A stretch of 64,000 nucleotides of DNA from a virus. The position numbers and the translations under genes were made by a program. The stretch covers positions 1 through 64,000 of IMG/VR virus record IMGVR_UViG_3300017963_000190; one strand, given 5' to 3'. Positions 1-64,000 of this stretch are shown here, in pieces; within the stretch, counting starts at the first letter, position 1, and each line of letters starts with the position of its first letter. The notes below the pieces were generated by a model. The model saw only the letters and a program-made list of their open reading frames with translations. It was not told the origin of the DNA and ran no database searches.

Positions 1-164
1 CTAGTGTAGAAGTGCTTGCACTCAACACAGACAAGTGGCAGCTCAATAACAGGTTTGTAGACTTTGACTACTTTTCCACACTTGGGGCAGGCGACCGGTA
101 CCAACTCTCTCTTCCCGAGATGAAGTTCGGCTGTGTGTCCGAGTGTTTTGATTCCGTATTTCAT
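1..164 (-). CDS. zinc-ribbon protein, 3' end outside window
   Basis: Fifty-four residues are visible and no stop is reached before the left edge. The start ATG (162-164) overlaps the stop of the upstream gene as ATGA, so translation is probably coupled. Two cysteine pairs, CPKC (residues 26-29) and CVEC (46-49), form a small treble-clef or zinc-ribbon site. Function unknown; it is the last visible member of the region 1 gene run. Confidence 0.7.
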   Translation of the reverse strand, partial: MKYGIKTLGHTAELHLGKRELVPVACPKCGKVVKVYKPVIELPLVCVECKHFYT

Positions 165-439
165 GTGTGTTCTCTTTCAAAAAAGCAATCGTGTCCAACA
201 AAACCATAGCTGTCTGGAATCTCTTCGCGCTCTCCTTGCGAGTAGGGCACATAATGCGCATGCAGAGCTCCAGTAGGATCCCTAAAAATCAAGAAGACGC
301 GTTTCTCATTGGAAGGGACGACTTCCAGATCAAGTTCGTGGTCCTTAACCAGAAGAAACTGCAGGCCACATGTTGGGCACTTCTCCATTTTATTGGAGAG
401 TGCATCCCAACTTTTCGCTATGCGTAGCAGCTCCCTCAT
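161..439 (-). CDS. small CxxC protein
   Basis: A 92-residue protein of unknown function. One CPTC pair lies near residue 21 and an HDC near residue 83, so a zinc site is possible. The chosen start overlaps the stop of the preceding gene (ATGA). An internal Met just before the CPTC pair would also give a plausible shorter start. Confidence 0.65.
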   Translation of the reverse strand: MRELLRIAKSWDALSNKMEKCPTCGLQFLLVKDHELDLEVVPSNEKRVFLIFRDPTGALHAHYVPYSQGEREEIPDSYGFVGHDCFFEREHT

Positions 440-1050
440 ACTTTCTTATCCAGAATCTTAAGCACTTCAGCAGCGGCCTCTCCATGGCTGGTTTCGTTTG
501 CCCATTTTGCTATCTGCCGGATCTTGATCCATTCTTGTACATGATCGGACAACACAGGCGCCACAGTCTCTGCCGCTTGAAGGAGCTCTTTTGCCGCGCC
601 CATAAGCTTGTCGGCAACCAATGAATTACGACGCACGGCTTCCCGTAGAGCCTGATCCTTGGTGACAAGTAGCGGCGTAAAGTGTCCTGTCCCATCGCAG
701 ACAGGATCGGCATCTGGGAACGACCACCCTTCGTAGTCTAGGCGACGTAGGGTGTTTGCATTGGTGGCTTTGTACGCCTTGTGCTTTTGTATCCACAGAT
801 CCATGACTTTGAGGTCGTTACGGAATAGCGCGTAGGCGCCTTCATTCTCTACACGTCTCTGCTCATCCTCACTCCAACGATTTTCGATGGGGCCTTTACT
901 GTGTTTTCGTTTTCTGTCGTCGTAACCACACAGCAGGCAGTAATGCCCATACCCATTGCTTCGGGTAACGGAGGAATGGAGAACTTCTTGGAGAGTTCCC
1001 CAGCTAAATTCCCTGCCGCAGTAGGGACACTTGAACTGGTGGTACTCCAT
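436..1050 (-). CDS. zinc-finger protein, unknown function
   Basis: A 204-residue protein. The N-terminus has CPYC (8-11) and CLLC (about 38-41), a four-Cys zinc site. The rest is mixed and helical with no recognised domain. A GAAGG-like ribosome site precedes the ATG. It ends in ATGA overlap with the next gene, consistent with one operon with its neighbours. Confidence 0.75.
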   Translation of the reverse strand: MEYHQFKCPYCGREFSWGTLQEVLHSSVTRSNGYGHYCLLCGYDDRKRKHSKGPIENRWSEDEQRRVENEGAYALFRNDLKVMDLWIQKHKAYKATNANTLRRLDYEGWSFPDADPVCDGTGHFTPLLVTKDQALREAVRRNSLVADKLMGAAKELLQAAETVAPVLSDHVQEWIKIRQIAKWANETSHGEAAAEVLKILDKKV

Positions 1051-1052
1051 GC

Positions 1053-1586
1053 CTACTTCCCTTTCTCCTGCTCTAGCAGTTTGCGCACCTTATTGAGCTC
1101 ATCCTTGGTGTGCACGACACCCCCATCGTTGAGTTCCAGGTACCACTGAAGAACCTGCACTCTGGTGGCCAGCTTGTTGACGTGGAACTTGGTGGCAATG
1201 TGTATCAAGTTCCCCTTGTATTCTGAGCGTAGCTGGCCAAATGCAGGGATCTCATCGGTCAGAAACCTGGTGATGGCTTGCACCCGCTGCTTCCCATCGA
1301 CCAGCACCATTGGGCCGCGAAAGTCTCCCATCCATCCTGGGCAATTCCAGTGAAGAATATTGCCAGACTGTCCCGCGCGCAGGCAGAATTCCACGTAAGC
1401 GATCTGCTGCTTCTCTGTCCAAACATGCGCTCTCTGAAAGTCCGGATCCAGCTGCGCCTCGTGTTCGGTAATGTAACGGTCCAGGTGTTTCAGGAAATGC
1501 CCCCACGAAACATCAACCAGGTAACCGCTCCATGGCGTAAAAGACGGTATGTCAAAAAAGCTTTTATATTTCTTCTGGGAGGGCAT
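1053..1586 (-). CDS. DUF262 (GmrS-N-like) protein
   Basis: A 177-residue protein. The segment LDPDFQRAHVW (about residues 47-57) followed by VLVDGKQRVQAITRFL (about 94-109) matches the DUF262 fold of GmrSD type IV restriction enzymes and of ParB/Srx-like nucleotidases, where DGQQR is the hallmark; here it reads DGKQR. Only this N-terminal type domain is present and the HNH DUF1524 partner is absent. A GAGGAAAA ribosome site supports the start. Possible NTP-dependent nuclease remnant or regulator; inference. Confidence 0.75.
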   Translation of the reverse strand: MPSQKKYKSFFDIPSFTPWSGYLVDVSWGHFLKHLDRYITEHEAQLDPDFQRAHVWTEKQQIAYVEFCLRAGQSGNILHWNCPGWMGDFRGPMVLVDGKQRVQAITRFLTDEIPAFGQLRSEYKGNLIHIATKFHVNKLATRVQVLQWYLELNDGGVVHTKDELNKVRKLLEQEKGK

Positions 1587-1935
1587 CTTTTTCCTCTAGG
1601 AGTTTCCCTTCTCCCTTTTGCTCGAAGACTAAAGCATGGCCCAGGACCTGCAGACGATAGCGCTTTGCTGGAACAGGGCTGCCACTTTCGTGAGCAACTT
1701 CTACTTCCTCTGCCTGCCCATCATGCAGCTCGGCTACACTGTCGACGATTTGACGAAGGTACTTGACCACGTAATAGTCCACACAGTACAGATCCGCCCA
1801 CAAACCAATGGCCTCGTTAAGCATCTTTTTTGTGGGCATCGTCTGGTAAAATTGAAAGGTGTACTTGCACGTTGGGTTATCCAGGCAAGTGACGACAACT
1901 CGCGGCTGCATCGAGCAGCGTACCCATTTAGGCAT
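1564..1935 (-). CDS. hypothetical protein, first gene of an operon
   Basis: A 123-residue protein of unknown function. The start was placed at 1935 because AGGAGG lies 9 nt upstream and a near-perfect promoter (TTGACG-17-TATAAT, 1957-1985) is just before it; the open frame continues upstream across the promoter, but that part cannot be translated from this transcript. Its 3' end overlaps the DUF262 gene by 23 bp. Confidence 0.75.
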   Translation of the reverse strand: MPKWVRCSMQPRVVVTCLDNPTCKYTFQFYQTMPTKKMLNEAIGLWADLYCVDYYVVKYLRQIVDSVAELHDGQAEEVEVAHESGSPVPAKRYRLQVLGHALVFEQKGEGKLLEEKDALPEEI

Positions 1936-1956
1936 AGTACTCAACCTCCTGCGGGA

Positions 1957-1985
1957 ATTATAACCAGGCTGCTTGACGACGTCAA
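1957..1985 (-). promoter_or_regulatory. sigma-70 promoter
   Basis: TTGACG, 17-bp spacer, TATAAT, followed by AGGAGG and the ATG at 1935. The -35 box overlaps the stop codon of the upstream gene. Confidence 0.8.
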
Positions 1986-2323
1986 GGTTTACCGCCACAA
2001 TCCCACGGGTGCATGCGGCGGAACGTTTCCCAGAAGAGAATACGGTACACGTCTCGGCCAAGGTCCGTGAAGCGCACACGCACCCACGAACGCTTCTCTA
2101 GCAAGCCGTGACGTAGAAGCACTTTTATAGTGTTCTTGCTTGGCTTCTCTTGGAAGTGATCGCCTTGGGGGTCAAACCACTGCCGAAGACTTTCTGGGAT
2201 CGTGCGGAAAGCGAGGCAATGCCCCATACCGCCGTACATGAAAATAGTGCGGCGCTGCCTGGCATTGAGCTGTCCGAGGATTTTGTAGGGTTCGAAGACG
2301 GAGTGGGTAATGTTGCTGGGCAT
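1982..2323 (-). CDS. hypothetical, possible winged-helix protein
   Basis: A 113-residue protein. The segment NTIKVLLRHGLLEKRSW followed by VRVRFTDLGRDVY resembles a winged helix (recognition helix then beta wing), but no family is recognised. Its TGA stop lies inside the -35 box of the next promoter. Confidence 0.65.
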   Translation of the reverse strand: MPSNITHSVFEPYKILGQLNARQRRTIFMYGGMGHCLAFRTIPESLRQWFDPQGDHFQEKPSKNTIKVLLRHGLLEKRSWVRVRFTDLGRDVYRILFWETFRRMHPWDCGGKP

Positions 2324-2342
2324 GGGATGCCTTCGGGAGCAG

Positions 2343-2534
2343 TTATTCTTGAAGTAGCTCCCTCTTCAGACTTTTGTGGAACCTGATGCACACCTTACAG
2401 ACTTGTTCTTCTGATTGGCTATACCTAGGGTTGCATATATCATAGTACACCTTAGTTAACTGCACGGCCGAACGTAGAACATCAGCTTCAGTAAGCTCAC
2501 CTTTGCGTCGGCCAGAGCTCGGTTTGTTTTCCAT
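2343..2534 (-). CDS. small basic hypothetical protein
   Basis: A 63-residue, Lys/Arg-rich protein of unknown function with one CKVC pair. A GGAAAGGAAA ribosome site precedes the start. It overlaps the 3' end of the helicase-like gene by 38 bp in another frame. Confidence 0.65.
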   Translation of the reverse strand: MENKPSSGRRKGELTEADVLRSAVQLTKVYYDICNPRYSQSEEQVCKVCIRFHKSLKRELLQE

Positions 2535-3138
2535 CTGGTTTCCTTTCCTCCCTGATCTTTATTTCCCATCCCTCTCTTTTCGCGAGCCTGCGTCGAGCGT
2601 GGAAGTGCGCGTTCAGCCACGGGCTTTCGTCCACGAAGTCGCGTACCACAGGAGGTCTTTTTGGAGGAGGCGGTGTGGGTGGAATAATGAGGCGCGTTCT
2701 ACCAAGCCAACTCGTCCTGTTCGGCGTCAGCATGTACAGCGCATCAAAGGCCCCAACGAACTTCCGAGAGTAGAGGTACACGTCGATGGCCTTGGAAGCA
2801 AGCAAAATTTGCTGCTCCCCCTTCCCGATCTTCGTGAAGATGTCTGCCCGCTGTGCCTCCTTGGTGCGGCCATCCAAGATATCGATGTCGCTGGATCCGA
2901 GGTGCGTTCGTATCGCACGTAGGTATGAGAGCCGGTCGCTGACGCAAAGAACCTTGCGCCCTTGTTCGAGATCCCCCTTGATTAAGGAGGCAATAAAACG
3001 AGCGCGTTCATCGCAACCCACTACCTTCCTAAGCAGCTCATTCCAACGGTAGTGAGACGGCCAGCTTTGCGGTAGCTCTTGAAAAGTGCAGCCCGTGTTA
3101 ATGAACGTGACCTCTGGAGTAGTTTTACTTTCTGTCAT
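2497..3138 (-). CDS. stand-alone SF2 helicase C-terminal (RecA2) domain protein
   Basis: A 213-residue protein. KVLCVSDRLSYLRAI (about residues 62-76), DILDGRT (85-91), QQILLASKAIDVYL (about 109-122) and DALYMLTPNRTSWLGRTR (about 132-149) follow the order of motifs IV, V and VI in the second RecA lobe of SF2 helicases, with GRTR in the place of the usual QxxGRxxR. No Walker A or DEAD lobe precedes it, so it cannot be a complete helicase. The C-terminus has a polyproline stretch and a basic tail. The partner lobe could be encoded elsewhere (inference). Confidence 0.6.
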   Translation of the reverse strand: MTESKTTPEVTFINTGCTFQELPQSWPSHYRWNELLRKVVGCDERARFIASLIKGDLEQGRKVLCVSDRLSYLRAIRTHLGSSDIDILDGRTKEAQRADIFTKIGKGEQQILLASKAIDVYLYSRKFVGAFDALYMLTPNRTSWLGRTRLIIPPTPPPPKRPPVVRDFVDESPWLNAHFHARRRLAKREGWEIKIREERKPDGKQTELWPTQR

Positions 3139-3334
3139 CGATCTCTATCTTCATGGGCTCCCAAATAGAGCCGGTACTGTCCCATGTAAAGGTGCGTCCA
3201 CAAAAACACTTATGGTAGCGTTTCACAGGAGGAAGCCCAGATCCGCATAAGCATTTCATCTGACCCGCCGCTATGATGGCGTTGGACATCATCATAGCAA
3301 ACTTGTAGACACTGTCTTCATCTTCGCGGGACAT
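3125..3334 (-). CDS. zinc-binding small protein
   Basis: A 69-residue protein with CLCG (about residues 28-31) and CFCGRTF (about 43-49), a four-Cys knuckle reminiscent of SEC-C or zinc-ribbon modules. Function unknown. Its end overlaps the start of the helicase-domain gene. Confidence 0.7.
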   Translation of the reverse strand: MSREDEDSVYKFAMMMSNAIIAAGQMKCLCGSGLPPVKRYHKCFCGRTFTWDSTGSIWEPMKIEIDDRK

Positions 3335-3343
3335 GGACTCTTC

Positions 3344-4009
3344 CTATGGTGAGCTAGTGAGCCCAAGTCTACGTATACACACTCTACGGGCAGCGTTTAT
3401 TTCGTGCGTGTCTGTATCTGCGTCCAACGTAAAGTAAGACTTGTGCATGTCTCGTTTACATTCACCGGCTAACGTTGCGCGTTTTACTGAAGTGTTGGCA
3501 GCTTTGCTTTTATCGAGAATCATTCCAAACATGTAGTAGTAGGATTTTCTCGTCTCACGCGCATTTCCTGGACCGATGATGTAGCTAGCATGACAAGCCT
3601 CCAGGGCTAGCTTAACGCTGCAGCTGCGCGTTTTTGTTACAGCTAAAATTGATTTAACTGATGAAACGGTGGCGGTGGCCTTTATGAGGCAGTACGCAGC
3701 AGCACTTCGTGCACCTGCTGTACTAGATCGTGCTGTGGATACATCTTTTACCATAGACAACATGACGTTACATGATCCCAAAATCGAGGCGGTTTTGCGT
3801 GCCGCTTTCAATTTCTCTAGGTGCAGGCTCATACTATGGTACCACAACAAACTCTTACCTCTGAATGCTTCGCCGCTCTTTGGATGTGTAGCAGAACATC
3901 GCAGAACGTTGAGGGCTTTGTAGCAAGTTTTTGGGTACGTCGCTTCAGCAGTCGGGGCGGCGAAGCAAAGCGCAAGAAAGATTAGTACGGCGGTCAACGT
4001 GGTTTTCAT
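3344..4009 (-). CDS. secreted Cys-rich protein
   Basis: A 221-residue protein. The N-terminus (MKTT, a hydrophobic core LTAVLIFLALCFA, then APTAEA) is a clear Sec signal peptide with a likely cleavage near residue 23. The mature part has about ten cysteines and many Ser/Thr/Lys residues, suggesting a disulphide-bonded extracytoplasmic protein. No family is recognised. The start ATG shares a base with the upstream stop. Confidence 0.75.
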   Translation of the reverse strand: MKTTLTAVLIFLALCFAAPTAEATYPKTCYKALNVLRCSATHPKSGEAFRGKSLLWYHSMSLHLEKLKAARKTASILGSCNVMLSMVKDVSTARSSTAGARSAAAYCLIKATATVSSVKSILAVTKTRSCSVKLALEACHASYIIGPGNARETRKSYYYMFGMILDKSKAANTSVKRATLAGECKRDMHKSYFTLDADTDTHEINAARRVCIRRLGLTSSP

Positions 4010-4287
4010 TACGTTCCTCCTCCATCAGAAAGCAAGCCGCTTATCTGCAGCCGCTTCTCTAGCTTCTTTTGTTGCATCCCAGACTTTTCTTCAGCCAGGT
4101 AGCGATCGGCGAGGAGCTCGCAGATTTTTGTGGCATTCAATCCCATAGCCAGCGGTCCGAGGGTGTCGGCGATCACCTCTACTATTTTCGCGCACTCTGC
4201 TCGGCTCACGTTGCATTGAATACCATCCGCTGCTTCGGTGCGCAGGTAATCGTAGGCGTAGGTAAATGGGTATCTGCTGTCACTCAT
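4009..4287 (-). CDS. hypothetical protein
   Basis: A 92-residue protein, mostly helical, unknown function. It is the first gene after the promoter at 4310-4337 and is joined directly to the secreted-protein gene. An AAGGAGAA ribosome site precedes the ATG. Confidence 0.75.
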   Translation of the reverse strand: MSDSRYPFTYAYDYLRTEAADGIQCNVSRAECAKIVEVIADTLGPLAMGLNATKICELLADRYLAEEKSGMQQKKLEKRLQISGLLSDGGGT

Positions 4288-4309
4288 ACTAATCGTTCTC
4301 CTTGCCTCA

Positions 4310-4337
4310 AGTATAAACGGCTAGCTTGCGATGTCAA
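4310..4337 (-). promoter_or_regulatory. sigma-70 promoter
   Basis: TTGACA, 16-bp spacer, TATACT. It reads into the gene starting at 4287, then the secreted protein, and is the first clear promoter after the one at 18.77 kb. Confidence 0.75.
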
Positions 4338-4354
4338 GGTACACAGAATTTTCG

Positions 4355-4984
4355 TTATTCTACAGTAATGACCTGTGGTTCCGCTCCTCCGTGAGCGGGC
4401 TCCAAATTAAATACCTCATCGAAAGCATCTTGAGGTTCGTCAAAAATGCAGATCGTGTGGACAGGTACATTGAAGCCCTCGCCTACGTGCTCAGCATCTG
4501 CCCACACATAAGACCGCAGATGGCCACGAACGCGGTAATCATCTTTCGCCGCCTCCACGCACACCCGGAAATAATCGCGCAACAGGAACACGCGACCGTC
4601 TACTAAGGATTTAAAGGGATATCCTTTACGCAGAACTAGATCTCCGGTTGGCGGTCGACGGCGTATCAACGTCAACACCACCTTCGCACGCGCTCCTGAT
4701 GGATTCGGGCCTTTGTTCTTCTCCACCTCAAAGTGCGTGTAAAGTGGCTCTGATGTATTATTGTCGAGCAGCTTCAGCTCCGCGCGCTTTTCAGCTTCCG
4801 GTTGATACCAAGGCTGTTTTTGTTTTGGGAAATGCCTTTGCAGCAGATCAGTAATCATTTGCGCAGGCACCCGGACTGGCTCCCATCCACTAGAATAAAA
4901 ATCCTTGTACATGGCATTCCTACTCCAGGGCAATCCAGTGAGAGGGGTGCTGCGCAAGAGATCTCGCAGAAACATCGCCGGCAC
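4355..4984 (-). CDS. hypothetical protein, start uncertain
   Basis: A 209-residue protein with a GTG start; an ATG at codon 4 is equally possible. The frame stays open about 72 nt further upstream without a canonical start. Rich in basic and aromatic residues, no recognised domain. A gap of 178 bp separates it from the next gene, unusual in this packed region, and I see no other gene in it. Confidence 0.6.
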   Translation of the reverse strand: MPAMFLRDLLRSTPLTGLPWSRNAMYKDFYSSGWEPVRVPAQMITDLLQRHFPKQKQPWYQPEAEKRAELKLLDNNTSEPLYTHFEVEKNKGPNPSGARAKVVLTLIRRRPPTGDLVLRKGYPFKSLVDGRVFLLRDYFRVCVEAAKDDYRVRGHLRSYVWADAEHVGEGFNVPVHTICIFDEPQDAFDEVFNLEPAHGGAEPQVITVE

Positions 4985-5162
4985 TTTGACCGTTCGATCC
5001 TCATGCAGGCTGCGTCGACTGTACTTCCTTTCACTGCGATCCGCGCTGGCAACGATTCACTGGCAACGCAGAAGAAGCTTGTCAAGATCGACAGTCTCCA
5101 AAGGACCGCCCTCCCGAAGCCTTCCTCGCCAAACGCACGTTCCTGCGTTGGTTACTATGTGG

Positions 5163-5534
5163 CTATTCTTGCTCATCGTCTTCTACCTCTTCTGGATTCT
5201 TCTGGTAGGCCAAAACAAAAGCTCTGCGCAGCGCAGCGTTCTCTTCTTTGATCGCGGCCACCTCGTCAACCTTTGGGTCCCCGCGGCCCAAAAACTTGCA
5301 TGTGAGGCAATCAGCTAGCCCCTCGCGGGCGAGAAGGAGCTGATCCTCTAAGGAGAGTTTTTGCTCGCTAAGCGCCTTCCATGCTTGTGTAGGAACAGGT
5401 GGCATTGGACAATCATGCAGGTTGATGCAGCTAACGACATCGTTCATTGGGACTTCCCAAGGACCTCCACATAGAGGGCACACATGCTTTTCTGTGATCT
5501 TTGCGATCACACCCATTCTCTTGTCAGTCATCAT
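5163..5534 (-). CDS. zinc-ribbon and coiled-coil protein
   Basis: A 123-residue protein. CPLC near residue 19 and CINLHDC near residue 36 form a probable zinc site, followed by a helical coiled-coil stretch and a second short CLTC. The start overlaps the end of the membrane-protein gene. Function unknown. Confidence 0.7.
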   Translation of the reverse strand: MMTDKRMGVIAKITEKHVCPLCGGPWEVPMNDVVSCINLHDCPMPPVPTQAWKALSEQKLSLEDQLLLAREGLADCLTCKFLGRGDPKVDEVAAIKEENAALRRAFVLAYQKNPEEVEDDEQE

Positions 5535-5718
5535 CCAGCTCGCTTTCTATTTTGTCCCATTTTTTAGTGCCCCGATTAGTTTTCCACTGCTCCAAGCCGT
5601 CGCTACCAGACATGACCCCAACAGCAGTAAAGGCAAGAATTATCCGGATGCGAAAATAGCCGACCACAATCACAACTATAGACAGAACGAAGTATAGAAG
5701 GAAAGTTCCAAAGCTCAT
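5524..5718 (-). CDS. single-span membrane protein
   Basis: A 64-residue protein with a hydrophobic segment at about residues 5-33 (FLLYFVLSIVVIVVGYF) and a charged C-terminal tail ending in DDD. Probably an inner-membrane peptide with a cytoplasmic tail. Function unknown. Confidence 0.65.
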   Translation of the reverse strand: MSFGTFLLYFVLSIVVIVVGYFRIRIILAFTAVGVMSGSDGLEQWKTNRGTKKWDKIESELDDD

Positions 5719-5720
5719 AA

Positions 5721-5993
5721 CTACCCCCTAAAAGCCCACCAGGCAATTTGTCTAATGCGTGCGTACTGTGATTTCCACCGAGCTATTACATCAGGCCCAT
5801 CGCACGCTCCGCAGATCAATGCATTGAATGCGCCTGTGGTGTCGTCGCTGTTCATGTAGAGGAACCTCCAGCGGTCGCCTACTTGGAACTTGTGGCCGCA
5901 TAAGTAGCAGCGGAAGTTTTTGGGATCACCGCTCCACCGTCGTTTGAGGTCCTCTTCGGTAGCAATCCGTGGTTTACCATCTACGAAGGACAT
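5721..5993 (-). CDS. zinc-finger protein
   Basis: A 90-residue protein. The start at 5993 was preferred to an upstream open frame because the upstream part lies entirely inside the next gene. CYLCGHKF and CGACDG give a four-Cys zinc site. Function unknown. Confidence 0.65.
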   Translation of the reverse strand: MSFVDGKPRIATEEDLKRRWSGDPKNFRCYLCGHKFQVGDRWRFLYMNSDDTTGAFNALICGACDGPDVIARWKSQYARIRQIAWWAFRG

Positions 5994-6001
5994 ACGCTCT
6001 C

Positions 6002-6337
6002 TCACTCTTGCCCAAGGATGCGAGTCTTCACAGCCTTGAACGCTTCGCGGCAAATGTCTTTCCTCGTTCCTTCCGGCAACTGTTCCATCAACGCGTGCGC
6101 CCACGTGCTCCAGATTTGGAATTGCTGCTCTGGTGTGAGGTCCCCTCCGGTGAATCCATCGAGCGAGACAATAACAGTACTTAAACCACCAGGGCCACCT
6201 GGACGTCCTATGATGGATGCCACGACAATGCAATCGCATCCACCTACCCGACGTTCTGCGAGCTCTTCCTTGGTGATCCCATTTTCAGGAAGTTCCACCT
6301 GGTAGGCAATTTTATATCGGTGTTCTTCGTCTGGCAT
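6002..6337 (-). CDS. hypothetical protein
   Basis: A 111-residue protein with a Gly-rich central stretch (IIGRPGGPGG) and a helical C-terminus. No recognised domain. Its start overlaps the stop of the neighbouring gene by one base. Confidence 0.7.
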   Translation of the reverse strand: MPDEEHRYKIAYQVELPENGITKEELAERRVGGCDCIVVASIIGRPGGPGGLSTVIVSLDGFTGGDLTPEQQFQIWSTWAHALMEQLPEGTRKDICREAFKAVKTRILGQE

Positions 6338-6588
6338 TACATGTCGTCCTTTCTTGCGTAGGTTGCATTACCGTACCTACGCTCGTTCTCCTCTTCGATC
6401 TGCTCAACAGGCTTTCCATCCAAGACTTGTAGGAGATCGGACGCACAGCCATCGATAGCCCACTCCTCTTCAGCAGAGAAGTTGTCGGCTGCATCTGCGG
6501 ATTGGTTACGCCAGTATTCCACCAGCTGCCGCAGTTGAGATCGAAGCGCTTTCAAATCGCCTTCGTGGTCTGGTATTACCTTTGCCAT
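6337..6588 (-). CDS. helical hypothetical protein
   Basis: An 83-residue, acidic, mainly helical protein of unknown function, overlapping the 3' end of the gene before it by 13 bp. Confidence 0.65.
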   Translation of the reverse strand: MAKVIPDHEGDLKALRSQLRQLVEYWRNQSADAADNFSAEEEWAIDGCASDLLQVLDGKPVEQIEEENERRYGNATYARKDDM

Positions 6589-6821
6589 GGGAGGGGAGCT
6601 CCTTCTAATTGCTCCTCGATAGCCATCTGCCTATGAGGAGCGGCTTCCTTGTTCATTGGTCGGCAGCCCTCGGGAAGCTTATCGACGTAGCGGATGCACA
6701 GAAAACCTGGTACCGCCTTATGCTCCCCCGCAATGAGCCACCTTCCTCGGGGCTTGTCAACCCGGAAGACCTCCGCCTGGAAATCAGGTTCTTCTTTGGG
6801 TCTCCAGATATACGCAGCCAT
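6576..6821 (-). CDS. hypothetical protein
   Basis: An 81-residue protein with a predicted beta-rich N-terminal half (AEVFRVDKPRGRWLIAG) and no recognised domain. An AGGAGGCA ribosome site precedes the start. Confidence 0.7.
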   Translation of the reverse strand: MAAYIWRPKEEPDFQAEVFRVDKPRGRWLIAGEHKAVPGFLCIRYVDKLPEGCRPMNKEAAPHRQMAIEEQLEGAPLPWQR

Positions 6822-6830
6822 TTATGCCTC

Positions 6831-7049
6831 CTAGCTGTTCATAAGGATGAACAGGATAAGTATGATGATGTTGACGCTCGACAGCGCAATGCTCACCCAG
6901 AAGATGTGCTTAGCGCGGTGCGCGAGCAGCAGTACCTCGTTCATACGCTGTGCTGTTGGACGCTCACACTCGTAGAATTCCCGTACGCCGTCACGTACTG
7001 CCAGGTGTTCCACATTTCCATAGTGATTGATTCGCTCCACGTATTTCAT
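6831..7049 (-). CDS. C-terminal tail-anchored membrane protein
   Basis: A 72-residue protein. The start at 7049 was chosen because it forms an ATGA overlap with the upstream stop; a longer frame would lie inside that gene. The last 24 residues are a single hydrophobic helix (VNIIILILFILM), so a tail anchor is likely. Confidence 0.7.
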   Translation of the reverse strand: MKYVERINHYGNVEHLAVRDGVREFYECERPTAQRMNEVLLLAHRAKHIFWVSIALSSVNIIILILFILMNS

Positions 7050-7537
7050 ACGCCACCTTTCTTGGGCCAACCTTCCACCGTCCACTTGAAGGTGGGTACC
7101 CAGTTTCCGAGCTCCTTGTCCTCAATATATTTCCGGCCGTCTAGGTACTGTTTCTCGAAACGCTTCTGCGCTATCTTTGGGTACGGTGTAAAGTCAACGG
7201 TGGCAAGCGGAGTTTCCACACCAGGCACGTGAACCTCCCACCACTTTTTGATGCGATCTGTACCGAAAGGAACTTGGACAAACGTCTCCCGATAGATGAG
7301 CAGGAGGTTTACCTCTTCTGTAGGAAGCTTCTTAATCGCCGCGTCCTTCAAAGGAGCCTTCTGTACGTGCCCCTCAATCTCGTACCCGTTCTGCATGAGG
7401 ATAGGGCTGAAGTAGATGCGCGCACCATTGTCCAGCTCCAAGCTCTGTACCGCGTACACCTGACGCTTCAGCTCATCTGTCACACGTTCTTGGTGAACAG
7501 CTACTATCCGTTTTCCTACGACGTCACGCGATCTCAT
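7046..7537 (-). CDS. hypothetical protein
   Basis: A 163-residue protein of mixed alpha/beta character with a basic, aromatic C-terminus. No recognised family. Confidence 0.7.
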   Translation of the reverse strand: MRSRDVVGKRIVAVHQERVTDELKRQVYAVQSLELDNGARIYFSPILMQNGYEIEGHVQKAPLKDAAIKKLPTEEVNLLLIYRETFVQVPFGTDRIKKWWEVHVPGVETPLATVDFTPYPKIAQKRFEKQYLDGRKYIEDKELGNWVPTFKWTVEGWPKKGGV

Positions 7538-7824
7538 TGCGTCTCCCCTACCTTTGGCATAGGCATGGCATCCAGCAATTCCTGATTTTCTGCTTCGAGC
7601 TCTTCTATACTTCGTTCTAGTGCACTAATGTGGTTCTGTAGTTCTTCTACCTCTGCATCGCGAGAGCTGTATCCCTCTTCCTTCCCTTCCTCAAAGGCCC
7701 GGTCCATGCATTGACTGCAGGGATCGACTGTGATCTCAACGCCCTCCACACTGGTCTGTGTGCACAAACCCTCTCCACACTCACACCAGATCTCGAATTT
7801 CACAGCGGCGTCTAATGTTGGCAT
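7534..7824 (-). CDS. zinc-binding coiled-coil protein
   Basis: A 96-residue protein. CECGEGLC and CSQC supply zinc ligands in the first half. The second half is a leucine-rich coiled coil (VEELQNHISALERSIEELEA). A small homologue of the zinc-plus-coil architecture that recurs in this region. Confidence 0.7.
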   Translation of the reverse strand: MPTLDAAVKFEIWCECGEGLCTQTSVEGVEITVDPCSQCMDRAFEEGKEEGYSSRDAEVEELQNHISALERSIEELEAENQELLDAMPMPKVGETQ

Positions 7825-8423
7825 TCCTTCGGCTCCAGGATTACCTGTGTTTTTACGGTCACCTTAGAAATCGGAATCCCCTCAACGTAGGTATGTGCGA
7901 GCGTAGACCCGCGCATTACCCGCATAGCTTCTTCTGACAGGCTCACATGTGAGACACGGTTCCTTTCTATGCGATCCTGCGACTCGTGTTTACGCGGGCA
8001 CCAAAACTTTCCCCAGTGCTTTGGATGCGGATAAAGCAGGGCGTGAACAAGATTGTCCTGGAGACAGTGCGCGCACAAATGATCGGTATCGATACGCGTA
8101 GCGGTATAGTGGGCGTCATGGCCAAATACGACCCTGCATTTGGGACACACCGCAATGGCCCCTCCCTTCGACATCTCGAAGGAATTTTCTATTAGCCACA
8201 CGTAATCCATTCTGTAGAAGTGTAGAGAATCCATGTAAGGCCCCTTACGACAATTGGGGCACTTTGCGTACAATGAGACGGCCTCTTCGGGGGCAATTCT
8301 CGGCAAGAACGACTTCACCTCCTTGTGCAAGCTAGGAGGAAGTTGATCATGCACGGCAGCCAGCATCTTGTACGTGTGCTGCTTGATGATCTGCGGCATC
8401 TCTATCTTCGCTGGTTTAGGCAT
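7812..8423 (-). CDS. multi zinc-ribbon protein
   Basis: A 203-residue protein with three cysteine pairs: CPNC, CPKC and CAHC, plus a further WCPRKHE. This suggests two zinc ribbons or a rubredoxin-like knuckle. Nucleic-acid or protein binding is likely but not shown. Confidence 0.75.
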   Translation of the reverse strand: MPKPAKIEMPQIIKQHTYKMLAAVHDQLPPSLHKEVKSFLPRIAPEEAVSLYAKCPNCRKGPYMDSLHFYRMDYVWLIENSFEMSKGGAIAVCPKCRVVFGHDAHYTATRIDTDHLCAHCLQDNLVHALLYPHPKHWGKFWCPRKHESQDRIERNRVSHVSLSEEAMRVMRGSTLAHTYVEGIPISKVTVKTQVILEPKECQH

Positions 8424-9252
8424 CGTCCTTCTCCGTTGCGCGGTAGACGCCCTTTCGAACCAACTCCACCATGTCCTTTTGAACGCAGCGATACAAAAAA
8501 CTGGTAACCGCCGATCGTGACAGTTCAGGGAAACCAGCGTATTCCATACCCTTAGCCAAGCTCTGCCAAGAAAACGGTTTCCTAGCTAGCATGGTTTTTC
8601 CTCGCACGGACATCCAGGCGGTAGCTGCTTCCGTCCATTTACCGGTACGTGCCCATGCGTACCATCCCCTACGTACGCGGTGGAGCCTTCCTTGCTTCAT
8701 CTGCGCCCAAAGGAACTTGGACACTTGCTTGCGGTTCTTGATCTCGAAGTTGTCTTTGCCAGTCAGCAAAAGGAAGAGATCTTCCGATCGACGTCCGCTC
8801 CCGTAGGCTTCCTCTAAATACTGAAGTGCGCGTACCTGCCATTCAGATAGAGTATTGTCTAGGTAGGCAGCCTCTTCATCTGCACTCAGCTTGTCCTTTA
8901 CTTTCTTCTCCTTTTCAGGAGCTGGCGGAGCGGAAGCTTTCTCCAACAAAACATCGATCTCGTGGTCGTCTTGAACCATCAACGCTTCCATTGCATCGTT
9001 GTGCTTTTTCGCAAGTAGATCGGCAGACAATTCGCTTCCCAATGGCTTAATAGGAGGAGCCGTGTACGATTCCCGCAATGCCAGGAGCATGCGCAGCTCT
9101 GCCTGGCAGATATCGATTTGCCGCTCTTCTCGATGCAGCAGACTCTGCGCATCCTCGATCTGCTTCCGTATGCGCTTGGCTGTATCGGAGGACTCTTTCA
9201 ACCGTGCGAGCGTGGAGTTCACCAGCTCTTGTAGTAGGGCTCTCTGGGACAT
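8416..9252 (-). CDS. coiled-coil protein with C-terminal winged-helix-like repeats
   Basis: A 278-residue protein. Residues 5-60 form a coiled coil, followed by a linker rich in Pro, Lys and Glu. The C-terminal 130 residues contain two similar helix-helix-strand units: one ends MKQGRLHRVRRGWYAW, the other KDMVELVRKGVYRA. Both look like winged helices. The start overlaps the preceding stop as TAATG. Probable DNA-binding protein (inference). Confidence 0.7.
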   Translation of the reverse strand: MSQRALLQELVNSTLARLKESSDTAKRIRKQIEDAQSLLHREERQIDICQAELRMLLALRESYTAPPIKPLGSELSADLLAKKHNDAMEALMVQDDHEIDVLLEKASAPPAPEKEKKVKDKLSADEEAAYLDNTLSEWQVRALQYLEEAYGSGRRSEDLFLLLTGKDNFEIKNRKQVSKFLWAQMKQGRLHRVRRGWYAWARTGKWTEAATAWMSVRGKTMLARKPFSWQSLAKGMEYAGFPELSRSAVTSFLYRCVQKDMVELVRKGVYRATEKDDA

Positions 9253-9785
9253 TATGTCTCCTTTTCTGTACGGAATTCTTTGAATGCTGTTCCAGCTTTG
9301 TCTGCGAACTCAAGGGCCTTTTGCCATATCGTGTAGCTATACTCTTTGAGTTTTTTGTTTTCGTGTCTGAGGCGACGGATCATTGCTGGGAAATCCCCAG
9401 GCGTAATTTGAGGGGTGCCAAGTGCCTCGGCGATTGCTAGCAGCACGTTGTGCTTCTGCACGTTCTGCTCTCGGAGGTAAGGAATCATGAGCGCGTGGTT
9501 AGAGGGGATGTCTTTTACTTGAGCCTCGATGACGTAGTTCCCATCAGTAGGTTTCGTGGTGAACACTTCATGTTCTCCAACGGCTGATTCTCGCAGCCAC
9601 ACAGACATAAGCATCTCCGCTGGACTGGGAGGATTTTCCAACTGCTCTGTAAGGTCCTCCACCTGCTTTTCAAGCCGCTCTATTGTCGCCTCGTGCTCCT
9701 GGACACTCTTGTACAAGACGTCTCTGTCGGCGATGAGCCGTTTTAGTTCCAACTCAATGTTGGTCCGCCCTTCGGAATTATTCAT
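9252..9785 (-). CDS. coiled-coil protein
   Basis: A 177-residue protein. The N-terminal 50 residues are a coiled coil (ATIERLEKQVEDLTEQLE); the rest is mixed alpha/beta. Function unknown. It overlaps both neighbours by a few bases. Confidence 0.75.
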   Translation of the reverse strand: MNNSEGRTNIELELKRLIADRDVLYKSVQEHEATIERLEKQVEDLTEQLENPPSPAEMLMSVWLRESAVGEHEVFTTKPTDGNYVIEAQVKDIPSNHALMIPYLREQNVQKHNVLLAIAEALGTPQITPGDFPAMIRRLRHENKKLKEYSYTIWQKALEFADKAGTAFKEFRTEKET

Positions 9786-10543
9786 TTGCGCCCCTCGTCG
9801 AGATGTCTACGATCAGTGTCCACCGAGCCCATGAAATAGCTGATCACAATGAACCACACCATAGCAAATATAGCGGTCCAGTGGTAGCCATCTTCTGGCT
9901 TAAACACGAACGGAATCCAGATACCTGGCAGAACTAGCAGCATCAGCACGGCACGAAGAATCCTGAACCTGCGTTGTAGTATACCCCGACGCTGCTTGCG
10001 TGACTCTATTTGAACCATGACTCCCAGCGATGTTTCCGGCTCTGTCTGTTCCTGCTCCACCAAACTCTCGGGTTTCTCCACCACGCGGAATTCTGATTCA
10101 TGTCTGTGCCACGTACGCTCTCGATCTGGTTTTTCGTCCACACTGCGCATAAGCACTAGATGGTCCCCAATGGCGGTAATCACGAAGCGTTCCCAATTAC
10201 CATCTTCGTAGTAGTCTTCGTGTTCAATAATAGTACCAACTGTGAGTCCGTGCTCATCAGCTGTCTGTCTTTGGGTTTTTATTGCCATGCTTTTGCTTTC
10301 CTTGTAACGTTGCGAGCAATCCATCTTGTGCCCACTACGTTGGCGGCACTCAGGGCATCTCGTGTGGCGTCCCTTCCAGTGATCTGGGAGCATATACTTT
10401 CTATAGTCCGGGCAGCCTTTAGTATTGCAGAAAAGACGCAGCTTGCTGTTTACCCACTGAGTAAACGGCTGCGCTTTGCAGTAGCGACATTTAACCGCAA
10501 ACGCATCCAAGTAGAGCTCTGGATCTTTCACACCACTAGACAC
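9782..10543 (-). CDS. zinc-ribbon protein with two C-terminal membrane spans
   Basis: A 253-residue protein. The N-terminus has CRYC, CNTKGC, CPEC and a later Cys, probably two zinc sites. Residues about 195-238 contain two hydrophobic helices (VLMLLVLPGIWIPFVF and AIFAMVWFIVISYFM). A membrane-anchored zinc protein facing the cytoplasm is the simplest reading. Confidence 0.75.
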   Translation of the reverse strand: MSSGVKDPELYLDAFAVKCRYCKAQPFTQWVNSKLRLFCNTKGCPDYRKYMLPDHWKGRHTRCPECRQRSGHKMDCSQRYKESKSMAIKTQRQTADEHGLTVGTIIEHEDYYEDGNWERFVITAIGDHLVLMRSVDEKPDRERTWHRHESEFRVVEKPESLVEQEQTEPETSLGVMVQIESRKQRRGILQRRFRILRAVLMLLVLPGIWIPFVFKPEDGYHWTAIFAMVWFIVISYFMGSVDTDRRHLDEGRK

Positions 10544-10726
10544 CTATTGCTCCTTCTTGATCCTCTTGTATGCTTTATAGCGAGCGTGGGTCATGTTCCC
10601 ACATTCCGGAAGCAGGTCCACCGACAGCTTCTTCAAGTAGCTTTTCATGGCAGGAGACCACCTACTGACCTCCGCTTCCATGCGCTCGATGCGGCGCCAG
10701 ATGTTACCGTTCTTTTGTTTGGGCAT
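10544..10726 (-). CDS. small basic protein
   Basis: A 60-residue Lys/Arg-rich protein of unknown function. It overlaps the 3' end of the gene before it and ends at the start of the next. Confidence 0.65.
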   Translation of the reverse strand: MPKQKNGNIWRRIERMEAEVSRWSPAMKSYLKKLSVDLLPECGNMTHARYKAYKRIKKEQ

Positions 10727-11024
10727 CTTGTGCCTCTGAGAAAAAGCTGTGCAGCCCCGCTCGCTGCTTTTCTATCTCTTGGGCCTTAGCCACCGCTTCC
10801 GGAAAGAGCTCCCGATAATAATTGCGTTCCGTCTGCACCGCCAGAATATCATCGCCCGAGATGACTAGCTCATCTACGGCTAGATTCGCAGCCGCCACGG
10901 CATTGACTGCGACAAATCCCGCTTTGGGTCTAAGACTCAGTCTCTGGTGGTGCATCTCCAACGCAACCGCGGCGCCGTATGTCGCGATCCAAACAGCTTT
11001 TTCGTTTTCCGTTAGCTTCCGCAT
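10704..11024 (-). CDS. hypothetical helical protein
   Basis: A 106-residue protein, Ala-rich and helical. No recognised domain. Overlaps both neighbours. Confidence 0.7.
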   Translation of the reverse strand: MRKLTENEKAVWIATYGAAVALEMHHQRLSLRPKAGFVAVNAVAAANLAVDELVISGDDILAVQTERNYYRELFPEAVAKAQEIEKQRAGLHSFFSEAQDAQTKER

Positions 11025-11470
11025 TTCTTCCTCTTATCGTCCAGGGACTTGATCCCGATGATGGTCAGGGCCGCAATGCCTACCAGACCCTCCCGGTAAC
11101 CGCGGTTAAATTTGTAGACAAGGTCTGCCACGCGAATGCTGAGCTCTGTGTACCAATCAGGCTCATCCGCGCTCCACCTCTCTTTGTTGTCCTCGACGAT
11201 TTTGATATATGCTTTGACTACATCTCGCCAAATAGGCTCCAGCATCCTTTTTTGATTGACCAGCTGTTGTACAAGTTCGTGAGACTTCCGCGCCTTTCGT
11301 ACCGCATCGACACCCGTCTCAGCCTCCGTAAAAATGTACCAGGATTTATGTTGGCCACAGCTAGTGCAGACATGATCTGTCTCGCGCCTGCGGAACTGCT
11401 GCTCATCGATTTCCTCTGTAGAGATGCCCTCGTCAGGCTTTTTTGTCACATGTACGCGCCAGTATTTCAT
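11012..11470 (-). CDS. hypothetical protein with CxxC
   Basis: A 152-residue protein. One CTSC pair (about residues 35-38) near the N-terminus is followed by helices. The C-terminus is moderately hydrophobic (GLVGIAALTIIGI), a weak membrane candidate. Function unknown. Confidence 0.7.
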   Translation of the reverse strand: MKYWRVHVTKKPDEGISTEEIDEQQFRRRETDHVCTSCGQHKSWYIFTEAETGVDAVRKARKSHELVQQLVNQKRMLEPIWRDVVKAYIKIVEDNKERWSADEPDWYTELSIRVADLVYKFNRGYREGLVGIAALTIIGIKSLDDKRKKCGS

Positions 11471-11483
11471 TTATCACACCCAA

Positions 11484-11642
11484 CTACTCCATCGGATTTT
11501 CGTCGTCATCGTCGTCCAGCACCCATTCCAAAGCTGCTTGTACACCCTGCTCGTAGGTCATGCCATGAAACTTTGAGCGGCCCTCGTCGGTGTAGGGGTA
11601 GGTTTTTTCGAGCTCTTCCTGAATCTCTTTTTGGGATTTCAT
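11484..11642 (-). CDS. small acidic protein
   Basis: A 52-residue reading frame (MKSQKEIQEELEKTYPY...) that fills an otherwise empty gap in the operon. It ends with an acidic DDDDDEN stretch. A GGAGTAGT ribosome site precedes it. Function unknown. Confidence 0.65.
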   Translation of the reverse strand: MKSQKEIQEELEKTYPYTDEGRSKFHGMTYEQGVQAALEWVLDDDDDENPME

Positions 11643-11644
11643 GA

Positions 11645-11857
11645 CTACTCCTTCCCTTCACTTACGACTTCGTTGTCGCCATCGTTCCAGAAAAAGATGC
11701 TGGTTTCTTTATCCTCTCCATCCCACAATACCCACCACCAACGATCTTGCCCGCGCAACTCGCACCGGGTAATGGTGCCAATCTTCTTGGAGGAGGCTAG
11801 GGACCTCACGCGAAATCCCTTAAAATCGGTGGTGTCTGGATAGTCACGTAGTTTCAT
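11645..11857 (-). CDS. hypothetical beta-rich protein
   Basis: A 70-residue protein with an SH3- or Tudor-like pattern of short strands (GTITRCELRG, RWWWVLWDGEDK). Family not recognised. The stop is 2 bp from the next start. Confidence 0.65.
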   Translation of the reverse strand: MKLRDYPDTTDFKGFRVRSLASSKKIGTITRCELRGQDRWWWVLWDGEDKETSIFFWNDGDNEVVSEGKE

Positions 11858-12231
11858 GCTTCCTCAATTTCCTCTTGCTGATCGAGCTCAATTTCTTTTT
11901 GCACGAATTTGGCAGCGGCGGCTAAAGCGGCAGCGTTCTCCGCAGTCATCTGCACCGCAAATTCACACACGTCGCAGATCAAGTAATAAACTTCTGGTGC
12001 CCATTCGTCAAGCTTGTTCAGCTGGCCGCCTTCGCAGTTTGGGCATTTTAGCCGCAGTGGCTTGCGCACGGTGTATCTGGCAAACCTTGGAAGACGGGCG
12101 CAAGAAGCGCACAGATGCCAGTCTCCTTTGGCGCCAATGGACCACACCGCATCGTTGAGGCACCCAAAATGCCCTGATGTTCCTGCCGCACGGTTGTTCA
12201 CCGGATCCCACTCACAACGTTCTCTAGGCAT
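11854..12231 (-). CDS. multi-Cys zinc protein
   Basis: A 125-residue protein. The start at 12231 was preferred because the longer frame lies inside the upstream gene and the ATG overlaps its stop. Pairs CASC, CPNC and CDVC suggest one to two zinc sites; the C-terminus is Ala/Glu-rich and helical. Confidence 0.7.
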   Translation of the reverse strand: MPRERCEWDPVNNRAAGTSGHFGCLNDAVWSIGAKGDWHLCASCARLPRFARYTVRKPLRLKCPNCEGGQLNKLDEWAPEVYYLICDVCEFAVQMTAENAAALAAAAKFVQKEIELDQQEEIEEA

Positions 12232-12598
12232 CTGTATCCTCCTCAAGCAACGCCTGCAGCATCTCACGCACGTGGGAGCGGAAACCATCCTCGTACGCGC
12301 TGAGCTGCTTTCGGATCTCCGTGCGCTTCCGTTTTGCCATGTGTAGCTCTTCCTCCAAACGGGGAATGTCGTTGTCCAGCTGCTCCAGCAGGGTGAACTT
12401 ATCGCGAACGATGTTGAGGGTTCTCAGTAGAAATGGAATCTTCTCTCCCAACTCTACGCGTAGCGTTGTGATCAACTCATCGAGCTCGGTTTGCAAACTC
12501 CGTAGCGACTCTGAAAGTGGTTCTGGCTCGTAATCCTTATTGCGCTCAAGAGTCACCATGGAATGCTTCGTTGGTGTACTATGCAAAGGTGTTCCCAT
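12224..12598 (-). CDS. coiled-coil protein
   Basis: A 124-residue protein, helical over most of its length, with a basic break (MAKRKRTEIRKQL) between two coils. GGGGAGTAAGG precedes the start. Function unknown. Confidence 0.75.
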   Translation of the reverse strand: MGTPLHSTPTKHSMVTLERNKDYEPEPLSESLRSLQTELDELITTLRVELGEKIPFLLRTLNIVRDKFTLLEQLDNDIPRLEEELHMAKRKRTEIRKQLSAYEDGFRSHVREMLQALLEEDTDA

Positions 12599-12602
12599 TT
12601 CC

Positions 12603-13184
12603 TTACTCCCCGTTCGTATTCCCGTAGGCGTTGGCTATGTCCCGGTATCGTTTTTCTTCTGTGCGATCGTAAAGCTCGGTGGCGATCGTAACGATTTTTG
12701 GTTTGATCTCCTCCGCCTCTTTAGCAATAGGCCCAGAGAAATTGTCTTGCTCAGGGCCAGGACTAAGCAGCTTGAGCTGACCTTCTAGCTTCTCCATATT
12801 CTCGTGTAAATCTTCAACAGACATACTACGGACGAAAGTTATGGTAAGCCTAGCCGTCGCGCCTGCGTTAAAGATCCTCTCTAAGCCTGCTTTCTTGATT
12901 GCCAGAAGCACCTCAAGGTCAGCCACGGTCAACTCGGTGGCGTCTGTCGAGGAGGCTGCATCTACTCGACGCTTCACGCATTTGAGGCATAAATCGCGCA
13001 TCCAGGCGACGCCTCTTTCATCGTAGCATCTGTCTACACACAGCCAATTGGCTCCGGTCAACACAGCAGCATGCTTTTCCTGCACATTACTACTAGCAAG
13101 TGGATCTTGATGAAAGGCTTCTTCCGAATATAAAGTGTCGCCACAATCATCGCAGGTGAAACAGATCACTTTTTTCCTACTCAT
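12603..13184 (-). CDS. zinc-finger protein with GLE-type segment
   Basis: A 193-residue protein. CDDCGD, two later Cys and CLKC form zinc sites in the first 75 residues. The second half (VLLAIKKAGLERIF, then a coil) resembles the N-terminal segment shared by the proteins at 14.8-18.7 kb, here placed after the zinc part instead of before it. Confidence 0.7.
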   Translation of the reverse strand: MSRKKVICFTCDDCGDTLYSEEAFHQDPLASSNVQEKHAAVLTGANWLCVDRCYDERGVAWMRDLCLKCVKRRVDAASSTDATELTVADLEVLLAIKKAGLERIFNAGATARLTITFVRSMSVEDLHENMEKLEGQLKLLSPGPEQDNFSGPIAKEAEEIKPKIVTIATELYDRTEEKRYRDIANAYGNTNGE

Positions 13185-13197
13185 AGGTGTATTTCCC

Positions 13198-13866
13198 TTA
13201 CAGCATGTCGTCTTCGATGATCAACTGCGCCAGGTATTTTTCTTTTTCGCCAGTGCGCAGACCCAAAGCGCAAACGATTTTGTTGATGGAGTTTCTCAAA
13301 GCAATACGCTGACGCTCGGTAGAGGGATCGGAGGCGTCGTGACGCTCCAGCAGCAAACGCATTTGCGTCTTTCGATCCTCTAAGGCATACTCAAGCTCAT
13401 GGTTGCCCAGCAGCTTGGTGTCCAAGTCGGGCCATTCTCCAGAGTTCTCAACCTTCTGGAGCTCTTCCACCTCTCGTCCGTAATCCTCCAGCTCTTCCTC
13501 TAACTCCTCGATTTCACTGTCTCTTTGGATCAGCGCACGCAGTAGGGTTTTTATAATGCTGCCGCGGATTGGCACGTGCAGCTGACGTAGAATTCCCTCA
13601 GCTTCGCGTAGATCACGTTTCAACGAGCTCACGGTGTACGAACCCTCGATGATTTGCCATGGACTAGCGCCCTCTGGTATCTTGCCCGCCTTCACCGCAT
13701 CGTGCCTTTCCAAGGTGGTGTCTACCATGGCACAGTCATAGAGTTCGTAAGCCGCACTAACTTTTTCGATGGCAGTACCCAGTTCCTCGAAAGAACATTT
13801 GAGCAAACAGTCAACAGCTGAGGCCAGGCGCCCAGCACGTTGGAGTAATTCTTTGTCCGTTAGCAT
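13198..13866 (-). CDS. coiled-coil protein
   Basis: A 222-residue helical protein with a strong coil in the middle (EIEELEEELEDYGREVEELQ). No other domain. A CGGAGAATAAA ribosome site precedes the start. Confidence 0.75.
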   Translation of the reverse strand: MLTDKELLQRAGRLASAVDCLLKCSFEELGTAIEKVSAAYELYDCAMVDTTLERHDAVKAGKIPEGASPWQIIEGSYTVSSLKRDLREAEGILRQLHVPIRGSIIKTLLRALIQRDSEIEELEEELEDYGREVEELQKVENSGEWPDLDTKLLGNHELEYALEDRKTQMRLLLERHDASDPSTERQRIALRNSINKIVCALGLRTGEKEKYLAQLIIEDDML

Positions 13867-13867
13867 T

Positions 13868-14158
13868 TTATTCTCCGTATCTATGGGCCCAGTATTTCCG
13901 GCAACCCAGCCGGCGTTTGTACATCATTTTCTCGTACCGGGCGATCTTAGGAATCGGACCGTCTATGGTAGCAAGTGCGGAGTAGATAAAAGCATTTCGA
14001 TCTTCTATGTGCTCTCGTAGCTTGACGCATTCTTCATTGGACATATCATCTGGCAAAATGGACCACAAGTAGGATATGGCTCTCCTGCAGGTTTCACACA
14101 CCTGCGCATCGTCAAACTCACCAGTGGCTTTTTCTTTTCGACAAGCTACGCACTTCAT
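13868..14158 (-). CDS. zinc-knuckle protein
   Basis: A 96-residue protein beginning MKCVACRKEKATGEF with a second pair CETC, the classic start of a small zinc ribbon. The ATG at 14158 was preferred over a GTG four codons upstream because GTGAGG is then correctly spaced. Confidence 0.7.
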   Translation of the reverse strand: MKCVACRKEKATGEFDDAQVCETCRRAISYLWSILPDDMSNEECVKLREHIEDRNAFIYSALATIDGPIPKIARYEKMMYKRRLGCRKYWAHRYGE

Positions 14159-14166
14159 GGCAAACC

Positions 14167-14505
14167 TCACACCAGAATAGAGTCCACCAATCCCTTCATC
14201 TTGATGGTAGCGTCGTTTAAGCGCTTGAGCTGCTCTGGGGACAACTCCTTATCCTCAAACGGACCACCTACCAGCTGCTGCCACAGATACCAAACCAAAA
14301 TGGATTTTTCGATCTGGTCCGCTAGGTCGTTGTGCGTCCGGCAGATGCGTTTCAAATCCAAGGTACCTGCCCCTTCCTTCTCAGCTTGGACTAGCGCTTC
14401 GCGTAGGGCCTGCAGCCTGCGTAGGTCCCCAGTCAAGCGCGTTATGTGGCGAGAGGCCAACTTGTCCGGATCGACCAGGATATCGAAAATGTGTTTGTCG
14501 AGCAT
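14167..14505 (-). CDS. helical hypothetical protein
   Basis: A 112-residue helical protein of unknown function. It resembles the coil part of the GLDL-type proteins upstream in size and composition only. Confidence 0.65.
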   Translation of the reverse strand: MLDKHIFDILVDPDKLASRHITRLTGDLRRLQALREALVQAEKEGAGTLDLKRICRTHNDLADQIEKSILVWYLWQQLVGGPFEDKELSPEQLKRLNDATIKMKGLVDSILV

Positions 14506-14520
14506 CGTTCTTCTAAGCCC

Positions 14521-14682
14521 CTATTTCTTGCCACTCTGTACTAGATAATGCATCGCTACAGCGAAGAGCTCGGAGAGATTCACCATTTTTGTGGCGTTGT
14601 TATCCTCCAGGTAGCGCAGAACGTCTTTGTCATATTCAAACGTTTCGGCTGGATTCTTCATGGCTTTTTTGGCTTTCGGCAT
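14521..14682 (-). CDS. small hypothetical protein
   Basis: A 53-residue reading frame (MPKAKKAMKNPAETFEYDK...) that fills a gap in the operon, basic N-terminus, helical remainder. Its start sits 2 bp after the upstream stop. Confidence 0.65.
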   Translation of the reverse strand: MPKAKKAMKNPAETFEYDKDVLRYLEDNNATKMVNLSELFAVAMHYLVQSGKK

Positions 14683-14684
14683 TT

Positions 14685-14837
14685 CTAAAGTCCTCCCATT
14701 TGATTATCGGGGTAGTAAGGTGACAGCGCATATACCGCACAAGAGGTAGCTATTCCTAACCATGCGCTCCCTGTGTAGATACCCACACCGACTCCCGACA
14801 TAACGACCGGGACCAGCATAATGATCGCATGTGCCAT
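14685..14837 (-). CDS. two-span membrane peptide
   Basis: A 50-residue hydrophobic protein (start at 14837, GGAGG 8 nt upstream) with two short membrane helices: HAIIMLVPVVMSGVGVGIY and LGIATSCAVYAL. A holin-like size and topology is noted but there is no other support for lysis function. Confidence 0.65.
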   Translation of the reverse strand: MAHAIIMLVPVVMSGVGVGIYTGSAWLGIATSCAVYALSPYYPDNQMGGL

Positions 14838-14839
14838 TT

Positions 14840-15844
14840 TTAATCCTCCTCGTGCGCAGTCATATAAATGAATTGCTGCGATCTGCAGCAACCCTCACAG
14901 TAGCCCCACACAAAAGGTCCGTGGCGCTCTGAGCGGCTGTACTTAATGTTGGCGCACCCGATACACTGGTAAGTGTAGGTGAAATCTGGGTTTTGTGGCA
15001 AAGGCTTGTGATGGGTTTCCACAAGCTCCTCGTCGTCGCAGCGCTCGCAATGAAGCAGCGTACCACCAGGTTTCAGCTCCTTCGCCGTTATTTGAGCAGA
15101 TTTACACTTGGAACACTCAGCGAGGTACACAAGGTTATTGGCGGTGCTCTCTTTCTTTTCCACGGGTTTAGGAGGCATGATTCCCAGCTCGGGGTTGAGC
15201 TCCCGGAACTTGTCCAGCAGTTGCTGCAGGTGCAAAGCTTTTCCTTCCAAGGTCCTCACCGAAGCTTCCGCGTGCTCTGCCGCCAGCTTCTTCTGGTTGG
15301 CTATCTCTTTTTGCTTTTTGATTTCCCCTTTGATCCGCTGCGCTTCTCCCTTGTACTCCCAGTAGAGCTCGCGGTAAGACTTCTCATCATCCCCCACCGG
15401 TGCAAGTACAGCATCCTCGGTCAAGGTAACTGGTACTCGACCATCTTCATTGGGCTTCCCAACTTCCGCTTCCACATCAACGCTTGGCTGAAAAGAAGTC
15501 AACCCTGTAGGCGGAGGCTCCGAAGACACGGTTCCTGTTCCAACAGGAGATCGGTAGTCCTCTTCCCAGGGGTCCTCTACTTCTTCCTCATTGCACTCGC
15601 GAAGGACGTCCACAAACGTTCCCACCTCTTGCTGCAGCTTTTCCGATTTCTCGATGAGGAACTTAAGCTTATTATTGGTCTGCGCCAGCAGGGTCAGCTT
15701 CCGCGAGAGAACCTGGAGGATCATGCTCCCGAAATCACCAGGACGCTCTTGATTAAATTCCACGATACCAGCAATGTCCAAGCCGCAGGATTCGCAATAG
15801 GCCAGCACGTTCTCAGGGACGGGCGTTTTATTGGTTTGCTGCAT
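14840..15844 (-). CDS. GLDI-type coiled-coil protein with C-terminal zinc ribbons
   Basis: A 334-residue protein. Residues 10-25 (VLAYCESCGLDIAGIV) are the shared N-terminal segment, followed by a coil (about 45-90), a low-complexity acidic linker, a second coil (about 170-220) and three zinc-type pairs: CSKC, CERC and CIGC/CEGC. It is a paralogue of the 17497-18228 protein in layout. Function unknown; a scaffold that binds nucleic acid or protein is inferred. Confidence 0.75.
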   Translation of the reverse strand: MQQTNKTPVPENVLAYCESCGLDIAGIVEFNQERPGDFGSMILQVLSRKLTLLAQTNNKLKFLIEKSEKLQQEVGTFVDVLRECNEEEVEDPWEEDYRSPVGTGTVSSEPPPTGLTSFQPSVDVEAEVGKPNEDGRVPVTLTEDAVLAPVGDDEKSYRELYWEYKGEAQRIKGEIKKQKEIANQKKLAAEHAEASVRTLEGKALHLQQLLDKFRELNPELGIMPPKPVEKKESTANNLVYLAECSKCKSAQITAKELKPGGTLLHCERCDDEELVETHHKPLPQNPDFTYTYQCIGCANIKYSRSERHGPFVWGYCEGCCRSQQFIYMTAHEED

Positions 15845-15858
15845 ACTGGATACACCTT

Positions 15859-16203
15859 TTAATTCGAAGGGGGATCAGGATCATCGCTACTACCTGCGTC
15901 GTACATGTAGCAGGCACGCATGATTGCTTCCGTTTCTCTCGCGTCACTAAGAAAAGCCCTACACTTTTCCAGCTTAGCGGAGGTTTCCTCTGTAGCTTCT
16001 TTCTCTAGTTGGGCTTGGAGAGCTCGCTCCTCGTCTTCCGATTTCTTGATGAGTTCTTGCAGGAAGCGTAGCCGTTTGCCTAGCTGCTCCCTTAGCATTA
16101 AGGTGGCAGCATCAGGGTCGTGTTCTAGCTTATGAAGGAACTCCTGTAGATCGAGGCCGCACGCCACCACCATTCCAACAAGCTCTTTTGCGAAGACATC
16201 CAT
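15859..16203 (-). CDS. GLDL-type coiled-coil protein
   Basis: A 114-residue protein made only of the shared N-terminal segment (MVVACGLDLQEF, about residues 11-22) and coiled coil, without the zinc or DNA-binding C-terminus of its relatives. It could act as a partner that forms mixed coils with them (inference). Confidence 0.7.
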   Translation of the reverse strand: MDVFAKELVGMVVACGLDLQEFLHKLEHDPDAATLMLREQLGKRLRFLQELIKKSEDEERALQAQLEKEATEETSAKLEKCRAFLSDARETEAIMRACYMYDAGSSDDPDPPSN

Positions 16204-16217
16204 TTAGAAAATCCTTT

Positions 16218-17483
16218 TCATTTAACGTGCACAATAATAGGCCCGTACACTACTAGATCCCCATTCTCTGCGCCGCCCTCACGCACTATGGATTCCGTAG
16301 CGCCAGCTAACAACTCAGTTTTGTTGTCCACGACTCGCATTCCCACCCATACTTCAGACGGAAGAGCGCCCGATCGGTAAGAGTGCACTTCCTTTTCAAG
16401 TGTATCGTGCGCTTTTACAGCCGCTTTTACCGCGGTGTTCAGACGCCACTCTAGAGGAGAGTTGGGATCTTTTGGCTCCCATTTGTGTAACACAGGTATC
16501 ATATCGCCGATGAGGTCTAATAGAGCTACTGACCGATCTTCCGTGGCCGACCGTTGTTCCTGTGCAATGCGTAGGCTCCGTTTAAGACACCTATTCTTTT
16601 CCTGAAGAGCACGTATCTCTGCTTTTTGCTTTACCAGTTTTTTGGCTGCAGACTCCTTGTCGCCAAAGACCAAGTCGCTGGATTGTAGATGGAGAATCTT
16701 ATCCTTCACGTTTTTAGGAAGACTTCGGAAGTATTGGGCGCGAGGATTAAACACGGCGGCTAGATCGTAAAGCAGCGCCTCAGCAGCATCTCTATGCTCT
16801 TCCTCTCTCCGGAGGTCTTCCTCTAGCTCTTCTACGCATTTGGCTTCTTGAGGAGATAATGCAGCACGTTCGGTTTCGACTTCATCAAGAGTCTCTGCGA
16901 TCCACCATAGCTCATACTCTAAGCGCCGCTCAGCTACACCTACTCGTACACCCATTTTTGTTATACAACGCCCCAGCTCTTTTACCGCCTCTTGTCTATC
17001 CTCGGGCAACCCTGGAATATTGGTTGTTAGCCAGCCAAGCGGACCGACCACGTTGTAGGGGTCCTCCCAATCGGCCTCCTCATCCCAATCTGGATTGCAT
17101 TTGGGGCAACAGATGCTAAATGTGAACTCGTGCTCTTCTCCCCCCGTGTCCCAAGAAAAGGTGTTTTCGGGTACCGTACCACATTCTTTGCAGGGCACAA
17201 AGCGGCACAAAGCGCAAAGAGCTCTATATTCTGCGTACTCGTTTTCGTAGGAAAGCGCATCTTTATCTAGCCCTTCTTGCCGCACCACCCCTATCTTGCG
17301 CAGGTGCTCTGCCAAAGTAGCCTGCTCCTTTTGAATGGATTCGGCCGCTTTAGACAACGAGCTAAGGTTATCCAGTAAGCGTTCGCTAAGCTCTTCCTGG
17401 CTTAAACCAGCTACGTCTTTCGTGAAGAAGGTTCGGAGCTGCACGTTGCGCAAACTACGAAGTCGGATATTACGGTCTCCCAT
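16218..17483 (-). CDS. large zinc-binding coiled-coil protein
   Basis: A 421-residue protein. A coil at about residues 30-65 is followed by four Cys (CALC, CKEC, then CCPKC), a second long coil (about 185-235) and a third (about 265-310). The C-terminus is beta-rich. No known family, but architecture matches its neighbours. Confidence 0.75.
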   Translation of the reverse strand: MGDRNIRLRSLRNVQLRTFFTKDVAGLSQEELSERLLDNLSSLSKAAESIQKEQATLAEHLRKIGVVRQEGLDKDALSYENEYAEYRALCALCRFVPCKECGTVPENTFSWDTGGEEHEFTFSICCPKCNPDWDEEADWEDPYNVVGPLGWLTTNIPGLPEDRQEAVKELGRCITKMGVRVGVAERRLEYELWWIAETLDEVETERAALSPQEAKCVEELEEDLRREEEHRDAAEALLYDLAAVFNPRAQYFRSLPKNVKDKILHLQSSDLVFGDKESAAKKLVKQKAEIRALQEKNRCLKRSLRIAQEQRSATEDRSVALLDLIGDMIPVLHKWEPKDPNSPLEWRLNTAVKAAVKAHDTLEKEVHSYRSGALPSEVWVGMRVVDNKTELLAGATESIVREGGAENGDLVVYGPIIVHVK

Positions 17484-17496
17484 CTAAAAATCCTTT

Positions 17497-18228
17497 TCAT
17501 TTTGGCGCAAGAGAAAAACGAGACCCTTCCACAGGGAGATGGAGAGTACCCACACCTTCAAGGTTACAGCTCACACACGTAGCGTAGATACCCTTAGAGG
17601 TATTGTGCGAAGCAGCTACGGTAGAACCACACCCTACACAGCGGTAGACAAAGAGATGGTCCTTATCCACAGGGATAAAGGAATGGACACACGTGTTCTC
17701 ACATTGTCTACACTTCCACCCAGTCACCCGACCGATCAGACGTTCTCTATCCTCGGCATCCATAAGGATGTTGGACGTTACGCCACCACATTCCTCACAC
17801 ATGAGGACGTCCACTAGCCTAGGTGCCTCCTCTTCGTCATCGTCCTCTTCATCTTCACCATCTATTAGCCGCTCTCTATTCTCTAGCTCCCTCTCCTCCT
17901 CAGCATTGAGATCGATGCCCCACTCACATAAGAGTTGTTTGTCCCTACTGGTGATGTGGGTACGCTGGCACCCTTGATGACAGTCCTTGAGGATCTGTAA
18001 GAAGCAGTTGAGGTCCTCTCGGCTTTTATCCAGAGCTTTTTTCCTGTGCTCCAAATCCTCTTCTCGGTATTTGATACTCTCCATTTCTGAGGAAATCATT
18101 TTCAGAAGGTAGAGGAGTAGATACTCAGGAGCTCGGTAGGTGGACTCGGTGAAACTGCGAAGGTCTAGCCCCGAGGCTTTTACCGCGTCGAGTATTTCGT
18201 CTGATATTTTATCTGATGGTCGCGTCAT
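17497..18228 (-). CDS. GLDL-type coiled-coil protein with zinc ribbons
   Basis: A 243-residue protein. ILDAVKASGLDLRSF (residues 12-26) is the shared segment, then a coil to about residue 85, an acidic linker, and three zinc-type pairs: CEEC, CRQC and CVGC/CVSC. Strongly similar in plan to the 14840-15844 protein. Confidence 0.75.
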   Translation of the reverse strand: MTRPSDKISDEILDAVKASGLDLRSFTESTYRAPEYLLLYLLKMISSEMESIKYREEDLEHRKKALDKSREDLNCFLQILKDCHQGCQRTHITSRDKQLLCEWGIDLNAEEERELENRERLIDGEDEEDDDEEEAPRLVDVLMCEECGGVTSNILMDAEDRERLIGRVTGWKCRQCENTCVHSFIPVDKDHLFVYRCVGCGSTVAASHNTSKGIYATCVSCNLEGVGTLHLPVEGSRFSLAPK

Positions 18229-18231
18229 TAT

Positions 18232-18690
18232 TTACCGAGCCTCCTTTACCCTGGCTGGCTTCCAATTAAACCACAGGTCCGTGATGAGCTCAGGTTGCCG
18301 TACCCAATCGTCTAGTAGCTCTAAGGGGAACCTGAGGTGACCAAGCGTCCTGACGTAGGGTATCTGCCTGGCATTGACCTTCCGCCTGATGGTCTTCTCT
18401 GAGACCCCGAATTTCTCGGCTACCTGCCCGATGGTGACGTAGCGATAGCGGTACTTGGCTCTTGTTGGCATCCCTAGTAGATGGAGGACCTCGTTGAGAT
18501 GATCCGTTAGTCGGTCCCGTTGGGAGACCAGGTCATCTATTTGGTTCTCTAGCTTGTCCTCTTCTTCCTGTAATATGCGAGCGCATAATGCTAGACCTCT
18601 CGTGGACCTTTGCTGTAGCTGTTGCTGGAGGATGTTCGTCCTAATCCCCAGCTTGTCTAATACGTCCAAGGTCTCTTTTGAGAGAAGCAT
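18232..18690 (-). CDS. coiled-coil protein with excisionase/MerR-type HTH
   Basis: A 152-residue protein. The N-terminus (VLDKLGIRTNIL plus coil, residues 8-70) is the same module as in the next four genes. Residues about 83-130 (VTIGQVAEKFGVSEKTIRRK ... GHLRFPLELLDDWV) are a typical excisionase (HTH_17) winged helix that binds DNA. It is the first gene behind the 18.77-kb promoter and a good candidate for autoregulation (inference). A GTG one codon upstream is an alternative start. Confidence 0.8.
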   Translation of the reverse strand: MLLSKETLDVLDKLGIRTNILQQQLQQRSTRGLALCARILQEEEDKLENQIDDLVSQRDRLTDHLNEVLHLLGMPTRAKYRYRYVTIGQVAEKFGVSEKTIRRKVNARQIPYVRTLGHLRFPLELLDDWVRQPELITDLWFNWKPARVKEAR

Positions 18691-18765
18691 CACTTGCCGA
18701 CTCCTTGCTGCGTCTCGAATAATTCTTTGGTCAGCCCATCGAGTAATTGGGTTTCATTGTGGCTA

Positions 18766-18794
18766 ATATTAAGCGGCCTGTATGACGATGTCAA
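18766..18794 (-). promoter_or_regulatory. sigma-70 promoter of the long region 1 operon
   Basis: TTGACA, 17-bp spacer, TAATAT. No comparable promoter is seen in the next 14 kb of minus-strand genes, so it probably drives most of region 1. Confidence 0.75.
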
Positions 18795-19069
18795 GCACAC
18801 ATAGAAAATACTTCCACGCCGCGCTGCTGAACGTCGCTTATTGGTCCCGTGAATTTCTGGAGTCTGTACTCCTGGTGATCTGCACCTGGGATAGTGCCTG
18901 GTTAATTGAATCGATGTAATGTCGCTGGAAGTATTTTACAAGATTAGGTGTGGATTCACTACAACTGATTTTTGCTTTCTTGGTGAGTGAAGTGGTGAAG
19001 GGATTACGTGTGATGTTGTCGTATATGGTGTGAGTCCCGCTGAAGTTGTGCCTCAGAAACCCGGTTCCG

Positions 19070-19082
19070 CTCTATACAAAAT
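19070..19082 (-). repeat. TTTTGTATAGAG motif, reversed copy
   Basis: Only copy in minus orientation (CTCTATACAAAAT on the + strand). It lies at the left border of region 2; the 14-bp inverse GATTTTGTATAGAG is at the right border (41511-41524). Confidence 0.6.
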
Positions 19083-19243
19083 CGGCTTTTTGCGCAGGAA
19101 TGATGTGGGCTGCTGGAGCTCGAACCCTTACAGCACGTAGGTGAACGGTCCACACAAAGCTGGAGTCGGGATGATGGATGAGATTACTTGGTCCTGAGGT
19201 GCCTTGGGTTCCACCGAAGCTCTGTCATTATGCCCCAGAGCCT

Positions 19244-19357
19244 GGATCCCCTATGGATCCCCAAAATAGGCCCTTTTTGGCCATATATAGCCCTTTTACC
19301 CCCTATATAGGGGATCCATAGCGTGTTTGGGGCCTATTTGGGGATCAGATCCCCTTT
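19244..19357. repeat. large imperfect palindrome
   Basis: The left arm GGATCCCCAAAATAGGCCC (19255-19273) is matched by GGGCCTATTTGGGGATC (19331-19347) with one base missing; further GGATCC, CTATATAG and GGGG/CCCC pairs nest inside. Centre near 19300. Confidence 0.65.
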
Positions 19358-19684
19358 TATACCCCTAAAAAGGTCGGTGTTTAAGTGTGAAAATGGTGCT
19401 ACACTGTGCATATGGATCCCCAATGGAGTAGATCCGTGTACCGATACTGCACCGTTTGTGCGCAAGATTCATTCCATTCACTGGATCCCATGTGACAGCA
19501 ATGTTACAGATGAGTGAATTGTGCGTAACATGGTTGTCACACTTGTAACCTAAGCGTCACACTCCTGTCACATTACACAACGAGTGAAGCACGACACAGG
19601 GAGTGAACCGTGTCAGTAACGTGTAGTGTACACTTACAGTGACCCCACACGCACACACGTATTACCTTGCAGGTCGCATGCCAA

Positions 19685-19852
19685 CTAGGATCCCCTCGGA
19701 GGCTTCGTGTGCTGGCATGTGTGCGTGTCTATTCTTACACGCTTCACAGTTACCTCGGCTCCGGCCGGGCAGCTACGCCGGAGCCTGCGAGCTAGCAGCC
19801 ATGTGTCACGAACGGACACGGTGTGCGACAAGTAGATCTTGATATTCCTCAT
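19685..19852 (-). CDS. small basic protein, probably leaderless mRNA
   Basis: A 55-residue reading frame (MRNIKIYLSHTVSVRDTWLL...), Arg-rich. The -10 box of a good promoter (19859-19886) ends 6 nt before the ATG, so the transcript should begin at the start codon. The element-to-promoter spacing upstream (46 bp) matches other region 2 units, which supports the gene. A 9-bp hairpin (19757-19785) lies inside the coding sequence. Confidence 0.55.
   Translation of the reverse strand: MRNIKIYLSHTVSVRDTWLLARRLRRSCPAGAEVTVKRVRIDTHTCQHTKPPRGS
19757..19785. repeat. inverted repeat
   Basis: GGCTCCGGC and GCCGGAGCC, a perfect 9-bp stem with an 11-nt loop, within the small gene at 19685-19852. Confidence 0.6.
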
Positions 19853-19858
19853 GCCCTC

Positions 19859-19886
19859 ATGATACTGATGTGGAGTTACGTGTCAA
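19859..19886 (-). promoter_or_regulatory. promoter, leaderless
   Basis: TTGACA, 16-bp spacer, TATCAT; -10 is 6 nt from the ATG of the small gene ending at 19685. Confidence 0.6.
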
Positions 19887-19932
19887 ATTCCGTGCACGTT
19901 CACATAAATTGCAATTAAATTCATTTCGGCTA

Positions 19933-19973
19933 TTGACTCCGGAGCAATGATGGTAACGCGTGAGGGTTTAACC
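19933..19973 (+). repeat. 41-bp element, copy 1
   Basis: TTGAC, N13, TGGTAACGCGTGAG, GGTTTAACC. It lies 46 bp from the -35 of the promoter at 19859-19886. Confidence 0.9.
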
Positions 19974-20039
19974 GTGTGCACGCAACGCGGAACGGATCCC
20001 CAATCATTAGGGATCCGTTCGCTGGGGATCGTGGCGGGA

Positions 20040-20339
20040 TTACTTGCGGATCAATTTGGGTGCTTGCACGTTGGTGAACCAACAATCGGGATCGTCGGGG
20101 TTGATCATGTGGCCGAAGTAACCATGGCCCCAGTAGGAATCATCCGCTTCCTGGGCCGTCATGAAAACGGTTTCGTCCGCGGCCTCGCACAGCGCGTCCA
20201 CACCCAGGCCACCGGCCTTCAAGAGCTCACGCACGCGACGCTTGTTGTGCGTGCGGCGTGCCTTGCGGCGCATGTAGCGCTGGTTGCCGTTGGTGTCGCT
20301 GTGACCGAGGCAGGGAGTCTTGCGGTACGAGCGGGCCAT
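20040..20339 (-). CDS. basic hypothetical protein
   Basis: A 99-residue protein. The first half is strongly basic (MRRKARRTHNKRRVRELLKA), the second acidic and aromatic. The start at 20339 was fixed by CCGGAGGATAAA; an open frame upstream crosses the promoter and is spurious. Function unknown. Confidence 0.75.
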   Translation of the reverse strand: MARSYRKTPCLGHSDTNGNQRYMRRKARRTHNKRRVRELLKAGGLGVDALCEAADETVFMTAQEADDSYWGHGYFGHMINPDDPDCWFTNVQAPKLIRK

Positions 20340-20385
20340 TTTATCCTCCGGGGGCGGGGTGGTTAGTATCTCCGCCCGTAGATAT

Positions 20386-20413
20386 AAGGTAAGCATCATT
20401 GATACGTTGTCAA
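20386..20413 (-). promoter_or_regulatory. promoter
   Basis: TTGACA-16-TACCTT; the -35 and spacer contain the dyad TTGACAACGTATCAA. Drives the gene starting at 20339. Confidence 0.7.
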
Positions 20414-20458
20414 TATGTGTGCACGAAAAAGAAAAAGAAATTAAATGCGCTTTGCCTA

Positions 20459-20499
20459 TTGCCTTTTCGGGAAAGATGGTAACGCGTGAGGGTTTAACC
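20459..20499 (+). repeat. 41-bp element, copy 2
   Basis: TTGCC variant of the left box; 45 bp from the -35 at 20408-20413. Confidence 0.9.
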
Positions 20500-20517
20500 C
20501 TGTGCACGTGCACGAAA

Positions 20518-20544
20518 AAGCCCCGAGCGTTTCCACCCGGGGCT
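20518..20544 (-). terminator. intrinsic terminator
   Basis: AGCCCCG/CGGGGCT stem followed in minus orientation by a U-rich run (CTTTTTC). It lies 3' of the gene ending at 20561. Confidence 0.65.
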
Positions 20545-20560
20545 TGCAGGAATCTCGGGG

Positions 20561-20845
20561 CTAGAAGGGGATGCCGTCCCACTTGTCCTTTTCGTACGCG
20601 TCTACGTGCGCGTCATACTCCGTGGTCTCGTAATAATACTTGGTGGCGACGTGAGCATCCTGTTCCAGCCACGCCTCTGAGAAGGCATCCACGGCGGCCT
20701 CGTAAGCCAGGGCATGCGGGCAGTCGAGGTCGTTATGGCGGAAGACGCTAGGGAACCACGCGTTATCTTCATAACACGTGCACGCGTTGTTAAGCGCGTC
20801 TAACTCAGCATCCAGCTTGGCGTTGGCGATTGCATAAGCCGTCAT
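20561..20845 (-). CDS. hypothetical protein
   Basis: A 94-residue acidic, aromatic protein (CTCYEDNAWFPSVF motif near residue 22). The start is set by ACCGGAGGTAACAAG. Small Tyr-rich proteins of this kind are common phage orphans; function unknown. Confidence 0.75.
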   Translation of the reverse strand: MTAYAIANAKLDAELDALNNACTCYEDNAWFPSVFRHNDLDCPHALAYEAAVDAFSEAWLEQDAHVATKYYYETTEYDAHVDAYEKDKWDGIPF

Positions 20846-20887
20846 CTTGTTACCTCCGGTGGTTTGTGGTATCGTGGCCATGACTAG

Positions 20888-20915
20888 AACATAAGTCGCC
20901 TTGTTACGATGTCAA
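20888..20915 (-). promoter_or_regulatory. promoter
   Basis: TTGACA-16-TATGTT, with the dyad TTGACATCGTAACAA. Drives the gene starting at 20845. Confidence 0.75.
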
Positions 20916-20951
20916 GCGCTTCGCAGAAACAAAGAAAAATAATTTTGTGGG

Positions 20952-20992
20952 TTGACCACAGCGATTTAATGGTAACGCGTGAGGGTTTAACC
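20952..20992 (+). repeat. 41-bp element, copy 3
   Basis: Full match; 36 bp from the -35 at 20910-20915. Confidence 0.9.
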
Positions 20993-21022
20993 CTGCCCCT
21001 TAGGGGCGCTTGGCCCCCGGGC

Positions 21023-21217
21023 TTACTCGCCGATATCCAGCATGCCCATGATCATGGCTTGCTCGGCGCCGAGCACGTTGCTACCGCCGCACGAAGGGCA
21101 ATCGTACCCTTCCGCGTCGGGCTCCGTTCCATCGCGCGTGAACTCCGCGCAGTCGGGACAGAAGCCCACATAGTTATAGGTTGCTTCGCGATACTCGATT
21201 TCACTTACTTGCGTCAT
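21023..21217 (-). CDS. zinc-ribbon protein
   Basis: A 64-residue protein with CPDC (about residues 21-24) and CPSC (about 41-44), a compact zinc ribbon. Its ribosome site overlaps the stop of radC, so it is co-transcribed with it. Confidence 0.75.
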   Translation of the reverse strand: MTQVSEIEYREATYNYVGFCPDCAEFTRDGTEPDAEGYDCPSCGGSNVLGAEQAMIMGMLDIGE

Positions 21218-21227
21218 GGCTTTCCTC

Positions 21228-21668
21228 CTAAAGGGCACCAAGGGTTGCCAGGGATACGTAGTTGCCTCCCTGGGCTGTGATGATATGGTCTAGCACGGGA
21301 ACCCCGAGGAGATCCCCGCATTGCTTCAGACGCGCAGTGAGCTCGATATCATCCCTGCTAGGGGCCGTGTCCCCACTGGGATGGTTGTGCGCGAGGATAA
21401 CGGCGGCGGCCCCAGCGATGACCGCCCCACGGAATACTTCGCGGGGATGTATCTCGACACTGCCCAGCGAGCCCATAGCCACCGTTTGAACGGCCAGGCA
21501 TTGGTGCTTGGTATTGAGATACATCACAACGAAAGTCTCTTGAGCCCGGCTGTGAAGGCCGTAGGCGTCAAGTATTTCGTTGGCGTGCTCTGCCGTACTG
21601 ATCTTGCGCTGGGCATCAATCCTGCGCCCAGTGTAGGTCACTTCCGCTTCTCTTAGAATCATGCCCAT
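21228..21668 (-). CDS. radC: RadC-family JAB/MPN domain protein
   Basis: A 146-residue protein. VVMYLNTKHQCLAVQTVAMGS (split motif) and the JAMM signature HNHPSGDTAPSRDD (His-x-His, then Ser and Asp) identify the RadC/YeeS-type JAB metalloenzyme fold, which binds zinc. It is the short form found on plasmids, ICEs and phages, lacking the N-terminal helix-hairpin-helix of chromosomal RadC (about 220 residues). The biochemical role of this family is unsettled. The start is fixed by ACCGGAGGTAAGACC. Confidence 0.92.
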   Translation of the reverse strand: MGMILREAEVTYTGRRIDAQRKISTAEHANEILDAYGLHSRAQETFVVMYLNTKHQCLAVQTVAMGSLGSVEIHPREVFRGAVIAGAAAVILAHNHPSGDTAPSRDDIELTARLKQCGDLLGVPVLDHIITAQGGNYVSLATLGAL

Positions 21669-21690
21669 GGTCTTACCTCCGGTAGCATCT

Positions 21691-21718
21691 AAGATAAGCA
21701 CTATTGACAGCGTAACAA
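21691..21718 (-). promoter_or_regulatory. promoter
   Basis: TTGTTA-16-TATCTT; the same dyad as its neighbours but in reverse orientation. Drives radC and the zinc-ribbon gene. Confidence 0.7.
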
Positions 21719-21754
21719 GGGCAAAAGAAAATAAAACTATTTACACTTTGGGGG

Positions 21755-21795
21755 TTGCGCAAAGTGAAAAGATGGTAACGCGTGAGGGTTTAACC
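21755..21795 (+). repeat. 41-bp element, copy 4
   Basis: TTGCG variant of the left box; 36 bp from the -35 at 21713-21718. Confidence 0.9.
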
Positions 21796-21847
21796 CTGCC
21801 CAGCTACGGAAACGGCGGATCCCCGTTTGGAGATCCGCCTGATGGAT

Positions 21848-23227
21848 CTAGTCCATCAGCCAATCGGTGCCGGCCATCTCAGCCATGATCCCAAAGACGT
21901 CTTCCCACATGGTCTCCTCAGCCGACCGGTGGGAAAGGGATCCATCGCGCCCCTTGTCGTGGGCCAACTCGTGGATCATGGTCCCGAGCAACCGTTGCAG
22001 CTTGCCCGTCACCTGGCGATTGATCCGGATCTCTTTGCTCCCGTGAGAGTAGGTCCCGAGGGGGGCGTCGGGTGCCGTGAATCCGAAACACCGAATCCCA
22101 TCCAGGCGATCCCTATCGGCGACGTCGGCCAGATCCAGGAGATTGATCGCCTTGTTCCAGTTGACGCGTTCCTGGGGATCCAGGTCGGCGACGGCCACGT
22201 AGTCTCCGCTGGAATCGATCGCCTTGTTTAGGATCTCCTCGATCGTCCCGAATTTGTTGGCCAGGACCTTGCCCATGCCGTCGGGAACCACGATACCCTG
22301 CAGACCGTAGAAGGACACCTTGGTGGCTTCGTCTTCGTTGGCCACCGGCACAGCCTTGTCACCGTAGGTATCGGCGAAGGTTGCGGAGATCTGCTCACCC
22401 ACTTCCTTATTAGAGTAGCGGCAGCAACCGGCCAGACGCTTCACGTCGGGCATGTCGGATTCGAGCATACCCCAGACATTGGAGATCCAGTCTTCGTCTT
22501 CGTTGTGCGCGCAAAGGGACGTCCAGAGTTGGGCCGCGGCATAGCCGAGATCATAGTCGTCGACCATGCGGCGATCCCGATCCAGATCCAACCCACTGGC
22601 GAAATCGTAGCCCACCGCCAGCTCGGGTTTGGTGCAGACGTAGATCCCTTTGCAGTAGATGCGCCCCTTCATGTTCTGGCCAAACAGGATGGATCCCGAG
22701 TAGCCAACGCGCTGGATCTCGTGATCGGGGATCTCGATGCACCGCAGGAAACGATCCTTGTAGTCGTTCCACTGCCGTTTGGAGATCTTGATCCGCACAG
22801 TGAAATCGGACGTCGGGCGATCCCCGTAGTAATCCTGGCGACGCTTGCGCACCTTGACAGCCAGGACATCCACGCCAGCGTAATTCTTGGACGCTTCAAT
22901 GGCCGGTGTCCAGATCTCATCCCCATTCAGGAATTTGACTTCGATCCCCTGGCGCAGTAGGGCCAGCACACCCACCTTGAGACCATCGCCATGCTGGCCA
23001 CGCAAGGCGTCGTTGTCGCGCTTGGTTGACTTCCCGAGCAACCACACAGACGTGTCCAGGACACAGTCTCTGTTGGTCACTTCAAGCCATCCGTTGTCGT
23101 GGTTGTAATACGCGGGGTAGCCTTCGTCATGGCTATCCAGGGCATTTTGCATGACTTCCCGCAGTCCTTCCCATACGCTCCAATCGGGGGCGTATTCTGC
23201 GGTGATACTGAGCTCGAAACGTGCCAT
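21848..23227 (-). CDS. GHKL ATPase fused to HExxH metalloprotease motif
   Basis: A 459-residue protein. REVMQNALDS (about residues 23-32) is the N box of GHKL ATPases, WLEVTNRDCVLD the region of the first glycine box, and GQHGDGLKVGVLAL (about 76-89) the second, as in MutL, Hsp90 and MORC. Near the C-terminus (about 414-424) MIHELAHDKGRDGS is a HELAH zinc-metallopeptidase signature followed by a possible third ligand (HRS or Glu). An ATP-driven clamp with its own protease active site is inferred. The start follows CCGGAGACAAAAC. Codons are rich in GATCC words, like the surrounding region. Confidence 0.75.
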   Translation of the reverse strand: MARFELSITAEYAPDWSVWEGLREVMQNALDSHDEGYPAYYNHDNGWLEVTNRDCVLDTSVWLLGKSTKRDNDALRGQHGDGLKVGVLALLRQGIEVKFLNGDEIWTPAIEASKNYAGVDVLAVKVRKRRQDYYGDRPTSDFTVRIKISKRQWNDYKDRFLRCIEIPDHEIQRVGYSGSILFGQNMKGRIYCKGIYVCTKPELAVGYDFASGLDLDRDRRMVDDYDLGYAAAQLWTSLCAHNEDEDWISNVWGMLESDMPDVKRLAGCCRYSNKEVGEQISATFADTYGDKAVPVANEDEATKVSFYGLQGIVVPDGMGKVLANKFGTIEEILNKAIDSSGDYVAVADLDPQERVNWNKAINLLDLADVADRDRLDGIRCFGFTAPDAPLGTYSHGSKEIRINRQVTGKLQRLLGTMIHELAHDKGRDGSLSHRSAEETMWEDVFGIMAEMAGTDWLMD

Positions 23228-23266
23228 GTTTTGTCTCCGGTTTGTTGGTTCTCGGTCCGTGCAAAT

Positions 23267-23294
23267 AAGATAAGCACTATTGACAGCGACACAA
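23267..23294 (-). promoter_or_regulatory. promoter
   Basis: TTGTGT-16-TATCTT, dyad in reversed orientation. Drives the GHKL gene. Confidence 0.65.
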
Positions 23295-23365
23295 GGACCA
23301 CTTTGCATTTTCTCAATCTTTTTTCGGCACGGAGTTTGCAACGCGCGCACCTTATATACTGGCAG

Positions 23366-23406
23366 GGTTAAACCCTCACGCGTTACCATCATATTGACGA
23401 TGTCAA
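23366..23406 (-). repeat. 41-bp element, copy 5
   Basis: Minus orientation. Its TTGAC end is 45 bp from the plus-strand promoter at 23452; its palindrome end is 71 bp from the minus-strand -35 at 23289-23294. Confidence 0.9.
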
Positions 23407-23451
23407 GTATTACAGGCAAGAAAAGCGATTTTTCTTTTTTCGCACAAAAGC

Positions 23452-23479
23452 TTGACTCTGAAACAAGGCTGCTTATATT
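23452..23479 (+). promoter_or_regulatory. plus-strand promoter
   Basis: TTGACT-16-TATATT, the only region 2 type promoter on the plus strand. Copy 5 of the element is correctly inverted and spaced (45 bp). Confidence 0.7.
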
Positions 23480-23525
23480 CTATGTACGGCGCCGCAAGTT
23501 AGGGGCCGCACCGGAGGTAAAAGTG

Positions 23526-23561
23526 ATGCGAGATTGGATGTGGACCTGGCTAGGTCGGTAA
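23526..23561 (+). CDS. 11-residue Trp-rich peptide
   Basis: MRDWMWTWLGR followed by TAA. It has the full expression apparatus of a region 2 gene: element, promoter (23452-23479), CCGGAGGTAA and a 5-nt gap to ATG. Three of eleven residues are Trp. The next 190 nt are GC-rich and form several hairpins without an open frame. It could be a leader peptide (Trp-sensing attenuator), a toxin-like or membrane-active peptide, or a cassette whose gene was lost. Confidence 0.55.
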   Translation: MRDWMWTWLGR

Positions 23562-23748
23562 ACTGGCTCACGGTGTTTACGCTAGGGCAGCGGCCACCGT
23601 GCTACTTAACCGGCAGCGTAGGGATCCAACGCGTAAAGGGATCCCGCGGTACCAGCGCTGAGACCGGCAACGTCAAAGCCCCCAACCTATTAACGCCAGG
23701 ACGCTAGCCACCTGGAGCATTCCGCTCCCGTTTCCCTTTAGGGGTGTA
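23562..23748 (+). ncRNA. structured 3' region of the peptide transcript
   Basis: Directly after the peptide: CACGGTG pairs with CACCGTG (23573-23602 area), then GGATCC repeats, CCAGG/CCTGG and AGCGGA-type stems. No open frame. It may be a structured untranslated region or a regulatory RNA in its own right. Confidence 0.4.
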
Positions 23749-23789
23749 GGTTAAACCCTCACGCGTTACCACGAAAATTACGTTGTCAA
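23749..23789 (-). repeat. 41-bp element, copy 6
   Basis: Minus orientation with no promoter at phased distance. It lies at the 3' end of the plus-strand peptide unit and may mark its end. Confidence 0.85.
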
Positions 23790-23809
23790 GTATTACAGGC
23801 AAAAATAAA

Positions 23810-23829
23810 GGGCGCCCTTTCAGACGCCC
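23810..23829 (-). terminator. intrinsic terminator
   Basis: GGGCG/CGCCC stem followed in minus orientation by TTTATTTTT; 3' of the gene ending at 23859. Confidence 0.65.
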
Positions 23830-23858
23830 TCAAATGCCCCGTGTTAGGAGCAAGGGTG

Positions 23859-24218
23859 CTAGGCACCCATGAGCCGTTCATAGTAAGCCTCGCGCTCCCA
23901 GGCCGCTTGCTCCCGCTCCTGGGCCACGATTTGATCGTGCAGCTTGGGGTCCTGGTTTTTCAGCGCGGACCAGTCGATACAGTGGACCTTGCCCGTGCCC
24001 TTGCAATGGGGACACGCGCGATCATAGCGACCGGCCATGTAGTCCTCCTGGAAATCGGGATCTTCCTGGGCCCACTCGCTAGCGGTCCAGGAGCCCATGT
24101 GCGCGGACGTGCGCCCGTCCCCTTCGCAGTCGTCACAGATGCGCCACTTACCAGGCAGCGTCACCTCGTAGCTGTCCCCGTCTTCGTCATAGACCGTGTA
24201 TTCGATATCCTTGGGCAT
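23859..24218 (-). CDS. DnaJ-type zinc-knuckle protein without J domain
   Basis: A 119-residue protein. CDDCEGDGR (about residues 28-36) and CPHCKGTGK (about 69-77) are two CxxCxGxG repeats as in the Cys-rich domain of DnaJ, enough for one zinc site. There is no J domain. The remainder is acidic and aromatic. Likely a protein-binding zinc module; role unknown. Start set by CCGGAGAAAAACC. Confidence 0.75.
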   Translation of the reverse strand: MPKDIEYTVYDEDGDSYEVTLPGKWRICDDCEGDGRTSAHMGSWTASEWAQEDPDFQEDYMAGRYDRACPHCKGTGKVHCIDWSALKNQDPKLHDQIVAQEREQAAWEREAYYERLMGA

Positions 24219-24249
24219 GGTTTTTCTCCGGTGGTTGGGTTGTAGCCAG

Positions 24250-24277
24250 AATATAATCACTATTGACAGCGAAACAA
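24250..24277 (-). promoter_or_regulatory. promoter
   Basis: TTGTTT-16-TATATT. Drives the zinc-knuckle gene. Confidence 0.7.
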
Positions 24278-24303
24278 GGGCAAAAGAAAAATAATTTTGT
24301 GGG

Positions 24304-24344
24304 TTGACTTCCGAGCTGGAATGGTAACGCGTGAGGGTTTAACC
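24304..24344 (+). repeat. 41-bp element, copy 7
   Basis: Full match; 26 bp from the -35 at 24272-24277. Confidence 0.9.
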
Positions 24345-24375
24345 CTGGGAGAAGGCGGGCGCGTGCCCGCGTCTG

Positions 24376-24624
24376 CTATAGAACGCTCCACCTCCCTTTT
24401 TCGTAGAATTCGATCTCCGTGCACCCGAGCCCAGGCATCCCATAATCGTCCAAGGGCTCGAATTCCGTTTCGGGAGTGCAGACACCGGAGACGTAAACTG
24501 CGCCGTCGTCATCGCGCATACGGAAGCGCAGCGGGGCCGTGAGCCCTTCGCGCCAATTGCGGGATGCTACTCCCACACTATCCAGCGCACAGGCCATGTG
24601 CGCTTTGGTGATCTTCCAAGCCAT
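24376..24624 (-). CDS. hypothetical protein
   Basis: An 82-residue protein with a beta-rich centre (LRFRMRDDDGAVYVSGVC). Second gene of a two-gene unit. AGGTAATGCC precedes the ATG. Function unknown. Confidence 0.75.
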   Translation of the reverse strand: MAWKITKAHMACALDSVGVASRNWREGLTAPLRFRMRDDDGAVYVSGVCTPETEFEPLDDYGMPGLGCTEIEFYEKGRWSVL

Positions 24625-24636
24625 GGCATTACCTCC

Positions 24637-24921
24637 CTAGCAAAGGTCCTGGTTTAGTGCGATGCGCACGTCGCGCGCCACCTTCCGCTTCAAACGGGTA
24701 GCCGACAGGTTGTCTGCCACCCATCCCCACTCACGCACCGTATTCGCAGCCGCGTCCACCCACGCCTTGTGAGCAGGGATGCAACCGGTGGCAATGAAGA
24801 TCTCCGCCGCGGGTCGGCAGACAGCGCAAAGCTGCGCCCCTGACACGTTAAACCGCGTACGGGCGATCTCCGCCCACTGCCGCCACTCGGAACGTGCTTT
24901 GGTGATCTCGGTCGTGGTCAT
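24637..24921 (-). CDS. hypothetical protein
   Basis: A 94-residue basic, helical protein with CAVC near residue 32. First gene of the unit behind the promoter at 25010-25037. The 5' leader contains GGCGCACCT/AGGTGCGAGC and GGGAG/CTCCC hairpins (24945-25000). Confidence 0.7.
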   Translation of the reverse strand: MTTTEITKARSEWRQWAEIARTRFNVSGAQLCAVCRPAAEIFIATGCIPAHKAWVDAAANTVREWGWVADNLSATRLKRKVARDVRIALNQDLC

Positions 24922-25009
24922 GGTACTATCTCCGGTTTGATTTTGGGCGCACCTATCCCCCCAAAGGGGCTAAGGTGCGAGCCGGGAGTATTTCTCCCGC
25001 CGTAGGTAA

Positions 25010-25037
25010 AATATAAGTCGCCTTGTTACGAAGTCAA
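25010..25037 (-). promoter_or_regulatory. promoter
   Basis: TTGACT-16-TATATT with the dyad TTGACTTCGTAACAA. Confidence 0.75.
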
Positions 25038-25063
25038 TATAAAAAGAAAAATAATTTTGTGGG

Positions 25064-25104
25064 TTGCCTTTTCTCGAATCGTGGTAACGCGTGAGGGTTT
25101 AACC
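25064..25104 (+). repeat. 41-bp element, copy 8
   Basis: TTGCC variant; 26 bp from the -35 at 25032-25037. Confidence 0.9.
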
Positions 25105-25143
25105 TATGCTCGTAGGGGATCCGAGTTGGATCCCATCTTTGGT

Positions 25144-25314
25144 TCACAGATAGAAGCGATACTCGATTGTGGGTTGGAACGATGCCCCTTTGTGGCGCAC
25201 CCTGCGTCCGTAGGAGCATTCCACTCGGCGGACTAGATCAGCGAGATCCGCATCACTGTAGAAAACCTCGCGCATCTTCCCTTGCACGAATACTCTGATC
25301 CTAATCTTGCACAT
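25144..25314 (-). CDS. small basic protein
   Basis: A 56-residue reading frame (MCKIRIRVFVQGKMREVFYS...) with an AGGAGATCC ribosome site. Arg-rich and beta-like; the layout weakly recalls the small protein at 19685-19852. Co-transcribed with the gene at 25323. Confidence 0.65.
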   Translation of the reverse strand: MCKIRIRVFVQGKMREVFYSDADLADLVRRVECSYGRRVRHKGASFQPTIEYRFYL

Positions 25315-25322
25315 TGGATCTC

Positions 25323-25562
25323 CTAACGGGGGTTGATCCCCATCCGATGGTTGAGATTATCCACGCGGGATTCGAGGATCCCCAGGAATACCTCTGCCGC
25401 TTCACTGTCCGCACGGTAGCCAGCTTGGCACAGCGCAGCAATGGCAGCGGATTCGTCAAGCACGGCCACGGAGTAACCGTACAACTCTTTGACTAGGGGA
25501 TCCGATACCACTGGCAAGGGCATCGTTTCCGCGAGTCGCTCTGCTTTGGGGTAGGTCGTCAT
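25323..25562 (-). CDS. hypothetical protein, probably leaderless
   Basis: A 79-residue, Ala-rich helical protein. The -10 box (25569-25574) ends 6 nt before the ATG, so transcription should start at or next to the start codon and no ribosome site fits. An internal ATG (codon 14) lacks a good ribosome site too. Same geometry as the gene at 19685-19852. Confidence 0.65.
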   Translation of the reverse strand: MTTYPKAERLAETMPLPVVSDPLVKELYGYSVAVLDESAAIAALCQAGYRADSEAAEVFLGILESRVDNLNHRMGINPR

Positions 25563-25568
25563 GCGTAT

Positions 25569-25596
25569 AAGATAAGTCGCGTTGATACAATGTCAA
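25569..25596 (-). promoter_or_regulatory. promoter, leaderless
   Basis: TTGACA-16-TATCTT with dyad TTGACATTGTATCAA; 6 nt from -10 to ATG. Confidence 0.7.
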
Positions 25597-25623
25597 TAGA
25601 TGTAAGAAAAATAATTTTGTCTG

Positions 25624-25664
25624 TTGACTTTCCCGCAGCCGTTGCTACGCGTGAGGGTTTAACC
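25624..25664 (+). repeat. 41-bp element, copy 9
   Basis: The centre reads TTGCTACGCG in place of TGGTAACGCG; 27 bp from the -35 at 25591-25596. Confidence 0.85.
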
Positions 25665-25709
25665 GTACCTGGTAGGACGCACGCCCCCGGTTTCCCAGGG
25701 GCTACGCTG

Positions 25710-26366
25710 CTAAACAGCGCTGCGATTGATGTAATAGACGTCGTAACCGTAGTTGCGCCGTTCGTCCGCATCATTGCGCACGCCTTTACCCTGGCACCGG
25801 AAGCAAATCCCACCGGGGCCTGTGGGCTTCCCGTTCAACATGCCCGTAGTGAACGCACCCGAGCCCGCACAGCGGCGACAAGTGAAGGTCACGTTACGCG
25901 CGGCCCACACCCACTGCTTAGCCGTAGGCTCGGTCACGCCCTTGGTGCCCAGGAGATCGCGACAAGCGGCCTGGAACGCCTTTTTACTCGGCGCGTGGCT
26001 CCGGCCCTGCACTAGCGCGAACTCCCGCCGCAGGTCATCTGTGGACATCTCAGACAATTTTTTCTGCGGCTTCGCTTTGCGACGCGGGGCGGCCTCAGGC
26101 ATGGGCACGCGGTAGCCTTCGCGCTGCATATCACGCGCCGTTTCCCGCGCGTCCGCAAGCTCAGGCCCCAACTCGCGACGCTCGCGCGAGTAGACGTAAC
26201 CCTCGTGACACCCTTTCCAGTATTCAGCGTCCGCGGCAGCATCGCCCGAGGGCTTGCAATTCGCGTGATACTCGCGACCGTCGATCTTGACGACCTCGGG
26301 CGTACGCACGCCATGGTTAAAGGGCACCTTACATCCGTTGCAGTATCCTTCGCGATCGTTGGCCAT
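25710..26366 (-). CDS. zinc protein with DnaJ-type CxxCxGxG pair
   Basis: A 218-residue protein. The N-terminus has CNGC and a nearby HANC; the C-terminal part has CRRCAGSGA and CFRCQGKGV, a DnaJ-like zinc knuckle. A basic linker lies between. The shared knuckle relates it to the 23859-24218 protein. The start is fixed by ACCGGAGGTAAGAAA. Confidence 0.75.
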   Translation of the reverse strand: MANDREGYCNGCKVPFNHGVRTPEVVKIDGREYHANCKPSGDAAADAEYWKGCHEGYVYSRERRELGPELADARETARDMQREGYRVPMPEAAPRRKAKPQKKLSEMSTDDLRREFALVQGRSHAPSKKAFQAACRDLLGTKGVTEPTAKQWVWAARNVTFTCRRCAGSGAFTTGMLNGKPTGPGGICFRCQGKGVRNDADERRNYGYDVYYINRSAV

Positions 26367-26394
26367 TTTCTTACCTCCGGTTGGTTGCCCGTAA

Positions 26395-26422
26395 AAGATA
26401 AGTCGCCTTGTTACGATGTCAA
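26395..26422 (-). promoter_or_regulatory. promoter
   Basis: TTGACA-16-TATCTT with dyad TTGACATCGTAACAA. Confidence 0.75.
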
Positions 26423-26467
26423 GCATTTTTCTTGCGGGCATCGCACGCGCGCCACCGCACAGCCCAT

Positions 26468-26508
26468 GGTTAAACCTTCGCGCGTTACCACGAAAGCCCC
26501 CGCGTCAA
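26468..26508 (-). repeat. 41-bp element, copy 10
   Basis: Inverted relative to its promoter. Its palindrome end is 45 bp from the -35 at 26417-26422. Centre varies (GCGCGAAGG). Confidence 0.85.
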
Positions 26509-26551
26509 GGGGATCCGTGGCGTTTTTCTGTTTTTATTTCGGATCCCCTTT

Positions 26552-26692
26552 TCAGATCCGAGACGCTGCAAAAATGGTTCCTCCCATGAAAGCCAGGAAA
26601 CGGATCCCATTTCCTGTGTGAGTCCACAAGTAGACCGCGCAGAATACCAGCGCAATCGCGAGCACAAGACGGACAACCCTATTGGTACGCAT
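26552..26692 (-). CDS. small membrane protein
   Basis: A 46-residue protein with two short hydrophobic stretches (VLAIALVFCAVYLW and FLAFMGGTIFAA). GGAGGCAAACGTC precedes the ATG, which overlaps the end of the upstream gene by 14 bp. Confidence 0.65.
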   Translation of the reverse strand: MRTNRVVRLVLAIALVFCAVYLWTHTGNGIRFLAFMGGTIFAASRI

Positions 26693-26855
26693 GACGTTTG
26701 CCTCCGAGGATGCGCGCGGCCAAGTAGCCATTGAAAGCCACGAAGCCAACGACCCGATACCATGCCTGCACCGGATTGGAGATCCAGACGCAAAGCACAA
26801 CGACGATCAGAACGATCAGCCAAATGGCGATCAGCTTTTTGATCCACTCCCACAT
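26679..26855 (-). CDS. small membrane protein
   Basis: A 58-residue protein with a strong membrane helix (LIAIWLIVLIVVVLCVWI) after a basic MWEWIKK start. Aromatic N-terminus; a paralogue in plan of the next membrane peptide, suggesting a pair that may assemble together (inference). Confidence 0.65.
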   Translation of the reverse strand: MWEWIKKLIAIWLIVLIVVVLCVWISNPVQAWYRVVGFVAFNGYLAARILGGKRHAYQ

Positions 26856-26862
26856 GACGGAT

Positions 26863-27177
26863 CTACTCCCCAATGGATCCGCTAGCGGTGGCGAAGTCGG
26901 GCACCGTCGGATCCGCAAGGTCCACCGAATAGATCCCACCCATCAAATGGTGCGCGTAGGCTTTGGAGATCGGCCGGAGGATATCCTCTGCCTCCCAGCG
27001 TCCGATCTCTTCGTGATACCAGCGACCACTAGTGGAGCACAGCAGGGTGGACCCGTCACCCAAGGGGACGATAAAATCCACCGTGATCAACTCGCGGGGA
27101 TCCGTGGCGGACATGGGCGCTCCTGTCGGGATCAACTCAAGGGATCCGATGATTTCTTGCTCTGTCTGTAACATCAT
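26863..27177 (-). CDS. hypothetical beta-rich protein
   Basis: A 104-residue protein with alternating strands (ITVDFIVPLGDGSTLLCS). GAGGTGAGTT precedes tandem ATG codons. Function unknown. Confidence 0.7.
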   Translation of the reverse strand: MMLQTEQEIIGSLELIPTGAPMSATDPRELITVDFIVPLGDGSTLLCSTSGRWYHEEIGRWEAEDILRPISKAYAHHLMGGIYSVDLADPTVPDFATASGSIGE

Positions 27178-27180
27178 AAC

Positions 27181-27405
27181 TCACCTCGCAATGATGGCAA
27201 CCACGCGATCCGTTCTGTAAACCGCGCGGTTCCGGTCGGATGTCCAGGAGCTTTTGCCGTAGGTGTTACCGTCCAACGTGACAGCGCTGGGCAACGTACT
27301 GTAAGCCTGGTAGCTATCACAGTACGTTTCGAGATACTTCGCGCTCCTGTCGGGGAATTCCCCGTGGCAGGTGACTGTAACCGCGTTGAGTGCCTGAGCT
27401 TTCAT
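27181..27405 (-). CDS. hypothetical protein
   Basis: A 74-residue protein; the start at 27405 follows CGGAGGCACACT. First of a four-gene unit that continues with the two membrane peptides. Confidence 0.7.
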   Translation of the reverse strand: MKAQALNAVTVTCHGEFPDRSAKYLETYCDSYQAYSTLPSAVTLDGNTYGKSSWTSDRNRAVYRTDRVVAIIAR

Positions 27406-27425
27406 AGTGTGCCTCCGATGCATAG

Positions 27426-27453
27426 AATATAAGTCGCTTTGATACGGAGTCAA
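27426..27453 (-). promoter_or_regulatory. promoter
   Basis: TTGACT-16-TATATT with dyad TTGACTCCGTATCAA. Confidence 0.75.
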
Positions 27454-27509
27454 TAGGGCAGTGTCAATTTTTACGCGGAAGAAAAATCGAGAAAACACAT
27501 TCGGCGGGG

Positions 27510-27550
27510 TTGACTTCCGCGCAGGGATGGTAACGCGTGAGGGTTAAACC
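27510..27550 (+). repeat. 41-bp element, copy 11
   Basis: GGTTAAACC form of the palindrome; 56 bp from the -35 at 27448-27453. Confidence 0.9.
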
Positions 27551-27568
27551 CTGTCTGAAAATAAAAAG

Positions 27569-27602
27569 CGGACCGGTGGTTACCTCCAAGGCCACCGGTC
27601 CG
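27569..27602 (-). terminator. intrinsic terminator
   Basis: Perfect 11-bp stem CGGACCGGTGG/CCACCGGTCCG with a U-rich tail on the minus strand (CTTTTTATTTT). Confidence 0.8.
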
Positions 27603-27627
27603 AGTTATGTTGCATTGCCCGCGGTAA

Positions 27628-27945
27628 TTATCGCATCACGAGGGCAACGCGGGGAGTAGCGCGCACCCGAGAAGCACGGGCAGCCTTGCGCGCGTTTATA
27701 CGCGCCAGATCGGCCACCGCCTGCGCTCTGTTGTGCGCGTCCGCCTGCCGTGTCCACTGGACCGCGCAAGCGTCGCGCGAAGCCTGCGGGGCGCTGGCGA
27801 ACTCTGGGGAGCACATGAGCTTAACCACGTCCTCAGCCTGCGCGGGAGTGACGGCGCTCATGAGCGCCACCGCGACTTTGCTGCTGAGAAGCATGCTGAT
27901 CAGGAATTGAACGGCTACGTCGTGGGTGGTCGGGTTGGTTGTCAT
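27628..27945 (-). CDS. hypothetical Ala-rich protein
   Basis: A 105-residue helical protein with a mildly hydrophobic stretch (VQFLISMLLSSKVAVALMSAV) and a basic Arg-rich end. Possible membrane association. GGAGGAAAAGCC precedes the start. Confidence 0.7.
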   Translation of the reverse strand: MTTNPTTHDVAVQFLISMLLSSKVAVALMSAVTPAQAEDVVKLMCSPEFASAPQASRDACAVQWTRQADAHNRAQAVADLARINARKAARASRVRATPRVALVMR

Positions 27946-27995
27946 GGCTTTTCCTCCGGTTAGTAGCGGGGTGGTTTGTCTCCCGCTGTGAAACA

Positions 27996-28023
27996 AATAT
28001 AAGTCGCCCTGTTACGAAGTCAA
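27996..28023 (-). promoter_or_regulatory. promoter
   Basis: TTGACT-16-TATATT with dyad TTGACTTCGTAACAG. Confidence 0.75.
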
Positions 28024-28069
28024 TATTTTCTCGCAAAATAATTTATTTTTCTTTTTCGCGCTTGCGGGG

Positions 28070-28110
28070 TTGACTTTCGCGCGGGAATGGTAACGCGTGA
28101 CGGTTTAACC
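28070..28110 (+). repeat. 41-bp element, copy 12
   Basis: GTGACGG variant before the palindrome; 46 bp from the -35 at 28018-28023. Confidence 0.9.
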
Positions 28111-28124
28111 CAGGGGACAAAAGG

Positions 28125-28159
28125 GCAAATGGGGGCACCGCGTAGGCGCTCCCATTTGC
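28125..28159 (-). terminator. hairpin, probable terminator
   Basis: GCAAATGGG/CCCATTTGC, perfect 9-bp stem, 3' of the gene ending at 28176; the tail (CCTTTTGT) is modest. Confidence 0.6.
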
Positions 28160-28175
28160 GTTGTGCTGGCCGTTT

Positions 28176-28466
28176 TTAGAACGCGTCCGGTTCATACCAC
28201 CGGCTGGCATCCTCGCGACACATGAGGCTATAGGTATTCCAGCGGTGCAGACGGGGCTTGCCCGAGCAGATCCGCACGTTGGACATGTCCGAGCGCCGCC
28301 GTGCGTTGGCCGCTACGGTCTCCGCTTCCCGGTGATCGTCGCAGGGAAGGATCACCCGGTTGTCTTTGCCTTCCGACTGGCCCCACCCCGACAGGAAGGT
28401 ATCAGTGGCGGTCACGTAGAATTTGGCCTTGGGGATCTCGCGCTGGCTTTCGATCATGGTTGACAT
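28176..28466 (-). CDS. hypothetical protein
   Basis: A 96-residue alpha/beta protein of unknown function; GGAGGAAAAGCCA precedes the ATG. Single-gene unit. Confidence 0.75.
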   Translation of the reverse strand: MSTMIESQREIPKAKFYVTATDTFLSGWGQSEGKDNRVILPCDDHREAETVAANARRRSDMSNVRICSGKPRLHRWNTYSLMCREDASRWYEPDAF

Positions 28467-28509
28467 TGGCTTTTCCTCCGGTTGCTGGTTTCTGTCCGCT
28501 GCTAGATAA

Positions 28510-28537
28510 AACATAAGTCGCCTTGTTACGAAGTCAA
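28510..28537 (-). promoter_or_regulatory. promoter
   Basis: TTGACT-16-TATGTT with dyad TTGACTTCGTAACAA. Confidence 0.75.
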
Positions 28538-28593
28538 TAGAACAGTGTCGATTTTTACGAACAAAAATAAATCACTTTTCTTGCGCAAAGGGG

Positions 28594-28634
28594 TTGACCG
28601 CGGCGAAAAGATGGTAACGCGTGAGGGTTAAACC
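28594..28634 (+). repeat. 41-bp element, copy 13
   Basis: GGTTAAACC form; 56 bp from the -35 at 28532-28537. Confidence 0.9.
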
Positions 28635-28728
28635 CTAGGGGCGAGGAGAGGAGATCCCCCCGCGGATCCTAATCCTGTTAACTGGGGATCCGAAAGGGGA
28701 TCAAGAGGGGATCTGGCTAGGGATCTGC

Positions 28729-28740
28729 TTTTGTATAGAG
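28729..28740 (+). repeat. TTTTGTATAGAG motif
   Basis: Exact copy, 11 bp downstream of the stop of the mini-ComM gene. Confidence 0.7.
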
Positions 28741-28751
28741 ACCTTTTCCTC

Positions 28752-29318
28752 CTATTCCTGGGCTTCTGTGGATCCGATAATCATGGGATCCGTTGGATCG
28801 GGTGCGCCCAGCTCGATTACCTCGAAACCAACGTGATCCTTAAAGGCTTCGTGGCGCGCGTGGTAGCGATCCACGGATTCGCGGGAGCATTCACACTTGC
28901 GCCGGGATCCCAAGCGGCCACAAGGGCAGCTGGGGGCGCCTGCGATAAGATAAAAGTCTGTGTGATCTTCCTTGTCCCCTGCCCGCAGGATCCGCTTGTT
29001 CACGAAACCGTGGCCCACCATTTCGAGCAAGGGCCGTCTGAACTCCGGCATATCGTCAAGGTACAACGTGCCCCCGTTGGCCAGGTGGACTTCGCCGGGG
29101 TATTTCTTGCTCCCCAGCATGCCCGGATTGCTCACGGTATGGTGAGGGGCGCGCAGTGGTCCACCCCTTAGCATGGCCAGCATACGGCCAAAGCGGAGCT
29201 TACCACAGCCCACAGGGCCAACTAGCAGGATAGGCTTGCCTGCGGCCATGGCATTAAGCGCGGCCGTGAGAACGCGCACAGAGACCTTGAGACCGTTGAT
29301 TGTGGTAGTAGGGGCCAT
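28752..29318 (-). CDS. miniature ComM/Mg-chelatase-type AAA+ ATPase
   Basis: A 188-residue protein. LLVGPVGCGKLRF (about residues 31-43) is the Walker A loop with Leu instead of Ser/Thr after the Lys; RAPHHTVSNPGMLG and PGEVHLANGGTLYLDDMPEF (about 75-95) match the ChlI domain of YifB/ComM, with Walker B LDD; SCPCGRLG is the ComM zinc-like CPCG stretch. ComM is about 500 residues with a Lon-like N-terminus and a lid domain, which are missing. A reduced helicase-like motor or an inhibitor of the host ComM is inferred. Start set by GGAGGTAAAGCA. Confidence 0.8.
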   Translation of the reverse strand: MAPTTTINGLKVSVRVLTAALNAMAAGKPILLVGPVGCGKLRFGRMLAMLRGGPLRAPHHTVSNPGMLGSKKYPGEVHLANGGTLYLDDMPEFRRPLLEMVGHGFVNKRILRAGDKEDHTDFYLIAGAPSCPCGRLGSRRKCECSRESVDRYHARHEAFKDHVGFEVIELGAPDPTDPMIIGSTEAQE

Positions 29319-29380
29319 TGCTTTACCTCCGGGTTAGTGCGGGGTGGTTAGCTTCGCTGGGTTTCTCCCGCCGCAAACAA

Positions 29381-29408
29381 AACATAAGCACTATTGACAG
29401 CGAAACAA
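29381..29408 (-). promoter_or_regulatory. promoter
   Basis: TTGTTT-16-TATGTT. Drives the mini-ComM gene. Confidence 0.7.
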
Positions 29409-29444
29409 GGCGAAAAAGAAAAATAATTAAATGCGCTTTAGGGG

Positions 29445-29485
29445 TTGACCGCGGCGAAAAGATGGTAACGCGTGAGGGTTTAACC
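29445..29485 (+). repeat. 41-bp element, copy 14
   Basis: Full match; 36 bp from the -35 at 29403-29408. Confidence 0.9.
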
Positions 29486-29590
29486 CTTGACGTCCCGCGG
29501 GGCGAGGGGGCGCGGCCGGATCCCCTGGGCCTAATCCTGGTAATCGGGTAGGGTTAACGGATCCCCTTTGGTGTTAGTCCTAGTATCTCA

Positions 29591-29602
29591 TTTTGTATAG
29601 AG
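29591..29602 (+). repeat. TTTTGTATAGAG motif
   Basis: Exact copy in the 3' region of the gene ending at 29654. Confidence 0.7.
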
Positions 29603-29631
29603 GGTGGATCCCCAATGGGGATCCAGGCAGG

Positions 29632-29643
29632 TTTTGTATAGAG
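29632..29643 (+). repeat. TTTTGTATAGAG motif
   Basis: Second exact copy 41 bp from the previous one, 10 bp after the same stop codon. Confidence 0.7.
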
Positions 29644-29653
29644 GCCCTTTGGC

Positions 29654-29821
29654 CTATCGGGCAGCTGAGGGCATGATCACCAGGTCGTCGGGCAGGTGAT
29701 CCCCGTAGGGATCCATGAGACGGAGCGCTTGTTTCACCGCCTGGCGCTGTCGCTGCTTGAAACGTCGCCGGGCCTTACCCTTCCCGTTGCCATTGTACTC
29801 TTTTCGATTCGTGCGGGCCAT
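29654..29821 (-). CDS. small basic protein
   Basis: A 55-residue reading frame (MARTNRKEYNGNGKGKARRR...) with ACCGGAGGTAAGAAA. The N-terminal half is very basic and Gly/Asn-rich, resembling small ribosome- or nucleic-acid-binding phage proteins. Third or fourth gene of the unit behind 30329-30356. Confidence 0.7.
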   Translation of the reverse strand: MARTNRKEYNGNGKGKARRRFKQRQRQAVKQALRLMDPYGDHLPDDLVIMPSAAR

Positions 29822-29847
29822 TTTCTTACCTCCGGTTGGTTGTTTGG

Positions 29848-30033
29848 TTATTTACGGAGCCCTTCTAGCCATTCCCGATCCAGCTCGTCACGGGCCACGG
29901 CCATTTCCAGGAAATCCCGGAAAGCGTCCGGCGCACCTTGGTTGTCGATGTATTCCAGGGCCAGCGCTAGCGCATCCTCACAGGATAACCCATGGTATTC
30001 TGTGTATTGATCCATGATCATTTCGGCGCTCAT
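29848..30033 (-). CDS. small acidic helical protein
   Basis: A 61-residue, acidic, helical protein (ALALALEYIDNQGAPDAFRD). AAGGAGTAAAGGCT precedes the start. Function unknown. Confidence 0.7.
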   Translation of the reverse strand: MSAEMIMDQYTEYHGLSCEDALALALEYIDNQGAPDAFRDFLEMAVARDELDREWLEGLRK

Positions 30034-30038
30034 AGCCT

Positions 30039-30299
30039 TTACTCCTTATCCACCGTTAGTGCCAGCGCCACTTCGCGGCCGTAGCCGGTGAGCCGCATCT
30101 TGATCGGGCCAAAGCTGCCCTCTTTGCGGTGGGCCAGGCCGTTGTTCACCAGGAAATCCGCCTGGTACTCTGCCAGCTCGTGGTGCGAGTAGAAAAACGC
30201 GGGCTTGCACGCGCGCTCATACTCGCCCATTTCCCGCAGGACCTTTGCCGCCGCGGTATTGCAGATCTCGTTGGCCAGTTTCGTTGCTGCCTTGCTCAT
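30039..30299 (-). CDS. possible winged-helix protein
   Basis: An 86-residue protein. The second half (ADFLVNNGLAHRKEGSF ... MRLTGYGREVALAL) has the pattern of a MarR-like recognition helix and wing, but no family is assigned. GGAGGCAAAGCAA precedes the start. Confidence 0.7.
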   Translation of the reverse strand: MSKAATKLANEICNTAAAKVLREMGEYERACKPAFFYSHHELAEYQADFLVNNGLAHRKEGSFGPIKMRLTGYGREVALALTVDKE

Positions 30300-30328
30300 T
30301 TGCTTTGCCTCCGGTTGAACGTACCAAG

Positions 30329-30356
30329 AATATAATCACCCTTGATACGTTGTCAA
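30329..30356 (-). promoter_or_regulatory. promoter
   Basis: TTGACA-16-TATATT with dyad TTGACAACGTATCAA. No 41-bp element follows; the next stop codon is 5 bp away. Confidence 0.7.
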
Positions 30357-30360
30357 TGGG

Positions 30361-30735
30361 CTAGTAGGGCGTATTCTCGAAAACCTCGGGGCCGCCGTCC
30401 GAATCCAAGCTGATGGCCCCTGGAGCCACCGCCCGCGCCAGGGCGAGAATGGAGACCACGACGGCATCGTAGGGGCGATAGGCTGTCTTGCAGAACGAGA
30501 ATCCCGACCCCTCACGTTCCAGGCAGAACGTCTCGTAATCGTCATCCTCTGCCCCGTTGAGCCAGATCTTGTCTTTGGATACCTCCGGCTTGGATCCACT
30601 ATTGGCCAAGCCATCGGCCAGCTTGATCCTGTCATTCCCGGCGGCCTCGATGACATACTTGGCGCCGTCCATGATGCGCGTCCACTGCTTTTCGGTGAAA
30701 GGCTTGCTCTGTTCCCAGTAATGTGTGTAACCCAT
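30361..30735 (-). CDS. MGYTHYW-family phage/plasmid protein
   Basis: A 124-residue protein that begins MGYTHYWEQ and contains IWLNGAEDDDYETFCLERE and FCKTAYRPYDAVVVSIL, the conserved blocks of a widespread orphan family in phages and plasmids (starts MGYTHYW, a DHETF-like centre, FCKTARKPYD). No biochemical function is known to me. Start set by CCGGAGACAAGCAA. Confidence 0.85.
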   Translation of the reverse strand: MGYTHYWEQSKPFTEKQWTRIMDGAKYVIEAAGNDRIKLADGLANSGSKPEVSKDKIWLNGAEDDDYETFCLEREGSGFSFCKTAYRPYDAVVVSILALARAVAPGAISLDSDGGPEVFENTPY

Positions 30736-30778
30736 TTGCTTGTCTCCGGTTGGTTAGGGTTTCTTGCTTCGTGTGTAA

Positions 30779-30806
30779 AAGATAAGTCGCTTTGTTACGA
30801 TGTCAA
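30779..30806 (-). promoter_or_regulatory. promoter
   Basis: TTGACA-16-TATCTT with dyad TTGACATCGTAACAA. Confidence 0.75.
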
Positions 30807-30852
30807 TATAGACAAGCGCAAAAAGAAAAACAAATAAAACGCACGCAGGAGG

Positions 30853-30893
30853 TTGACCGAGCTCGAAAGATGGTAACGCGTGAGGGTTAAACC
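30853..30893 (+). repeat. 41-bp element, copy 15
   Basis: GGTTAAACC form; 46 bp from the -35 at 30801-30806. Confidence 0.9.
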
Positions 30894-30896
30894 TAG

Positions 30897-30996
30897 GTAG
30901 GAAAGTGAGCAGCCGAGCAAGCGACCTTCCCGGTATGCCCTAGGCTGTGCACCGCTAAGGGCTGCGTGGGGTCGGCGGATTGCTCGGTCTACTCTA
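30897..30996 (-). ncRNA. structured small RNA candidate
   Basis: A promoter (31003-31030) reads into about 100 nt without ribosome site or open frame. The RNA folds as a long hairpin: CCGAGCAA with TTGCTCGG, then GACC/GGTCG, and an inner GCCCT/AGGGC (30937-30962). It sits between two protein genes and ends at element copy 15. Confidence 0.5.
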
Positions 30997-31002
30997 ACCG
31001 TT

Positions 31003-31030
31003 ATGATAAGCGGTTATTATACGTTGTCAA
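31003..31030 (-). promoter_or_regulatory. promoter of small RNA
   Basis: TTGACA-16-TATCAT, 3 bp after the stop of the upstream gene. Confidence 0.6.
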
Positions 31031-31033
31031 GTT

Positions 31034-31453
31034 TTACAGATACCCCAGGGCACGCCCCCACCGCTTCACACCGTGGTGCTCCGCCTTGGGAATGCAGTCG
31101 GCGATAGCTTCGGCGATGGCCATACCGCGATCCTGGGCGACCTTGACGCGCTCGTTATCGTACCCGTCGCTTTCCGCGTCCAAGTAGAACGTGGCGCTAA
31201 AGGGCATACACTGATGTTCACCCCGAGGGGAACACAGGAAAGCAGCCAGACGCCACGCGTAATAGATGAGCCCTTGACGGTTGCGCTTGTCCTTGGCCAC
31301 CTTGTAGGGCTGCTTAGGGCTGGACGCGCGCAGACGGCCCTTGTTCTTCCCACGGGATACCAAAGCCCCCTGGGCAATGAAGAAATCCTCGGCGCTCAGC
31401 TTGGCCCTGAGGGCTTCCACGTTGACCATTGGCATTTGACTGGTGAAATACAT
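31034..31453 (-). CDS. hypothetical protein
   Basis: A 139-residue protein with a basic centre and a C-terminal helical part (RGMAIAEAIADCIPKAEHHG). Start set by CCGGAGGTAGCCAG. No recognised domain. Confidence 0.75.
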   Translation of the reverse strand: MYFTSQMPMVNVEALRAKLSAEDFFIAQGALVSRGKNKGRLRASSPKQPYKVAKDKRNRQGLIYYAWRLAAFLCSPRGEHQCMPFSATFYLDAESDGYDNERVKVAQDRGMAIAEAIADCIPKAEHHGVKRWGRALGYL

Positions 31454-31506
31454 CTGGCTACCTCCGGTTTAGCGGGGTTGGTTTAGTTTCTCCCGCTGTG
31501 AAAACA

Positions 31507-31534
31507 AATATAAGCACGCTTGATACGGTGTCAA
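31507..31534 (-). promoter_or_regulatory. promoter
   Basis: TTGACA-16-TATATT with dyad TTGACACCGTATCAA. Confidence 0.75.
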
Positions 31535-31580
31535 TATGGACAAGCGAAAAAGAAAAAAGAAATAAAGCGCACGATGCCCC

Positions 31581-31621
31581 TTGCCAAATTCGTTTTCGTG
31601 GTAACGCGTGAAGGTTAAACC
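31581..31621 (+). repeat. 41-bp element, copy 16
   Basis: TTGCC left box, GTGAAGG and GGTTAAACC; 46 bp from the -35 at 31529-31534. Confidence 0.9.
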
Positions 31622-31637
31622 CTACCCGCAGACAAAA

Positions 31638-31706
31638 ACGGACCGGCTAGCGTAACTGCCACGGGGCAAGGAATAGGACCCCGCTTGAAACCGCTAGCCG
31701 GTCCGT
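31638..31706 (-). terminator. strong intrinsic terminator
   Basis: Perfect 15-bp stem ACGGACCGGCTAGCG/CGCTAGCCGGTCCGT with a structured loop and TTTTTGTC tail on the minus strand. Confidence 0.8.
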
Positions 31707-31715
31707 GCGCGCTTT

Positions 31716-31979
31716 TTAGAGCGCCTTGGCTGTGGCGCTTTCCAGCTCCACCAAGTCTGCCATGACGGCTTCCGAGTCGCCCCCGAAACCGGAGATGGTA
31801 ACCCAGCCACCCTTGCCCCGGAGCACCCAGCACCCGTTACGGGTTACCTCGGGCGTGCCCCCGTGGTATCTGTCATTGGGCCGCAAGAGGGCGTCGATCA
31901 GCTCCCGCTTGGCCTGGACCTTCACGGCCGTGTCCGAGATAACGGTGAATTTGACTTCGTTGGTTGTCGTGGTGGCCAT
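31716..31979 (-). CDS. hypothetical protein
   Basis: An 87-residue protein with beta strands and a Gly-rich loop (GKGGWVTISGFGGD). Start set by CCGGAGGTAAGACA. Single-gene unit. Confidence 0.75.
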   Translation of the reverse strand: MATTTTNEVKFTVISDTAVKVQAKRELIDALLRPNDRYHGGTPEVTRNGCWVLRGKGGWVTISGFGGDSEAVMADLVELESATAKAL

Positions 31980-32030
31980 TGTCTTACCTCCGGCGGGGCT
32001 GGTTGGTTTATTTTCTCCCGCGTTAGATAC

Positions 32031-32058
32031 AAGATAAACACTATTGACAACGTAACAA
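32031..32058 (-). promoter_or_regulatory. promoter
   Basis: TTGTTA-16-TATCTT, reversed dyad. Confidence 0.7.
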
Positions 32059-32113
32059 GGGGCAAAAGGAAGAAAATCGAAAATAGTTTTTACGAAAAAG
32101 TGACCTGTAAGAC

Positions 32114-32154
32114 TTGACGCGATGGATTTAATGGTAACGCGTGAGGGTTTAACC
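32114..32154 (+). repeat. 41-bp element, copy 17
   Basis: Full match; 55 bp from the -35 at 32053-32058. Confidence 0.9.
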
Positions 32155-32163
32155 CTTTATGGG

Positions 32164-32287
32164 GTGGGCTCGCGGGGTGCGCGGATCCCCTTCTACGGTG
32201 TTAGTCCTGTAAGAGCGTGGATTAGGGATCCGTTGGGGTGGATCTAGTAACGGATCCCCATTTTGTATAGAGCCGGGGTGGCCCTAG
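32164..32287 (-). repeat. duplicated 3' module, copy A
   Basis: GGGCTCGCGGGGTGCGCGG, a GGATCCCC block, GTGTTAGTCCTGTAA and TTTTGTATAGAGCCGGGG recur nearly unchanged at 34984-35125. It lies 3' of the gene ending at 32297. Confidence 0.75.
32261..32272 (+). repeat. TTTTGTATAGAG motif
   Basis: Exact copy, 3' of the gene ending at 32297. Confidence 0.7.
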
Positions 32288-32296
32288 TAGAGCGGA

Positions 32297-32944
32297 TTAA
32301 AGCTCCGACAAGGGGGGATCTTCGTCGGGGTTGTCCTTTTCCCACTGCTCGCGCGCCATTTGGGATCTATGTTGCGCCATGACGTGGTGCTCCCCCTTGG
32401 AGATCAGATAGCGACGCAGCCGTTCTGTCCTGCAATCCAAGCAATCGCAGTCAATCTCTTCCCATAAGCTGAATTCCTCACTGTAGCGATCCAGCTCCCC
32501 TTGTTCCAGCGTTAGGGAGTTGAGGGGGATTGAGGTATCAGCGTAATAGGCTGAGAAAAACAGGTATTGCTTCGTGACACACAGCCGGGGCATTTCGGTC
32601 CTGATGTTTTCGTCGCCAGTGCATGCTTCGGTGATGGCATTGTACAGTTTGGGATCCTCATCTTGATCTACAACGAAGGTCTCGTGCTCCAAGAGGGCAT
32701 CCATTAGACGCTCCGGGATACTACCGGCCATTGGGTGAAACCACATGGCCTCTGTGTCGACCAATTCGATCAGCTGGATCCCCGGCGCCGCTTCCTGGGC
32801 GCGCTCGAAAGCTCCCAGGGCTTCCTGCAATCGGTTGGCGATGATGGGATCCCAGCGGATCACACAGGCTAGGGGATCTGCAGCGTCGCCTTGACCCAGC
32901 TCGTTAGCGTAGATCACCAGGTACTTGTTCATAGTGGCGGTCAT
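32297..32944 (-). CDS. NKYLVIYA-family paralogue
   Basis: A 215-residue protein. Its N-terminal part (NKYLVIYANELG, PLACVI, then IQLIELVDTEAMWFHP) matches the 46723-47199 protein and, more weakly, those at 33572 and 34302. The C-terminus is acidic with CDCLDC. Function unknown. A second Met (codon 5) could be the start. Confidence 0.75.
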   Translation of the reverse strand: MTATMNKYLVIYANELGQGDAADPLACVIRWDPIIANRLQEALGAFERAQEAAPGIQLIELVDTEAMWFHPMAGSIPERLMDALLEHETFVVDQDEDPKLYNAITEACTGDENIRTEMPRLCVTKQYLFFSAYYADTSIPLNSLTLEQGELDRYSEEFSLWEEIDCDCLDCRTERLRRYLISKGEHHVMAQHRSQMAREQWEKDNPDEDPPLSEL

Positions 32945-32954
32945 GGTTGATCTC

Positions 32955-33473
32955 CTAGGCGGCTTTGGCCGGTTTCCATTTCTTGGGGATGCGCCCCTCG
33001 AAAATCATTTTGTCCTGGGGCTTCGTGGTGAGCTTATCCCAGAGCTTGCGGTTTTCGGTAGTGTCCCCAGGGGTCTCGTAGGCTTCAACGGCGCCGTCGC
33101 GGATCACATAGGCATATGCAATATCCGCATTGATCCAGGGGTGGATACAGAATCCCAGAAAATCGTTGCCGTTGGTATCGAAGATCTGCTTAATGTAGGT
33201 GCTCTTGGGCATGCTTGGATTGTTCTCTTCGTAGGCCCGCTCTTTTTCCGCGTAGGCCAGGCGATCCTCTGCAGCTCTTTGCACCAGGAACACTAGCAGC
33301 TGGGCGGCGTAATGACCGATGTCAAAATAGCCGCGGCGCTCCCGATACAGCTTGGAGAACTCGGCGATCAGTGGCACCATTTCCTCAGGGTAGCCGTCGC
33401 TGTGGATGTACAGATACACAGGGGTATCCAAGGACATGGTCTCTTCAATGATGATGTTGGCTCGCGTACCCAT
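32955..33473 (-). CDS. MGTR-family phage/plasmid protein
   Basis: A 172-residue protein that begins MGTRANIIIE and has VYLYIHSDGYPEEMVPLI, the two hallmark blocks of an orphan family in phages and bacteria (MGTRxxI, then LYxHxDGYP). The family has no known activity to my knowledge. GGAGGTAGAAGCC precedes the start. Confidence 0.85.
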   Translation of the reverse strand: MGTRANIIIEETMSLDTPVYLYIHSDGYPEEMVPLIAEFSKLYRERRGYFDIGHYAAQLLVFLVQRAAEDRLAYAEKERAYEENNPSMPKSTYIKQIFDTNGNDFLGFCIHPWINADIAYAYVIRDGAVEAYETPGDTTENRKLWDKLTTKPQDKMIFEGRIPKKWKPAKAA

Positions 33474-33524
33474 GGCTTCTACCTCCGGTTGCTTGCGGGG
33501 TGGTTTGTGTCCCGCGTTAGATAC

Positions 33525-33552
33525 AAGATAAGTCGCTTTGATACGCTGTCAA
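33525..33552 (-). promoter_or_regulatory. promoter
   Basis: TTGACA-16-TATCTT with dyad TTGACAGCGTATCAA. No 41-bp element; the next stop is 20 bp away. Confidence 0.75.
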
Positions 33553-33571
33553 GTTTGACGCGCAACAAAAA

Positions 33572-34309
33572 TCATTTTTCTCGGTTACTGTAGCAACGCG
33601 GGCAGTGCCAGCCTTCCTTGTGAGGGGTAAAGGTATGGTTGTCTCCTGTGGTCCCGCAGGTATCGCACGTAAGCGTTGCCAGCTCCCGCCACTCGTGATA
33701 GCATATCTCGCATGCTACGGTGACTGTGCCGTACTCTCGGGGCCTATCAGACAGCATACAGTCATGTTCTGCGCCGCACTTGGGGCAGTTGACTTGTGGG
33801 TCCTTGGTAAGCTCCGCCGCTTCCATGATATGGGTAAGGAGTCGGGAGTTAATTGGACCGGCTACCATACGCTTACCTGATTTGTGGGTGGCGGTGTAGG
33901 CTATGCGCCCCAAGAGTAAAGTGTGGGAGACTTCTACTGCGTAGCTCTCCATGGATATCACAGCGCCACCGGCTTTAATGCGCACTTGGCTTTGCGCGAG
34001 GATATGCTTGCCCTCGGGGGTGTTGGGATCAATTTCCACGGGGCCGTCAAGGTCCGTAACGGATTTAACGATGGGTTTTACCCCTGGCACGTTTTCATCT
34101 AGGGAGTAGAGATCAATCCACGTCGCCCAATTGTCGGTAAACACCAAACGTTCTAGGGAATGGTGCTCGTGTAGTGAGCTGTGCAGAAAAGAGATCCGCT
34201 CTAGCAGCTCGTGTGCATACTTCGGCACCATATGAACTAGCACCGCTGGTCCGTATTGCAGCCCGTAATAGTCACCAGGCAGTAGTAGGATCGTGGTGGG
34301 GTCAGGCAT
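33572..34309 (-). CDS. paralogue domain fused to zinc ribbons
   Basis: A 245-residue protein. Residues 5-75 (GPAVLVHMVPKYAHELLERI ... WIDLYSLDENVPGV) match the protein encoded next to it (34302-34817). The last 80 residues (NCPKCGAEHDC, CEICYHEW, CDTCG, CPRCYSNREK) closely match the N-terminus of the 37899-38504 protein. It is therefore a fusion of two modules found separately nearby. Confidence 0.8.
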   Translation of the reverse strand: MPDPTTILLLPGDYYGLQYGPAVLVHMVPKYAHELLERISFLHSSLHEHHSLERLVFTDNWATWIDLYSLDENVPGVKPIVKSVTDLDGPVEIDPNTPEGKHILAQSQVRIKAGGAVISMESYAVEVSHTLLLGRIAYTATHKSGKRMVAGPINSRLLTHIMEAAELTKDPQVNCPKCGAEHDCMLSDRPREYGTVTVACEICYHEWRELATLTCDTCGTTGDNHTFTPHKEGWHCPRCYSNREK

Positions 34310-34817
34310 CGCTCTTATCTCCGGTAGCAGTGGCTTGCTCTAGCAGCCACGCGGGCCGTAGGGCTTCGGTCTCCAGGTGCCTATCGCCCAAGTTTGCGCT
34401 GTAATACACGTAACCAGGGGAAATAGGGCTAGCGTAGACCTTCGCGCGGTTACCGTCTGCTTTTAACGCAGCTCCCCCGTGGTCTGTGCGCTCCCGGCTT
34501 TGCTTGATGACGTGTTCGCCTGCGGTAGTGGTGGGGTCTACGCGTACACAGTAGTCGCGGTCGCCCTCTGGGTCCATGTCCACAACCCCCGGGATGTTAT
34601 AGTCCAGGGAGTTAAGGTCAACCCATACCCCTTGATTCTCGTAGTAGGCCATACTCGATAGACCATTGTCCTCTAAACTGCGGAAGATATCCACGCGGTT
34701 TAGCAGCTGCTTTGCATACTCCGAGTCAAATTCGAGGAGCAATGCAGGGGACTCGTTGCCAGTGTTGGGAGTAACGCTCGCATGCACTAGCAGATAGGTG
34801 GTTTTCTTGCGTGGCAT
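34302..34817 (-). CDS. paralogue of the 33572-34309 N-terminal domain
   Basis: A 171-residue protein. TTYLLVHAS, LLEFDSEYAKQLLNRVDIF and VWVDLNSLDYNIPGV match its neighbour, without the zinc ribbons. Start set by ACCGGAGGTAAGA; the end overlaps the next start by 8 bp. Confidence 0.75.
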   Translation of the reverse strand: MPRKKTTYLLVHASVTPNTGNESPALLLEFDSEYAKQLLNRVDIFRSLEDNGLSSMAYYENQGVWVDLNSLDYNIPGVVDMDPEGDRDYCVRVDPTTTAGEHVIKQSRERTDHGGAALKADGNRAKVYASPISPGYVYYSANLGDRHLETEALRPAWLLEQATATGDKSDA

Positions 34818-34861
34818 TCTTACCTCCGGTTGCGGCGATTAGTTTCTCCCGCCGTGCAAAT

Positions 34862-34889
34862 AGTTTAAGCACTATTGACAGCGAGTCAA
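34862..34889 (-). promoter_or_regulatory. promoter
   Basis: TTGACT-16-TAAACT. Confidence 0.6.
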
Positions 34890-34952
34890 GGCGGCTTAGC
34901 AAGAAAATCGAAAAAGAATCGAAAGAAAATACGTAAAAATAGACGCCAGGGG

Positions 34953-34992
34953 TTGACGGGGACGAAAAGATGGTAACACGTGGGGTTAAACC
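34953..34992 (+). repeat. 41-bp element, copy 18
   Basis: 40 bp: one base lost (GTGGGGTTAAACC) and TAACACG centre; 63 bp from the -35 at 34884-34889. Confidence 0.85.
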
Positions 34993-35125
34993 CTTCAGGA
35001 CCAGGGGCTCGCGGGGTGCGCGGATCCCCTTCCACGGTGTTAGTCCTGTAAACGGATCTAGTGGCGGGCTAGGGGATCCATTTTAGCTCGGATCCCCATT
35101 TTGTATAGAGCCGGGGTGGCCCTTG
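34984..35125 (-). repeat. duplicated 3' module, copy B
   Basis: Near-copy of 32164-32287, including GTGTTAGTCCTGTAA and the TTTTGTATAGAGCCGGGG end; 3' of the gene ending at 35130. Confidence 0.75.
35099..35110 (+). repeat. TTTTGTATAGAG motif
   Basis: Exact copy inside module B. Confidence 0.7.
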
Positions 35126-35129
35126 GGGA

Positions 35130-35531
35130 TCAATAGCTAGTGCCGTAAGCAGCGAAATCCTCACAGTCCAGCTTTTCGCCACGTAGGATCTGCTCTAGCA
35201 CCTCGATTATGCGTTTCTCGTCATCACTGTAGCCCGCAATACCCTGGCTAAGCTTAGCCATGATCTTGTAGTACCGCAGATTGTTGACCAGCGTGGCCAT
35301 GATATCGTCCGAGCACGCTTTCATCAGCTCGTTGGTACGCTCGAAGTGCTCCAGCTCGTTCTGCAAGGGCCGTAGGCGTTCTACCACGTCACTTACGCCC
35401 GCGTGATAGCCCTTATCGAGGTAGCGACTGTGCTTTTCGGTGCTAGGGAACAAGGAACGGCCTCGCTTGTAGCAGCCCCTAACCACGTCCCGGAGTTGCT
35501 CAGTCAATGATTTCTCGTTGTCGGTTGTCAT
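35130..35531 (-). CDS. helical protein, tandem paralogue
   Basis: A 133-residue helical protein. Residues about 50-85 (LRPLQNELEHFERTN, KACSDDIMATLVNNL) are very close to those of the gene upstream of it (35542-35928). Tandem duplication. Function unknown. Confidence 0.75.
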   Translation of the reverse strand: MTTDNEKSLTEQLRDVVRGCYKRGRSLFPSTEKHSRYLDKGYHAGVSDVVERLRPLQNELEHFERTNELMKACSDDIMATLVNNLRYYKIMAKLSQGIAGYSDDEKRIIEVLEQILRGEKLDCEDFAAYGTSY

Positions 35532-35541
35532 GATGGATCTC

Positions 35542-35928
35542 CTAAAGCCTAAACTCGTATTTCTCGCCCTTCAAACAATCCTCAAGGGCTTTGATAGCAC
35601 AGTCGGTGCCGTAGGTGGGCTCACCTTCACAGCTGAGGACCGAGCGAGTGTTGCGGTACACCTTCAGATTGTTGACCAGGGTGGCCACGATATCATCCGA
35701 GCAGGCCGCTAGCACGTTGTCTGTGCGCTCGAAATGCTCCACGTCTTGACGTAGGGGCAGGAGCTTATCCGCCACGTGACGCACGCCGCACATAAAGCCC
35801 AGCTTGTACTCCCGGCTAGCGGTTTCCAGGCCGCCGCCGTTGAAGGTGCGGGCGAGTTGGTTAGCGTACTGAATAACGCCTAGGAGACGAGCGGACAGGG
35901 AATCGGGTTTGCGTTGTGTGTTGGCCAT
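35542..35928 (-). CDS. helical protein, tandem paralogue
   Basis: A 128-residue protein with LLPLRQDVEHFERTD and AACSDDIVATLVNNL, the same core as the next gene. GGAGGAAAGATC precedes the start. Co-transcribed with 35945-36175. Confidence 0.75.
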   Translation of the reverse strand: MANTQRKPDSLSARLLGVIQYANQLARTFNGGGLETASREYKLGFMCGVRHVADKLLPLRQDVEHFERTDNVLAACSDDIVATLVNNLKVYRNTRSVLSCEGEPTYGTDCAIKALEDCLKGEKYEFRL

Positions 35929-35944
35929 TGATCTTTCCTCCGGT

Positions 35945-36175
35945 TTAGGCGAGCACTGCCATAGCAGCGTTTACACCGTCCACATAGGGATCACTATCCA
36001 CGTCAATTCCGGCGCAGGCGTGAGCCAGGATCATGGACACAACGGCTTCCACGCCTTCGTTGTGTCGCGAGATATCGAGCACCTTGGGCAGCTTCACAGA
36101 TCCAGCCCCGGTGTCCGTGTCGGCTTCCACGATGATATCGCCGAAGGGCGTGGAAATTATCATTGTCTTTTGCAT
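35945..36175 (-). CDS. hypothetical protein
   Basis: A 76-residue protein, beta hairpin then helix (STPFGDIIVEADTD). Start set by CCGGAGGTAACAAGCC. Function unknown. Confidence 0.75.
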   Translation of the reverse strand: MQKTMIISTPFGDIIVEADTDTGAGSVKLPKVLDISRHNEGVEAVVSMILAHACAGIDVDSDPYVDGVNAAMAVLA

Positions 36176-36237
36176 GGCTTGTTACCTCCGGTTGCGGCGG
36201 GGTGGTTTATCTCGCTTTCGCGGCCCGCTGTGCAACA

Positions 36238-36265
36238 AACATAAGTCGCTTTGATACGGTGTCAA
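36238..36265 (-). promoter_or_regulatory. promoter
   Basis: TTGACA-16-TATGTT with dyad TTGACACCGTATCAA. No 41-bp element. Confidence 0.75.
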
Positions 36266-36268
36266 GTC

Positions 36269-36865
36269 TTACGCGCAAGAAAAAGCGAAATGGGTTTGGG
36301 GATCCGAAAGCTCCGCCTCTTCCATGGCTTCCTTGACTACCTCTGGATCTACTTCGCCGTAGAATCCCCAGCAGGAGTCAACGATCTCGCCGTCGCGTTC
36401 GATCTGGTAGCCGTAGACGTTCCCTTGCAGGTAATCGTCCAGGAGCTTGACGGTGGATCTCATGATCTCTTCTAGGAAGCGCCTACGCTTGGCGCTGATT
36501 TTTTCCCACTGATAGATTTGACGCGCTTCCCTACAGGTAATGAAGATCCACCCGATCTGGCCGCTATCCCAAGGGCAACCGAAACCCGTGGTATTAACGG
36601 ACAAGCCGGAGTGATCTATCATGTAGATCGGCAACCGGACCACGGGGTGGGATTTACAGTAATCCTCGAAGTCATGGGGAGTAGCGAAGTCGTTGCAATT
36701 TCCGAAGTCATAGCCACGATGCCACATAACCACGCGCACGTCGTGATCCCATTCCTGGATCGGGTTTTCCGCATAGCCTGGATCGTCCAGCATGAATTTG
36801 ATTGTGGCTCCACAGTGAGTGAAGGGCTTGAAGGGATTCGCTAAGATTGCTTCCATCGTATTCAT
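36269..36865 (-). CDS. conserved phage/plasmid protein (NTTGFGCPWDSGQ family)
   Basis: A 198-residue protein. FATPHDFEDYC, LPIYMIDHSG, VNTTGFGCPWDSGQIGWIF and DSCWGFYGE are conserved blocks of a broad orphan family in phages and Gram-positive or proteobacterial genomes. The invariant His, Asp, Cys and Trp residues suggest an enzyme, but no activity is known to me. Start set by CGGAGGTAACAATC. Confidence 0.85.
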   Translation of the reverse strand: MNTMEAILANPFKPFTHCGATIKFMLDDPGYAENPIQEWDHDVRVVMWHRGYDFGNCNDFATPHDFEDYCKSHPVVRLPIYMIDHSGLSVNTTGFGCPWDSGQIGWIFITCREARQIYQWEKISAKRRRFLEEIMRSTVKLLDDYLQGNVYGYQIERDGEIVDSCWGFYGEVDPEVVKEAMEEAELSDPQTHFAFSCA

Positions 36866-36881
36866 GATTGTTACCTCCGGC

Positions 36882-37088
36882 TTAGTCTTCGTTGCGGCTG
36901 TTCATAGCGCCCAGAATAGCGCCCATGACGCCTTCGGGATCCTCGGCCCATTCCTGGGAATCCCAGTAGGCCACCTCGCCCACAATTGGATCCACAATGC
37001 GCACGTAAGCACACGGTTCTGGATACGACGGGCACCGCAGTTCTGCACCCGTTTCGAGGGGGATCTTGGTTTCGTTGCTACTTGGCAT
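36882..37088 (-). CDS. hypothetical acidic protein
   Basis: A 68-residue protein with CPSYPEPCAYVRI near the centre. Start set by CCGGAGGTAAGAGCC. First gene of its unit; the NTTGFGCPW gene follows. Confidence 0.7.
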   Translation of the reverse strand: MPSSNETKIPLETGAELRCPSYPEPCAYVRIVDPIVGEVAYWDSQEWAEDPEGVMGAILGAMNSRNED

Positions 37089-37136
37089 GGCTCTTACCTC
37101 CGGTTAGCGGGGGTTGGTTTCTCCCGCCGTGCAACT

Positions 37137-37164
37137 AACATAAGCACTATTGACAGCGTAACAA
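37137..37164 (-). promoter_or_regulatory. promoter
   Basis: TTGTTA-16-TATGTT, reversed dyad. Confidence 0.7.
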
Positions 37165-37200
37165 GGGGCGCAACGAAAATAAATAAAAATAGTTTAGGGG

Positions 37201-37241
37201 TTGACGGCCCGCGGATCGTGGTAACGCGTGACGGTTTAACC
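37201..37241 (+). repeat. 41-bp element, copy 19
   Basis: ACGGTTTAACCGT: left and right flanks changed together, extending the palindrome to 13 bp; 36 bp from the -35 at 37159-37164. Confidence 0.9.
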
Positions 37242-37271
37242 GTGGCCGGAGCGGGGCCGTAGCCCCAGGGC

Positions 37272-37574
37272 TTACCAGTCGAACACGGGGAGCTGCACAG
37301 CCTGGGGCACCGTTGCGTCAAAACGGACAAACGAGCACCCTTCGTCGAAGGCTAGACCGATGATCTCACAAAATGAATCGCTGAACCCAGCGCTGCGCAG
37401 ATCTGCTAAGCGCTCAGCAATGCTCTGCCCCGGGCAGTTGATCTGTACCAGCCACCCCGCGCGTTCGATAGGATAGACCAGCACCCACCCTTTCAACTCC
37501 TGCATTAACTGTTGATCTTCCCGGGTGTGGTGCGATGGGGACACTCGCATAGTGGTTTCTATTCGTGGGAACAT
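37272..37574 (-). CDS. VRFD-domain protein, stand-alone
   Basis: A 100-residue protein. GWLVQINCPGQSIAERLADL, GFSDSFCEII and CSFVRFDATVPQAVQLPVFDW match the C-terminal third of the 37899-38504 protein. Here the domain stands alone. Function unknown. GGAGGTGATCT precedes the start. Confidence 0.75.
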   Translation of the reverse strand: MFPRIETTMRVSPSHHTREDQQLMQELKGWVLVYPIERAGWLVQINCPGQSIAERLADLRSAGFSDSFCEIIGLAFDEGCSFVRFDATVPQAVQLPVFDW

Positions 37575-37587
37575 AGATCACCTCCGA

Positions 37588-37809
37588 CTAGGGCTTGAAA
37601 GCTGTGTCGTTGGCTTCTAGCCACTTCAGGAATTCCGGTGGATACTCCAGGCCACCCGAGCCTATCTCAGCGTCCCGCACCGCCGCCTGGATACGCCCCA
37701 AGTATTTGAAGGGCAAGCGGTAAGTGTAGTAATTGGAAGGCGCTTTGGAGCGCTTGAGTTTCCACACGCCGGTCTGGGGCGTGAAGTACAGGTGCTCGTT
37801 TTTAGACAT
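37588..37809 (-). CDS. hypothetical basic protein
   Basis: A 73-residue protein, Tyr- and Lys-rich. Start set by ACCGGAGGTAAAGCCA. First gene of the unit with the VRFD-domain gene. Confidence 0.7.
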   Translation of the reverse strand: MSKNEHLYFTPQTGVWKLKRSKAPSNYYTYRLPFKYLGRIQAAVRDAEIGSGGLEYPPEFLKWLEANDTAFKP

Positions 37810-37855
37810 TGGCTTTACCTCCGGTTGGCGTTGGTTTTCTTGCGCCGTTAGATAC

Positions 37856-37883
37856 AAGGTAATCATCCTTGTTACGGTGTCAA
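37856..37883 (-). promoter_or_regulatory. promoter
   Basis: TTGACA-16-TACCTT with dyad TTGACACCGTAACAA. No 41-bp element. Confidence 0.7.
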
Positions 37884-37898
37884 TAGGCAGATTGACTT

Positions 37899-38504
37899 TT
37901 ACCAGTTATACGTGGGGAATCCGTCAAGCACGGTGGCGTCGCAGTCGAAACGAACGTGCGTACACTGGTTTTTGTGCGCCGCTTCCAGGATGTTGCGAAA
38001 GGCTTTGCTGAAACCGTAGTGTTTAAGGGTCTCCAGGTATTCGTCCAAACCCACCTGGGGCACGTAGACAATGTGCCCCTCACCCAGAAACGTTGCCACG
38101 TCCGGGTTATCGTCCATCAGCTCGTTGTCCAGCTCGCTATGGTGGGCGGTGGAAATGGTGAGTACCCGGGTAATGCAGTCCTGGATCGTGGACCCTTCGG
38201 GCTTGTAGGGCTTGTTACGCTTGGAGTAGCAGCATTCACCGTACCATTGGCCATCGTGGGGAGTAGCGGAGTGAGTAGGCGCCGGCTTACCACAACGGCA
38301 ACAGGTGATCTCCAAGGGCTCTTTCCACTCGTGATGGCAGATCTCACAATCTAGCACGATGTAATCCTTGCCCACAAAACCATCCCACAGGATACACTCG
38401 TATTCCACCCCGCACTTGGGGCAGTTGGCTTGGGGATCCATCATTTCCAGCTCGTCTTCGATCTCCTGGATTACTTCCTGCGTGGTCTTTTGATCGGTCG
38501 TCAT
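37899..38504 (-). CDS. zinc ribbons fused to VRFD domain
   Basis: A 201-residue protein. NCPKCGVEYEC, CEICHHEW, CCRCG and CCYSKRNK (residues about 26-95) match the C-terminus of the 33572-34309 protein; the last 60 residues (HIVYVPQVGLDEYLETL ... HVRFDCDATVLDGFPTYNW) match the 37272-37574 protein. A second product of domain shuffling. Confidence 0.8.
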   Translation of the reverse strand: MTTDQKTTQEVIQEIEDELEMMDPQANCPKCGVEYECILWDGFVGKDYIVLDCEICHHEWKEPLEITCCRCGKPAPTHSATPHDGQWYGECCYSKRNKPYKPEGSTIQDCITRVLTISTAHHSELDNELMDDNPDVATFLGEGHIVYVPQVGLDEYLETLKHYGFSKAFRNILEAAHKNQCTHVRFDCDATVLDGFPTYNW

Positions 38505-38548
38505 TGGCTTTACCTCCGGTTGGCGTTGGTTTCTTCCGCCGTGCAAAT

Positions 38549-38576
38549 AAGATAAGTCGCTTTGATACGGTGTCAA
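38549..38576 (-). promoter_or_regulatory. promoter
   Basis: TTGACA-16-TATCTT with dyad TTGACACCGTATCAA. Confidence 0.75.
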
Positions 38577-38621
38577 GTCTTACGCGCAGAAAATAAAAAC
38601 AAATAAAAGCACGGTGGCCCC

Positions 38622-38662
38622 TTGACCGAGCTCGGATCGTGGTAACGCGTGAGGGTTTAACC
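38622..38662 (+). repeat. 41-bp element, copy 20
   Basis: Full match; 45 bp from the -35 at 38571-38576. Confidence 0.9.
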
Positions 38663-38681
38663 CATGGTGCGGAAGAAAAAG

Positions 38682-38730
38682 CCCCCGGTGACCTTTGCAG
38701 CGGGTAACCACTCCCGCTAGTCACCGGGGG
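38682..38730 (-). terminator. intrinsic terminator
   Basis: CCCCCGGTGA/TCACCGGGGG 10-bp stem with an inner GGG/CCC stem and a CTTTTTCTT tail on the minus strand. Confidence 0.75.
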
Positions 38731-38745
38731 ACCGGAGATTACTTG

Positions 38746-39015
38746 TTAACCGTCGTCGCTAACGCGACAGAGTATCAGCTCGTCTAGCCTACCCTCGGCT
38801 TCCATCGCATCCATAAGCGCCCAGGGTACTTGTTTGTAGTGACCGCAAGGGCCGCGTTTAGGCGTGAGCCATACGATACCGTGCCAAAGGTGCGGCCGAG
38901 CACAGCAGCCGTTGTAACCGTACTTGCCCATGGGCTGCAAGTCTTCGCGCATATCCGCGATCGGTAGGAAGTGGATACACGTTGGGCAGTGCTTGTCAAT
39001 CTTGACGCTAGGCAT
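38746..39015 (-). CDS. Cys-rich hypothetical protein
   Basis: An 89-residue protein with CPTC near residue 8 and CCARPHLWHG near 36. The start ATG (39015) overlaps the stop of the upstream gene and has GGAGG at correct spacing. It is coupled to the Gp88-like gene and may share its task. Confidence 0.7.
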   Translation of the reverse strand: MPSVKIDKHCPTCIHFLPIADMREDLQPMGKYGYNGCCARPHLWHGIVWLTPKRGPCGHYKQVPWALMDAMEAEGRLDELILCRVSDDG

Positions 39016-39739
39016 CGCAGCCATCCTCCCGCACCATTGCGTCAACCTTGCGTTTCTGCGGACCGTGAGCCGGGAAAGCGATGATCACGTTGCGCTTGCC
39101 CCGAGCACAAGCCTTGCACTGCTCACAGGTGAGGCCGCGCGTTACCGCGGGGCAGACGATAACCTTGCGGCCCGCGGGGGTTGTGGTGGCTTTGGTGACG
39201 TCCGAGGGCACAATGGCGACCACTGGCCCGATATCCAGCTCCGCGAGTTGATCGGCGTGGTGGAGATTGTCACCCGACAAATTCACAGTGAATCCGTTGG
39301 TGTTCATAGCGGCGATCACTTCCGCGTTATGTTTGGCCACAGTAGGCGTCACTCCCGCCGTGGGCAGCGGGGAGTAATGCGTGTAGGTGAACCCACCCCT
39401 GTTAGCCCCGCCGTCCCTATTGGCTTCCACGAGCCCCATGCAGCGGGTTTTATTAAGGCGATTCTTGAACCCGGGGAGATCCCCGGACTCGTTGTGTCGC
39501 CAGATCTTCGTGTTCTCAGGCAAAGCCTTAACGTTGGCCAGGAAGTCACCCCAGGGGGTACCGATGTCCCCTCTGTCCAGCTTGTTCCACGTCCAGGACA
39601 TATGGCCGTAGGCTGAATAGCAGCCGTCCCTAAGGGGACAGGAAGGGGGACAGGTGCCCCGGTGAGACATACTCACGGGGATCGGGCCGGTTTTCTTGTT
39701 ACCGCTTTTTGGGGTGACTGTGTAATGCGGCGTTAGCAT
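39008..39739 (-). CDS. Gp88/DUF7227-like Cys-rich protein
   Basis: A 243-residue protein. MLTPHYTVTPKSGNKKTGPI, TCPPSCPLRDGCYSAYG (residues about 29-45), IWRHNESGDLPG and the later CPAVTRGLTCEQCKACARG follow the phage Gp88-type family, whose Cys clusters resemble iron-sulphur ligands. Enzymatic role unknown. Start set by CCGGAGGTAAAGCC. Confidence 0.75.
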   Translation of the reverse strand: MLTPHYTVTPKSGNKKTGPIPVSMSHRGTCPPSCPLRDGCYSAYGHMSWTWNKLDRGDIGTPWGDFLANVKALPENTKIWRHNESGDLPGFKNRLNKTRCMGLVEANRDGGANRGGFTYTHYSPLPTAGVTPTVAKHNAEVIAAMNTNGFTVNLSGDNLHHADQLAELDIGPVVAIVPSDVTKATTTPAGRKVIVCPAVTRGLTCEQCKACARGKRNVIIAFPAHGPQKRKVDAMVREDGCDA

Positions 39740-39793
39740 GGCTTTACCTCCGGTTGGCGGGGGGTTGGTTAGTTTTTCTCCCGCCGTGTGAAA

Positions 39794-39821
39794 AAGATAA
39801 GCACGCTTGACAGCGACACAA
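39794..39821 (-). promoter_or_regulatory. promoter
   Basis: TTGTGT-16-TATCTT, reversed dyad. Confidence 0.65.
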
Positions 39822-39892
39822 GGCCAATTGAGCAAAAAAGTGAAAATAGTTTTTCGGCGCCTATCATTTTCGATTTATTTTCGCTTTGTGGG

Positions 39893-39933
39893 TTGACCGC
39901 GGCGAAAAGATGGTAACGCGTGAGGGTTAAACC
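39893..39933 (+). repeat. 41-bp element, copy 21
   Basis: GGTTAAACC form; 71 bp from the -35 at 39816-39821. Confidence 0.9.
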
Positions 39934-39948
39934 CTACCCCGCGAGGGG

Positions 39949-39980
39949 CGCTCAGGGCTCCCGAGGGGTCACCCTGAGCG
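39949..39980 (-). terminator. hairpin, probable terminator
   Basis: CGCTCAGGG/CCCTGAGCG, perfect 9-bp stem, 3' of the gene ending at 40020; no strong U tail. Confidence 0.5.
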
Positions 39981-40019
39981 TTAGTCCTCTAATATTCTAT
40001 ATTAGAGTGCGCCGCAGTG

Positions 40020-40274
40020 CTATTTGGTAGGCTTATCTGATTTTGTATAGAGGTCCTTTGGGGTTTGATGTAGGGCCGCTTGTCCAGTATCGCGCAGCGT
40101 TTCAGCAGCCATAAGCACCTGTTCATAGATTGCTAGCGCGTCCGAGGTTTCCGCGTACTTAAACCCCTTTATTACGTCAATTGCATGGATCAGCTGGGCT
40201 CGCCAGTCTTCAATGGCTTCCTGCATAGCCTTGTAGCCGGCTTCCCAGTTGGGGTTATCGTGCTCGGTTGCCAT
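40020..40274 (-). CDS. helical hypothetical protein
   Basis: An 84-residue helical protein. The start at 40274 was preferred to a GTG three codons upstream that would be too close to AAGGAG. A TTTTGTATAGAG motif (40041-40052) lies inside its last codons. N-terminal NWEAGYKAMQE weakly resembles NWKAGYLEMMQ of the 51857-52090 protein. Confidence 0.7.
   Translation of the reverse strand: MATEHDNPNWEAGYKAMQEAIEDWRAQLIHAIDVIKGFKYAETSDALAIYEQVLMAAETLRDTGQAALHQTPKDLYTKSDKPTK
40041..40052 (+). repeat. TTTTGTATAGAG motif
   Basis: Exact copy, here within the 3' end of a coding sequence. Confidence 0.65.
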
Positions 40275-40286
40275 CGTGGTCACTCC

Positions 40287-41177
40287 TTAGGCTGCTAACT
40301 CAGTTGCCAGCTCCGCTTCTGTTGTGGCTACCTCCCGCAGGTCCCGCACCCCGAAAAATTCCTTGGCCTTTTTGCGCACGGTAGCGTCTACGTATTGGAC
40401 CGCTTGTCGACTGCAGCCGGTGAGATCTGCTACCTCTTGAAGGGTGAGGGGATCATCGGAAAGTACCCGTAGGTCTAACACGATCCGTTGCTTTGGGGAA
40501 AGGGTCTGGGCGAACTCGTTGAACATCTGGCGCAGCTCTGATTTCCATTCCACGCGGCGGTAGACTTGCTCAGGGGTGGGGATGTTGCCTTGTAGAGTAT
40601 CGCCAAAGGTGACTCTATGCTCTCGCCTGGAGTAGGATGCGGTAGATACCTCATTTTTACCGCGCAATCGAACAAGCATAGCCTTGACGGTGGGGATGTC
40701 TACGTCAAGCGCTTTGGCTAAGCGCTCCGGGGTTGCTTCGATACCCTGGGCTTCTAGGGCAGCTTGCGTCTTAGACAGACCCCACAGACATTTACGCTGG
40801 CCTCCCGTGGTACCCGTGCGCACAATAAACAGGTTATCTCGAAAGGCTTCGAGCACGCGAGCCCTAACCCACTGCATAGCGTATGTGGTAAACCGCGTGC
40901 CCTTGTCTGTGTCGAATCTGTCGATGGATTCCATGAGGCCCACGTTGCCCGCTTGGATCAGGTCTAGCAGGGTTTCCTTGCAGCCGTTGCTATACCGCTT
41001 GGCTACCTTCACGACCAGGCGTAGGTTGTGCTCCGCGAGCCGTTGCCTAGCGCGTTGGTTGCCGTCGGTGGCCCGCTCTAGCAGCGCCCTTTCATCCTCG
41101 GCGGATAGCAAGGGGAATTTGCCCGCGGCTTGCATGTAAAAATTGAGAGTATCGAGATCGGTTGAAGTATTGGCCAT
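40287..41177 (-). CDS. RpoH-like sigma-70 family factor
   Basis: A 296-residue protein. Region 1.2 (LNFYMQAAGKFPLLSAEDE), region 2 (NLRLVVKVAKRY, DLIQAGNVGLMESIDRF, FTTYAMQWVRARV), an RpoH-type box (GQRKCLWGL, compare AQRKLFFNL), region 3 and region 4 (LSPKQRIVLDLRVL ... LQEVADLTGCSRQAVQYVD) are all present, so it is a complete group 3/RpoH-type factor rather than an ECF. It would bind core RNA polymerase and redirect it. The gene has its own promoter and an inverted 41-bp element upstream. It may serve some of the unusual promoters here (inference). Start set by ACCGGAGGTAAAA. Confidence 0.9.
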   Translation of the reverse strand: MANTSTDLDTLNFYMQAAGKFPLLSAEDERALLERATDGNQRARQRLAEHNLRLVVKVAKRYSNGCKETLLDLIQAGNVGLMESIDRFDTDKGTRFTTYAMQWVRARVLEAFRDNLFIVRTGTTGGQRKCLWGLSKTQAALEAQGIEATPERLAKALDVDIPTVKAMLVRLRGKNEVSTASYSRREHRVTFGDTLQGNIPTPEQVYRRVEWKSELRQMFNEFAQTLSPKQRIVLDLRVLSDDPLTLQEVADLTGCSRQAVQYVDATVRKKAKEFFGVRDLREVATTEAELATELAA

Positions 41178-41221
41178 TTTTACCTCCGGTTGTTAGCGCG
41201 CTTTTCTTGCCCGCTCGATAT

Positions 41222-41250
41222 AGGTTAATCACGCCTTGCTACGGAGTCAA
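41222..41250 (-). promoter_or_regulatory. promoter of sigma gene
   Basis: TTGACT with a 17-bp spacer to TAACCT (16 bp to TTAACC); a weak -10. The -35 dyad reads TTGACTCCGTAGCAA. Confidence 0.5.
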
Positions 41251-41304
41251 TAGAAAAAACACAACCGAGTGTCGATTTTTTCGCAGGCGGGCGCCGGACG
41301 GCAG

Positions 41305-41346
41305 GGTTAAACCGTCACGCGTTACCATTCCCCTTTACGTTGTCAA
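41305..41346 (-). repeat. 41-bp element, copy 22
   Basis: Inverted, 42 bp (one base inserted in the spacer), GTGACGG variant. Palindrome end 54 bp from the -35 at 41245-41250. Confidence 0.85.
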
Positions 41347-41512
41347 GGTAGCAAAGCGAAAAAATCGGATTATACTGGGGTCGGAAGGTTTCACGGGCTG
41401 GAAAAACGATCGGTCTAGTAGGAGATCTGCGCGCGGCGGGGGCCGCCCGCCACTTTTGCTCTAAGAACGTCTGGAAGGGGAGCTGCTGTAAGGGTTTTGA
41501 GCTCAGGCCAGA

Positions 41513-41524
41513 TTTTGTATAGAG
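41513..41524 (+). repeat. TTTTGTATAGAG motif
   Basis: With its flank (GATTTTGTATAGAG) it is the exact 14-bp inverse of the copy at 19070. Confidence 0.7.
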
Positions 41525-41537
41525 AGGGGATTGCGTA

Positions 41538-41549
41538 TTTTGTATAGAG
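41538..41549 (+). repeat. TTTTGTATAGAG motif
   Basis: Exact copy 25 bp from the previous one. Confidence 0.7.
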
Positions 41550-41565
41550 GGGAGGGGCTGAAATT

Positions 41566-42063
41566 CTAGCGTCTTCTCAGCTTTTCCGCTATGCGCGTAG
41601 CCCAGCAGCTATCGAAAGCCTGACACGACGTCCTATGGCCACAGGATCGGGATAGGTTATTAAGCTCGGACCAGGTTTCTTTGCAGCTGCGCAGACAATC
41701 CTCGTGGCTCTTGATCCAGCGCTCGTTTACGTACGATTGGTAGCCAAGGGGGCCGCAGCTTTTGGTCATCTTGCAGGTGTTCTCACACTTCGCAGCCACG
41801 ATGCCCTTTGAAGAGCTCGTCTTAGATGCGCTGCCACAGCTAGTCGCCTTCCATACCACAAATACTAGTGCAATAACCAACACGATTCCCACCACGCCGC
41901 CAATAGTCATCCACATATCGTCGGGCTCCTCTTGTTCAGTAGAGGCTGAAGGGTCGTCGAATGGGAAAACGTGGCAACGGGGGCAGTAAAGTTTGTTGTG
42001 TTCAGGGATGAATTCTACATCACTGTTACAGTGCGGGCATCTTAGTGGCTGCTTGTCTGTCAT
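41566..42063 (-). CDS. zinc-ribbon, single-span membrane, Cys-rich protein
   Basis: A 165-residue protein. CPHCNSDVEFIPEHNKLYCPRC (split: CPHC, then CPRC) is a cytoplasmic zinc ribbon, residues about 52-69 form a membrane helix (IGGVVGIVLVIALVFVVW), and the C-terminal 90 residues carry about ten Cys and are probably exported. Similar ribbon-TM proteins occur in phages and plasmids without known role. Confidence 0.8.
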   Translation of the reverse strand: MTDKQPLRCPHCNSDVEFIPEHNKLYCPRCHVFPFDDPSASTEQEEPDDMWMTIGGVVGIVLVIALVFVVWKATSCGSASKTSSSKGIVAAKCENTCKMTKSCGPLGYQSYVNERWIKSHEDCLRSCKETWSELNNLSRSCGHRTSCQAFDSCWATRIAEKLRRR

Positions 42064-42095
42064 TTTGCGTAAACCTCCAAATAAATAGCACCCAG

Positions 42096-42123
42096 ATTAT
42101 AAACGGCTGTGCTTCGGTGTCAA
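42096..42123 (-). promoter_or_regulatory. sigma-70 promoter
   Basis: TTGACA-16-TATAAT. Confidence 0.8.
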
Positions 42124-42130
42124 GCTCGGA

Positions 42131-42206
42131 GAAATAAAAATGGCCCCTAGGCGGGGGATGTGCCTAGGGGCCCCACATGGGTGGAAGCACAAGTGCCTCC
42201 ATTGTC
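42131..42206 (-). ncRNA. short terminated RNA candidate
   Basis: A promoter (42213-42242) is followed after about 45 nt by a perfect 11-bp hairpin GGCCCCTAGGC/GCCTAGGGGCC (42141-42171) and ATTTTTATTT. The transcript of about 75 nt has a 14-codon frame (MTMEALVLPPMWGP) but no ribosome site. Confidence 0.45.
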
Positions 42207-42212
42207 ATTCAG

Positions 42213-42242
42213 AGTATAACCAGGAGCTCTGGTCCTTGTCAA
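42213..42242 (-). promoter_or_regulatory. promoter
   Basis: TTGACA-18-TATACT. Confidence 0.6.
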
Positions 42243-42253
42243 GTTGGTAGGGA

Positions 42254-42440
42254 AAATAAAATGAGCCCCCAAGCGGCCAAACTTGAGGGCTCCCGGAGGT
42301 AAGAACGATACTCGAAGTGGGCACTCGAAGGCTAGGTGCGGGGCAAGTGGAGAATCGGGCTCCCTTGCGCGCTACCCAAGGAGGCCTCCCGTTATGCGTA
42401 ACCTTGGGGCCTGAGTCGCTGGCTTCTTTCTCGTTCAGCC
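42254..42440 (-). ncRNA. structured RNA with anti-ribosome-site sequence
   Basis: About 185 nt between a good promoter (42447-42474) and a terminator (GAGCCC/GGGCTC with CAAG/CTTG, 42263-42292, tail ATTTTATTTT). It contains long hairpins: CCCAAGG with CCTTGGG around GGAGGCCTCC, GCAAG-GGAG with CTCC-CTTGC, and GGCTG/AAGCC. Near the 3' end the RNA reads CTTACCTCCGG, the perfect complement of the region 2 ribosome site CCGGAGGTAA. No minus-strand gene fits. Confidence 0.5.
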
Positions 42441-42446
42441 AAGTAG

Positions 42447-42474
42447 AGTATAACCAGCAAAGCTCCGTTGTCAA
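42447..42474 (-). promoter_or_regulatory. promoter of structured RNA
   Basis: TTGACA-16-TATACT. Confidence 0.7.
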
Positions 42475-42479
42475 GTCAC

Positions 42480-42728
42480 CTAGACGTTTTCGTAGGTGCA
42501 GAGAAACTTACCGATGCTTACCGTGAAGATCTTCCCCACCTCGTCTGGGTTGGCCTCGTCTTCCACGACTTCGCAGCGCACCGGGATAGGTCTGGGCCGC
42601 GCGATCACACGCACCAGCTGTCCAGTTTTACACTCTCGGTAGACCTTCCCTACCTCGACGCGGTTTAGGATCTCCCTAGCTTCTTCAACGTCGATGGCTT
42701 TCGGGATACGTTTGGGTGCGAGTGGCAT
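42480..42728 (-). CDS. hypothetical beta-barrel-like protein
   Basis: An 82-residue protein with alternating strands (VGKVYRECKTGQLVRVIARP), possibly SH3/KOW-like. AAAGGAGTAACTA precedes the start. Function unknown. Confidence 0.7.
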   Translation of the reverse strand: MPLAPKRIPKAIDVEEAREILNRVEVGKVYRECKTGQLVRVIARPRPIPVRCEVVEDEANPDEVGKIFTVSIGKFLCTYENV

Positions 42729-42731
42729 TAG

Positions 42732-43367
42732 TTACTCCTTTTTGTTCTTGGACGGAAAAGGTGAAAGGTGCGTAGCAGCGTATTTTACGCCTTCCTCTAT
42801 TTTCTCTTGGAACGTAGGCGTTCCCTTCTTGTCTTGCGTTGCTGGAGGTTCGTTCTTTTCGATCTTGGCGATCAACTGCTCGCTGACGTGCAGGGACTTG
42901 AGGACAGCGCGCAGGTTATCGAGAGCTTGCTTGGCCTCGTGCATCTCTGTGATTTTTACGCTGGCCTCCTCCAACTCCTCGGTCAGGTCCGTTTCTTGCT
43001 GAAGCGCTATGGAAAGCTCCATCTCTGCAGAGTTACGGCGTTCATTCTCCAGGCGCAGCGCCTGCCGCAGCTTGTAGGTTTCCCTTTGCGCTTCGTCGCG
43101 CGCCTCTTCCATAGCCCTCGCTCGTAGCTCGTGGCGCTGCATCTCCTTGAGAAGGGTATTGACCTCTTGCTCAAGTTGGGTGACCTTGTTTGTGGGCGCG
43201 TAGTGCTTGTAGGCTTCGTCGAAGCATCTACTTGCAGCGTCGAAGAGGGCAGACCTCTCCATGGAATACTGCCCTTTAATGTTAACGCGGTCGTACAGCT
43301 TGCGCTTCAGGAGGTCTAGGAACAGCTTTTTCAGCTCGGCCTGCTGGTTGCCTTTGGTATCGGACAT
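42732..43367 (-). CDS. coiled-coil protein
   Basis: A 211-residue protein; residues about 65-165 form a continuous coiled coil. The ends are basic. First gene behind the promoter at 43397-43425. Confidence 0.75.
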   Translation of the reverse strand: MSDTKGNQQAELKKLFLDLLKRKLYDRVNIKGQYSMERSALFDAASRCFDEAYKHYAPTNKVTQLEQEVNTLLKEMQRHELRARAMEEARDEAQRETYKLRQALRLENERRNSAEMELSIALQQETDLTEELEEASVKITEMHEAKQALDNLRAVLKSLHVSEQLIAKIEKNEPPATQDKKGTPTFQEKIEEGVKYAATHLSPFPSKNKKE

Positions 43368-43396
43368 GATATACTGTCTCCGTAGTGATCAGAGGC

Positions 43397-43425
43397 AGTA
43401 TAATCGGTGGGATTTACGCTGTCAA
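43397..43425 (-). promoter_or_regulatory. sigma-70 promoter
   Basis: TTGACA-17-TATACT. Confidence 0.75.
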
Positions 43426-43436
43426 GGTTGCCGTGA

Positions 43437-43604
43437 TCAATCGTCTCGGATAACGCGTCCTCGGCAGGCTTTACGGGAGCGCTCTTTGCGCTGGTCAGTG
43501 TGCCTGCCAGCTCCCGAGCGGAGCCGGGCAGCCGTGGCGTAGGGATTACGGGGCTTCACTTCACCCTTTTCAATCACGAAGCTATTCTTTTTGCGCTTGC
43601 TCAT
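43437..43604 (-). CDS. small basic RNPYATAARLRSGAG-type protein
   Basis: A 55-residue reading frame with KPRNPYATAARLRSGAGRH, a pattern seen in a common family of short basic phage proteins (RNPxVxxxxxRxxGxH). Start overlaps the upstream stop (ATGA) and follows CCGGAGACAAAAC. Function unknown. Confidence 0.7.
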   Translation of the reverse strand: MSKRKKNSFVIEKGEVKPRNPYATAARLRSGAGRHTDQRKERSRKACRGRVIRDD

Positions 43605-43795
43605 GGGTTTTGTCTCCGGTTTTTGTTGGCTGGGTTGTCCTTTGTAGTTGGGTGTTCGTTTTTACGCTCCAACTCGGTGCACACTTTACATTCATGCTCC
43701 CAGTAACCGTTGAAGTCCAGCTTACCCCAACCGTGGGTGAAGCCCTCGTGCACACCCCACGAGGTTTTACAGTCTGGGTTGCCGCAGGGCTTCAT
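43601..43795 (-). CDS. zinc-finger protein
   Basis: A 64-residue protein with CGNPDC at residues 4-9 and CKVC near 36, plus His residues; a probable zinc site. Basic C-terminal tail. Confidence 0.7.
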   Translation of the reverse strand: MKPCGNPDCKTSWGVHEGFTHGWGKLDFNGYWEHECKVCTELERKNEHPTTKDNPANKNRRQNP

Positions 43796-44130
43796 TCGTC
43801 ACCGTCCCCGAGATCCAGATCCTTCGCGCTCCACATTGCGCTCAAGGTCTCCTGGTCAATCTCCCGTACTAGTTTGGACGACAACCAGAAGTGCTCCCTT
43901 TCCTTGAAAGTAGGGTTTTCGCTCCACACCACGCACACCTTTACCATAGGGTGGCCATAATCCGGTCCACCGTCGCCTACATCGTAGAGCTCCTTAGGGT
44001 TTTCTGCATCCATTACACAGCGATCGATCACTACCCCTGAGACATCCCGGCCGCCGATAAATACCATGTCTCCGGCTTTGAAAGGCTGCCCTTTTTCTTT
44101 ATCTATCTTTGGTTTCTTCGCTTTAGCCAT
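43792..44130 (-). CDS. hypothetical protein
   Basis: A 112-residue protein with a basic N-terminus and a beta-rich middle (GDMVFIGGRDVSGVVIDRC), which resembles small KOW/SH3-like folds. Acidic end. Confidence 0.7.
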   Translation of the reverse strand: MAKAKKPKIDKEKGQPFKAGDMVFIGGRDVSGVVIDRCVMDAENPKELYDVGDGGPDYGHPMVKVCVVWSENPTFKEREHFWLSSKLVREIDQETLSAMWSAKDLDLGDGDE

Positions 44131-44134
44131 GGCG

Positions 44135-44560
44135 TTACCCCCAAGTAATGTGCTCGCCCTTCTCCTGGGCGTAGGTAATCAGCTCCCGAAAGGCCGTCAG
44201 TTGCCGCAGGAGTCGCGCATCAGAGCGTCCGCAGTCAATCACCCGGCCGTTCTGGTACGCGTCCAGAACGTAAGGAGCGCGGGCTGACAGCTGGTTTATG
44301 AATCGCATCAGCTTTTGCTGGATACGTGGGTACTCTGTGATCTTGATCATGCCGCCGTGGTCGAATTCGATGTCCAGCATTTCCAGCAGCGCCCGCGCGT
44401 TGACGTTGGCTAGGTTCACCGAAGGGGTGAGGCACACGTCGTTCATGCCGTCGCAGTAATGCGAGACACCTTCACCCTCGGTGCGGTACCGGCACGGCGT
44501 GCAGAACTCGCAGGGGCGCTTCTCTACGATGAAATTGGCGACGTCAAACGTGATAGACAT
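44135..44560 (-). CDS. Cys-containing hypothetical protein
   Basis: A 141-residue protein with CEFCTPC near residue 17 and two more Cys, possibly metal-binding, followed by helices. ACGGAGGTAAAGCCA precedes the start. Confidence 0.75.
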   Translation of the reverse strand: MSITFDVANFIVEKRPCEFCTPCRYRTEGEGVSHYCDGMNDVCLTPSVNLANVNARALLEMLDIEFDHGGMIKITEYPRIQQKLMRFINQLSARAPYVLDAYQNGRVIDCGRSDARLLRQLTAFRELITYAQEKGEHITWG

Positions 44561-44585
44561 TGGCTTTACCTCCGTTGTTGGTGAC

Positions 44586-44613
44586 AGTGTAACCAGGAAG
44601 CAGAGCGTGTCAA
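44586..44613 (-). promoter_or_regulatory. promoter
   Basis: TTGACA-16-TACACT. Confidence 0.65.
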
Positions 44614-45059
44614 GTTTTACGTCGTACTTTTGCGGTTGCTACTCGAAGAGTGCTGCCGCGTTGCTCTTTTCTGCAGGGGCACCGCTCACTTTGTAGGATC
44701 CGCTCCAGCTTTCCCTGCATCGTCCAGTTGCTGAGCCATGACCTGAGGATTCCTAGGGAAACCTTCTTGTCCTGTTCTTGCACTTTAGGCAAAATCTCTG
44801 CAGCTCTAGCGCCTGGATTTTCAGCGATGAACTGCAGAGCCTTGTTCTTGGTGCGGTTTGAGTAACGTCTCCTCTTCTTTTTCTTCGCCTTTTCGTTCTC
44901 TGGAGAGCTGCTTTGCTTAGGTACAGGCAATCGCGCCTTTCTGCTCTTCTCTCCCTTCAGCATGTCGACATCTCTTCTGAGGGATGTCAGGATTTTTGTG
45001 AGGCGCTTGATCTCGCTCTCTAGGATCTGTACTCCAGGACTGGGGTGATGGGTTGACAT
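44610..45059 (-). CDS. basic coiled-coil protein with winged-helix-like end
   Basis: A 149-residue protein. Residues 8-40 are a short coil, followed by a Lys/Arg-rich linker (KAKKKKRRRYSNRTK) and a segment (AAEILPKVQ ... LGILRSWLSNWTMQGKLERI) that looks like a winged helix. DNA binding is likely (inference). Confidence 0.7.
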   Translation of the reverse strand: MSTHHPSPGVQILESEIKRLTKILTSLRRDVDMLKGEKSRKARLPVPKQSSSPENEKAKKKKRRRYSNRTKNKALQFIAENPGARAAEILPKVQEQDKKVSLGILRSWLSNWTMQGKLERILQSERCPCRKEQRGSTLRVATAKVRRKT

Positions 45060-45075
45060 GTTTGCTTCCTTTTTA

Positions 45076-45312
45076 CTACGCCTTTTCTGGTAGTCTATCT
45101 TCGTTGTCCTCGATGAATTCGCGGATCGTGTCCGCCATTGCCAGGAGCTTGCGCCACTGGCTCTTGTAGAGCGTTACGGGGTAGCGTTGGATTCCGTAGA
45201 CGGACACGCCGCCCTTGGCGCTTACTCGCAGGGTGGTACCTTGCTTCTGAAACTCTGCTAGCAGGGCTCGGGTTGCTTCCAATTCTCTTCGCAGTTGATC
45301 TTCGTTGGCCAT
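45076..45312 (-). CDS. hypothetical protein
   Basis: A 78-residue protein: short coil, then a beta hairpin (TTLRVSAKGGVSVYGI) and helix. The VSAKGGVSVYGIQRYPVTLY stretch resembles a small phage family. GAACGGAGGTACACC precedes the start. Confidence 0.7.
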   Translation of the reverse strand: MANEDQLRRELEATRALLAEFQKQGTTLRVSAKGGVSVYGIQRYPVTLYKSQWRKLLAMADTIREFIEDNEDRLPEKA

Positions 45313-45340
45313 GGTGTACCTCCGTTCTTGTTACGTGCAC

Positions 45341-45369
45341 AGCGTAATCAGAGGTATTGACTGCGTCAA
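45341..45369 (-). promoter_or_regulatory. promoter
   Basis: TTGACG-17-TACGCT; moderate match. Confidence 0.5.
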
Positions 45370-45388
45370 GTTTATCGCTTATTAAAAT

Positions 45389-45444
45389 GGGGCGCAGCCG
45401 CTTATCTCTCGTAGGGACACGTGGTCTTTGGCAGCTGCGCCCCC
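45389..45444 (-). terminator. intrinsic terminator
   Basis: GGGGCGCAGC/GCTGCGCCCC stem with a tail ATTTTAATAA; 3' of the gene ending at 45447. Confidence 0.7.
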
Positions 45445-45446
45445 GG

Positions 45447-45842
45447 CTAATTCGATTCGTCCAATGAAATCCCCAACGCGTGGGCTGCTGATTCCGCGTC
45501 GCATACTACGGACGATTGCATAATACCCCATTCTTTGACTTTTGGTAGCCACTCGACGACTTGCGCGTCTGTGAGCCCCACTGTTTCACCCATGCCATCG
45601 TTGGCCGCGATGAACATATTGCCGAAGATAGGCTGCGAGTAGCCGTAGTCTGTCGTTACCTGTCGGTTAGGCTCGCATGCGTAGAAGCCCTCGTCGTTGG
45701 CCCACAGGTCCACGCCGGGTACAAGGTGCAGGCAGGTAATAAGCCCTCCAACGATCTCTTGCATGGCGTCGAGGGTGTTTTCCATTTCTTCAACGCAAGG
45801 CGGCTCACCCATGCGCAGGGTGATAATCTTGATCTTAGCCAT
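45447..45842 (-). CDS. DUF3846-like protein
   Basis: A 131-residue protein. EIVGGLITCLHLVPGVDLW, a DEGF turn, PNRQVTTDYGYSQPIFGNMF and GLTDAQV follow the DUF3846 pattern seen in many phage and plasmid proteins. Function unknown. The start follows GAGGAAGCCG and overlaps the end of the L7/L12-like gene. Confidence 0.75.
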   Translation of the reverse strand: MAKIKIITLRMGEPPCVEEMENTLDAMQEIVGGLITCLHLVPGVDLWANDEGFYACEPNRQVTTDYGYSQPIFGNMFIAANDGMGETVGLTDAQVVEWLPKVKEWGIMQSSVVCDAESAAHALGISLDESN

Positions 45843-46041
45843 CGGCTTCCTCTTCAACAGAGTTAAGGAACGCTACAGCTTCCACCAATCCCATCCCGGT
45901 AGTTCTTCTGATGTACAGAATCACCGCAGGTTTGTTGCGCGTCGACAGCTGCCGCAGCAAAGGAAGCTCCAGGTCCATGCCGTCGTTGTAGGCCATTTCC
46001 AGAAAACTTCCGACGATGGTTTTCTTCTCGTAATCGCTCAT
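45835..46041 (-). CDS. ribosomal protein L7/L12 C-terminal domain-like protein, short
   Basis: A 68-residue protein. NKPAVILYIRRTTGMGLVEAVAFLNS (about residues 36-61, split) follows the L7/L12 C-terminal motif KIAVIKxVRExTGLGLKEAKxLV, which contacts translation factors. The ribosomal N-terminal dimerisation domain is missing. Could act as a competitor for elongation factors (inference). The ribosome site is weak. Confidence 0.6.
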   Translation of the reverse strand: MSDYEKKTIVGSFLEMAYNDGMDLELPLLRQLSTRNKPAVILYIRRTTGMGLVEAVAFLNSVEEEADG

Positions 46042-46067
46042 GGTAGCTAAACCATCCTTGAAATAGG

Positions 46068-46132
46068 AAGGAGCAGCCCAGTCACTGGTTTGGATACTGG
46101 GTTTTCTCGGTGAGATAACCGGGCTGCTCCTT
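46068..46132 (-). terminator. large hairpin between genes
   Basis: Perfect 12-bp arms AAGGAGCAGCCC/GGGCTGCTCCTT enclosing 41 nt with an inner CCAG/CTGG. No U tail; it may protect or process the mRNA between 46157 and 46041. Confidence 0.6.
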
Positions 46133-46156
46133 CGATAGGAATTAACTAGCGGTTTG

Positions 46157-46414
46157 TCACTTCGCTCGTGGGTAGACCACGTAGCCCATACCAAGAGTTT
46201 CCCACTGGCAGGGTACCTTGGTACAGCCCAGAGCGTCCTGCACGTCGTCGACGGACACAGCCGGGCCTTCCCAGAACCATCGACCCTTATAGTGCATCAA
46301 TTCTCCAGCACAGGAATCCTGCATATCGCGGACGAACCGCTGGTGGTCTGGGTGCGTGTAGTCTTCTGGGCGTACACCACGAGCTTCGTCATCATCAAAA
46401 GCGTTGTCCGTCAT
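46157..46414 (-). CDS. hypothetical acidic protein
   Basis: An 85-residue acidic protein (DDDEARGVRPEDYTHPDH). GGAGGTAACAAG precedes the start. Function unknown. Confidence 0.7.
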   Translation of the reverse strand: MTDNAFDDDEARGVRPEDYTHPDHQRFVRDMQDSCAGELMHYKGRWFWEGPAVSVDDVQDALGCTKVPCQWETLGMGYVVYPRAK

Positions 46415-46440
46415 CTTGTTACCTCCATTTAGCCGAGAGC

Positions 46441-46662
46441 TTATTGGAGCTCGATCGTCCCATTCGCGATCATCGTGGCCGTCTCCACCATTTGAGCGAA
46501 CACCCTGGCCAGCTCTGGTGTCATATCCGCAGTGGCCGAAGCATTTACGTAGCGCTTTCCCATTGATGCTTTGTGTACTGTAACCCGGATATTCGAGTTA
46601 AGGTTTTCCAGGGACAAGACTGCTACCTCGTCGATGAGATTTGATTTCTTGATCGTAAACAT
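46441..46662 (-). CDS. hypothetical protein
   Basis: A 73-residue beta-then-helix protein. The layout (strand-rich first half, then LARVFAQMVETATMIANGTIEL) parallels the 60719-60964 protein (KTKELILMLETAIAFAEGRLEL), so the two are probable distant paralogues. Confidence 0.75.
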   Translation of the reverse strand: MFTIKKSNLIDEVAVLSLENLNSNIRVTVHKASMGKRYVNASATADMTPELARVFAQMVETATMIANGTIELQ

Positions 46663-46691
46663 GGCTCTTACCTCCGTTCGTTGATGGTATC

Positions 46692-46719
46692 AGTATAAGC
46701 GGCATTGTTACGCTGTCAA
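46692..46719 (-). promoter_or_regulatory. promoter
   Basis: TTGACA-16-TATACT; includes TTGACAGCGTAACAA. Confidence 0.75.
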
Positions 46720-46722
46720 GTC

Positions 46723-47199
46723 TTACACGCGTTCCAGGAGCGCCTCGATTTCCCGCTGGTTGATGGGGATAGAGTTGAGCAAGCAAAAGGTGTTTTCGTA
46801 ATAGGCAGACCAGAATGCACCGTGCCGGGTAATGGTGAGCTTGGGCATGTCAACCTTCACGCTGTGTTCCATCGCTTCCAAGAGGCTCTTGTGCAGCTCT
46901 GGCTGCTCTTCCATATTCACCAGGGCAGACTCCTCTTCCATCCATTCGGTGAGGAATTCACCATTGCCATCTACGTTGGTTGGATCGATCCACACTGCAT
47001 TGCTGTCGGTGAACTCGATCGCCTCTACAGAGCGATCGTAACCAACAGCCGTGTGGAATACGAGGAGCTTATCCAGCAACCGGTTCACTAACTGACCGGT
47101 GCATGGTAGCACGCATGCGAGCGGCACGTTTGGGCTTTCTTCGTCAAAGCCTGAGCCTAGCTCCATCGCGTACAACACCAAATATTTATTGTGGGTCAT
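46723..47199 (-). CDS. NKYLVLYA-family paralogue
   Basis: A 158-residue protein. NKYLVLYAMELG, PLACVLPCTGQLVNRLL and VEAIEFTDSNAVWIDP match the 32297-32944 protein in region 2, which extends further at the C-terminus. It links regions 2 and 3 by common ancestry of genes. Confidence 0.75.
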   Translation of the reverse strand: MTHNKYLVLYAMELGSGFDEESPNVPLACVLPCTGQLVNRLLDKLLVFHTAVGYDRSVEAIEFTDSNAVWIDPTNVDGNGEFLTEWMEEESALVNMEEQPELHKSLLEAMEHSVKVDMPKLTITRHGAFWSAYYENTFCLLNSIPINQREIEALLERV

Positions 47200-47223
47200 T
47201 ACGTTACCTCCATGTACATGCCC

Positions 47224-47251
47224 AGTTTAATCAGCTATGCTACGTAGTCAA
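47224..47251 (-). promoter_or_regulatory. promoter
   Basis: TTGACT-16-TAAACT. Confidence 0.6.
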
Positions 47252-47260
47252 GTTGGATGG

Positions 47261-47295
47261 AAATAAAAATGGGGCCACGCAGCAGAACGTGACCC
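47261..47295 (-). terminator. intrinsic terminator
   Basis: GGGGCCACG/CGTGACCCC stem and ATTTTTATTT tail; 3' of the gene ending at 47320. Confidence 0.75.
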
Positions 47296-47319
47296 CCAGG
47301 AGGAAAGCGATGCCAGTAA

Positions 47320-47727
47320 CTACTCAGCGTCGCGCGGATAGTCTTGTGGGTTGAGGCCGATGCCTTTGATGGACTGGAGCAGCAGATCGTAGTTGTGCTC
47401 GATGCGGCTCCCGAAGCGCCGGACGAACGATCCCAACGGCTCCATGTGCGTCTCTGCCTCGCTCATAACGGCGGCGACATAGACGGTGGCAGTGCATGAT
47501 GGCATCATATACATGCCGCCATCGTTTTTGCAGCAGTCGATTTCGCATTGGTCTACCCCAGAACCGAATTTGTAGTGCACCGCCTCGTTGTCCACCACCA
47601 GAATACCGTCGGGGCCTTCCAAGATGGCCCAGCTGGCGTCGGTTCCATAGGCGGTGAGGTTGCGATCATCGCAGTTGTCTTCGATGAACTTGGCCACGTT
47701 GTAGACTTTGACCTGTTTCATTGGCAT
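47320..47727 (-). CDS. hypothetical protein
   Basis: A 135-residue protein, alpha/beta, with CEIDCCKNDGG in the middle. A second Met at codon 3 could be the start. CGAACGGAGGTAACAA precedes it. Function unknown. Confidence 0.75.
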   Translation of the reverse strand: MPMKQVKVYNVAKFIEDNCDDRNLTAYGTDASWAILEGPDGILVVDNEAVHYKFGSGVDQCEIDCCKNDGGMYMMPSCTATVYVAAVMSEAETHMEPLGSFVRRFGSRIEHNYDLLLQSIKGIGLNPQDYPRDAE

Positions 47728-47756
47728 TTTTGTTACCTCCGTTCGTTGTTGCACCT

Positions 47757-47784
47757 AGTATAATCGGCTTTGTTGCACTGTCAA
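47757..47784 (-). promoter_or_regulatory. promoter
   Basis: TTGACA-16-TATACT. Confidence 0.75.
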
Positions 47785-47796
47785 GCCTTTACTAGG

Positions 47797-48408
47797 CTAG
47801 TAGTACCGGCATACCGGGCGCTTCCATACGCATCCAGCAACGGTATCTCGGAAGAGCTTTTTTAGGTTGGCCTTGACGAACCCCTCCTTGAGGGAATACT
47901 TGTTTCCATCGTAATCCTCTGCGAGGTAATAAAATTGGCCATTAGTGTCCTGCATCTGCTTGAGAACGCGGAGGTTTATACAACCGTTCACGTCAAATAC
48001 AGCTAGATCGCCTGGCCACAGCATGAAGAGAGAAGGCAGCGGCCCCGCATCCTGGCATGCCTTGCCGAAATCCTCCGAGAAGTAATCCTGGAGATTATCC
48101 TGAATGCACTTTTTGAGCTGGGCCTCCGATTCTCTGTAAACAGGCTGCAGCTTCGGGTGCTCAAAGCACACGACCGCCCTTTCACAGTCGTTTTCGTACC
48201 AGAGACGGCCACTGTAATGCTGCCCAATGTACTGAGCTTGCAACGAAAGATTCTGCTCCGCCCACTTGTAGGTTACCGCGAGACCTCCATCGCCGTCCTC
48301 GGTATCGTACTGGACCACCCCCGGGAAAATATGGACCGCGTAGTCGGCCCTTCCCCATGGGGTTTGTGTTCCTTTCTTAGGCTCGAAGCTTTTCACCTTC
48401 ACGTTCAT
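47797..48408 (-). CDS. hypothetical protein
   Basis: A 203-residue protein. No family recognised; the C-terminal part (LPSLFMLWPGDLAVFD) has a hydrophobic beta pattern. GAACGGAGGTAACAGCC precedes the ATG. Single-gene unit. Confidence 0.75.
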   Translation of the reverse strand: MNVKVKSFEPKKGTQTPWGRADYAVHIFPGVVQYDTEDGDGGLAVTYKWAEQNLSLQAQYIGQHYSGRLWYENDCERAVVCFEHPKLQPVYRESEAQLKKCIQDNLQDYFSEDFGKACQDAGPLPSLFMLWPGDLAVFDVNGCINLRVLKQMQDTNGQFYYLAEDYDGNKYSLKEGFVKANLKKLFRDTVAGCVWKRPVCRYY

Positions 48409-48445
48409 GGCTGTTACCTCCGTTCGTTTTTGTTCTTACATTATC

Positions 48446-48473
48446 AGTATAAGCAGCTTTGTTACGCTGTCAA
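48446..48473 (-). promoter_or_regulatory. promoter
   Basis: TTGACA-16-TATACT. Confidence 0.75.
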
Positions 48474-48668
48474 GCCAAGCTCCTCAGGAGTCTTAGTTGG
48501 TTTTCTGCCGCTCCAGTGCGTTGTCTCTGTCCCACATTTTTTGTGCCGTTGCTGGACCCACTGCCTTTTCTCCTCGCAGTAGTAAGCCTCCCAGCACTGG
48601 CGCCGGGGTACCCAGCGCCTGCACTCAGGGCACCAGAAGTGATCGTCGTAGCCAACGTATGGTTCCAT
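48462..48668 (-). CDS. zinc-ribbon protein
   Basis: A 68-residue protein with CPEC near residue 13 and two or three further Cys, Trp-rich. AGGAGG at the proper distance fixes the start at 48668. Its stop overlaps the next promoter. Confidence 0.7.
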   Translation of the reverse strand: MEPYVGYDDHFWCPECRRWVPRRQCWEAYYCEEKRQWVQQRHKKCGTETTHWSGRKPTKTPEELGLTA

Positions 48669-48669
48669 G

Positions 48670-49020
48670 CTAGCATCCTCCTGCGCACGTGCACACACGG
48701 CAGCCGTTTTCGTCGTAGCTCTCAGGCATGTGGACACTGACGCCCAGTTTCTTTTTCAGCAGTGCCAGAAGCGCGGCACCGTCGGCTTCATTGACGTGCA
48801 TCTTTTCCATGATGTATCCAATATCGACAGTTTGGTACGCACGAACGGCCATCACGGTGCCTCCGCTTCCGCCGTTGCGCATCCACGCGATCATGCTGCC
48901 GAAGTCGCAGTCGTCCTCAAAGCTCACCTTGTCAGAAAGGATGCAGCCGTACCGCGTCCCATTACCGGGCTCCCAGATGACAAAGCGCGTAGACTCTCCT
49001 TCAATAAATCGTGTAGGCAT
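48670..49020 (-). CDS. hypothetical protein
   Basis: A 116-residue protein. The C-terminus ends CRVCTCAGGC, a small Cys cluster. GGAGGTAAGAGG precedes the start. Function unknown. Confidence 0.75.
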   Translation of the reverse strand: MPTRFIEGESTRFVIWEPGNGTRYGCILSDKVSFEDDCDFGSMIAWMRNGGSGGTVMAVRAYQTVDIGYIMEKMHVNEADGAALLALLKKKLGVSVHMPESYDENGCRVCTCAGGC

Positions 49021-49032
49021 CCTCTTACCTCC

Positions 49033-49665
49033 TTAGAACTGGCCGCTGTCTTTCATGGCCTGGTCAAGCTGCTCTACGAGCTGGATAACTTGCTGCTCCA
49101 GTCGCAGCCATGGGGCAATCGTGCGCGTCTTGAACCGCTTGGGGCGATCGTAATAATCAGAAGAGGACCCCACGTAACCGCCGTCTAGTTTTTCAGCTGC
49201 AGCATGCACCCGCAACGACAACTGGCGCCGTTTAACTGCCAGCTCCCCACGTCCCATCATTGGGATATCCTTAACATGGGGAGCCTCTGGCTTTACATCG
49301 TCCCACACGAGCCGCGCTTGGACGATCTTACATTCGGTACCCGTGAATACGTAGCGCCACCGCTCCCCTTCCTCCCCAGCCATCTCGATGAAGGAGCCCG
49401 CTTCCACGAAAGGCCCTAGGGCCTTAAAAAAAGCGTCGTCATCTACAGATGCTTTTTCGCCAGCGAAACCGATGTCCTCGATGTTCCCCTCGGCGTCGGT
49501 GGAGTACACCTCCCATCCCATCTCGAACAAGATGTCATCGAAAGACGCGCGTTTGCTGGGGTTGCCTGTCTGCCACTCCATGTTGATGAGGGCCTGGCGC
49601 GCGGGCTCGATCTTCTCGGCTCTCATGAAAAAGCTAGTCGCGATGCAGTTGATTCCGTATCCCAT
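49033..49665 (-). CDS. MGYG-start hypothetical protein
   Basis: A 210-residue protein beginning MGYGINCIATSFFM, with a beta-rich first half and a basic coiled C-terminus. It resembles the style of the MGYTHYW and MGTR orphan families but is not assigned. Its promoter has a 41-bp element upstream, the only one outside region 2. Confidence 0.75.
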   Translation of the reverse strand: MGYGINCIATSFFMRAEKIEPARQALINMEWQTGNPSKRASFDDILFEMGWEVYSTDAEGNIEDIGFAGEKASVDDDAFFKALGPFVEAGSFIEMAGEEGERWRYVFTGTECKIVQARLVWDDVKPEAPHVKDIPMMGRGELAVKRRQLSLRVHAAAEKLDGGYVGSSSDYYDRPKRFKTRTIAPWLRLEQQVIQLVEQLDQAMKDSGQF

Positions 49666-49695
49666 GGCTTACCTCCGTTTGTTTCATCCGGCCAC

Positions 49696-49724
49696 AGGAT
49701 AATCAGACGGGCAGCGTGCGTCAA
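49696..49724 (-). promoter_or_regulatory. promoter
   Basis: TTGACG-17-TATCCT. Confidence 0.7.
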
Positions 49725-49771
49725 GTTTGACAGGTGCCTCAGAGAAAATAAGACAAAATGCATTTTCGGGG

Positions 49772-49812
49772 TTGCGCTAGCCAGAATAATGGTAACGCGT
49801 GAGGGTTTAACC
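49772..49812 (+). repeat. 41-bp element, copy 23
   Basis: TTGCG left box, otherwise full match; 47 bp from the -35 at 49719-49724. Isolated, 8.4 kb from the next copy. Confidence 0.9.
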
Positions 49813-49918
49813 CTTTATGGGGAGGGTGTGGGGTGCCCTCGGCGAGGACGATTAAGATAATAAGTTTCTAAGAGCGACGATTTGTTGGCGCGTAGAGTTT
49901 GACAGGGAGCCAGGCGGG

Positions 49919-49930
49919 TTTTGTATAGAG
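49919..49930 (+). repeat. TTTTGTATAGAG motif
   Basis: Exact copy just 3' of the gene ending at 49935; it accompanies element copy 23 as in region 2. Confidence 0.7.
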
Positions 49931-49934
49931 GGGG

Positions 49935-50609
49935 TTAGTCCTTTTTTACGGAGCTCTCCAGGAGGTCAGCCAGCTTTTCCGCGGTCTCTAGCTTCATTGC
50001 GAGCTGGGTATGCCAGGCGTAGCAGTATTCGGCGTCACCAAGGAAAGCATCCAGCCGGTTTTTTACATTTTTCAGCCGACGCATCCGCTCCATTGCTTCT
50101 TGTTCATCTTTTTCCGCGTCTTGCTTCAGCTTGCGCACACGCGCAAGCGCATCCTTGCGCCGAAGGTACCCTGGTCCATCGGGATCTTGGAGGAGTTTGA
50201 CATGTTGTTGCAGTGCTGCAACTATGCCGTTGTCCGCATCGGATGTGGACAGTTGCGCCAGGGTTGTCTTCGGTGCTTGGTCGTGATAGACAGATATGCC
50301 GTGTGGTCGGTACGCGTCCAATATTTGATCGATGAGGCTTAGGGTCTCGTTGCGCAGAGGTATCACAACTTGCCGCTCCCGATTACTATGCATGTGGTTG
50401 TAGCTTCCTCCGGATGCGCGTACGCTAGGGCCAAAGCGCCGCGTGAAGCTACGTTCCATCTCAAAAACCAATACCACTGTTGTGGGGGTATCCACGCGCC
50501 GCACCACTGGGATCTGGCATCCACAATACGTGGAGCTATGGCTACTATAATCCAGCCTGTAATAGGGCGGGATCTTTGGGAGCATATACTTCGGCGCGAC
50601 CTTAGTCAT
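49935..50609 (-). CDS. coiled-coil hypothetical protein
   Basis: A 224-residue protein. The N-terminal half is beta-rich with a CGCQIP stretch; residues about 140-185 are a basic coil (KLKQDAEKDEQEAMERMRRL). Function unknown. Confidence 0.75.
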   Translation of the reverse strand: MTKVAPKYMLPKIPPYYRLDYSSHSSTYCGCQIPVVRRVDTPTTVVLVFEMERSFTRRFGPSVRASGGSYNHMHSNRERQVVIPLRNETLSLIDQILDAYRPHGISVYHDQAPKTTLAQLSTSDADNGIVAALQQHVKLLQDPDGPGYLRRKDALARVRKLKQDAEKDEQEAMERMRRLKNVKNRLDAFLGDAEYCYAWHTQLAMKLETAEKLADLLESSVKKD

Positions 50610-50618
50610 GGAATTCTC

Positions 50619-50837
50619 CTAGTTCTCCTTTTGGGGGATCCACTCTGTTTTACCTAGGTGTCGTACCCACGCTTGCTTGACCACATCGTTGACCGTCAGC
50701 ACAGCCATCGTGTACGTGCGCTCCCGTGCTTTAAGCTCTGTCTTCACTTCATCGAGGTTGCGCAGCTCTAAGAGTTTCGGTGGAAGAATATCCGTTTCCA
50801 GATCTCGAAAGTGAAGTTGCATTGTAGGGGGAAGCAT
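50619..50837 (-). CDS. hypothetical protein
   Basis: A 72-residue helical protein. ACGGAGGATTACAAC fixes the start at 50837. First gene behind the promoter at 50868-50895. Confidence 0.7.
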   Translation of the reverse strand: MLPPTMQLHFRDLETDILPPKLLELRNLDEVKTELKARERTYTMAVLTVNDVVKQAWVRHLGKTEWIPQKEN

Positions 50838-50867
50838 GTTGTAATCCTCCGTGATTAGTGCTGGCAC

Positions 50868-50895
50868 AGTATAAGCAGATATGCTACCGCGTCAA
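50868..50895 (-). promoter_or_regulatory. promoter
   Basis: TTGACG-16-TATACT. Confidence 0.75.
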
Positions 50896-51150
50896 GTTCA
50901 GCTTCCCGGTTACCAGCAGCTCCTTGTCAGGTTTATGTAACCGCTTGATGCGGTACTCCAGCTTGCAAGCAGCACTGCGCGTAGGCTGCTTCATAAACCA
51001 GGCCAGCGAAACAGGACGCCTCCCCCTGGTATACTTGGCTCCCTTGTCGCTGGAGTTGTGCTCGTCTAGGCGTCTAGGTAGGTCGATGGTAACTCCGCAG
51101 TACAGAGAGTCGTCTGCGCAGCGTAGGAGGTACACGTACCACGGTTTCAT
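50884..51150 (-). CDS. GIY-YIG domain nuclease, UPF0213 type
   Basis: An 88-residue protein. WYVYLLRCADDSLYCGVTID (GIY-YIG core with Tyr), DLPRRLDEHN (Arg and His) and LEYRIKRL with the catalytic Glu match the single-domain UPF0213/YhbQ family. Predicted metal-dependent nuclease. Its stop overlaps the promoter of the next gene. Confidence 0.88.
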   Translation of the reverse strand: MKPWYVYLLRCADDSLYCGVTIDLPRRLDEHNSSDKGAKYTRGRRPVSLAWFMKQPTRSAACKLEYRIKRLHKPDKELLVTGKLNLTR

Positions 51151-51857
51151 GCAGCAGCTCGAAGCGATGCTCTTTCATAGCCGTGTCGGAGGCGTCGGTA
51201 GTGTGGGCCTAGGAACTCGATCTTTCCTCCGCAGCGCGCATGCATTTTTACGAGGAACTTGTAGAAGCGTCGGTCATACCCTGCTGGTGTGTACGGTAAC
51301 GACTGGCAGATAAATACCTGATCGTAGACACGAGCCAAATCATCCTGCTTAAGGCTGGACCATTGGCCCACCCACCGCATGGAGATCTCTTTGTGTTCTT
51401 CAGCAAAGCTACACCAACAGCCGCAGTGAAGGAAATGCCAAGGGTTTACTTTCCCATCGATCAGTTTGGGCTCGAACGGAGAGTCAAGCCAGTGGGCTTC
51501 GCGGTCCTCGTGCGCATCGATATTCAACACGTGGCAGTTTCTTGAAAGCACCGGCCAGATGTCTGCGTGGCACTCTGCTACAGATACGGGAGCTCCTTTT
51601 TTGATTTGGAGCTCCCGTAAGAAATCCACAGGGCTAGACGTTGACCCCTGTAGGTATTCTCCTGCATCCAATTGGTGTAGCATTCTTGATGGAGCTGTAA
51701 CCCTGCTAATTAGGGGTCGAGGGTGGTCTCTGAAGAGATTTCCTCCATCGCAGTACACGTCCAACCAGGAGCACGGGACGCAAGATCCAGCTATGTCTCC
51801 TGCGCCATCGAAGAAAAAGTCCCAGTCGATGCTAAGAACGTTGGCGTTATTCTTCAT
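51147..51857 (-). CDS. hypothetical, arginase/deacetylase-like motif
   Basis: A 236-residue protein. VLSIDWDFFF near the N-terminus and VLNIDAHEDRE in the middle resemble the metal-binding Asp/His motifs of the arginase and UPF0489 superfamily. Many His and Cys follow. A metallohydrolase is possible; only motif-level support. Confidence 0.6.
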   Translation of the reverse strand: MKNNANVLSIDWDFFFDGAGDIAGSCVPCSWLDVYCDGGNLFRDHPRPLISRVTAPSRMLHQLDAGEYLQGSTSSPVDFLRELQIKKGAPVSVAECHADIWPVLSRNCHVLNIDAHEDREAHWLDSPFEPKLIDGKVNPWHFLHCGCWCSFAEEHKEISMRWVGQWSSLKQDDLARVYDQVFICQSLPYTPAGYDRRFYKFLVKMHARCGGKIEFLGPHYRRLRHGYERASLRAAA

Positions 51858-52090
51858 CAGTCTTCTGTGGATTCCAGCTTCTTGTGCCCGGCGCGCATGA
51901 CAGCTCGCAGGTGCGCTGCTACCCCCCGACAGACCCGAGCGTATTCTTCCTCATCGGACCGCGCGGCTTCCTCCGCTTCACCGAGCTCTTGCTTTTCCCA
52001 CTGCGCCAGCAGTTGCATCATCTCCAGATAGCCAGCTTTCCAGTTGGTTGCGGTGGTCAGGATCTTTCTGGTGTGTGGCGGGGTAGGCAT
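51857..52090 (-). CDS. helical hypothetical protein
   Basis: A 77-residue protein with NWKAGYLEMMQLLAQWEKQE, which resembles part of the 40020-40274 protein. Function unknown. Confidence 0.7.
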   Translation of the reverse strand: MPTPPHTRKILTTATNWKAGYLEMMQLLAQWEKQELGEAEEAARSDEEEYARVCRGVAAHLRAVMRAGHKKLESTED

Positions 52091-52094
52091 CGTT

Positions 52095-52388
52095 TTAGTT
52101 TACCGTGGTGTGCTCTTCGTTGTAGATCTGGTCCCAGAATTTCTGCTCTTTCTCTCGTGCCTCGTCCCAGTTATTGACCGCCTGCTGGACCGTGGTGGCG
52201 GAATCCCCGTAGATGTCACAGCAGGTGCACCCAACGCGGAACCGCTTGCCATCGACGTGGCGGTCAACCACCACATCGGTCTTGTCGCCGCAGTCGGAGC
52301 AAGGGAATGTCCCGATCTTGAAACGCCGCGTCAGCTTTGGGTCTGCCTTCCATTCTTGCACGTAGTCATCTGTTGTGTCGTTGTACAT
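52095..52388 (-). CDS. Lar-like zinc-ribbon protein
   Basis: A 97-residue protein. FPCSDCGD, FRVGCTCCDIYG and a following AVNNWDEA reproduce the Lar-type pattern CPFCG, CxxCGA, AIxxWN. Lar of lambdoid phages modulates type I restriction; a similar anti-restriction role is possible but only inferred. Confidence 0.7.
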   Translation of the reverse strand: MYNDTTDDYVQEWKADPKLTRRFKIGTFPCSDCGDKTDVVVDRHVDGKRFRVGCTCCDIYGDSATTVQQAVNNWDEAREKEQKFWDQIYNEEHTTVN

Positions 52389-52418
52389 TGCCGAAAACCT
52401 CCGTTTGTTGATGGCTAG

Positions 52419-52446
52419 AGTATAATCAGCGATGTTACATTGTCAA
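52419..52446 (-). promoter_or_regulatory. promoter
   Basis: TTGACA-16-TATACT. Confidence 0.75.
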
Positions 52447-52793
52447 GGTGGAAGGATTAAATCCACAATGGCGCCCACGTTAACCGTATCGTCCTTGCGG
52501 ATACGGAAGCAGTGCGTACTTCCTATATCTGGATCGGCGAACTTCACCGTGAAGTTTCGCGGTTTGTCTGATCTCCAGCTCACGATCGTAGGGCCACACC
52601 GCAGCTCGAATACATCCCAAGCCTTTGAGCCGCGTCTCTCAAAGCCCTGCTGGATAAAAATGGAGCTGTCCGACACACCTTTGCTATGCAGCAGCTTTTT
52701 AATGCCATCAACAACCGATTGCAGATCAATGACTGGGTTGTAGACCACCGCCTTAACCAATCTAGGTGGCTTTTTGCGAGCGGCTTTTACCAT
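52443..52793 (-). CDS. hypothetical protein
   Basis: A 116-residue basic alpha/beta protein of unknown function. It overlaps the next upstream gene by 7 bp. Confidence 0.7.
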   Translation of the reverse strand: MVKAARKKPPRLVKAVVYNPVIDLQSVVDGIKKLLHSKGVSDSSIFIQQGFERRGSKAWDVFELRCGPTIVSWRSDKPRNFTVKFADPDIGSTHCFRIRKDDTVNVGAIVDLILPP

Positions 52794-53008
52794 TGATCTG
52801 GATCCTCATCTGGCGAGAGCTCCGGTTGATTGTCTTGCTTGCGTCCGACGCTGCTGAAGTCTTTTGCGGTGCCCTCGTACCCACAGCCGCGGCAGCTCAT
52901 CGGCAACTTTTCTACGTTCTTACCCTTAGCGTTCAGAAACGCATTCGGGTCTACGTTGAACATTCGACCGTTGCATTGTGGGCAGGAATAGTTTTTCAGG
53001 CTCAACAT
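52787..53008 (-). CDS. zinc-ribbon protein
   Basis: A 73-residue protein with CPQC (9-12) and CRGC (about 39-42) separated by 27 residues, a classic zinc ribbon, and an acidic tail. Confidence 0.75.
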   Translation of the reverse strand: MLSLKNYSCPQCNGRMFNVDPNAFLNAKGKNVEKLPMSCRGCGYEGTAKDFSSVGRKQDNQPELSPDEDPDQW

Positions 53009-53009
53009 C

Positions 53010-53447
53010 TCAGCCTCCTAGCTCTTGTGGGGAACCAATGTCCGCATTCGCGCCTGCCGCAACGAGATTCCTGTGCATGATTTGGAGCTGCGCGTTCGAC
53101 AGGTGTATCATAGATGAGATCTCGGCGATGGAATCCACCACCCGTATCGGTGCTGAGTCCACCAGTAGCTTGGCTTCCTTTAAACCAAGCCCTGTTGCTT
53201 CCCGCATCACCTTGATCACCTGGATCTTTTTGTCACCAACGCGACGCAGAAGGATCTCCAGTTTCATCTCTGCGAGACGAGCACGTTGTGTAATCGGGGC
53301 AGTTGCCGCCTCCACCACCATCTTTGCGATCCCATCTACAGCACTCTGCCCGCTGTCCTGCTGGATATGGTGCATGACTAGCATGACTTCGGGCATGGTC
53401 ATGGCTTGTAGATCTCTGGCCAACCGCCGTGCTCTAGCTCTGTTCAT
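53010..53447 (-). CDS. ribosomal protein L7/L12 C-terminal domain protein
   Basis: A 145-residue protein. KKIQVIKVMREATGLGLKEAKLLVDSAP (about residues 73-100, split) matches the L7/L12 C-terminal domain (KIxVIKxVRxxTGLGLKEAKxLVExAP), including the Lys, Gly-Leu-Gly-Leu-Lys and Glu residues that bind EF-Tu and EF-G. The ribosome-binding N-terminus is replaced by a different helical segment, so it may not join the stalk. Viral bL12-type proteins are known; this one is longer at the N-terminus. Confidence 0.8.
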   Translation of the reverse strand: MNRARARRLARDLQAMTMPEVMLVMHHIQQDSGQSAVDGIAKMVVEAATAPITQRARLAEMKLEILLRRVGDKKIQVIKVMREATGLGLKEAKLLVDSAPIRVVDSIAEISSMIHLSNAQLQIMHRNLVAAGANADIGSPQELGG

Positions 53448-53731
53448 TGTCTGTGTCCTTTCTTTTGTTGATCTGCCGCGGCCTGCATCTCAGCCAAGGT
53501 GCTGAATACCTCTGCAAACTCCTCAGGAGCATCAGGTGACATAATGTGCACCTTGTCTATTTCATCTCGATAGGCGACCGTGCGCACCACTGTAGGTGTT
53601 TTCGACGGCGGTATTTGGTGCATGGCATACAGCGCATCACGGAACTCTATGAATGGATGGTCGATGGCTAGCTGAAGCTGCCCAAGCTTACCGCCTTTTC
53701 CGATATCGCCACGGCACAGTATGTAGTACAT
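53444..53731 (-). CDS. hypothetical protein
   Basis: A 95-residue protein. The start at 53731 shares its A with the upstream stop (TAATG). Function unknown. Confidence 0.7.
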   Translation of the reverse strand: MYYILCRGDIGKGGKLGQLQLAIDHPFIEFRDALYAMHQIPPSKTPTVVRTVAYRDEIDKVHIMSPDAPEEFAEVFSTLAEMQAAADQQKKGHRQ

Positions 53732-54129
53732 TATCGTTGGAGCTCCAAAACTTCTGCGTTGTCCATTGCCTTCTCGATGTGATCCCACAGGTCGGGAGAC
53801 TCAGACAGCCATCCTACCAAGTGGTCAAGGTGCCTGCGGGGCCACCCGTACTTGGTGTACGCTACGATGGAGTAGGAGAAGCTCCTAAGCAGGAACTCCT
53901 GCACATGCTCTGGAAGCTCTTCCCACTTTTCTGTTTCCTTGAGCATCTGTTGTTGCATGCCCACTCGTGTACATAGTACAACATCCCCAGCAAGAATTCG
54001 CCGCATACGTCGTTGTTGTAGCCAAGGCTGAATCCATCGGTTGACGTGCCCAAGCGTGCGCCCGATGACCACGTAGGCTAAGCCAACCGCGAGGATGATT
54101 AGGACGTAAAAGAAAATGGAGTTGTTCAT
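53731..54129 (-). CDS. single-span membrane protein
   Basis: A 132-residue protein. Residues 4-22 (SIFFYVLIILAVGLAYVVIG) form a signal-anchor; the rest is basic then helical. Function unknown. Confidence 0.75.
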   Translation of the reverse strand: MNNSIFFYVLIILAVGLAYVVIGRTLGHVNRWIQPWLQQRRMRRILAGDVVLCTRVGMQQQMLKETEKWEELPEHVQEFLLRSFSYSIVAYTKYGWPRRHLDHLVGWLSESPDLWDHIEKAMDNAEVLELQR

Positions 54130-54161
54130 GTCGTCTCCTCGCGCTCAATCCTTCTGGGTTT

Positions 54162-54190
54162 AGCATAAGCTGGCTTGATGTCACCGTCAA
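54162..54190 (-). promoter_or_regulatory. promoter
   Basis: TTGACG-17-TATGCT. Confidence 0.65.
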
Positions 54191-54202
54191 GTTCGCTGGC
54201 AA

Positions 54203-54760
54203 CTAGTTTGCGTCCGAGGGGTCTGGTTTGGGAAGGGTTGAAGAGAGACCAAGCCCGCTGTTGAGCAGCGTGGCGAAATCCAATGGGTTGCCTAATAGCT
54301 CACCGTCTAGCATATCCTTGAGCGGCATTTTAGTCGGCCCCTTCGCCATAACTTCCAGCAAGGAGCCAAGTGGAATGCGTAGGGGTTTCGTGTCCGAGGC
54401 GATCCGTCCACGAAGGTTTTCGTAGATCAGAACTCGCGCCAGCAGTGCAGGCTCTTCGCCTTCCATTGAGTGAGTTATCAAGGTCAAGACGTATGCGTTA
54501 GTAGCGCTGAGCAGCTCACAAAACGCTTCCGCTTCGTCTTGGTCAAGTGGGAACATGCACACCACGGCATCCTGATCACGGACGAGCGCCATGTGCCCTG
54601 GCTGTTCCGAGTCTACTACCTGGAGACGTTCTGGTGCGAAGGACGCCACCTCGGCGATGCTTAGCTTTGAGGGTGGGAATATCACGGTAATGGCGGGGTA
54701 TTCCACGCCACCGAAGGCGTGAACGTTGAGTTGTAGGCTCGCGTCTGTTGGTATTTCCAT
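54203..54760 (-). CDS. hypothetical protein
   Basis: A 185-residue alpha/beta protein without recognised family. Single-gene unit with its own promoter. Confidence 0.75.
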   Translation of the reverse strand: MEIPTDASLQLNVHAFGGVEYPAITVIFPPSKLSIAEVASFAPERLQVVDSEQPGHMALVRDQDAVVCMFPLDQDEAEAFCELLSATNAYVLTLITHSMEGEEPALLARVLIYENLRGRIASDTKPLRIPLGSLLEVMAKGPTKMPLKDMLDGELLGNPLDFATLLNSGLGLSSTLPKPDPSDAN

Positions 54761-54796
54761 GTGGGCGCTCCGTTTCTGTAGTTTGCTTACGTTAAT

Positions 54797-54824
54797 AGTG
54801 TAATCAGCGCCCTATCTGTGTCAA
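54797..54824 (-). promoter_or_regulatory. promoter
   Basis: TTGACA-16-TACACT. Confidence 0.65.
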
Positions 54825-55138
54825 GCCTGCCCTCTTTCTACTCTGTAGAGCTCGCTGCGGAGCAGGAATACGTCACGTAGCATGTCGAACCGTTCTTTGT
54901 AGGGGATCATTCGGAGAAAAGCCAGGAGCTCTTTTTTGTAGGGCAGTACGATTCCGAAGGTCATGAACTCCCGGCCATCTTCTGTTTCAATCACAGGAAC
55001 CACTTGCCCCATCTGACCGACGTGGGCAAACTTTGTGATGTGCCCAACCGAGATCGGTTGATCCTCATTGGACACAATCATCACCTTTCCTTTTAGTAGG
55101 TCTGTACAGTATGTGTGGATTTCGTCTACCGGGATCAT
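54821..55138 (-). CDS. hypothetical protein
   Basis: A 105-residue protein with a beta-rich centre (KVMIVSNEDQPISVGHITKF). A hairpin (CACTGCTCC/GGAGCAGTG, 55161-55190) lies between it and the upstream gene. Confidence 0.7.
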   Translation of the reverse strand: MIPVDEIHTYCTDLLKGKVMIVSNEDQPISVGHITKFAHVGQMGQVVPVIETEDGREFMTFGIVLPYKKELLAFLRMIPYKERFDMLRDVFLLRSELYRVERGQA

Positions 55139-55196
55139 GGTTCCCCTCCCCGCCTGAGATGGAGCAGTGGGGGATTTACCTCACTGCTCCTGTTTT

Positions 55197-56054
55197 TCAG
55201 TCGATGAGCAGGAAAGGGCTATCGCCGTTCTCCGTGGCAGTCAGGTAACTCGGCAACTCCTCCCCTTCCTCATCAGCGGCATCCTCCAGCAGGATACCAG
55301 CTCCCCGTTCCTCTGCATGCGCTTCCATCAACCGACGCTGCAGCAGCTCATTGTCAACGTCGTCCAGCTGCGAGCCGGGCTCCATCAGTGCGAAGCGCGC
55401 GAAGTCGATGCTGGAGGTGTTCATACGGTCCTGTACCTGCTTGAGGTCCTCTCCGTGCTTCTCCAGGCTTTTACGTACGTCGATAGCCTGAGCCTTGGCA
55501 TTTGCCACCGCGCGCTGCAGGAAGTCTGCCGCGTCTTCTGGCAACACCATATCGTAACCTCTGAGTCTGGTCACGACGCTGCGGATGCTTTTGTAGTCAG
55601 CGTTTTTGACTGCCACTTTCAGCTCGTCCACCAAGCCGCGCAGATCCACCAGCATATCCTGTAGCACTTCCTCGTTTTCACCTTCCACCTTCCAGCGCGC
55701 CACGCGAAAACGAATTACAGAGTGCTGGGCTTCCTGGTTGAACTTGTCAATTTTTACGGTCCATTTGCGCACCGCTTTATCGATCTCCCTGCGCGAGTCG
55801 CGGGTGCAGAAAATACCCAGATCCCCAGGGACACCCAGATTAGCGATGGCTCGTTTGATACGGTTGCGCAGCGCTTGAGCTTTGTTGTACTCGGCTCGGT
55901 TCTGGATCACCCGGTCTGTGGTCCAGGTGGCCTCCTCCCGCTCGTCTTCTGTGACGACGTCTTCATCCGACCGCCTGTAGGTAAGCCCGCCGTGCACGCT
56001 GCAGCGCACGTTCAGCAGGTAGCATGGTTTCATTTTCTTATAGGTGGTTGGCAT
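55197..56054 (-). CDS. helical hypothetical protein
   Basis: A 285-residue, mostly helical protein with an acidic C-terminus (DAADEEGEELPS). Directly downstream of the AAA+ ATPase gene; its size and charge would suit an adaptor or substrate of that motor (inference). GAACGGAGGTAACCA precedes the start. Confidence 0.75.
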   Translation of the reverse strand: MPTTYKKMKPCYLLNVRCSVHGGLTYRRSDEDVVTEDEREEATWTTDRVIQNRAEYNKAQALRNRIKRAIANLGVPGDLGIFCTRDSRREIDKAVRKWTVKIDKFNQEAQHSVIRFRVARWKVEGENEEVLQDMLVDLRGLVDELKVAVKNADYKSIRSVVTRLRGYDMVLPEDAADFLQRAVANAKAQAIDVRKSLEKHGEDLKQVQDRMNTSSIDFARFALMEPGSQLDDVDNELLQRRLMEAHAEERGAGILLEDAADEEGEELPSYLTATENGDSPFLLID

Positions 56055-56101
56055 TGGTTACCTCCGTTCACTGTGGTCTGTTTTGCCTGTGTCCTGTACA
56101 G

Positions 56102-56130
56102 AGTATAAACAGCGGGAGCGTCCGTGTAAA
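56102..56130 (-). promoter_or_regulatory. promoter inside hairpin
   Basis: TTTACA-17-TATACT. The -35 lies in the loop of the hairpin 56111-56146. Confidence 0.6.
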
Positions 56131-56146
56131 GTTTGACGCTCCCGCT
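56111..56146 (-). terminator. hairpin overlapping a promoter
   Basis: Perfect 10-bp arms AGCGGGAGCG/CGCTCCCGCT, 3' of the AAA+ gene. It combines a terminator-like stem with the next promoter. Confidence 0.65.
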
Positions 56147-56154
56147 ATGGTGAT

Positions 56155-57810
56155 TTAGTTGGCGTCGGTGGGAACGAAGACTTGGCGGTAGTCGTCCACA
56201 TCGATGTTGGAGGCTTCTGGATCGTTGGGATCGTTGGCTTTGCGCTGCTTAGCACCCCACTGGCGCACACGTTCCAGGGTGCCGTCTCCCTGCCAACCTT
56301 CGAGGACTGGACGGATCAGCTTGGAAGCATTGACGACGTCTTCCTCGGTCAAGGCCCGGTCTTCGTAGTTGGCAAGCATGAGAGCATCCGTCACAGCCTG
56401 CTCAACCTCAGCTGGGGTGTATCCAGCAAGCTGTTTGGCGACCTGTCCAAAGTCCAGCTCCAGCTCAGAGACGAGCTTGTCTGCGGCTACTGAGCGCCAC
56501 TTTTTGGAGATGACACTAAGAACCTTCACTCGATCCGCGGTGTTAGGTACATCGATCCAGAATTTGGTGTCGAAGCGGCCGGCGCGGAAGAACTCCGCGG
56601 GTACCTTCAACGGATCATTGGCGGTACCGATGATGTAGATGGGTTTGTCAACTTCTGCCAACCAAGTCAGAAAATCATTACCAACGCGCGCCGTCGTGCC
56701 GCCGTCCGTCTCCGATGCACCCCCGCCGAATCCCTGCAGGCCCTTCTCGATCTCATCGATCCACAGGATGCAGGGAGCCAGCGCTTCCACCACCTGGCGG
56801 GCCTGGCGCCAGTTACTCTCAGATTGCCCCTGGAATTTTCCAAAGAGCGCGCCAATGTTCAGCCGGATGACCGGCAGCTTCCAGGCAATGCCTACGCATT
56901 TTGCGGTGAGGCTCTTGCCCACGCCAGGAGGTCCGGCGAAAAGGGCGCCACGTGGGCGTGGGGTCTTCGTTTCGCGCTGTGAGAGCACGAAAGAGGAGTG
57001 GGCGATGATCAGGTAGTCCTTGAGCAGGTCAAGGCCACCGATGTCATCCATACCCGAAAGCAGGGGCTCAATCCATTCTAGCGCTTCGCTCTTGAGGAGT
57101 GCGCGCTTTGACTTCAAGAGCACCTCAGGCTCCACCGTGCCTACCTCAGCCAGCGAAACAGCTAGGGCCTGCTGCGCCTGCTGGTCTTCCAGACCAACCA
57201 ACGCGTCCAGCACCTGGTCCATTTTACCCTCTGCCTCGATTGCCTTTTGGATACGGTCACCCGCTTCGCCAGGAATAGATTCCACCATACCGGTGACAGT
57301 GCGCCGCAGCTCCTCTCGGTTTGGCAATGCCAGCTCCACCTCAATGAATTCCTGTGGCGCCGCTTCTTTGTCCACCACCACTACCTGCACCCAGTCCTGT
57401 GGCTTAGATGAGCGTGCCTGCTTGGCCAGGTCTTTGAGCAGCCGGGCAGCCTGGAGTCGGTTGGGAGAGTTTTCAGCGATGTGGCCGGAGAGATCTTCCA
57501 TGATGACCATGATCGGCCCACCGCGTTTGAAGTCGATCAGGTACTCAAGGATGCCGTCGGCCTGCTGGTCCAGTGGACCGAAGGCTGGGTTTTTGCACAG
57601 CGTGGCCAGGTCCGTACGCGGCTTCGTGTCTTTACCAACCTCCAGGAGGCCAGTGGACGACTTCCAAATAAACACACTCCGGAACTTCAGTGCGGCTGCC
57701 GCTCCAATGAGGTGCCCCTCAGCTCGCTTTTCTTCGTTGGTGCGCGCCCAGATAAGGCCGGAGCGGGCGCGGATGAGCATCTGAACTGTGTTGGAGAATT
57801 TCTTACACAT
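56155..57810 (-). CDS. Ycf46-like AAA+ ATPase
   Basis: A 551-residue protein. The N-terminal 230 residues resemble the RecA-like degenerate half of Ycf46. The AAA+ core follows: Walker A GPPGVGKSL (about 300-308), IRLNIGALFGKFQGQSE (pore-like loop), Walker B CILWIDEIEKGL (about 352), sensor 1 IIGTAN, arginine finger FRAGRFD and a lid domain with GYTPAEVEQAV. Ycf46-type ATPases occur in plastids, cyanobacteria and phages, and are FtsH/Cdc48-related without protease. It would act as a remodelling motor in the cytoplasm. Confidence 0.85.
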   Translation of the reverse strand: MCKKFSNTVQMLIRARSGLIWARTNEEKRAEGHLIGAAAALKFRSVFIWKSSTGLLEVGKDTKPRTDLATLCKNPAFGPLDQQADGILEYLIDFKRGGPIMVIMEDLSGHIAENSPNRLQAARLLKDLAKQARSSKPQDWVQVVVVDKEAAPQEFIEVELALPNREELRRTVTGMVESIPGEAGDRIQKAIEAEGKMDQVLDALVGLEDQQAQQALAVSLAEVGTVEPEVLLKSKRALLKSEALEWIEPLLSGMDDIGGLDLLKDYLIIAHSSFVLSQRETKTPRPRGALFAGPPGVGKSLTAKCVGIAWKLPVIRLNIGALFGKFQGQSESNWRQARQVVEALAPCILWIDEIEKGLQGFGGGASETDGGTTARVGNDFLTWLAEVDKPIYIIGTANDPLKVPAEFFRAGRFDTKFWIDVPNTADRVKVLSVISKKWRSVAADKLVSELELDFGQVAKQLAGYTPAEVEQAVTDALMLANYEDRALTEEDVVNASKLIRPVLEGWQGDGTLERVRQWGAKQRKANDPNDPEASNIDVDDYRQVFVPTDAN

Positions 57811-57845
57811 CGTCGTTACCTCCGTTGGCGTTAACTTCTAGGCAA

Positions 57846-57874
57846 ACTATAATCGGAGGTATTGACCGCGTCAA
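57846..57874 (-). promoter_or_regulatory. promoter
   Basis: TTGACG-17-TATAGT. Drives the AAA+ gene. Confidence 0.7.
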
Positions 57875-57887
57875 GTTTGACGTCGTA

Positions 57888-58190
57888 TTATTTTTGATGC
57901 ATCGCGTTGTGCATGTGCACGAAGTTAGTGCCCTGCATTTGGGCCTGCTGCACTGCGCGCCGAAAAGCAGGGTGGTTACGTTCCTGTAGAGCTGCCATCA
58001 CGCAGACATCCTTCATCCCATTGGGAAGGGCAGCGCCCACCAGGCGTACTGCGCCATTGGGCATTTTTACGACGCGGGCTGTGCCTTGGGCTAAAGCTTC
58101 CTCGATTTTGGCGAGCGCTTTGCGCCTAGCAGCTTCCTCGCACCGACGTTGCGCTGCTTGCATTTCTTGTAGTCTTCTGTCACACGGCAT
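57888..58190 (-). CDS. hypothetical protein
   Basis: A 100-residue protein: basic helical first half (AQRRCEEAARRKALAKIEEA) and a beta-turn second half. Function unknown. Confidence 0.7.
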   Translation of the reverse strand: MPCDRRLQEMQAAQRRCEEAARRKALAKIEEALAQGTARVVKMPNGAVRLVGAALPNGMKDVCVMAALQERNHPAFRRAVQQAQMQGTNFVHMHNAMHQK

Positions 58191-58213
58191 GTCGTACCTC
58201 CTTCATCACGCAA

Positions 58214-58242
58214 AGGATAATCTGGTAGCCATGTGGTGTCAA
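58214..58242 (-). promoter_or_regulatory. promoter
   Basis: TTGACA-17-TATCCT. Confidence 0.7.
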
Positions 58243-58356
58243 GCCTGTGTGCGGACGTACTAGGGGTATTAGGGGGTAGGGTTACACCCTTTAAGGTAAT
58301 AGATTTACAAAGAGGGCGGGGATGGCCAGCAGGAAAGCCAACCGACTGGAAATGGA

Positions 58357-58368
58357 TTTTGTGTAGAG
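58357..58368 (+). repeat. TTTTGTGTAGAG, variant motif
   Basis: One mismatch to TTTTGTATAGAG, 4 bp 3' of the gene ending at 58372. Confidence 0.5.
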
Positions 58369-58371
58369 AGG

Positions 58372-58713
58372 CTACATGCCTCCCATACCCTTGTGCCCCA
58401 CGATGGTGTTGGCCTGATCCAGCAGTTCTGTTGCTTGCTCTTTGATCTCTTCCGCAAACTTCGGCGCATTGGTCACCAGCGTCTGCAAAATAGATACTGC
58501 CTTGGTGGCCATTTGCGGGTTCTCGGCCAGAAGAGCTTGGTGTGCCTGAGTGAGCGTCTTGTCGATGATCTTTACCGCTTCTGTCATGCTACGCCGTAGC
58601 TTGTCAGAGTCAGTTTCATACGCTTGTAAAAACTGCTGCAGCTGCGCAGTCTTGGTTTGCTTCCGGTACAGGACTCCACCAACACGAATGGCGTCTGCAG
58701 GTTTGTCTGCCAT
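58372..58713 (-). CDS. helical hypothetical protein
   Basis: A 113-residue, mostly helical protein (DKLRRSMTEAVKIIDKTLTQ). It ends GHKGMGGM. No family recognised. Confidence 0.75.
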   Translation of the reverse strand: MADKPADAIRVGGVLYRKQTKTAQLQQFLQAYETDSDKLRRSMTEAVKIIDKTLTQAHQALLAENPQMATKAVSILQTLVTNAPKFAEEIKEQATELLDQANTIVGHKGMGGM

Positions 58714-58819
58714 GGCTAAATCCTTCCTGATAGTCGTCTGGATTATCCGACGAACGGTTCACGTTGTTTTGGGATGATCAGTATATAGTAATCAGGAAGT
58801 GAAGAGACGCAGGAATGAA

Positions 58820-59218
58820 TCAGGCAGCTTTTTCTTCGGCACGCAGCTCCTTACGCACGCGAGCATGGATTTCTTTTGCAGATTTCTTACCCAGCTCATG
58901 CAGGGATATCAGCGATACCGCCCACAAGATGAAGCGCGTATGCGGAATCATCATGCGCTTCGCGGCGGCTTGGGTGAGCTCCAGATCTTGCGGGTACATG
59001 GTGATGGTGACCATCTTGCGGTCCCGCTCGTCCGGCTCGAACCATTCCGGAAGAAGTTTGAGGGACTTTCCGGAGTTGAAAATACCATTGGCTGCCTCTG
59101 TTGCGCAGGAGGCTATGAACTGGGCCCGTGACATCTGGGTGCGGTTGCAGGCTGCAGTGATGATCTCTCTCATCTGTCTGGGAACACGGATTGACAGTGT
59201 GGTTACGCTATCGGACAT
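58820..59218 (-). CDS. tandem ribbon-helix-helix protein
   Basis: A 132-residue protein. TTLSIRVPRQMREIITAACN with MSRAQFIASC and, 50 residues later, MVTITMYPQDLELTQAAAK with IPHTRFILWA are two ribbon-helix-helix units (strand, helix, helix). Arc/MetJ-type proteins bind DNA as dimers; two units in one chain could bind as a monomer. Possible repressor of this region (inference). GGAGAGAAAGC precedes the start. Confidence 0.75.
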   Translation of the reverse strand: MSDSVTTLSIRVPRQMREIITAACNRTQMSRAQFIASCATEAANGIFNSGKSLKLLPEWFEPDERDRKMVTITMYPQDLELTQAAAKRMMIPHTRFILWAVSLISLHELGKKSAKEIHARVRKELRAEEKAA

Positions 59219-59246
59219 GCTTTCTCTCCTAATCAGTACTAGGACT

Positions 59247-59275
59247 AGCATAATCATTGGACATTACAGCGTCAA
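59247..59275 (-). promoter_or_regulatory. promoter
   Basis: TTGACG-17-TATGCT. Confidence 0.65.
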
Positions 59276-59291
59276 GTTATTTTATTGGATT

Positions 59292-59537
59292 TCAAGGTTC
59301 GGAGAGGAGACGGTCGTCGGATTTGATGCGAACAGTGGCGACATCGCCTGTAGTATTGGTGAGATAGACCTCAGTCTCTCCCCACCAGTAGCGGCAGTCT
59401 TCGAGCTCCGAGTCGATCCTGCCGCAGGCTCTCCGCACCACGTTCAGGTCGGCTTGGTTGCCTCGCGTGATGAAGTGCGCCGGGCGAAAGGTTTTCTTGT
59501 TGACGATCTCGATACGGCGATTAGGGACGGGGCGCAC
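59292..59537 (-). CDS. hypothetical protein, GTG start within hairpin loop
   Basis: An 81-residue protein. The GTG at 59537 is the only usable start, and it lies in the loop of the hairpin at 59524-59557, so translation may be controlled by structure. Basic N-terminus, mixed rest. Downstream partner of parB. Confidence 0.55.
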   Translation of the reverse strand: MRPVPNRRIEIVNKKTFRPAHFITRGNQADLNVVRRACGRIDSELEDCRYWWGETEVYLTNTTGDVATVRIKSDDRLLSEP

Positions 59538-59557
59538 AGTAACTGCTGCCCCGTCCC
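59524..59557 (-). promoter_or_regulatory. hairpin around a start codon
   Basis: Perfect 10-bp arms GGGACGGGGC/GCCCCGTCCC between parB and the next gene; the loop holds the GTG start. Confidence 0.6.
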
Positions 59558-59566
59558 TGGTGTCTG

Positions 59567-60616
59567 CTACTCGTCGTCGAACAGACTCGCCATCGCCGAA
59601 GGGACCGCGGCGTCAACCTCCTGCTCATCGTCTGGGTCCTCATCCATGACGTCGTCATCGTCCACCATTTGCTCCTCAGGCGCTTCCGTTTCCACCGCCT
59701 GTGTCTCCACAGGCTCCTCGGTTTCCTCAACCCCAGAAGTTTCCTGCACCTCCTCAGCGTCATCTGCGGGGCGCCGCAGTTTCAGCTGCTCAGCGCATGC
59801 AGTCAGGAGCGCATCGCGGTCGGATTCCCCTGTCGCATAGCTCAGCGCCAGCATGACCAGCTCCCGAGCAGTGTACACATCGACGGTGTCCTCTTCCACC
59901 TCCTTGGTGGATAGTGCTGCCACTACCTTGCGCAGCTCCTTCTTGCCAGGGCGCACTGCTGTTCCAGTGATACCTGATGCCGCCTTGGTAGTCTTGGACT
60001 TCTTGCCGCCGGCAGCCTCGATGACACGCTGGACAGCTCGGGGCTGCGCAGCCTCTTTCTTCTTGCGGGCGATCATCAGCGCCGCACTAATAGTGATTTT
60101 GTTACCGTCGACTGCCTGGAGGACTGCCTTCGCGGCACCCGCCAGAGTAATCATTTGGTCTACCCAACCGGGACTGCGGTGGAAGCACTCACCGATTTCT
60201 TTGGAGTCCAGCCCACGTTGCTGATACCGCTGCACCAGGCCGATCTTCTCTGCATAGGTGAGGTCATCCTTGTCCAAGAAGGACTTGGTCATCATGTCCT
60301 CGGCCTGTTCCTCGTTCACATGGAACACGCGCAAAGGAATGGAGATCTTCGCGTTCGGGTCCTTCTCGAAAACCTTGCGCAGGGCTCGGATCCGGCGCTC
60401 ACCGTCGATCAGGATGAAGGGCTGCTCTTTGTTCGCACGGTCCGGCCGCACCCACAGCGCATCGTACAGGCCGTTCTCGGCAATGTCCTCGGCGAGCTCT
60501 GCGATGCGTCGGAACCGCTTGCGTGCGTTGAATCCTTTGCGCACCTGGACCAGTCCGGGGTGATCGATTGAGTAACCGCGGCTGCGATGCACGCCTTCAG
60601 GTAGTTTCTGTCCCAT
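59567..60616 (-). CDS. parB: ParB-like partition/CTPase protein
   Basis: A 349-residue protein. The N-terminal ParB/Srx domain has NARKRFRRIAELAEDIAENG, FILIDGERRIRAL (GERRxRA box II, about residues 68-80), the middle has an HTH (GLDSKEIGECFHRSPGWVDQ, about 134-153), and the C-terminus is a long Glu/Asp-rich tail. ParB proteins load on centromere sites as CTP-dependent clamps. No ParA gene is in the window. The acidic tail is longer than usual. Confidence 0.88.
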   Translation of the reverse strand: MGQKLPEGVHRSRGYSIDHPGLVQVRKGFNARKRFRRIAELAEDIAENGLYDALWVRPDRANKEQPFILIDGERRIRALRKVFEKDPNAKISIPLRVFHVNEEQAEDMMTKSFLDKDDLTYAEKIGLVQRYQQRGLDSKEIGECFHRSPGWVDQMITLAGAAKAVLQAVDGNKITISAALMIARKKKEAAQPRAVQRVIEAAGGKKSKTTKAASGITGTAVRPGKKELRKVVAALSTKEVEEDTVDVYTARELVMLALSYATGESDRDALLTACAEQLKLRRPADDAEEVQETSGVEETEEPVETQAVETEAPEEQMVDDDDVMDEDPDDEQEVDAAVPSAMASLFDDE

Positions 60617-60674
60617 AAGTAATCCTCCGTTCGTAATTGGGTCGCTGTGCGACCGTTTTTGTTTTCACGTTTTG

Positions 60675-60703
60675 AGCTTAACCAGCTCGGTTGCGCGTGT
60701 AAA
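60675..60703 (-). promoter_or_regulatory. promoter of parB
   Basis: TTTACA-17-TAAGCT. Confidence 0.5.
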
Positions 60704-60718
60704 GGTAGCCGGTCAAAT

Positions 60719-60964
60719 TTATTTTGCCGGCAGCTCCAGACGCCCCTCGGCGAAAGCGATGGCGGTTTCGAGCATCAGGATCAACTCCTTGGTCTTCTCA
60801 ACCGTCATGGTTCCAGTGCCTGACACGTTGACGCCATTGAACGCGCGCCTTCCCGGCCGTTCAGGGACTCTTTGTACGGCTACCTGAATCTCCACGTTGC
60901 CTGTGTTATCGGTGGCCAGCGTTACTAGCTCATCGTTGAATGTGTTGGTTCTGATTTCTGCCAT
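60719..60964 (-). CDS. hypothetical protein
   Basis: An 81-residue beta-then-helix protein that parallels the 46441-46662 protein in layout and ending. AGGAGG precedes the start. Function unknown. Confidence 0.75.
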   Translation of the reverse strand: MAEIRTNTFNDELVTLATDNTGNVEIQVAVQRVPERPGRRAFNGVNVSGTGTMTVEKTKELILMLETAIAFAEGRLELPAK

Positions 60965-60984
60965 AACACACCTCCTGTGTGTTT

Positions 60985-61012
60985 AGTATAAGCCGCTCTG
61001 ATACGCTGTCAA
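60985..61012 (-). promoter_or_regulatory. promoter
   Basis: TTGACA-16-TATACT with dyad TTGACAGCGTATCAG. Confidence 0.75.
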
Positions 61013-61031
61013 TATTGAAAGGCAAATTTTT

Positions 61032-61238
61032 TTACATCCCGAAGAATGTGCTGAGGTGGTCATCCATGCGTCGCCTGAGCTCAGCCTCCATCGTTGGGAT
61101 CGTCTCTGGTGAGAATGAAACGACACCAGTCTGAGACAGATCCTGCATCGTTCTGATCGTGTCCACGAGCTCCGCATCAGTCATCGTTTTGAAGTAGCCC
61201 CGTACTGTCGTTGCATATTTAATTTGATCGTGATTCAT
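61032..61238 (-). CDS. hypothetical helical protein
   Basis: A 68-residue protein (MTDAELVDTIRTMQDLSQTG near the middle) with an ACGGAGAAATTACG ribosome site. Its 5' leader carries the tRNA-like element, so the two share one transcript. Confidence 0.7.
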   Translation of the reverse strand: MNHDQIKYATTVRGYFKTMTDAELVDTIRTMQDLSQTGVVSFSPETIPTMEAELRRRMDDHLSTFFGM

Positions 61239-61265
61239 CGTAATTTCTCCGTTGTCAGTTAAAAT

Positions 61266-61389
61266 GGGAGCGCCGGGAGTCGAACCCAGATCAGAAGAGC
61301 TTGATGAACGGAGGTAAATCGATAACCAAGCCGCGAAGCTCCACGTGTCGGTCGAGGAGTGGTGCTTTTCCGATAGACCACCTCGCTCC
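61266..61389 (-). tRNA. tRNA-like structure, atypical (123 nt)
   Basis: Minus strand: acceptor arms GGAGCG and CGCTCC pair, and CTGGG-TTCGACT-CCCGG is a textbook T arm next to the 3' acceptor strand. A GTGGT/ACCAC stem could be the D arm. The anticodon region is enlarged (about 35 extra nt) and held by GAGCT/AGCTC, with TTCATCA (CAT) on its 3' side. That insert reads TTACCTCCGTTC, the complement of the region 3 ribosome site. Pseudo-tRNA, intron-like insertion or leader control element. Confidence 0.5.
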
Positions 61390-61396
61390 TGGGCAA

Positions 61397-61425
61397 AGGA
61401 TAAGCAGATGATACTACAGCGTCAA
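61397..61425 (-). promoter_or_regulatory. promoter
   Basis: TTGACG-17-TATCCT; starts the tRNA-like leader and the gene ending at 61032. Confidence 0.7.
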
Positions 61426-61883
61426 GCTCCGACAGCTGCTTTCTTTTTCCTAGGAGCCTTTTTGGTTTTCTTTGGGGCCGCTTTCTTCTTGGGAGCCTTG
61501 GCAGTTTTACTAGATGCTTTCTTCTTGGGAGCCTTACTAGACTTAGCAGACTTAGCAGACTTTGCAGTTCTCTTCACCGTCCTCTTGGGTTTCGCGAAGG
61601 CGAGCTCCCACGGAGCTCGCGTGGGGAAGGCGTTGTAGATATACTTGGCGGTCTCCTCGTCGATCTGCTTGGTGAGCACGTGGCCACCAGGGCACGAGGC
61701 TACAAGGAAGTACATGGAGGTATTATGTCGCCGTCGCAGCCAAAAAACAGAGTGCATTCCTGCATCTGCTGCTAGGTCCATCCACTTCTTGTTGTCCGCT
61801 CCTACCCAAGGCTTTCCGTCAAGGGGGATGTGCACCTTGCTGGTGGGAACCTCTACATCCGGATTGGATTTTTTTGATGGCAC
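61422..61883 (-). CDS. protein with histone H1-like basic tail
   Basis: A 153-residue protein. Residues 1-95 form a globular part (IPLDGKPWVGADNKKWMDL); the last 55 residues are Lys/Ala/Ser/Pro repeats (KAPKKKASSKTAKAPKKKA) like bacterial H1-type tails that bind DNA. A GTG start follows TAGGAGTTATTACA. Confidence 0.75.
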   Translation of the reverse strand: MPSKKSNPDVEVPTSKVHIPLDGKPWVGADNKKWMDLAADAGMHSVFWLRRRHNTSMYFLVASCPGGHVLTKQIDEETAKYIYNAFPTRAPWELAFAKPKRTVKRTAKSAKSAKSSKAPKKKASSKTAKAPKKKAAPKKTKKAPRKKKAAVGA

Positions 61884-61963
61884 TGTAATAACTCCTACGA
61901 TAGTAGTAAGGGAACGTCAGCTTTGACAAGCAGGTAAGCGAGCTCGGGAGGAGGCATTGTGGC

Positions 61964-62416
61964 TTATCGAGGTACGCCGAGCCGCTGCGCGTTCTTGTAC
62001 CACTCGGTGAAGGGCTTCCACTCACCTCCGTTGGGCCCACTCAGACGAAATCCCTTGACGAGCACATTAATGTACCTGCCTTCGTCTTTCGCTTTGAGTA
62101 CCATACCATCCAGCTTGGCGTTGTAGTGCGCTCGTAGGCGATCCTCAATCGCCAGGATGGTAGCCAGCCGGGGGTTTTGTAGGACGAAAGTACTGAGATA
62201 CGAATGCGTACGCTTGTTTTCCAGTCCAGTGACCTCGCTTTTGCAGTCTTCGCTAAGACCCTCGGTGAGGAGCTTTTTCACACGGGCTGTTATTCGAGCG
62301 GTAATGCTCTCCCAGTTGAAGTCACCGCGTTTGTATTTTGCGTCTTTTGCCACCGCTAGCTTCTTGGGATGTGGCCTTACCGTGAAATCGATCACGACGA
62401 ACGTTGGTTGTGGCAT
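61964..62416 (-). CDS. hypothetical basic protein
   Basis: A 150-residue Lys/Arg-rich protein (ITARITARVKKLLTEGLSED), helical, unknown function. ATCGGAGGCCAAG precedes the start. Confidence 0.75.
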   Translation of the reverse strand: MPQPTFVVIDFTVRPHPKKLAVAKDAKYKRGDFNWESITARITARVKKLLTEGLSEDCKSEVTGLENKRTHSYLSTFVLQNPRLATILAIEDRLRAHYNAKLDGMVLKAKDEGRYINVLVKGFRLSGPNGGEWKPFTEWYKNAQRLGVPR

Positions 62417-62472
62417 CTTGGCCTCCGATTGCTGGTTCTGTGTACCTGTATTTTACAATACACGCTCACGAA

Positions 62473-62778
62473 TCAGTCGGTAAGGCCAATCTCTCGCATC
62501 ATCTCTTCTCGCCACGTGCTTCTGTCCTCACCTTTCTTCGCGGCTTTTTTCTTTGCCGTACCTTTTTTCTTGCTCTTGGTGGCGGCATGCCTCCCCCACA
62601 AAAGTTCCCCTCGCTGTTTTGCTTGCGTGTACACCCGGCAAGCTTCTGCCACCGAGATGCGATCTGCTGATCCATTCGTTTTGACGAGGTAATATTCGTC
62701 CTGCGCTTTTGTGGTAGATAGTGTTAGGCCACGCCCAGCCTTTGCCAATGGAGTAAATCCTTCTGATCTCTTACCCAT
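62473..62778 (-). CDS. small basic protein
   Basis: A 101-residue protein with a Lys-rich stretch near the end (TKSKKKGTAKKKAAKKGEDR). The start at 62778 overlaps the end of the upstream gene. Function unknown; H1-like patch suggests nucleic-acid binding. Confidence 0.65.
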   Translation of the reverse strand: MGKRSEGFTPLAKAGRGLTLSTTKAQDEYYLVKTNGSADRISVAEACRVYTQAKQRGELLWGRHAATKSKKKGTAKKKAAKKGEDRSTWREEMMREIGLTD

Positions 62779-63034
62779 CTTTTTTATCCCCGTTCTTGTC
62801 AATCCCGTCGCTTCGTTTGAACCTGGCCATAAGGGCTTCCCTGTTCTTCCGCAGGTGGCTCCCCTCTTCACGCCAGCGCAAATCCACTTCGTGTTTCTTG
62901 TAAGGCTGCCAGGTATAAAGAGGGCATCCAGTTACTTGGCAGTCAATTCTGCCATCCACCATGTCTCCGCAGCAAATGAAGCACATGGCGCGCATGGCCT
63001 CTTTGCGTCCAGGTTTGTTTGTCTTGGTGCTCAA
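62771..63034 (-). CDS. CPLY-type Cys-rich phage protein
   Basis: An 87-residue protein. MCFICCGDMVDGRIDCQVTG (residues about 17-36) followed by CPLYTWQPY matches a frequent small phage family (CxxCCGG, then C..C..CPLY.YR.G), a likely zinc site. Role unknown. Confidence 0.75.
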   Translation of the reverse strand: MSTKTNKPGRKEAMRAMCFICCGDMVDGRIDCQVTGCPLYTWQPYKKHEVDLRWREEGSHLRKNREALMARFKRSDGIDKNGDKKDG

Positions 63035-63279
63035 TGCCCAAGTCCTCCGTTCACTTCCTGTGCACGTCTGCGGCCATTGCGGTCACAGAAGACGCGGATC
63101 TCCGCAACGAAGTCTTCCTCTGAAACGTCTTCGTGCAGCTCTAGTGCGATGACCTGCACGCGTGTTTCTTTTTTACCGTTGCGCTTTTTGATCACGCGTG
63201 AGCCGTGGTGCTCCAGGTTGTAGAAGCTGCCTGGCTCCAGTTGGTTTCCGTTAATAATTTCCATCCCTTTAAAAAGCAT
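63031..63279 (-). CDS. hypothetical protein
   Basis: An 82-residue beta-rich protein with a basic hairpin (KKRNGKKETRVQVIALEL). GGAGAGCT precedes the ATG at 63279, 8 bp after the brxL stop. Confidence 0.7.
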   Translation of the reverse strand: MLFKGMEIINGNQLEPGSFYNLEHHGSRVIKKRNGKKETRVQVIALELHEDVSEEDFVAEIRVFCDRNGRRRAQEVNGGLGH

Positions 63280-63287
63280 AGCTCTCC

Positions 63288-64000
63288 TTACGATACAGCA
63301 AGATGTGTTTTAGGTGTGATGATGAAGGGCGCAGCCTCGAACTCCCCTGGAGCCATCACTGCCAGCTGGGCGTTGACACGCTCTCTCAGCGTTGCCGCGG
63401 TCTGCGCCAGCCAGCGGACATCTTTCTGCTCGTAACGGTCGTGGGGGTAAAGTAGCTTGGCCAGCGCGGACGTGGTCTTCTCGATAGCAACCACATCCCG
63501 TCGGGTGGCCGCTGCAGGCATCTGCAGATCATTTATGAGATGTCGCCGGCTCCGGCCGCGTAGCTTCCCCAGCACCTGGCCAAGGTAGTCCACGATCAAC
63601 CCGTAACCGGAGCTAAGAGACCGTGGAGTGATCTTGGGGATCTCCCACCCAGGCAGGTAAGCGTGGATCCTGTCGAGAAGTGCGGTGTCCTGCACAACAG
63701 TTGGGAGCTCCTCGAAAAGATGTTTGTAGCGTGAAGCCGGGGAGCTCCCTTCGACTTCCAGGTTACCTGTCATGACCAGCGAGGCATCTGAGGAGTAGGT
63801 CTTTCCTCCGCGAGCAAATTGCCCACTCTCCAGGTAGTCCTTCAGCATGGAGATTGTCGTCACGCTATCGAATTGTGTATCCGCAATCTCATCAAGCACC
63901 ACTACCTTGAAGCTTCCGACAATGCCCAGCTCGCCGCTGGACACGTTGGCGAAAAGGGATGCGGCGGACACGTTGGCACCAGACGCAGTATAGACGCTAG
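63288..64000 (-). CDS. brxL: BrxL-type AAA+ protein, 5' end outside window
   Basis: The frame is open to the right edge; 237 residues are visible. SGANVSAASLFAN, VVVLDEIADTQFD (Walker B), MLKDYLESGQFARG, VMTGNLEVEG, HLFEELP, LLDRIHAYLPGWE and GLIVDYLGQVLGKLR match the AAA+ core of BREX BrxL. The protein ends soon after the helical domain (ATRRDVVAIEKTTSALAKLL), so the C-terminal Lon-like protease domain is absent. BrxL forms DNA-binding double hexamers in BREX defence. No other BREX gene is visible in the window. Confidence 0.85.
   Translation of the reverse strand, partial: SVYTASGANVSAASLFANVSSGELGIVGSFKVVVLDEIADTQFDSVTTISMLKDYLESGQFARGGKTYSSDASLVMTGNLEVEGSSPASRYKHLFEELPTVVQDTALLDRIHAYLPGWEIPKITPRSLSSGYGLIVDYLGQVLGKLRGRSRRHLINDLQMPAAATRRDVVAIEKTTSALAKLLYPHDRYEQKDVRWLAQTAATLRERVNAQLAVMAPGEFEAAPFIITPKTHLAVS

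Follow-up and report, generated by a model that had tools for sequence, protein, structure and literature searches.

A phage GHKL–S5 protein carrying a predicted minimal zincin metallopeptidase domain

We analysed a window of 64,000 nt at the start of a virus record of 260,067 bases. The record consists of a single contig and probably stems from a jumbo phage. One gene of the window encodes an N-terminal GHKL-type module and a C-terminal zincin-like domain within one 459-residue chain. This two-domain architecture is conserved among relatives and borne out by the predicted fold; the GHKL–zincin fusion is real, and further cases exist in other giant phages as well as on bacterial and archaeal plasmids. 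We tentatively regard the window protein as a jumbo-phage member of the phrog_6077 family, built from a GHKL–S5 module, a helical linker and a minimal intracellular zincin. From this architecture we infer metal binding, proteolysis, nucleotide-controlled clamp closure and association with DNA. Concerning the virus itself, the phage search gave no match to the Terminase_6N profile and none to the profile of the T4-type capsid protein Gp23, the latter with the positive control absent.

The gene occupies positions 21848–23227 of the minus strand as an open frame of 459 codons with an ATG start, and the plus-strand frame across the same interval is interrupted by stops. The initial annotation had given coordinates and length correctly and named no strand, which we supply here. 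The mechanical open reading frame comprises 523 aa and begins at a TTG further upstream; the 459-aa start is better supported, because a Shine–Dalgarno sequence (GGAG, 23235–23238, minus strand) precedes the ATG at 23227 by 7 nt. By eye, a candidate promoter of the form TTGTGT-16 nt-TATCTT can be placed at 23267–23294 on the same strand, under the threshold of the promoter scan. All features of the protein described below are likewise encoded on the minus strand, and the three motifs quoted in the initial annotation are all present, at residues 23–32 (REVMQNALDS), 77–86 (GQHGDGLKVG) and 419–423 (HELAH).

Residues 2–330 match the phrog_6077 profile with an E-value of 7.2e-61, and tblastn detects this N-terminal part in 113 phage records, mostly annotated as hypothetical or histidine kinase-like ATPase and in some relatives as ‘RIIA lysis inhibitor’. 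The Pfam search of the window protein returned no GHKL call, so that such a call has to come from its relatives: HATPase_c_3 is matched above cut-off by L011 (E 4e-8), L012 has a Pfam match at E 2e-5 that barely passes the 25-bit cut-off with 25.1 bits, and L100 matches HATPase_c at E 7e-4. We counted motif conservation over 46 aligned viral rows. The N box (23132–23161) has the ExxxN pattern with the catalytic Glu, E24 and D31 being present in 46/46 rows and N28 in 45/46; K69 is invariant; and the G2 box (22970–22999) has the GxxGxG pattern, with G77, G80 and G82 in all 46 rows. The G1 box LEVTNRDCVL (residues 48–57, 23057–23086) is degenerate: DxGxG with its adenine-binding Asp is lacking, and the canonical Asp position (residue 52, 23072–23074) is occupied by Asn in the window protein and by Asn, Ser or Thr in 34, 6 and 6 of the phage rows, respectively. 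Cellular relatives retain DxGxG (ISDKGDGL, IRDFGRGL). Because this Asp is replaced across the whole phage branch, we lowered the claim of a working ATPase; base specificity or use of ATP may differ in this branch. Despite the change in G1, homology and fold still place the window protein near the GHKL superfamily. The initial annotation had described a GHKL ATPase with its own metalloprotease domain, a description that family profiles, conservation and predicted structure uphold, with the exception of the missing canonical G1 Asp.

The GHKL part is followed by an S5-like transducer region (about residues 140–241, 22505–22810), delineated from the secondary structure of the model and from fold matches to Hsp90 and MORC2, and by a helical linker region (about residues 242–347, 22187–22504), delineated from the model. 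The transducer contains an RDR motif (residues 217–219, 22571–22579), in which D218 and R219 are found in 46/46 rows and R217 in 44/46. S5 domains usually contribute a basic finger residue (PMC2292703), and RDR is a candidate for the arginine finger of this S5 domain.

The whole-chain model has a mean pLDDT of 91.5 and a pTM of 0.82. Compared with solved structures, it matches Hsp90 (E 1.5e-6) and MORC2 (E 4e-5), matches through which a Bergerat fold with S5 transducer can be recognised in the predicted model, and Wss1 (probability 1.00, rmsd 3.0 over 66 columns), the last of which, given the short aligned stretch and the fold, almost certainly runs through the C-terminus. In a Foldseek comparison with a viral structure library, RIIA proteins recur at E-values of about 1e-6 to 1e-3. 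We modelled the putative zincin domain (residues 348–459, 21851–22186) also on its own and obtained a pLDDT of 94.4 and a pTM of 0.86. The initial annotation had proposed structure prediction as a check, and as far as the predicted domain goes, nothing speaks against a metal site built from its His residues: a helix and three strands are followed by an active-site helix ending in HExxH and by a further helix that starts near H433, the arrangement of a zincin metallopeptidase core. The best solved matches of this separate model are selecase, PprI with single-stranded DNA, Wss1, the SPRTN-type, protease-dependent DPC-repair entries 6mdx and 6mdw, abylysin and IrrE; the E-values of these fold matches are weak (about 0.02–0.1), and the top of the list belongs nearly entirely to one superfamily.

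HExxH alone is weak evidence, since 1.0% of shuffled copies of the window protein contain it. We therefore aligned the zincin domains of the window protein and 15 viral relatives with intact motif, which share the pattern HExxH(4-6)DGxxxH. H419, E420 and H423 of HELAH (21959–21973), the predicted zinc ligands and general base, Asp428–Gly429 (21941–21946) and His433 (21929–21931), the predicted third metal ligand, are invariant in 16/16 rows at a domain identity of 17–70%, which argues for selection on catalysis in these 16 rows. The alignment has 102 well-filled columns, of which 8 are invariant, and the four named zinc-site columns are all among them; the corresponding chance of 1.6e-5 should be read as approximate, because the rows were chosen partly by HExxH, though not by H433. 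A coincidental occurrence of HExxH was rejected on the conservation among homologues and the predicted fold. A sixteenth intact relative, left out of the alignment, reads HEYIHQVTGKHD, where the candidate for the third His stands at +6 from the second one; this relative also matches Pfam WLM weakly (L147; score 15, cut-off 26). Matches of the window protein and other members to Pfam SprT-like are similarly weak (12.5–13.6 bits, gathering score 25.6). These scores all lie below gathering level, and the relation to the SprT-like and WLM families (Wss1, SPRTN) is, as far as the sequences tell, one of works-like only. A profile of the zincin domain searched against PDB sequences retrieved mainly metalloproteases, all of them weak, with a best E-value of 0.005.

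Of 102 viral relatives obtained in two scans, 16 have a homologous HExxH, 4 a degenerate form and 82 none; typical phrog_6077 members are about 340–390 aa long (~365) and have a short tail without HExxH. The four degenerate relatives (L107, reading EEVSH, L111, L132 and L053) retain a zincin-like tail that has lost HExxH, so the domain can persist without catalysis; they possibly form a pseudo-enzyme series. Because some relatives have lost zinc ligands and the phage branch lacks the adenine-binding Asp, we regard the activity of the window protein as predicted. In a maximum-likelihood tree built on the N-terminal 350 residues, one group (support 89/70) unites 15 of the 17 rows that bear a zincin with 3 degenerate ones, and within it 16 rows including the window protein share a branch with support 97/90; the zincin rows L020 and L032 fall outside the main group. 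Contigs that carry a member with an intact or degenerate zincin are far longer than those of the other members (threshold 180 kb or more, Fisher p 1e-6); the relatedness of members within the clade inflates this value, and the contigs may be fragments.

The same two-domain layout is found in cellular and plasmid relatives from Bacillota, Streptomyces and haloarchaeal elements. The Natrinema, Natrialba and Halobellus proteins carry HELAH and the Streptomyces protein HEGGH; the Kitasatospora relative has no HExxH. Two plasmid proteins contain three tandem GHKL-type modules each, one from Aneurinibacillus (L011, 1426–4302, 959 aa, C-terminal HEQVH) and one from Alkaliphilus (L012, 1921–5235, 1105 aa, C-terminal HEEVH). 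Since the motif of the Bacillota and haloarchaeal proteins reads HExxH...D[RQ]TREFE, their third ligand may be Glu. The cultivated, SPO1-related Exiguobacterium phage vB_EalM-132 encodes a 437-aa homologue (AYP68649.1) with HETIH...DNTEAF, annotated as hypothetical. IMG/VR queried with the window protein alone and with a 3-row alignment gave no matches, and the C-terminal domain alone as tblastn query retrieved no significant phage record. That the fusion turns up again on Bacillota and Streptomyces plasmids and among haloarchaea points to a tool used generally by mobile elements.

The gene surroundings were inspected in the window and at the loci of the relatives. Directly downstream on the same strand lies a gene for a RadC-like JAMM-domain protein (21228–21701; phrog_10276, E 8.5e-35), and most of the other neighbours tested are unknowns. 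Among the loci of the relatives we found no conserved operon partner that would name a substrate, and no universal neighbour; a DinG-like helicase, recognised by sequence inspection, lies near the gene in L018, L110, L113, L132 and L171. On three large phage contigs a second, different GHKL protein (HATPase_c_3) is encoded within a few kb (L101, 8435–9949; L108, 7740–9383; L109, 11114–12676); a search of the present 260-kb record, run without positive control, found none. Two near-identical haloarchaeal segments from Natrinema and Natrialba (L099 and L097, 10.2–12.9 kb) have the GHKL–zincin gene close to a Piwi-domain gene, and the Halobellus locus (L098) has a partial match to that Piwi protein; as a hint at defence, this proximity is only a lead. 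The initial annotation had further considered a defence sensor. A function as host defence sensor is not supported, because the gene resides in a phage genome, no PADLOC defence model matches the window protein and no defence island is seen around the gene.

The sequence GGTAACGCGTGAGGGTTWAACC occurs in 21 copies with up to 2 mismatches at 19952–49812, confined to 19.95–49.8 kb of the 260-kb record; 17 copies lie on the plus strand amid mostly minus-strand genes, the copies inspected are intergenic and often follow TTGAC, and a control pattern gave 0 copies. They may serve as divergent promoters or as sites for a regulator. No sister phage was found when the repeat was used as a probe. Between 19906 and 33555, recurrent blocks upstream of minus-strand genes combine CCGGAGGTAA-type Shine–Dalgarno sequences with TTGACnnC...TATATT-like promoter cassettes, so that the starts of many short genes are almost identical.

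How the two domains might work together can be outlined by analogy. Nucleotide binding closes the N-terminal dimer in Hsp90, MutL and MORC; MORC2 is a DNA clamp, and Wss1 and SPRTN are DNA-activated proteases of DNA–protein crosslinks. In the window protein, nucleotide binding would similarly close the N-terminal dimer, and closure would capture DNA or a client protein and bring the zinc-loaded peptidase onto it, which would then cut a protein in the course of infection; DNA-bound host or roadblock proteins are the most plausible substrates. Cleavage on DNA is suggested by the analogy with the MORC2 clamp and the Wss1/SPRTN proteases. The reading we prefer, at a confidence that falls short of even, is an intracellular protease that works in the infection cycle under control of the clamp and acts perhaps on DNA-bound proteins. 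The more general proposal of a nucleotide-gated protease, in which a GHKL clamp and not an AAA+ unfoldase feeds DNA or clients to the fused zincin in jumbo phages and mobile elements, we consider unlikely.

The main rival, in our judgement likewise unlikely, is a counter-defence protein of the rIIA type, whose GHKL module senses or binds a host defence component that the peptidase destroys, the zincin being one of many interchangeable C-terminal domains. The Foldseek matches to RIIA proteins and the places in which relatives are annotated as ‘RIIA lysis inhibitor’ speak for it, but the named RIIA matches cover part of the chain at a TMq of about 0.3–0.4, the likeness is one of fold and not of orthology, and the proposal names no defence target. 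It is compatible with the same biochemistry as the clamp-protease reading. That the zincin has become a binding or structural domain, leaving the protein an ATPase clamp or scaffold only, would fit the degenerate C-termini of L107 (EEVSH), L111, L132 and L053 and the majority of family members that are devoid of a zincin, but is made quite improbable by the zinc ligands and Glu that stay invariant in the 16 intact rows despite their divergence. We find it quite improbable, too, that the zincin cuts the chain it belongs to, or another phage protein encoded nearby, and thereby releases or activates the ATPase: autoprocessing has been proposed for the zincin MPTases of phage polyvalent proteins (PMC5512222), and a helical linker does separate the two domains here, but polyvalent proteins are large and have many domains, unlike this chain of 459 aa and one ATPase, and neither a cleavage site nor virion association is evident.

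To our knowledge, phage GHKL proteins, rIIA and its relatives, have long been without clear biochemistry. With its predicted active site, this conserved phage GHKL branch provides something concrete to mutate, a single Glu (E420) in a single gene. Should the clamp govern the peptidase, the protein would represent an energy-linked protease design on an ATPase of the Hsp90/MORC type.

Comparison with known systems places the window protein between several of them. It resembles phrog_6077 over residues 2–330 and has an extra zincin of ~110 residues. With T4 rIIA and RIIA-like phage proteins it shares the GHKL-type N-terminal fold; the matched RIIA proteins have about 600–1000 aa and are distant in sequence. 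The rIIA orthologues of jumbo phages combine GHKL with highly variable C-terminal domains, and SprT-like peptidases of jumbo phages are reported separately from them (PMC7824862); we found no statement in the literature that any RIIA protein carries a zincin. The GHKL–S5 ATPases of the MORC/paraMORC and Hsp90 type provide the best solved-structure matches, and GHKL–S5 proteins occur with nuclease and other effector domains or partners (PMC2292703), in a text that contains neither ‘peptidase’ nor ‘protease’. No description of a GHKL–metallopeptidase fusion was found in the literature searched, which mostly excluded subscription papers; the fusion is a real and uncharacterised variation on the theme of GHKL–S5 plus effector, for which we claim no priority. 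The MPTase domains of polyvalent proteins are likewise zincins joined to a different enzyme, in proteins of phages and plasmids, and take a Glu of the second helix as third ligand (PMC5512222, in whose text GHKL is absent). The minimal core of helix, three strands, HExxH helix and helix is shared with Wss1/SPRTN/SprT, with IrrE/PprI and with the minigluzincins selecase and abylysin; a point of difference is the third ligand of the window zincin, which appears to be a His within HExxHx4DGx3H.
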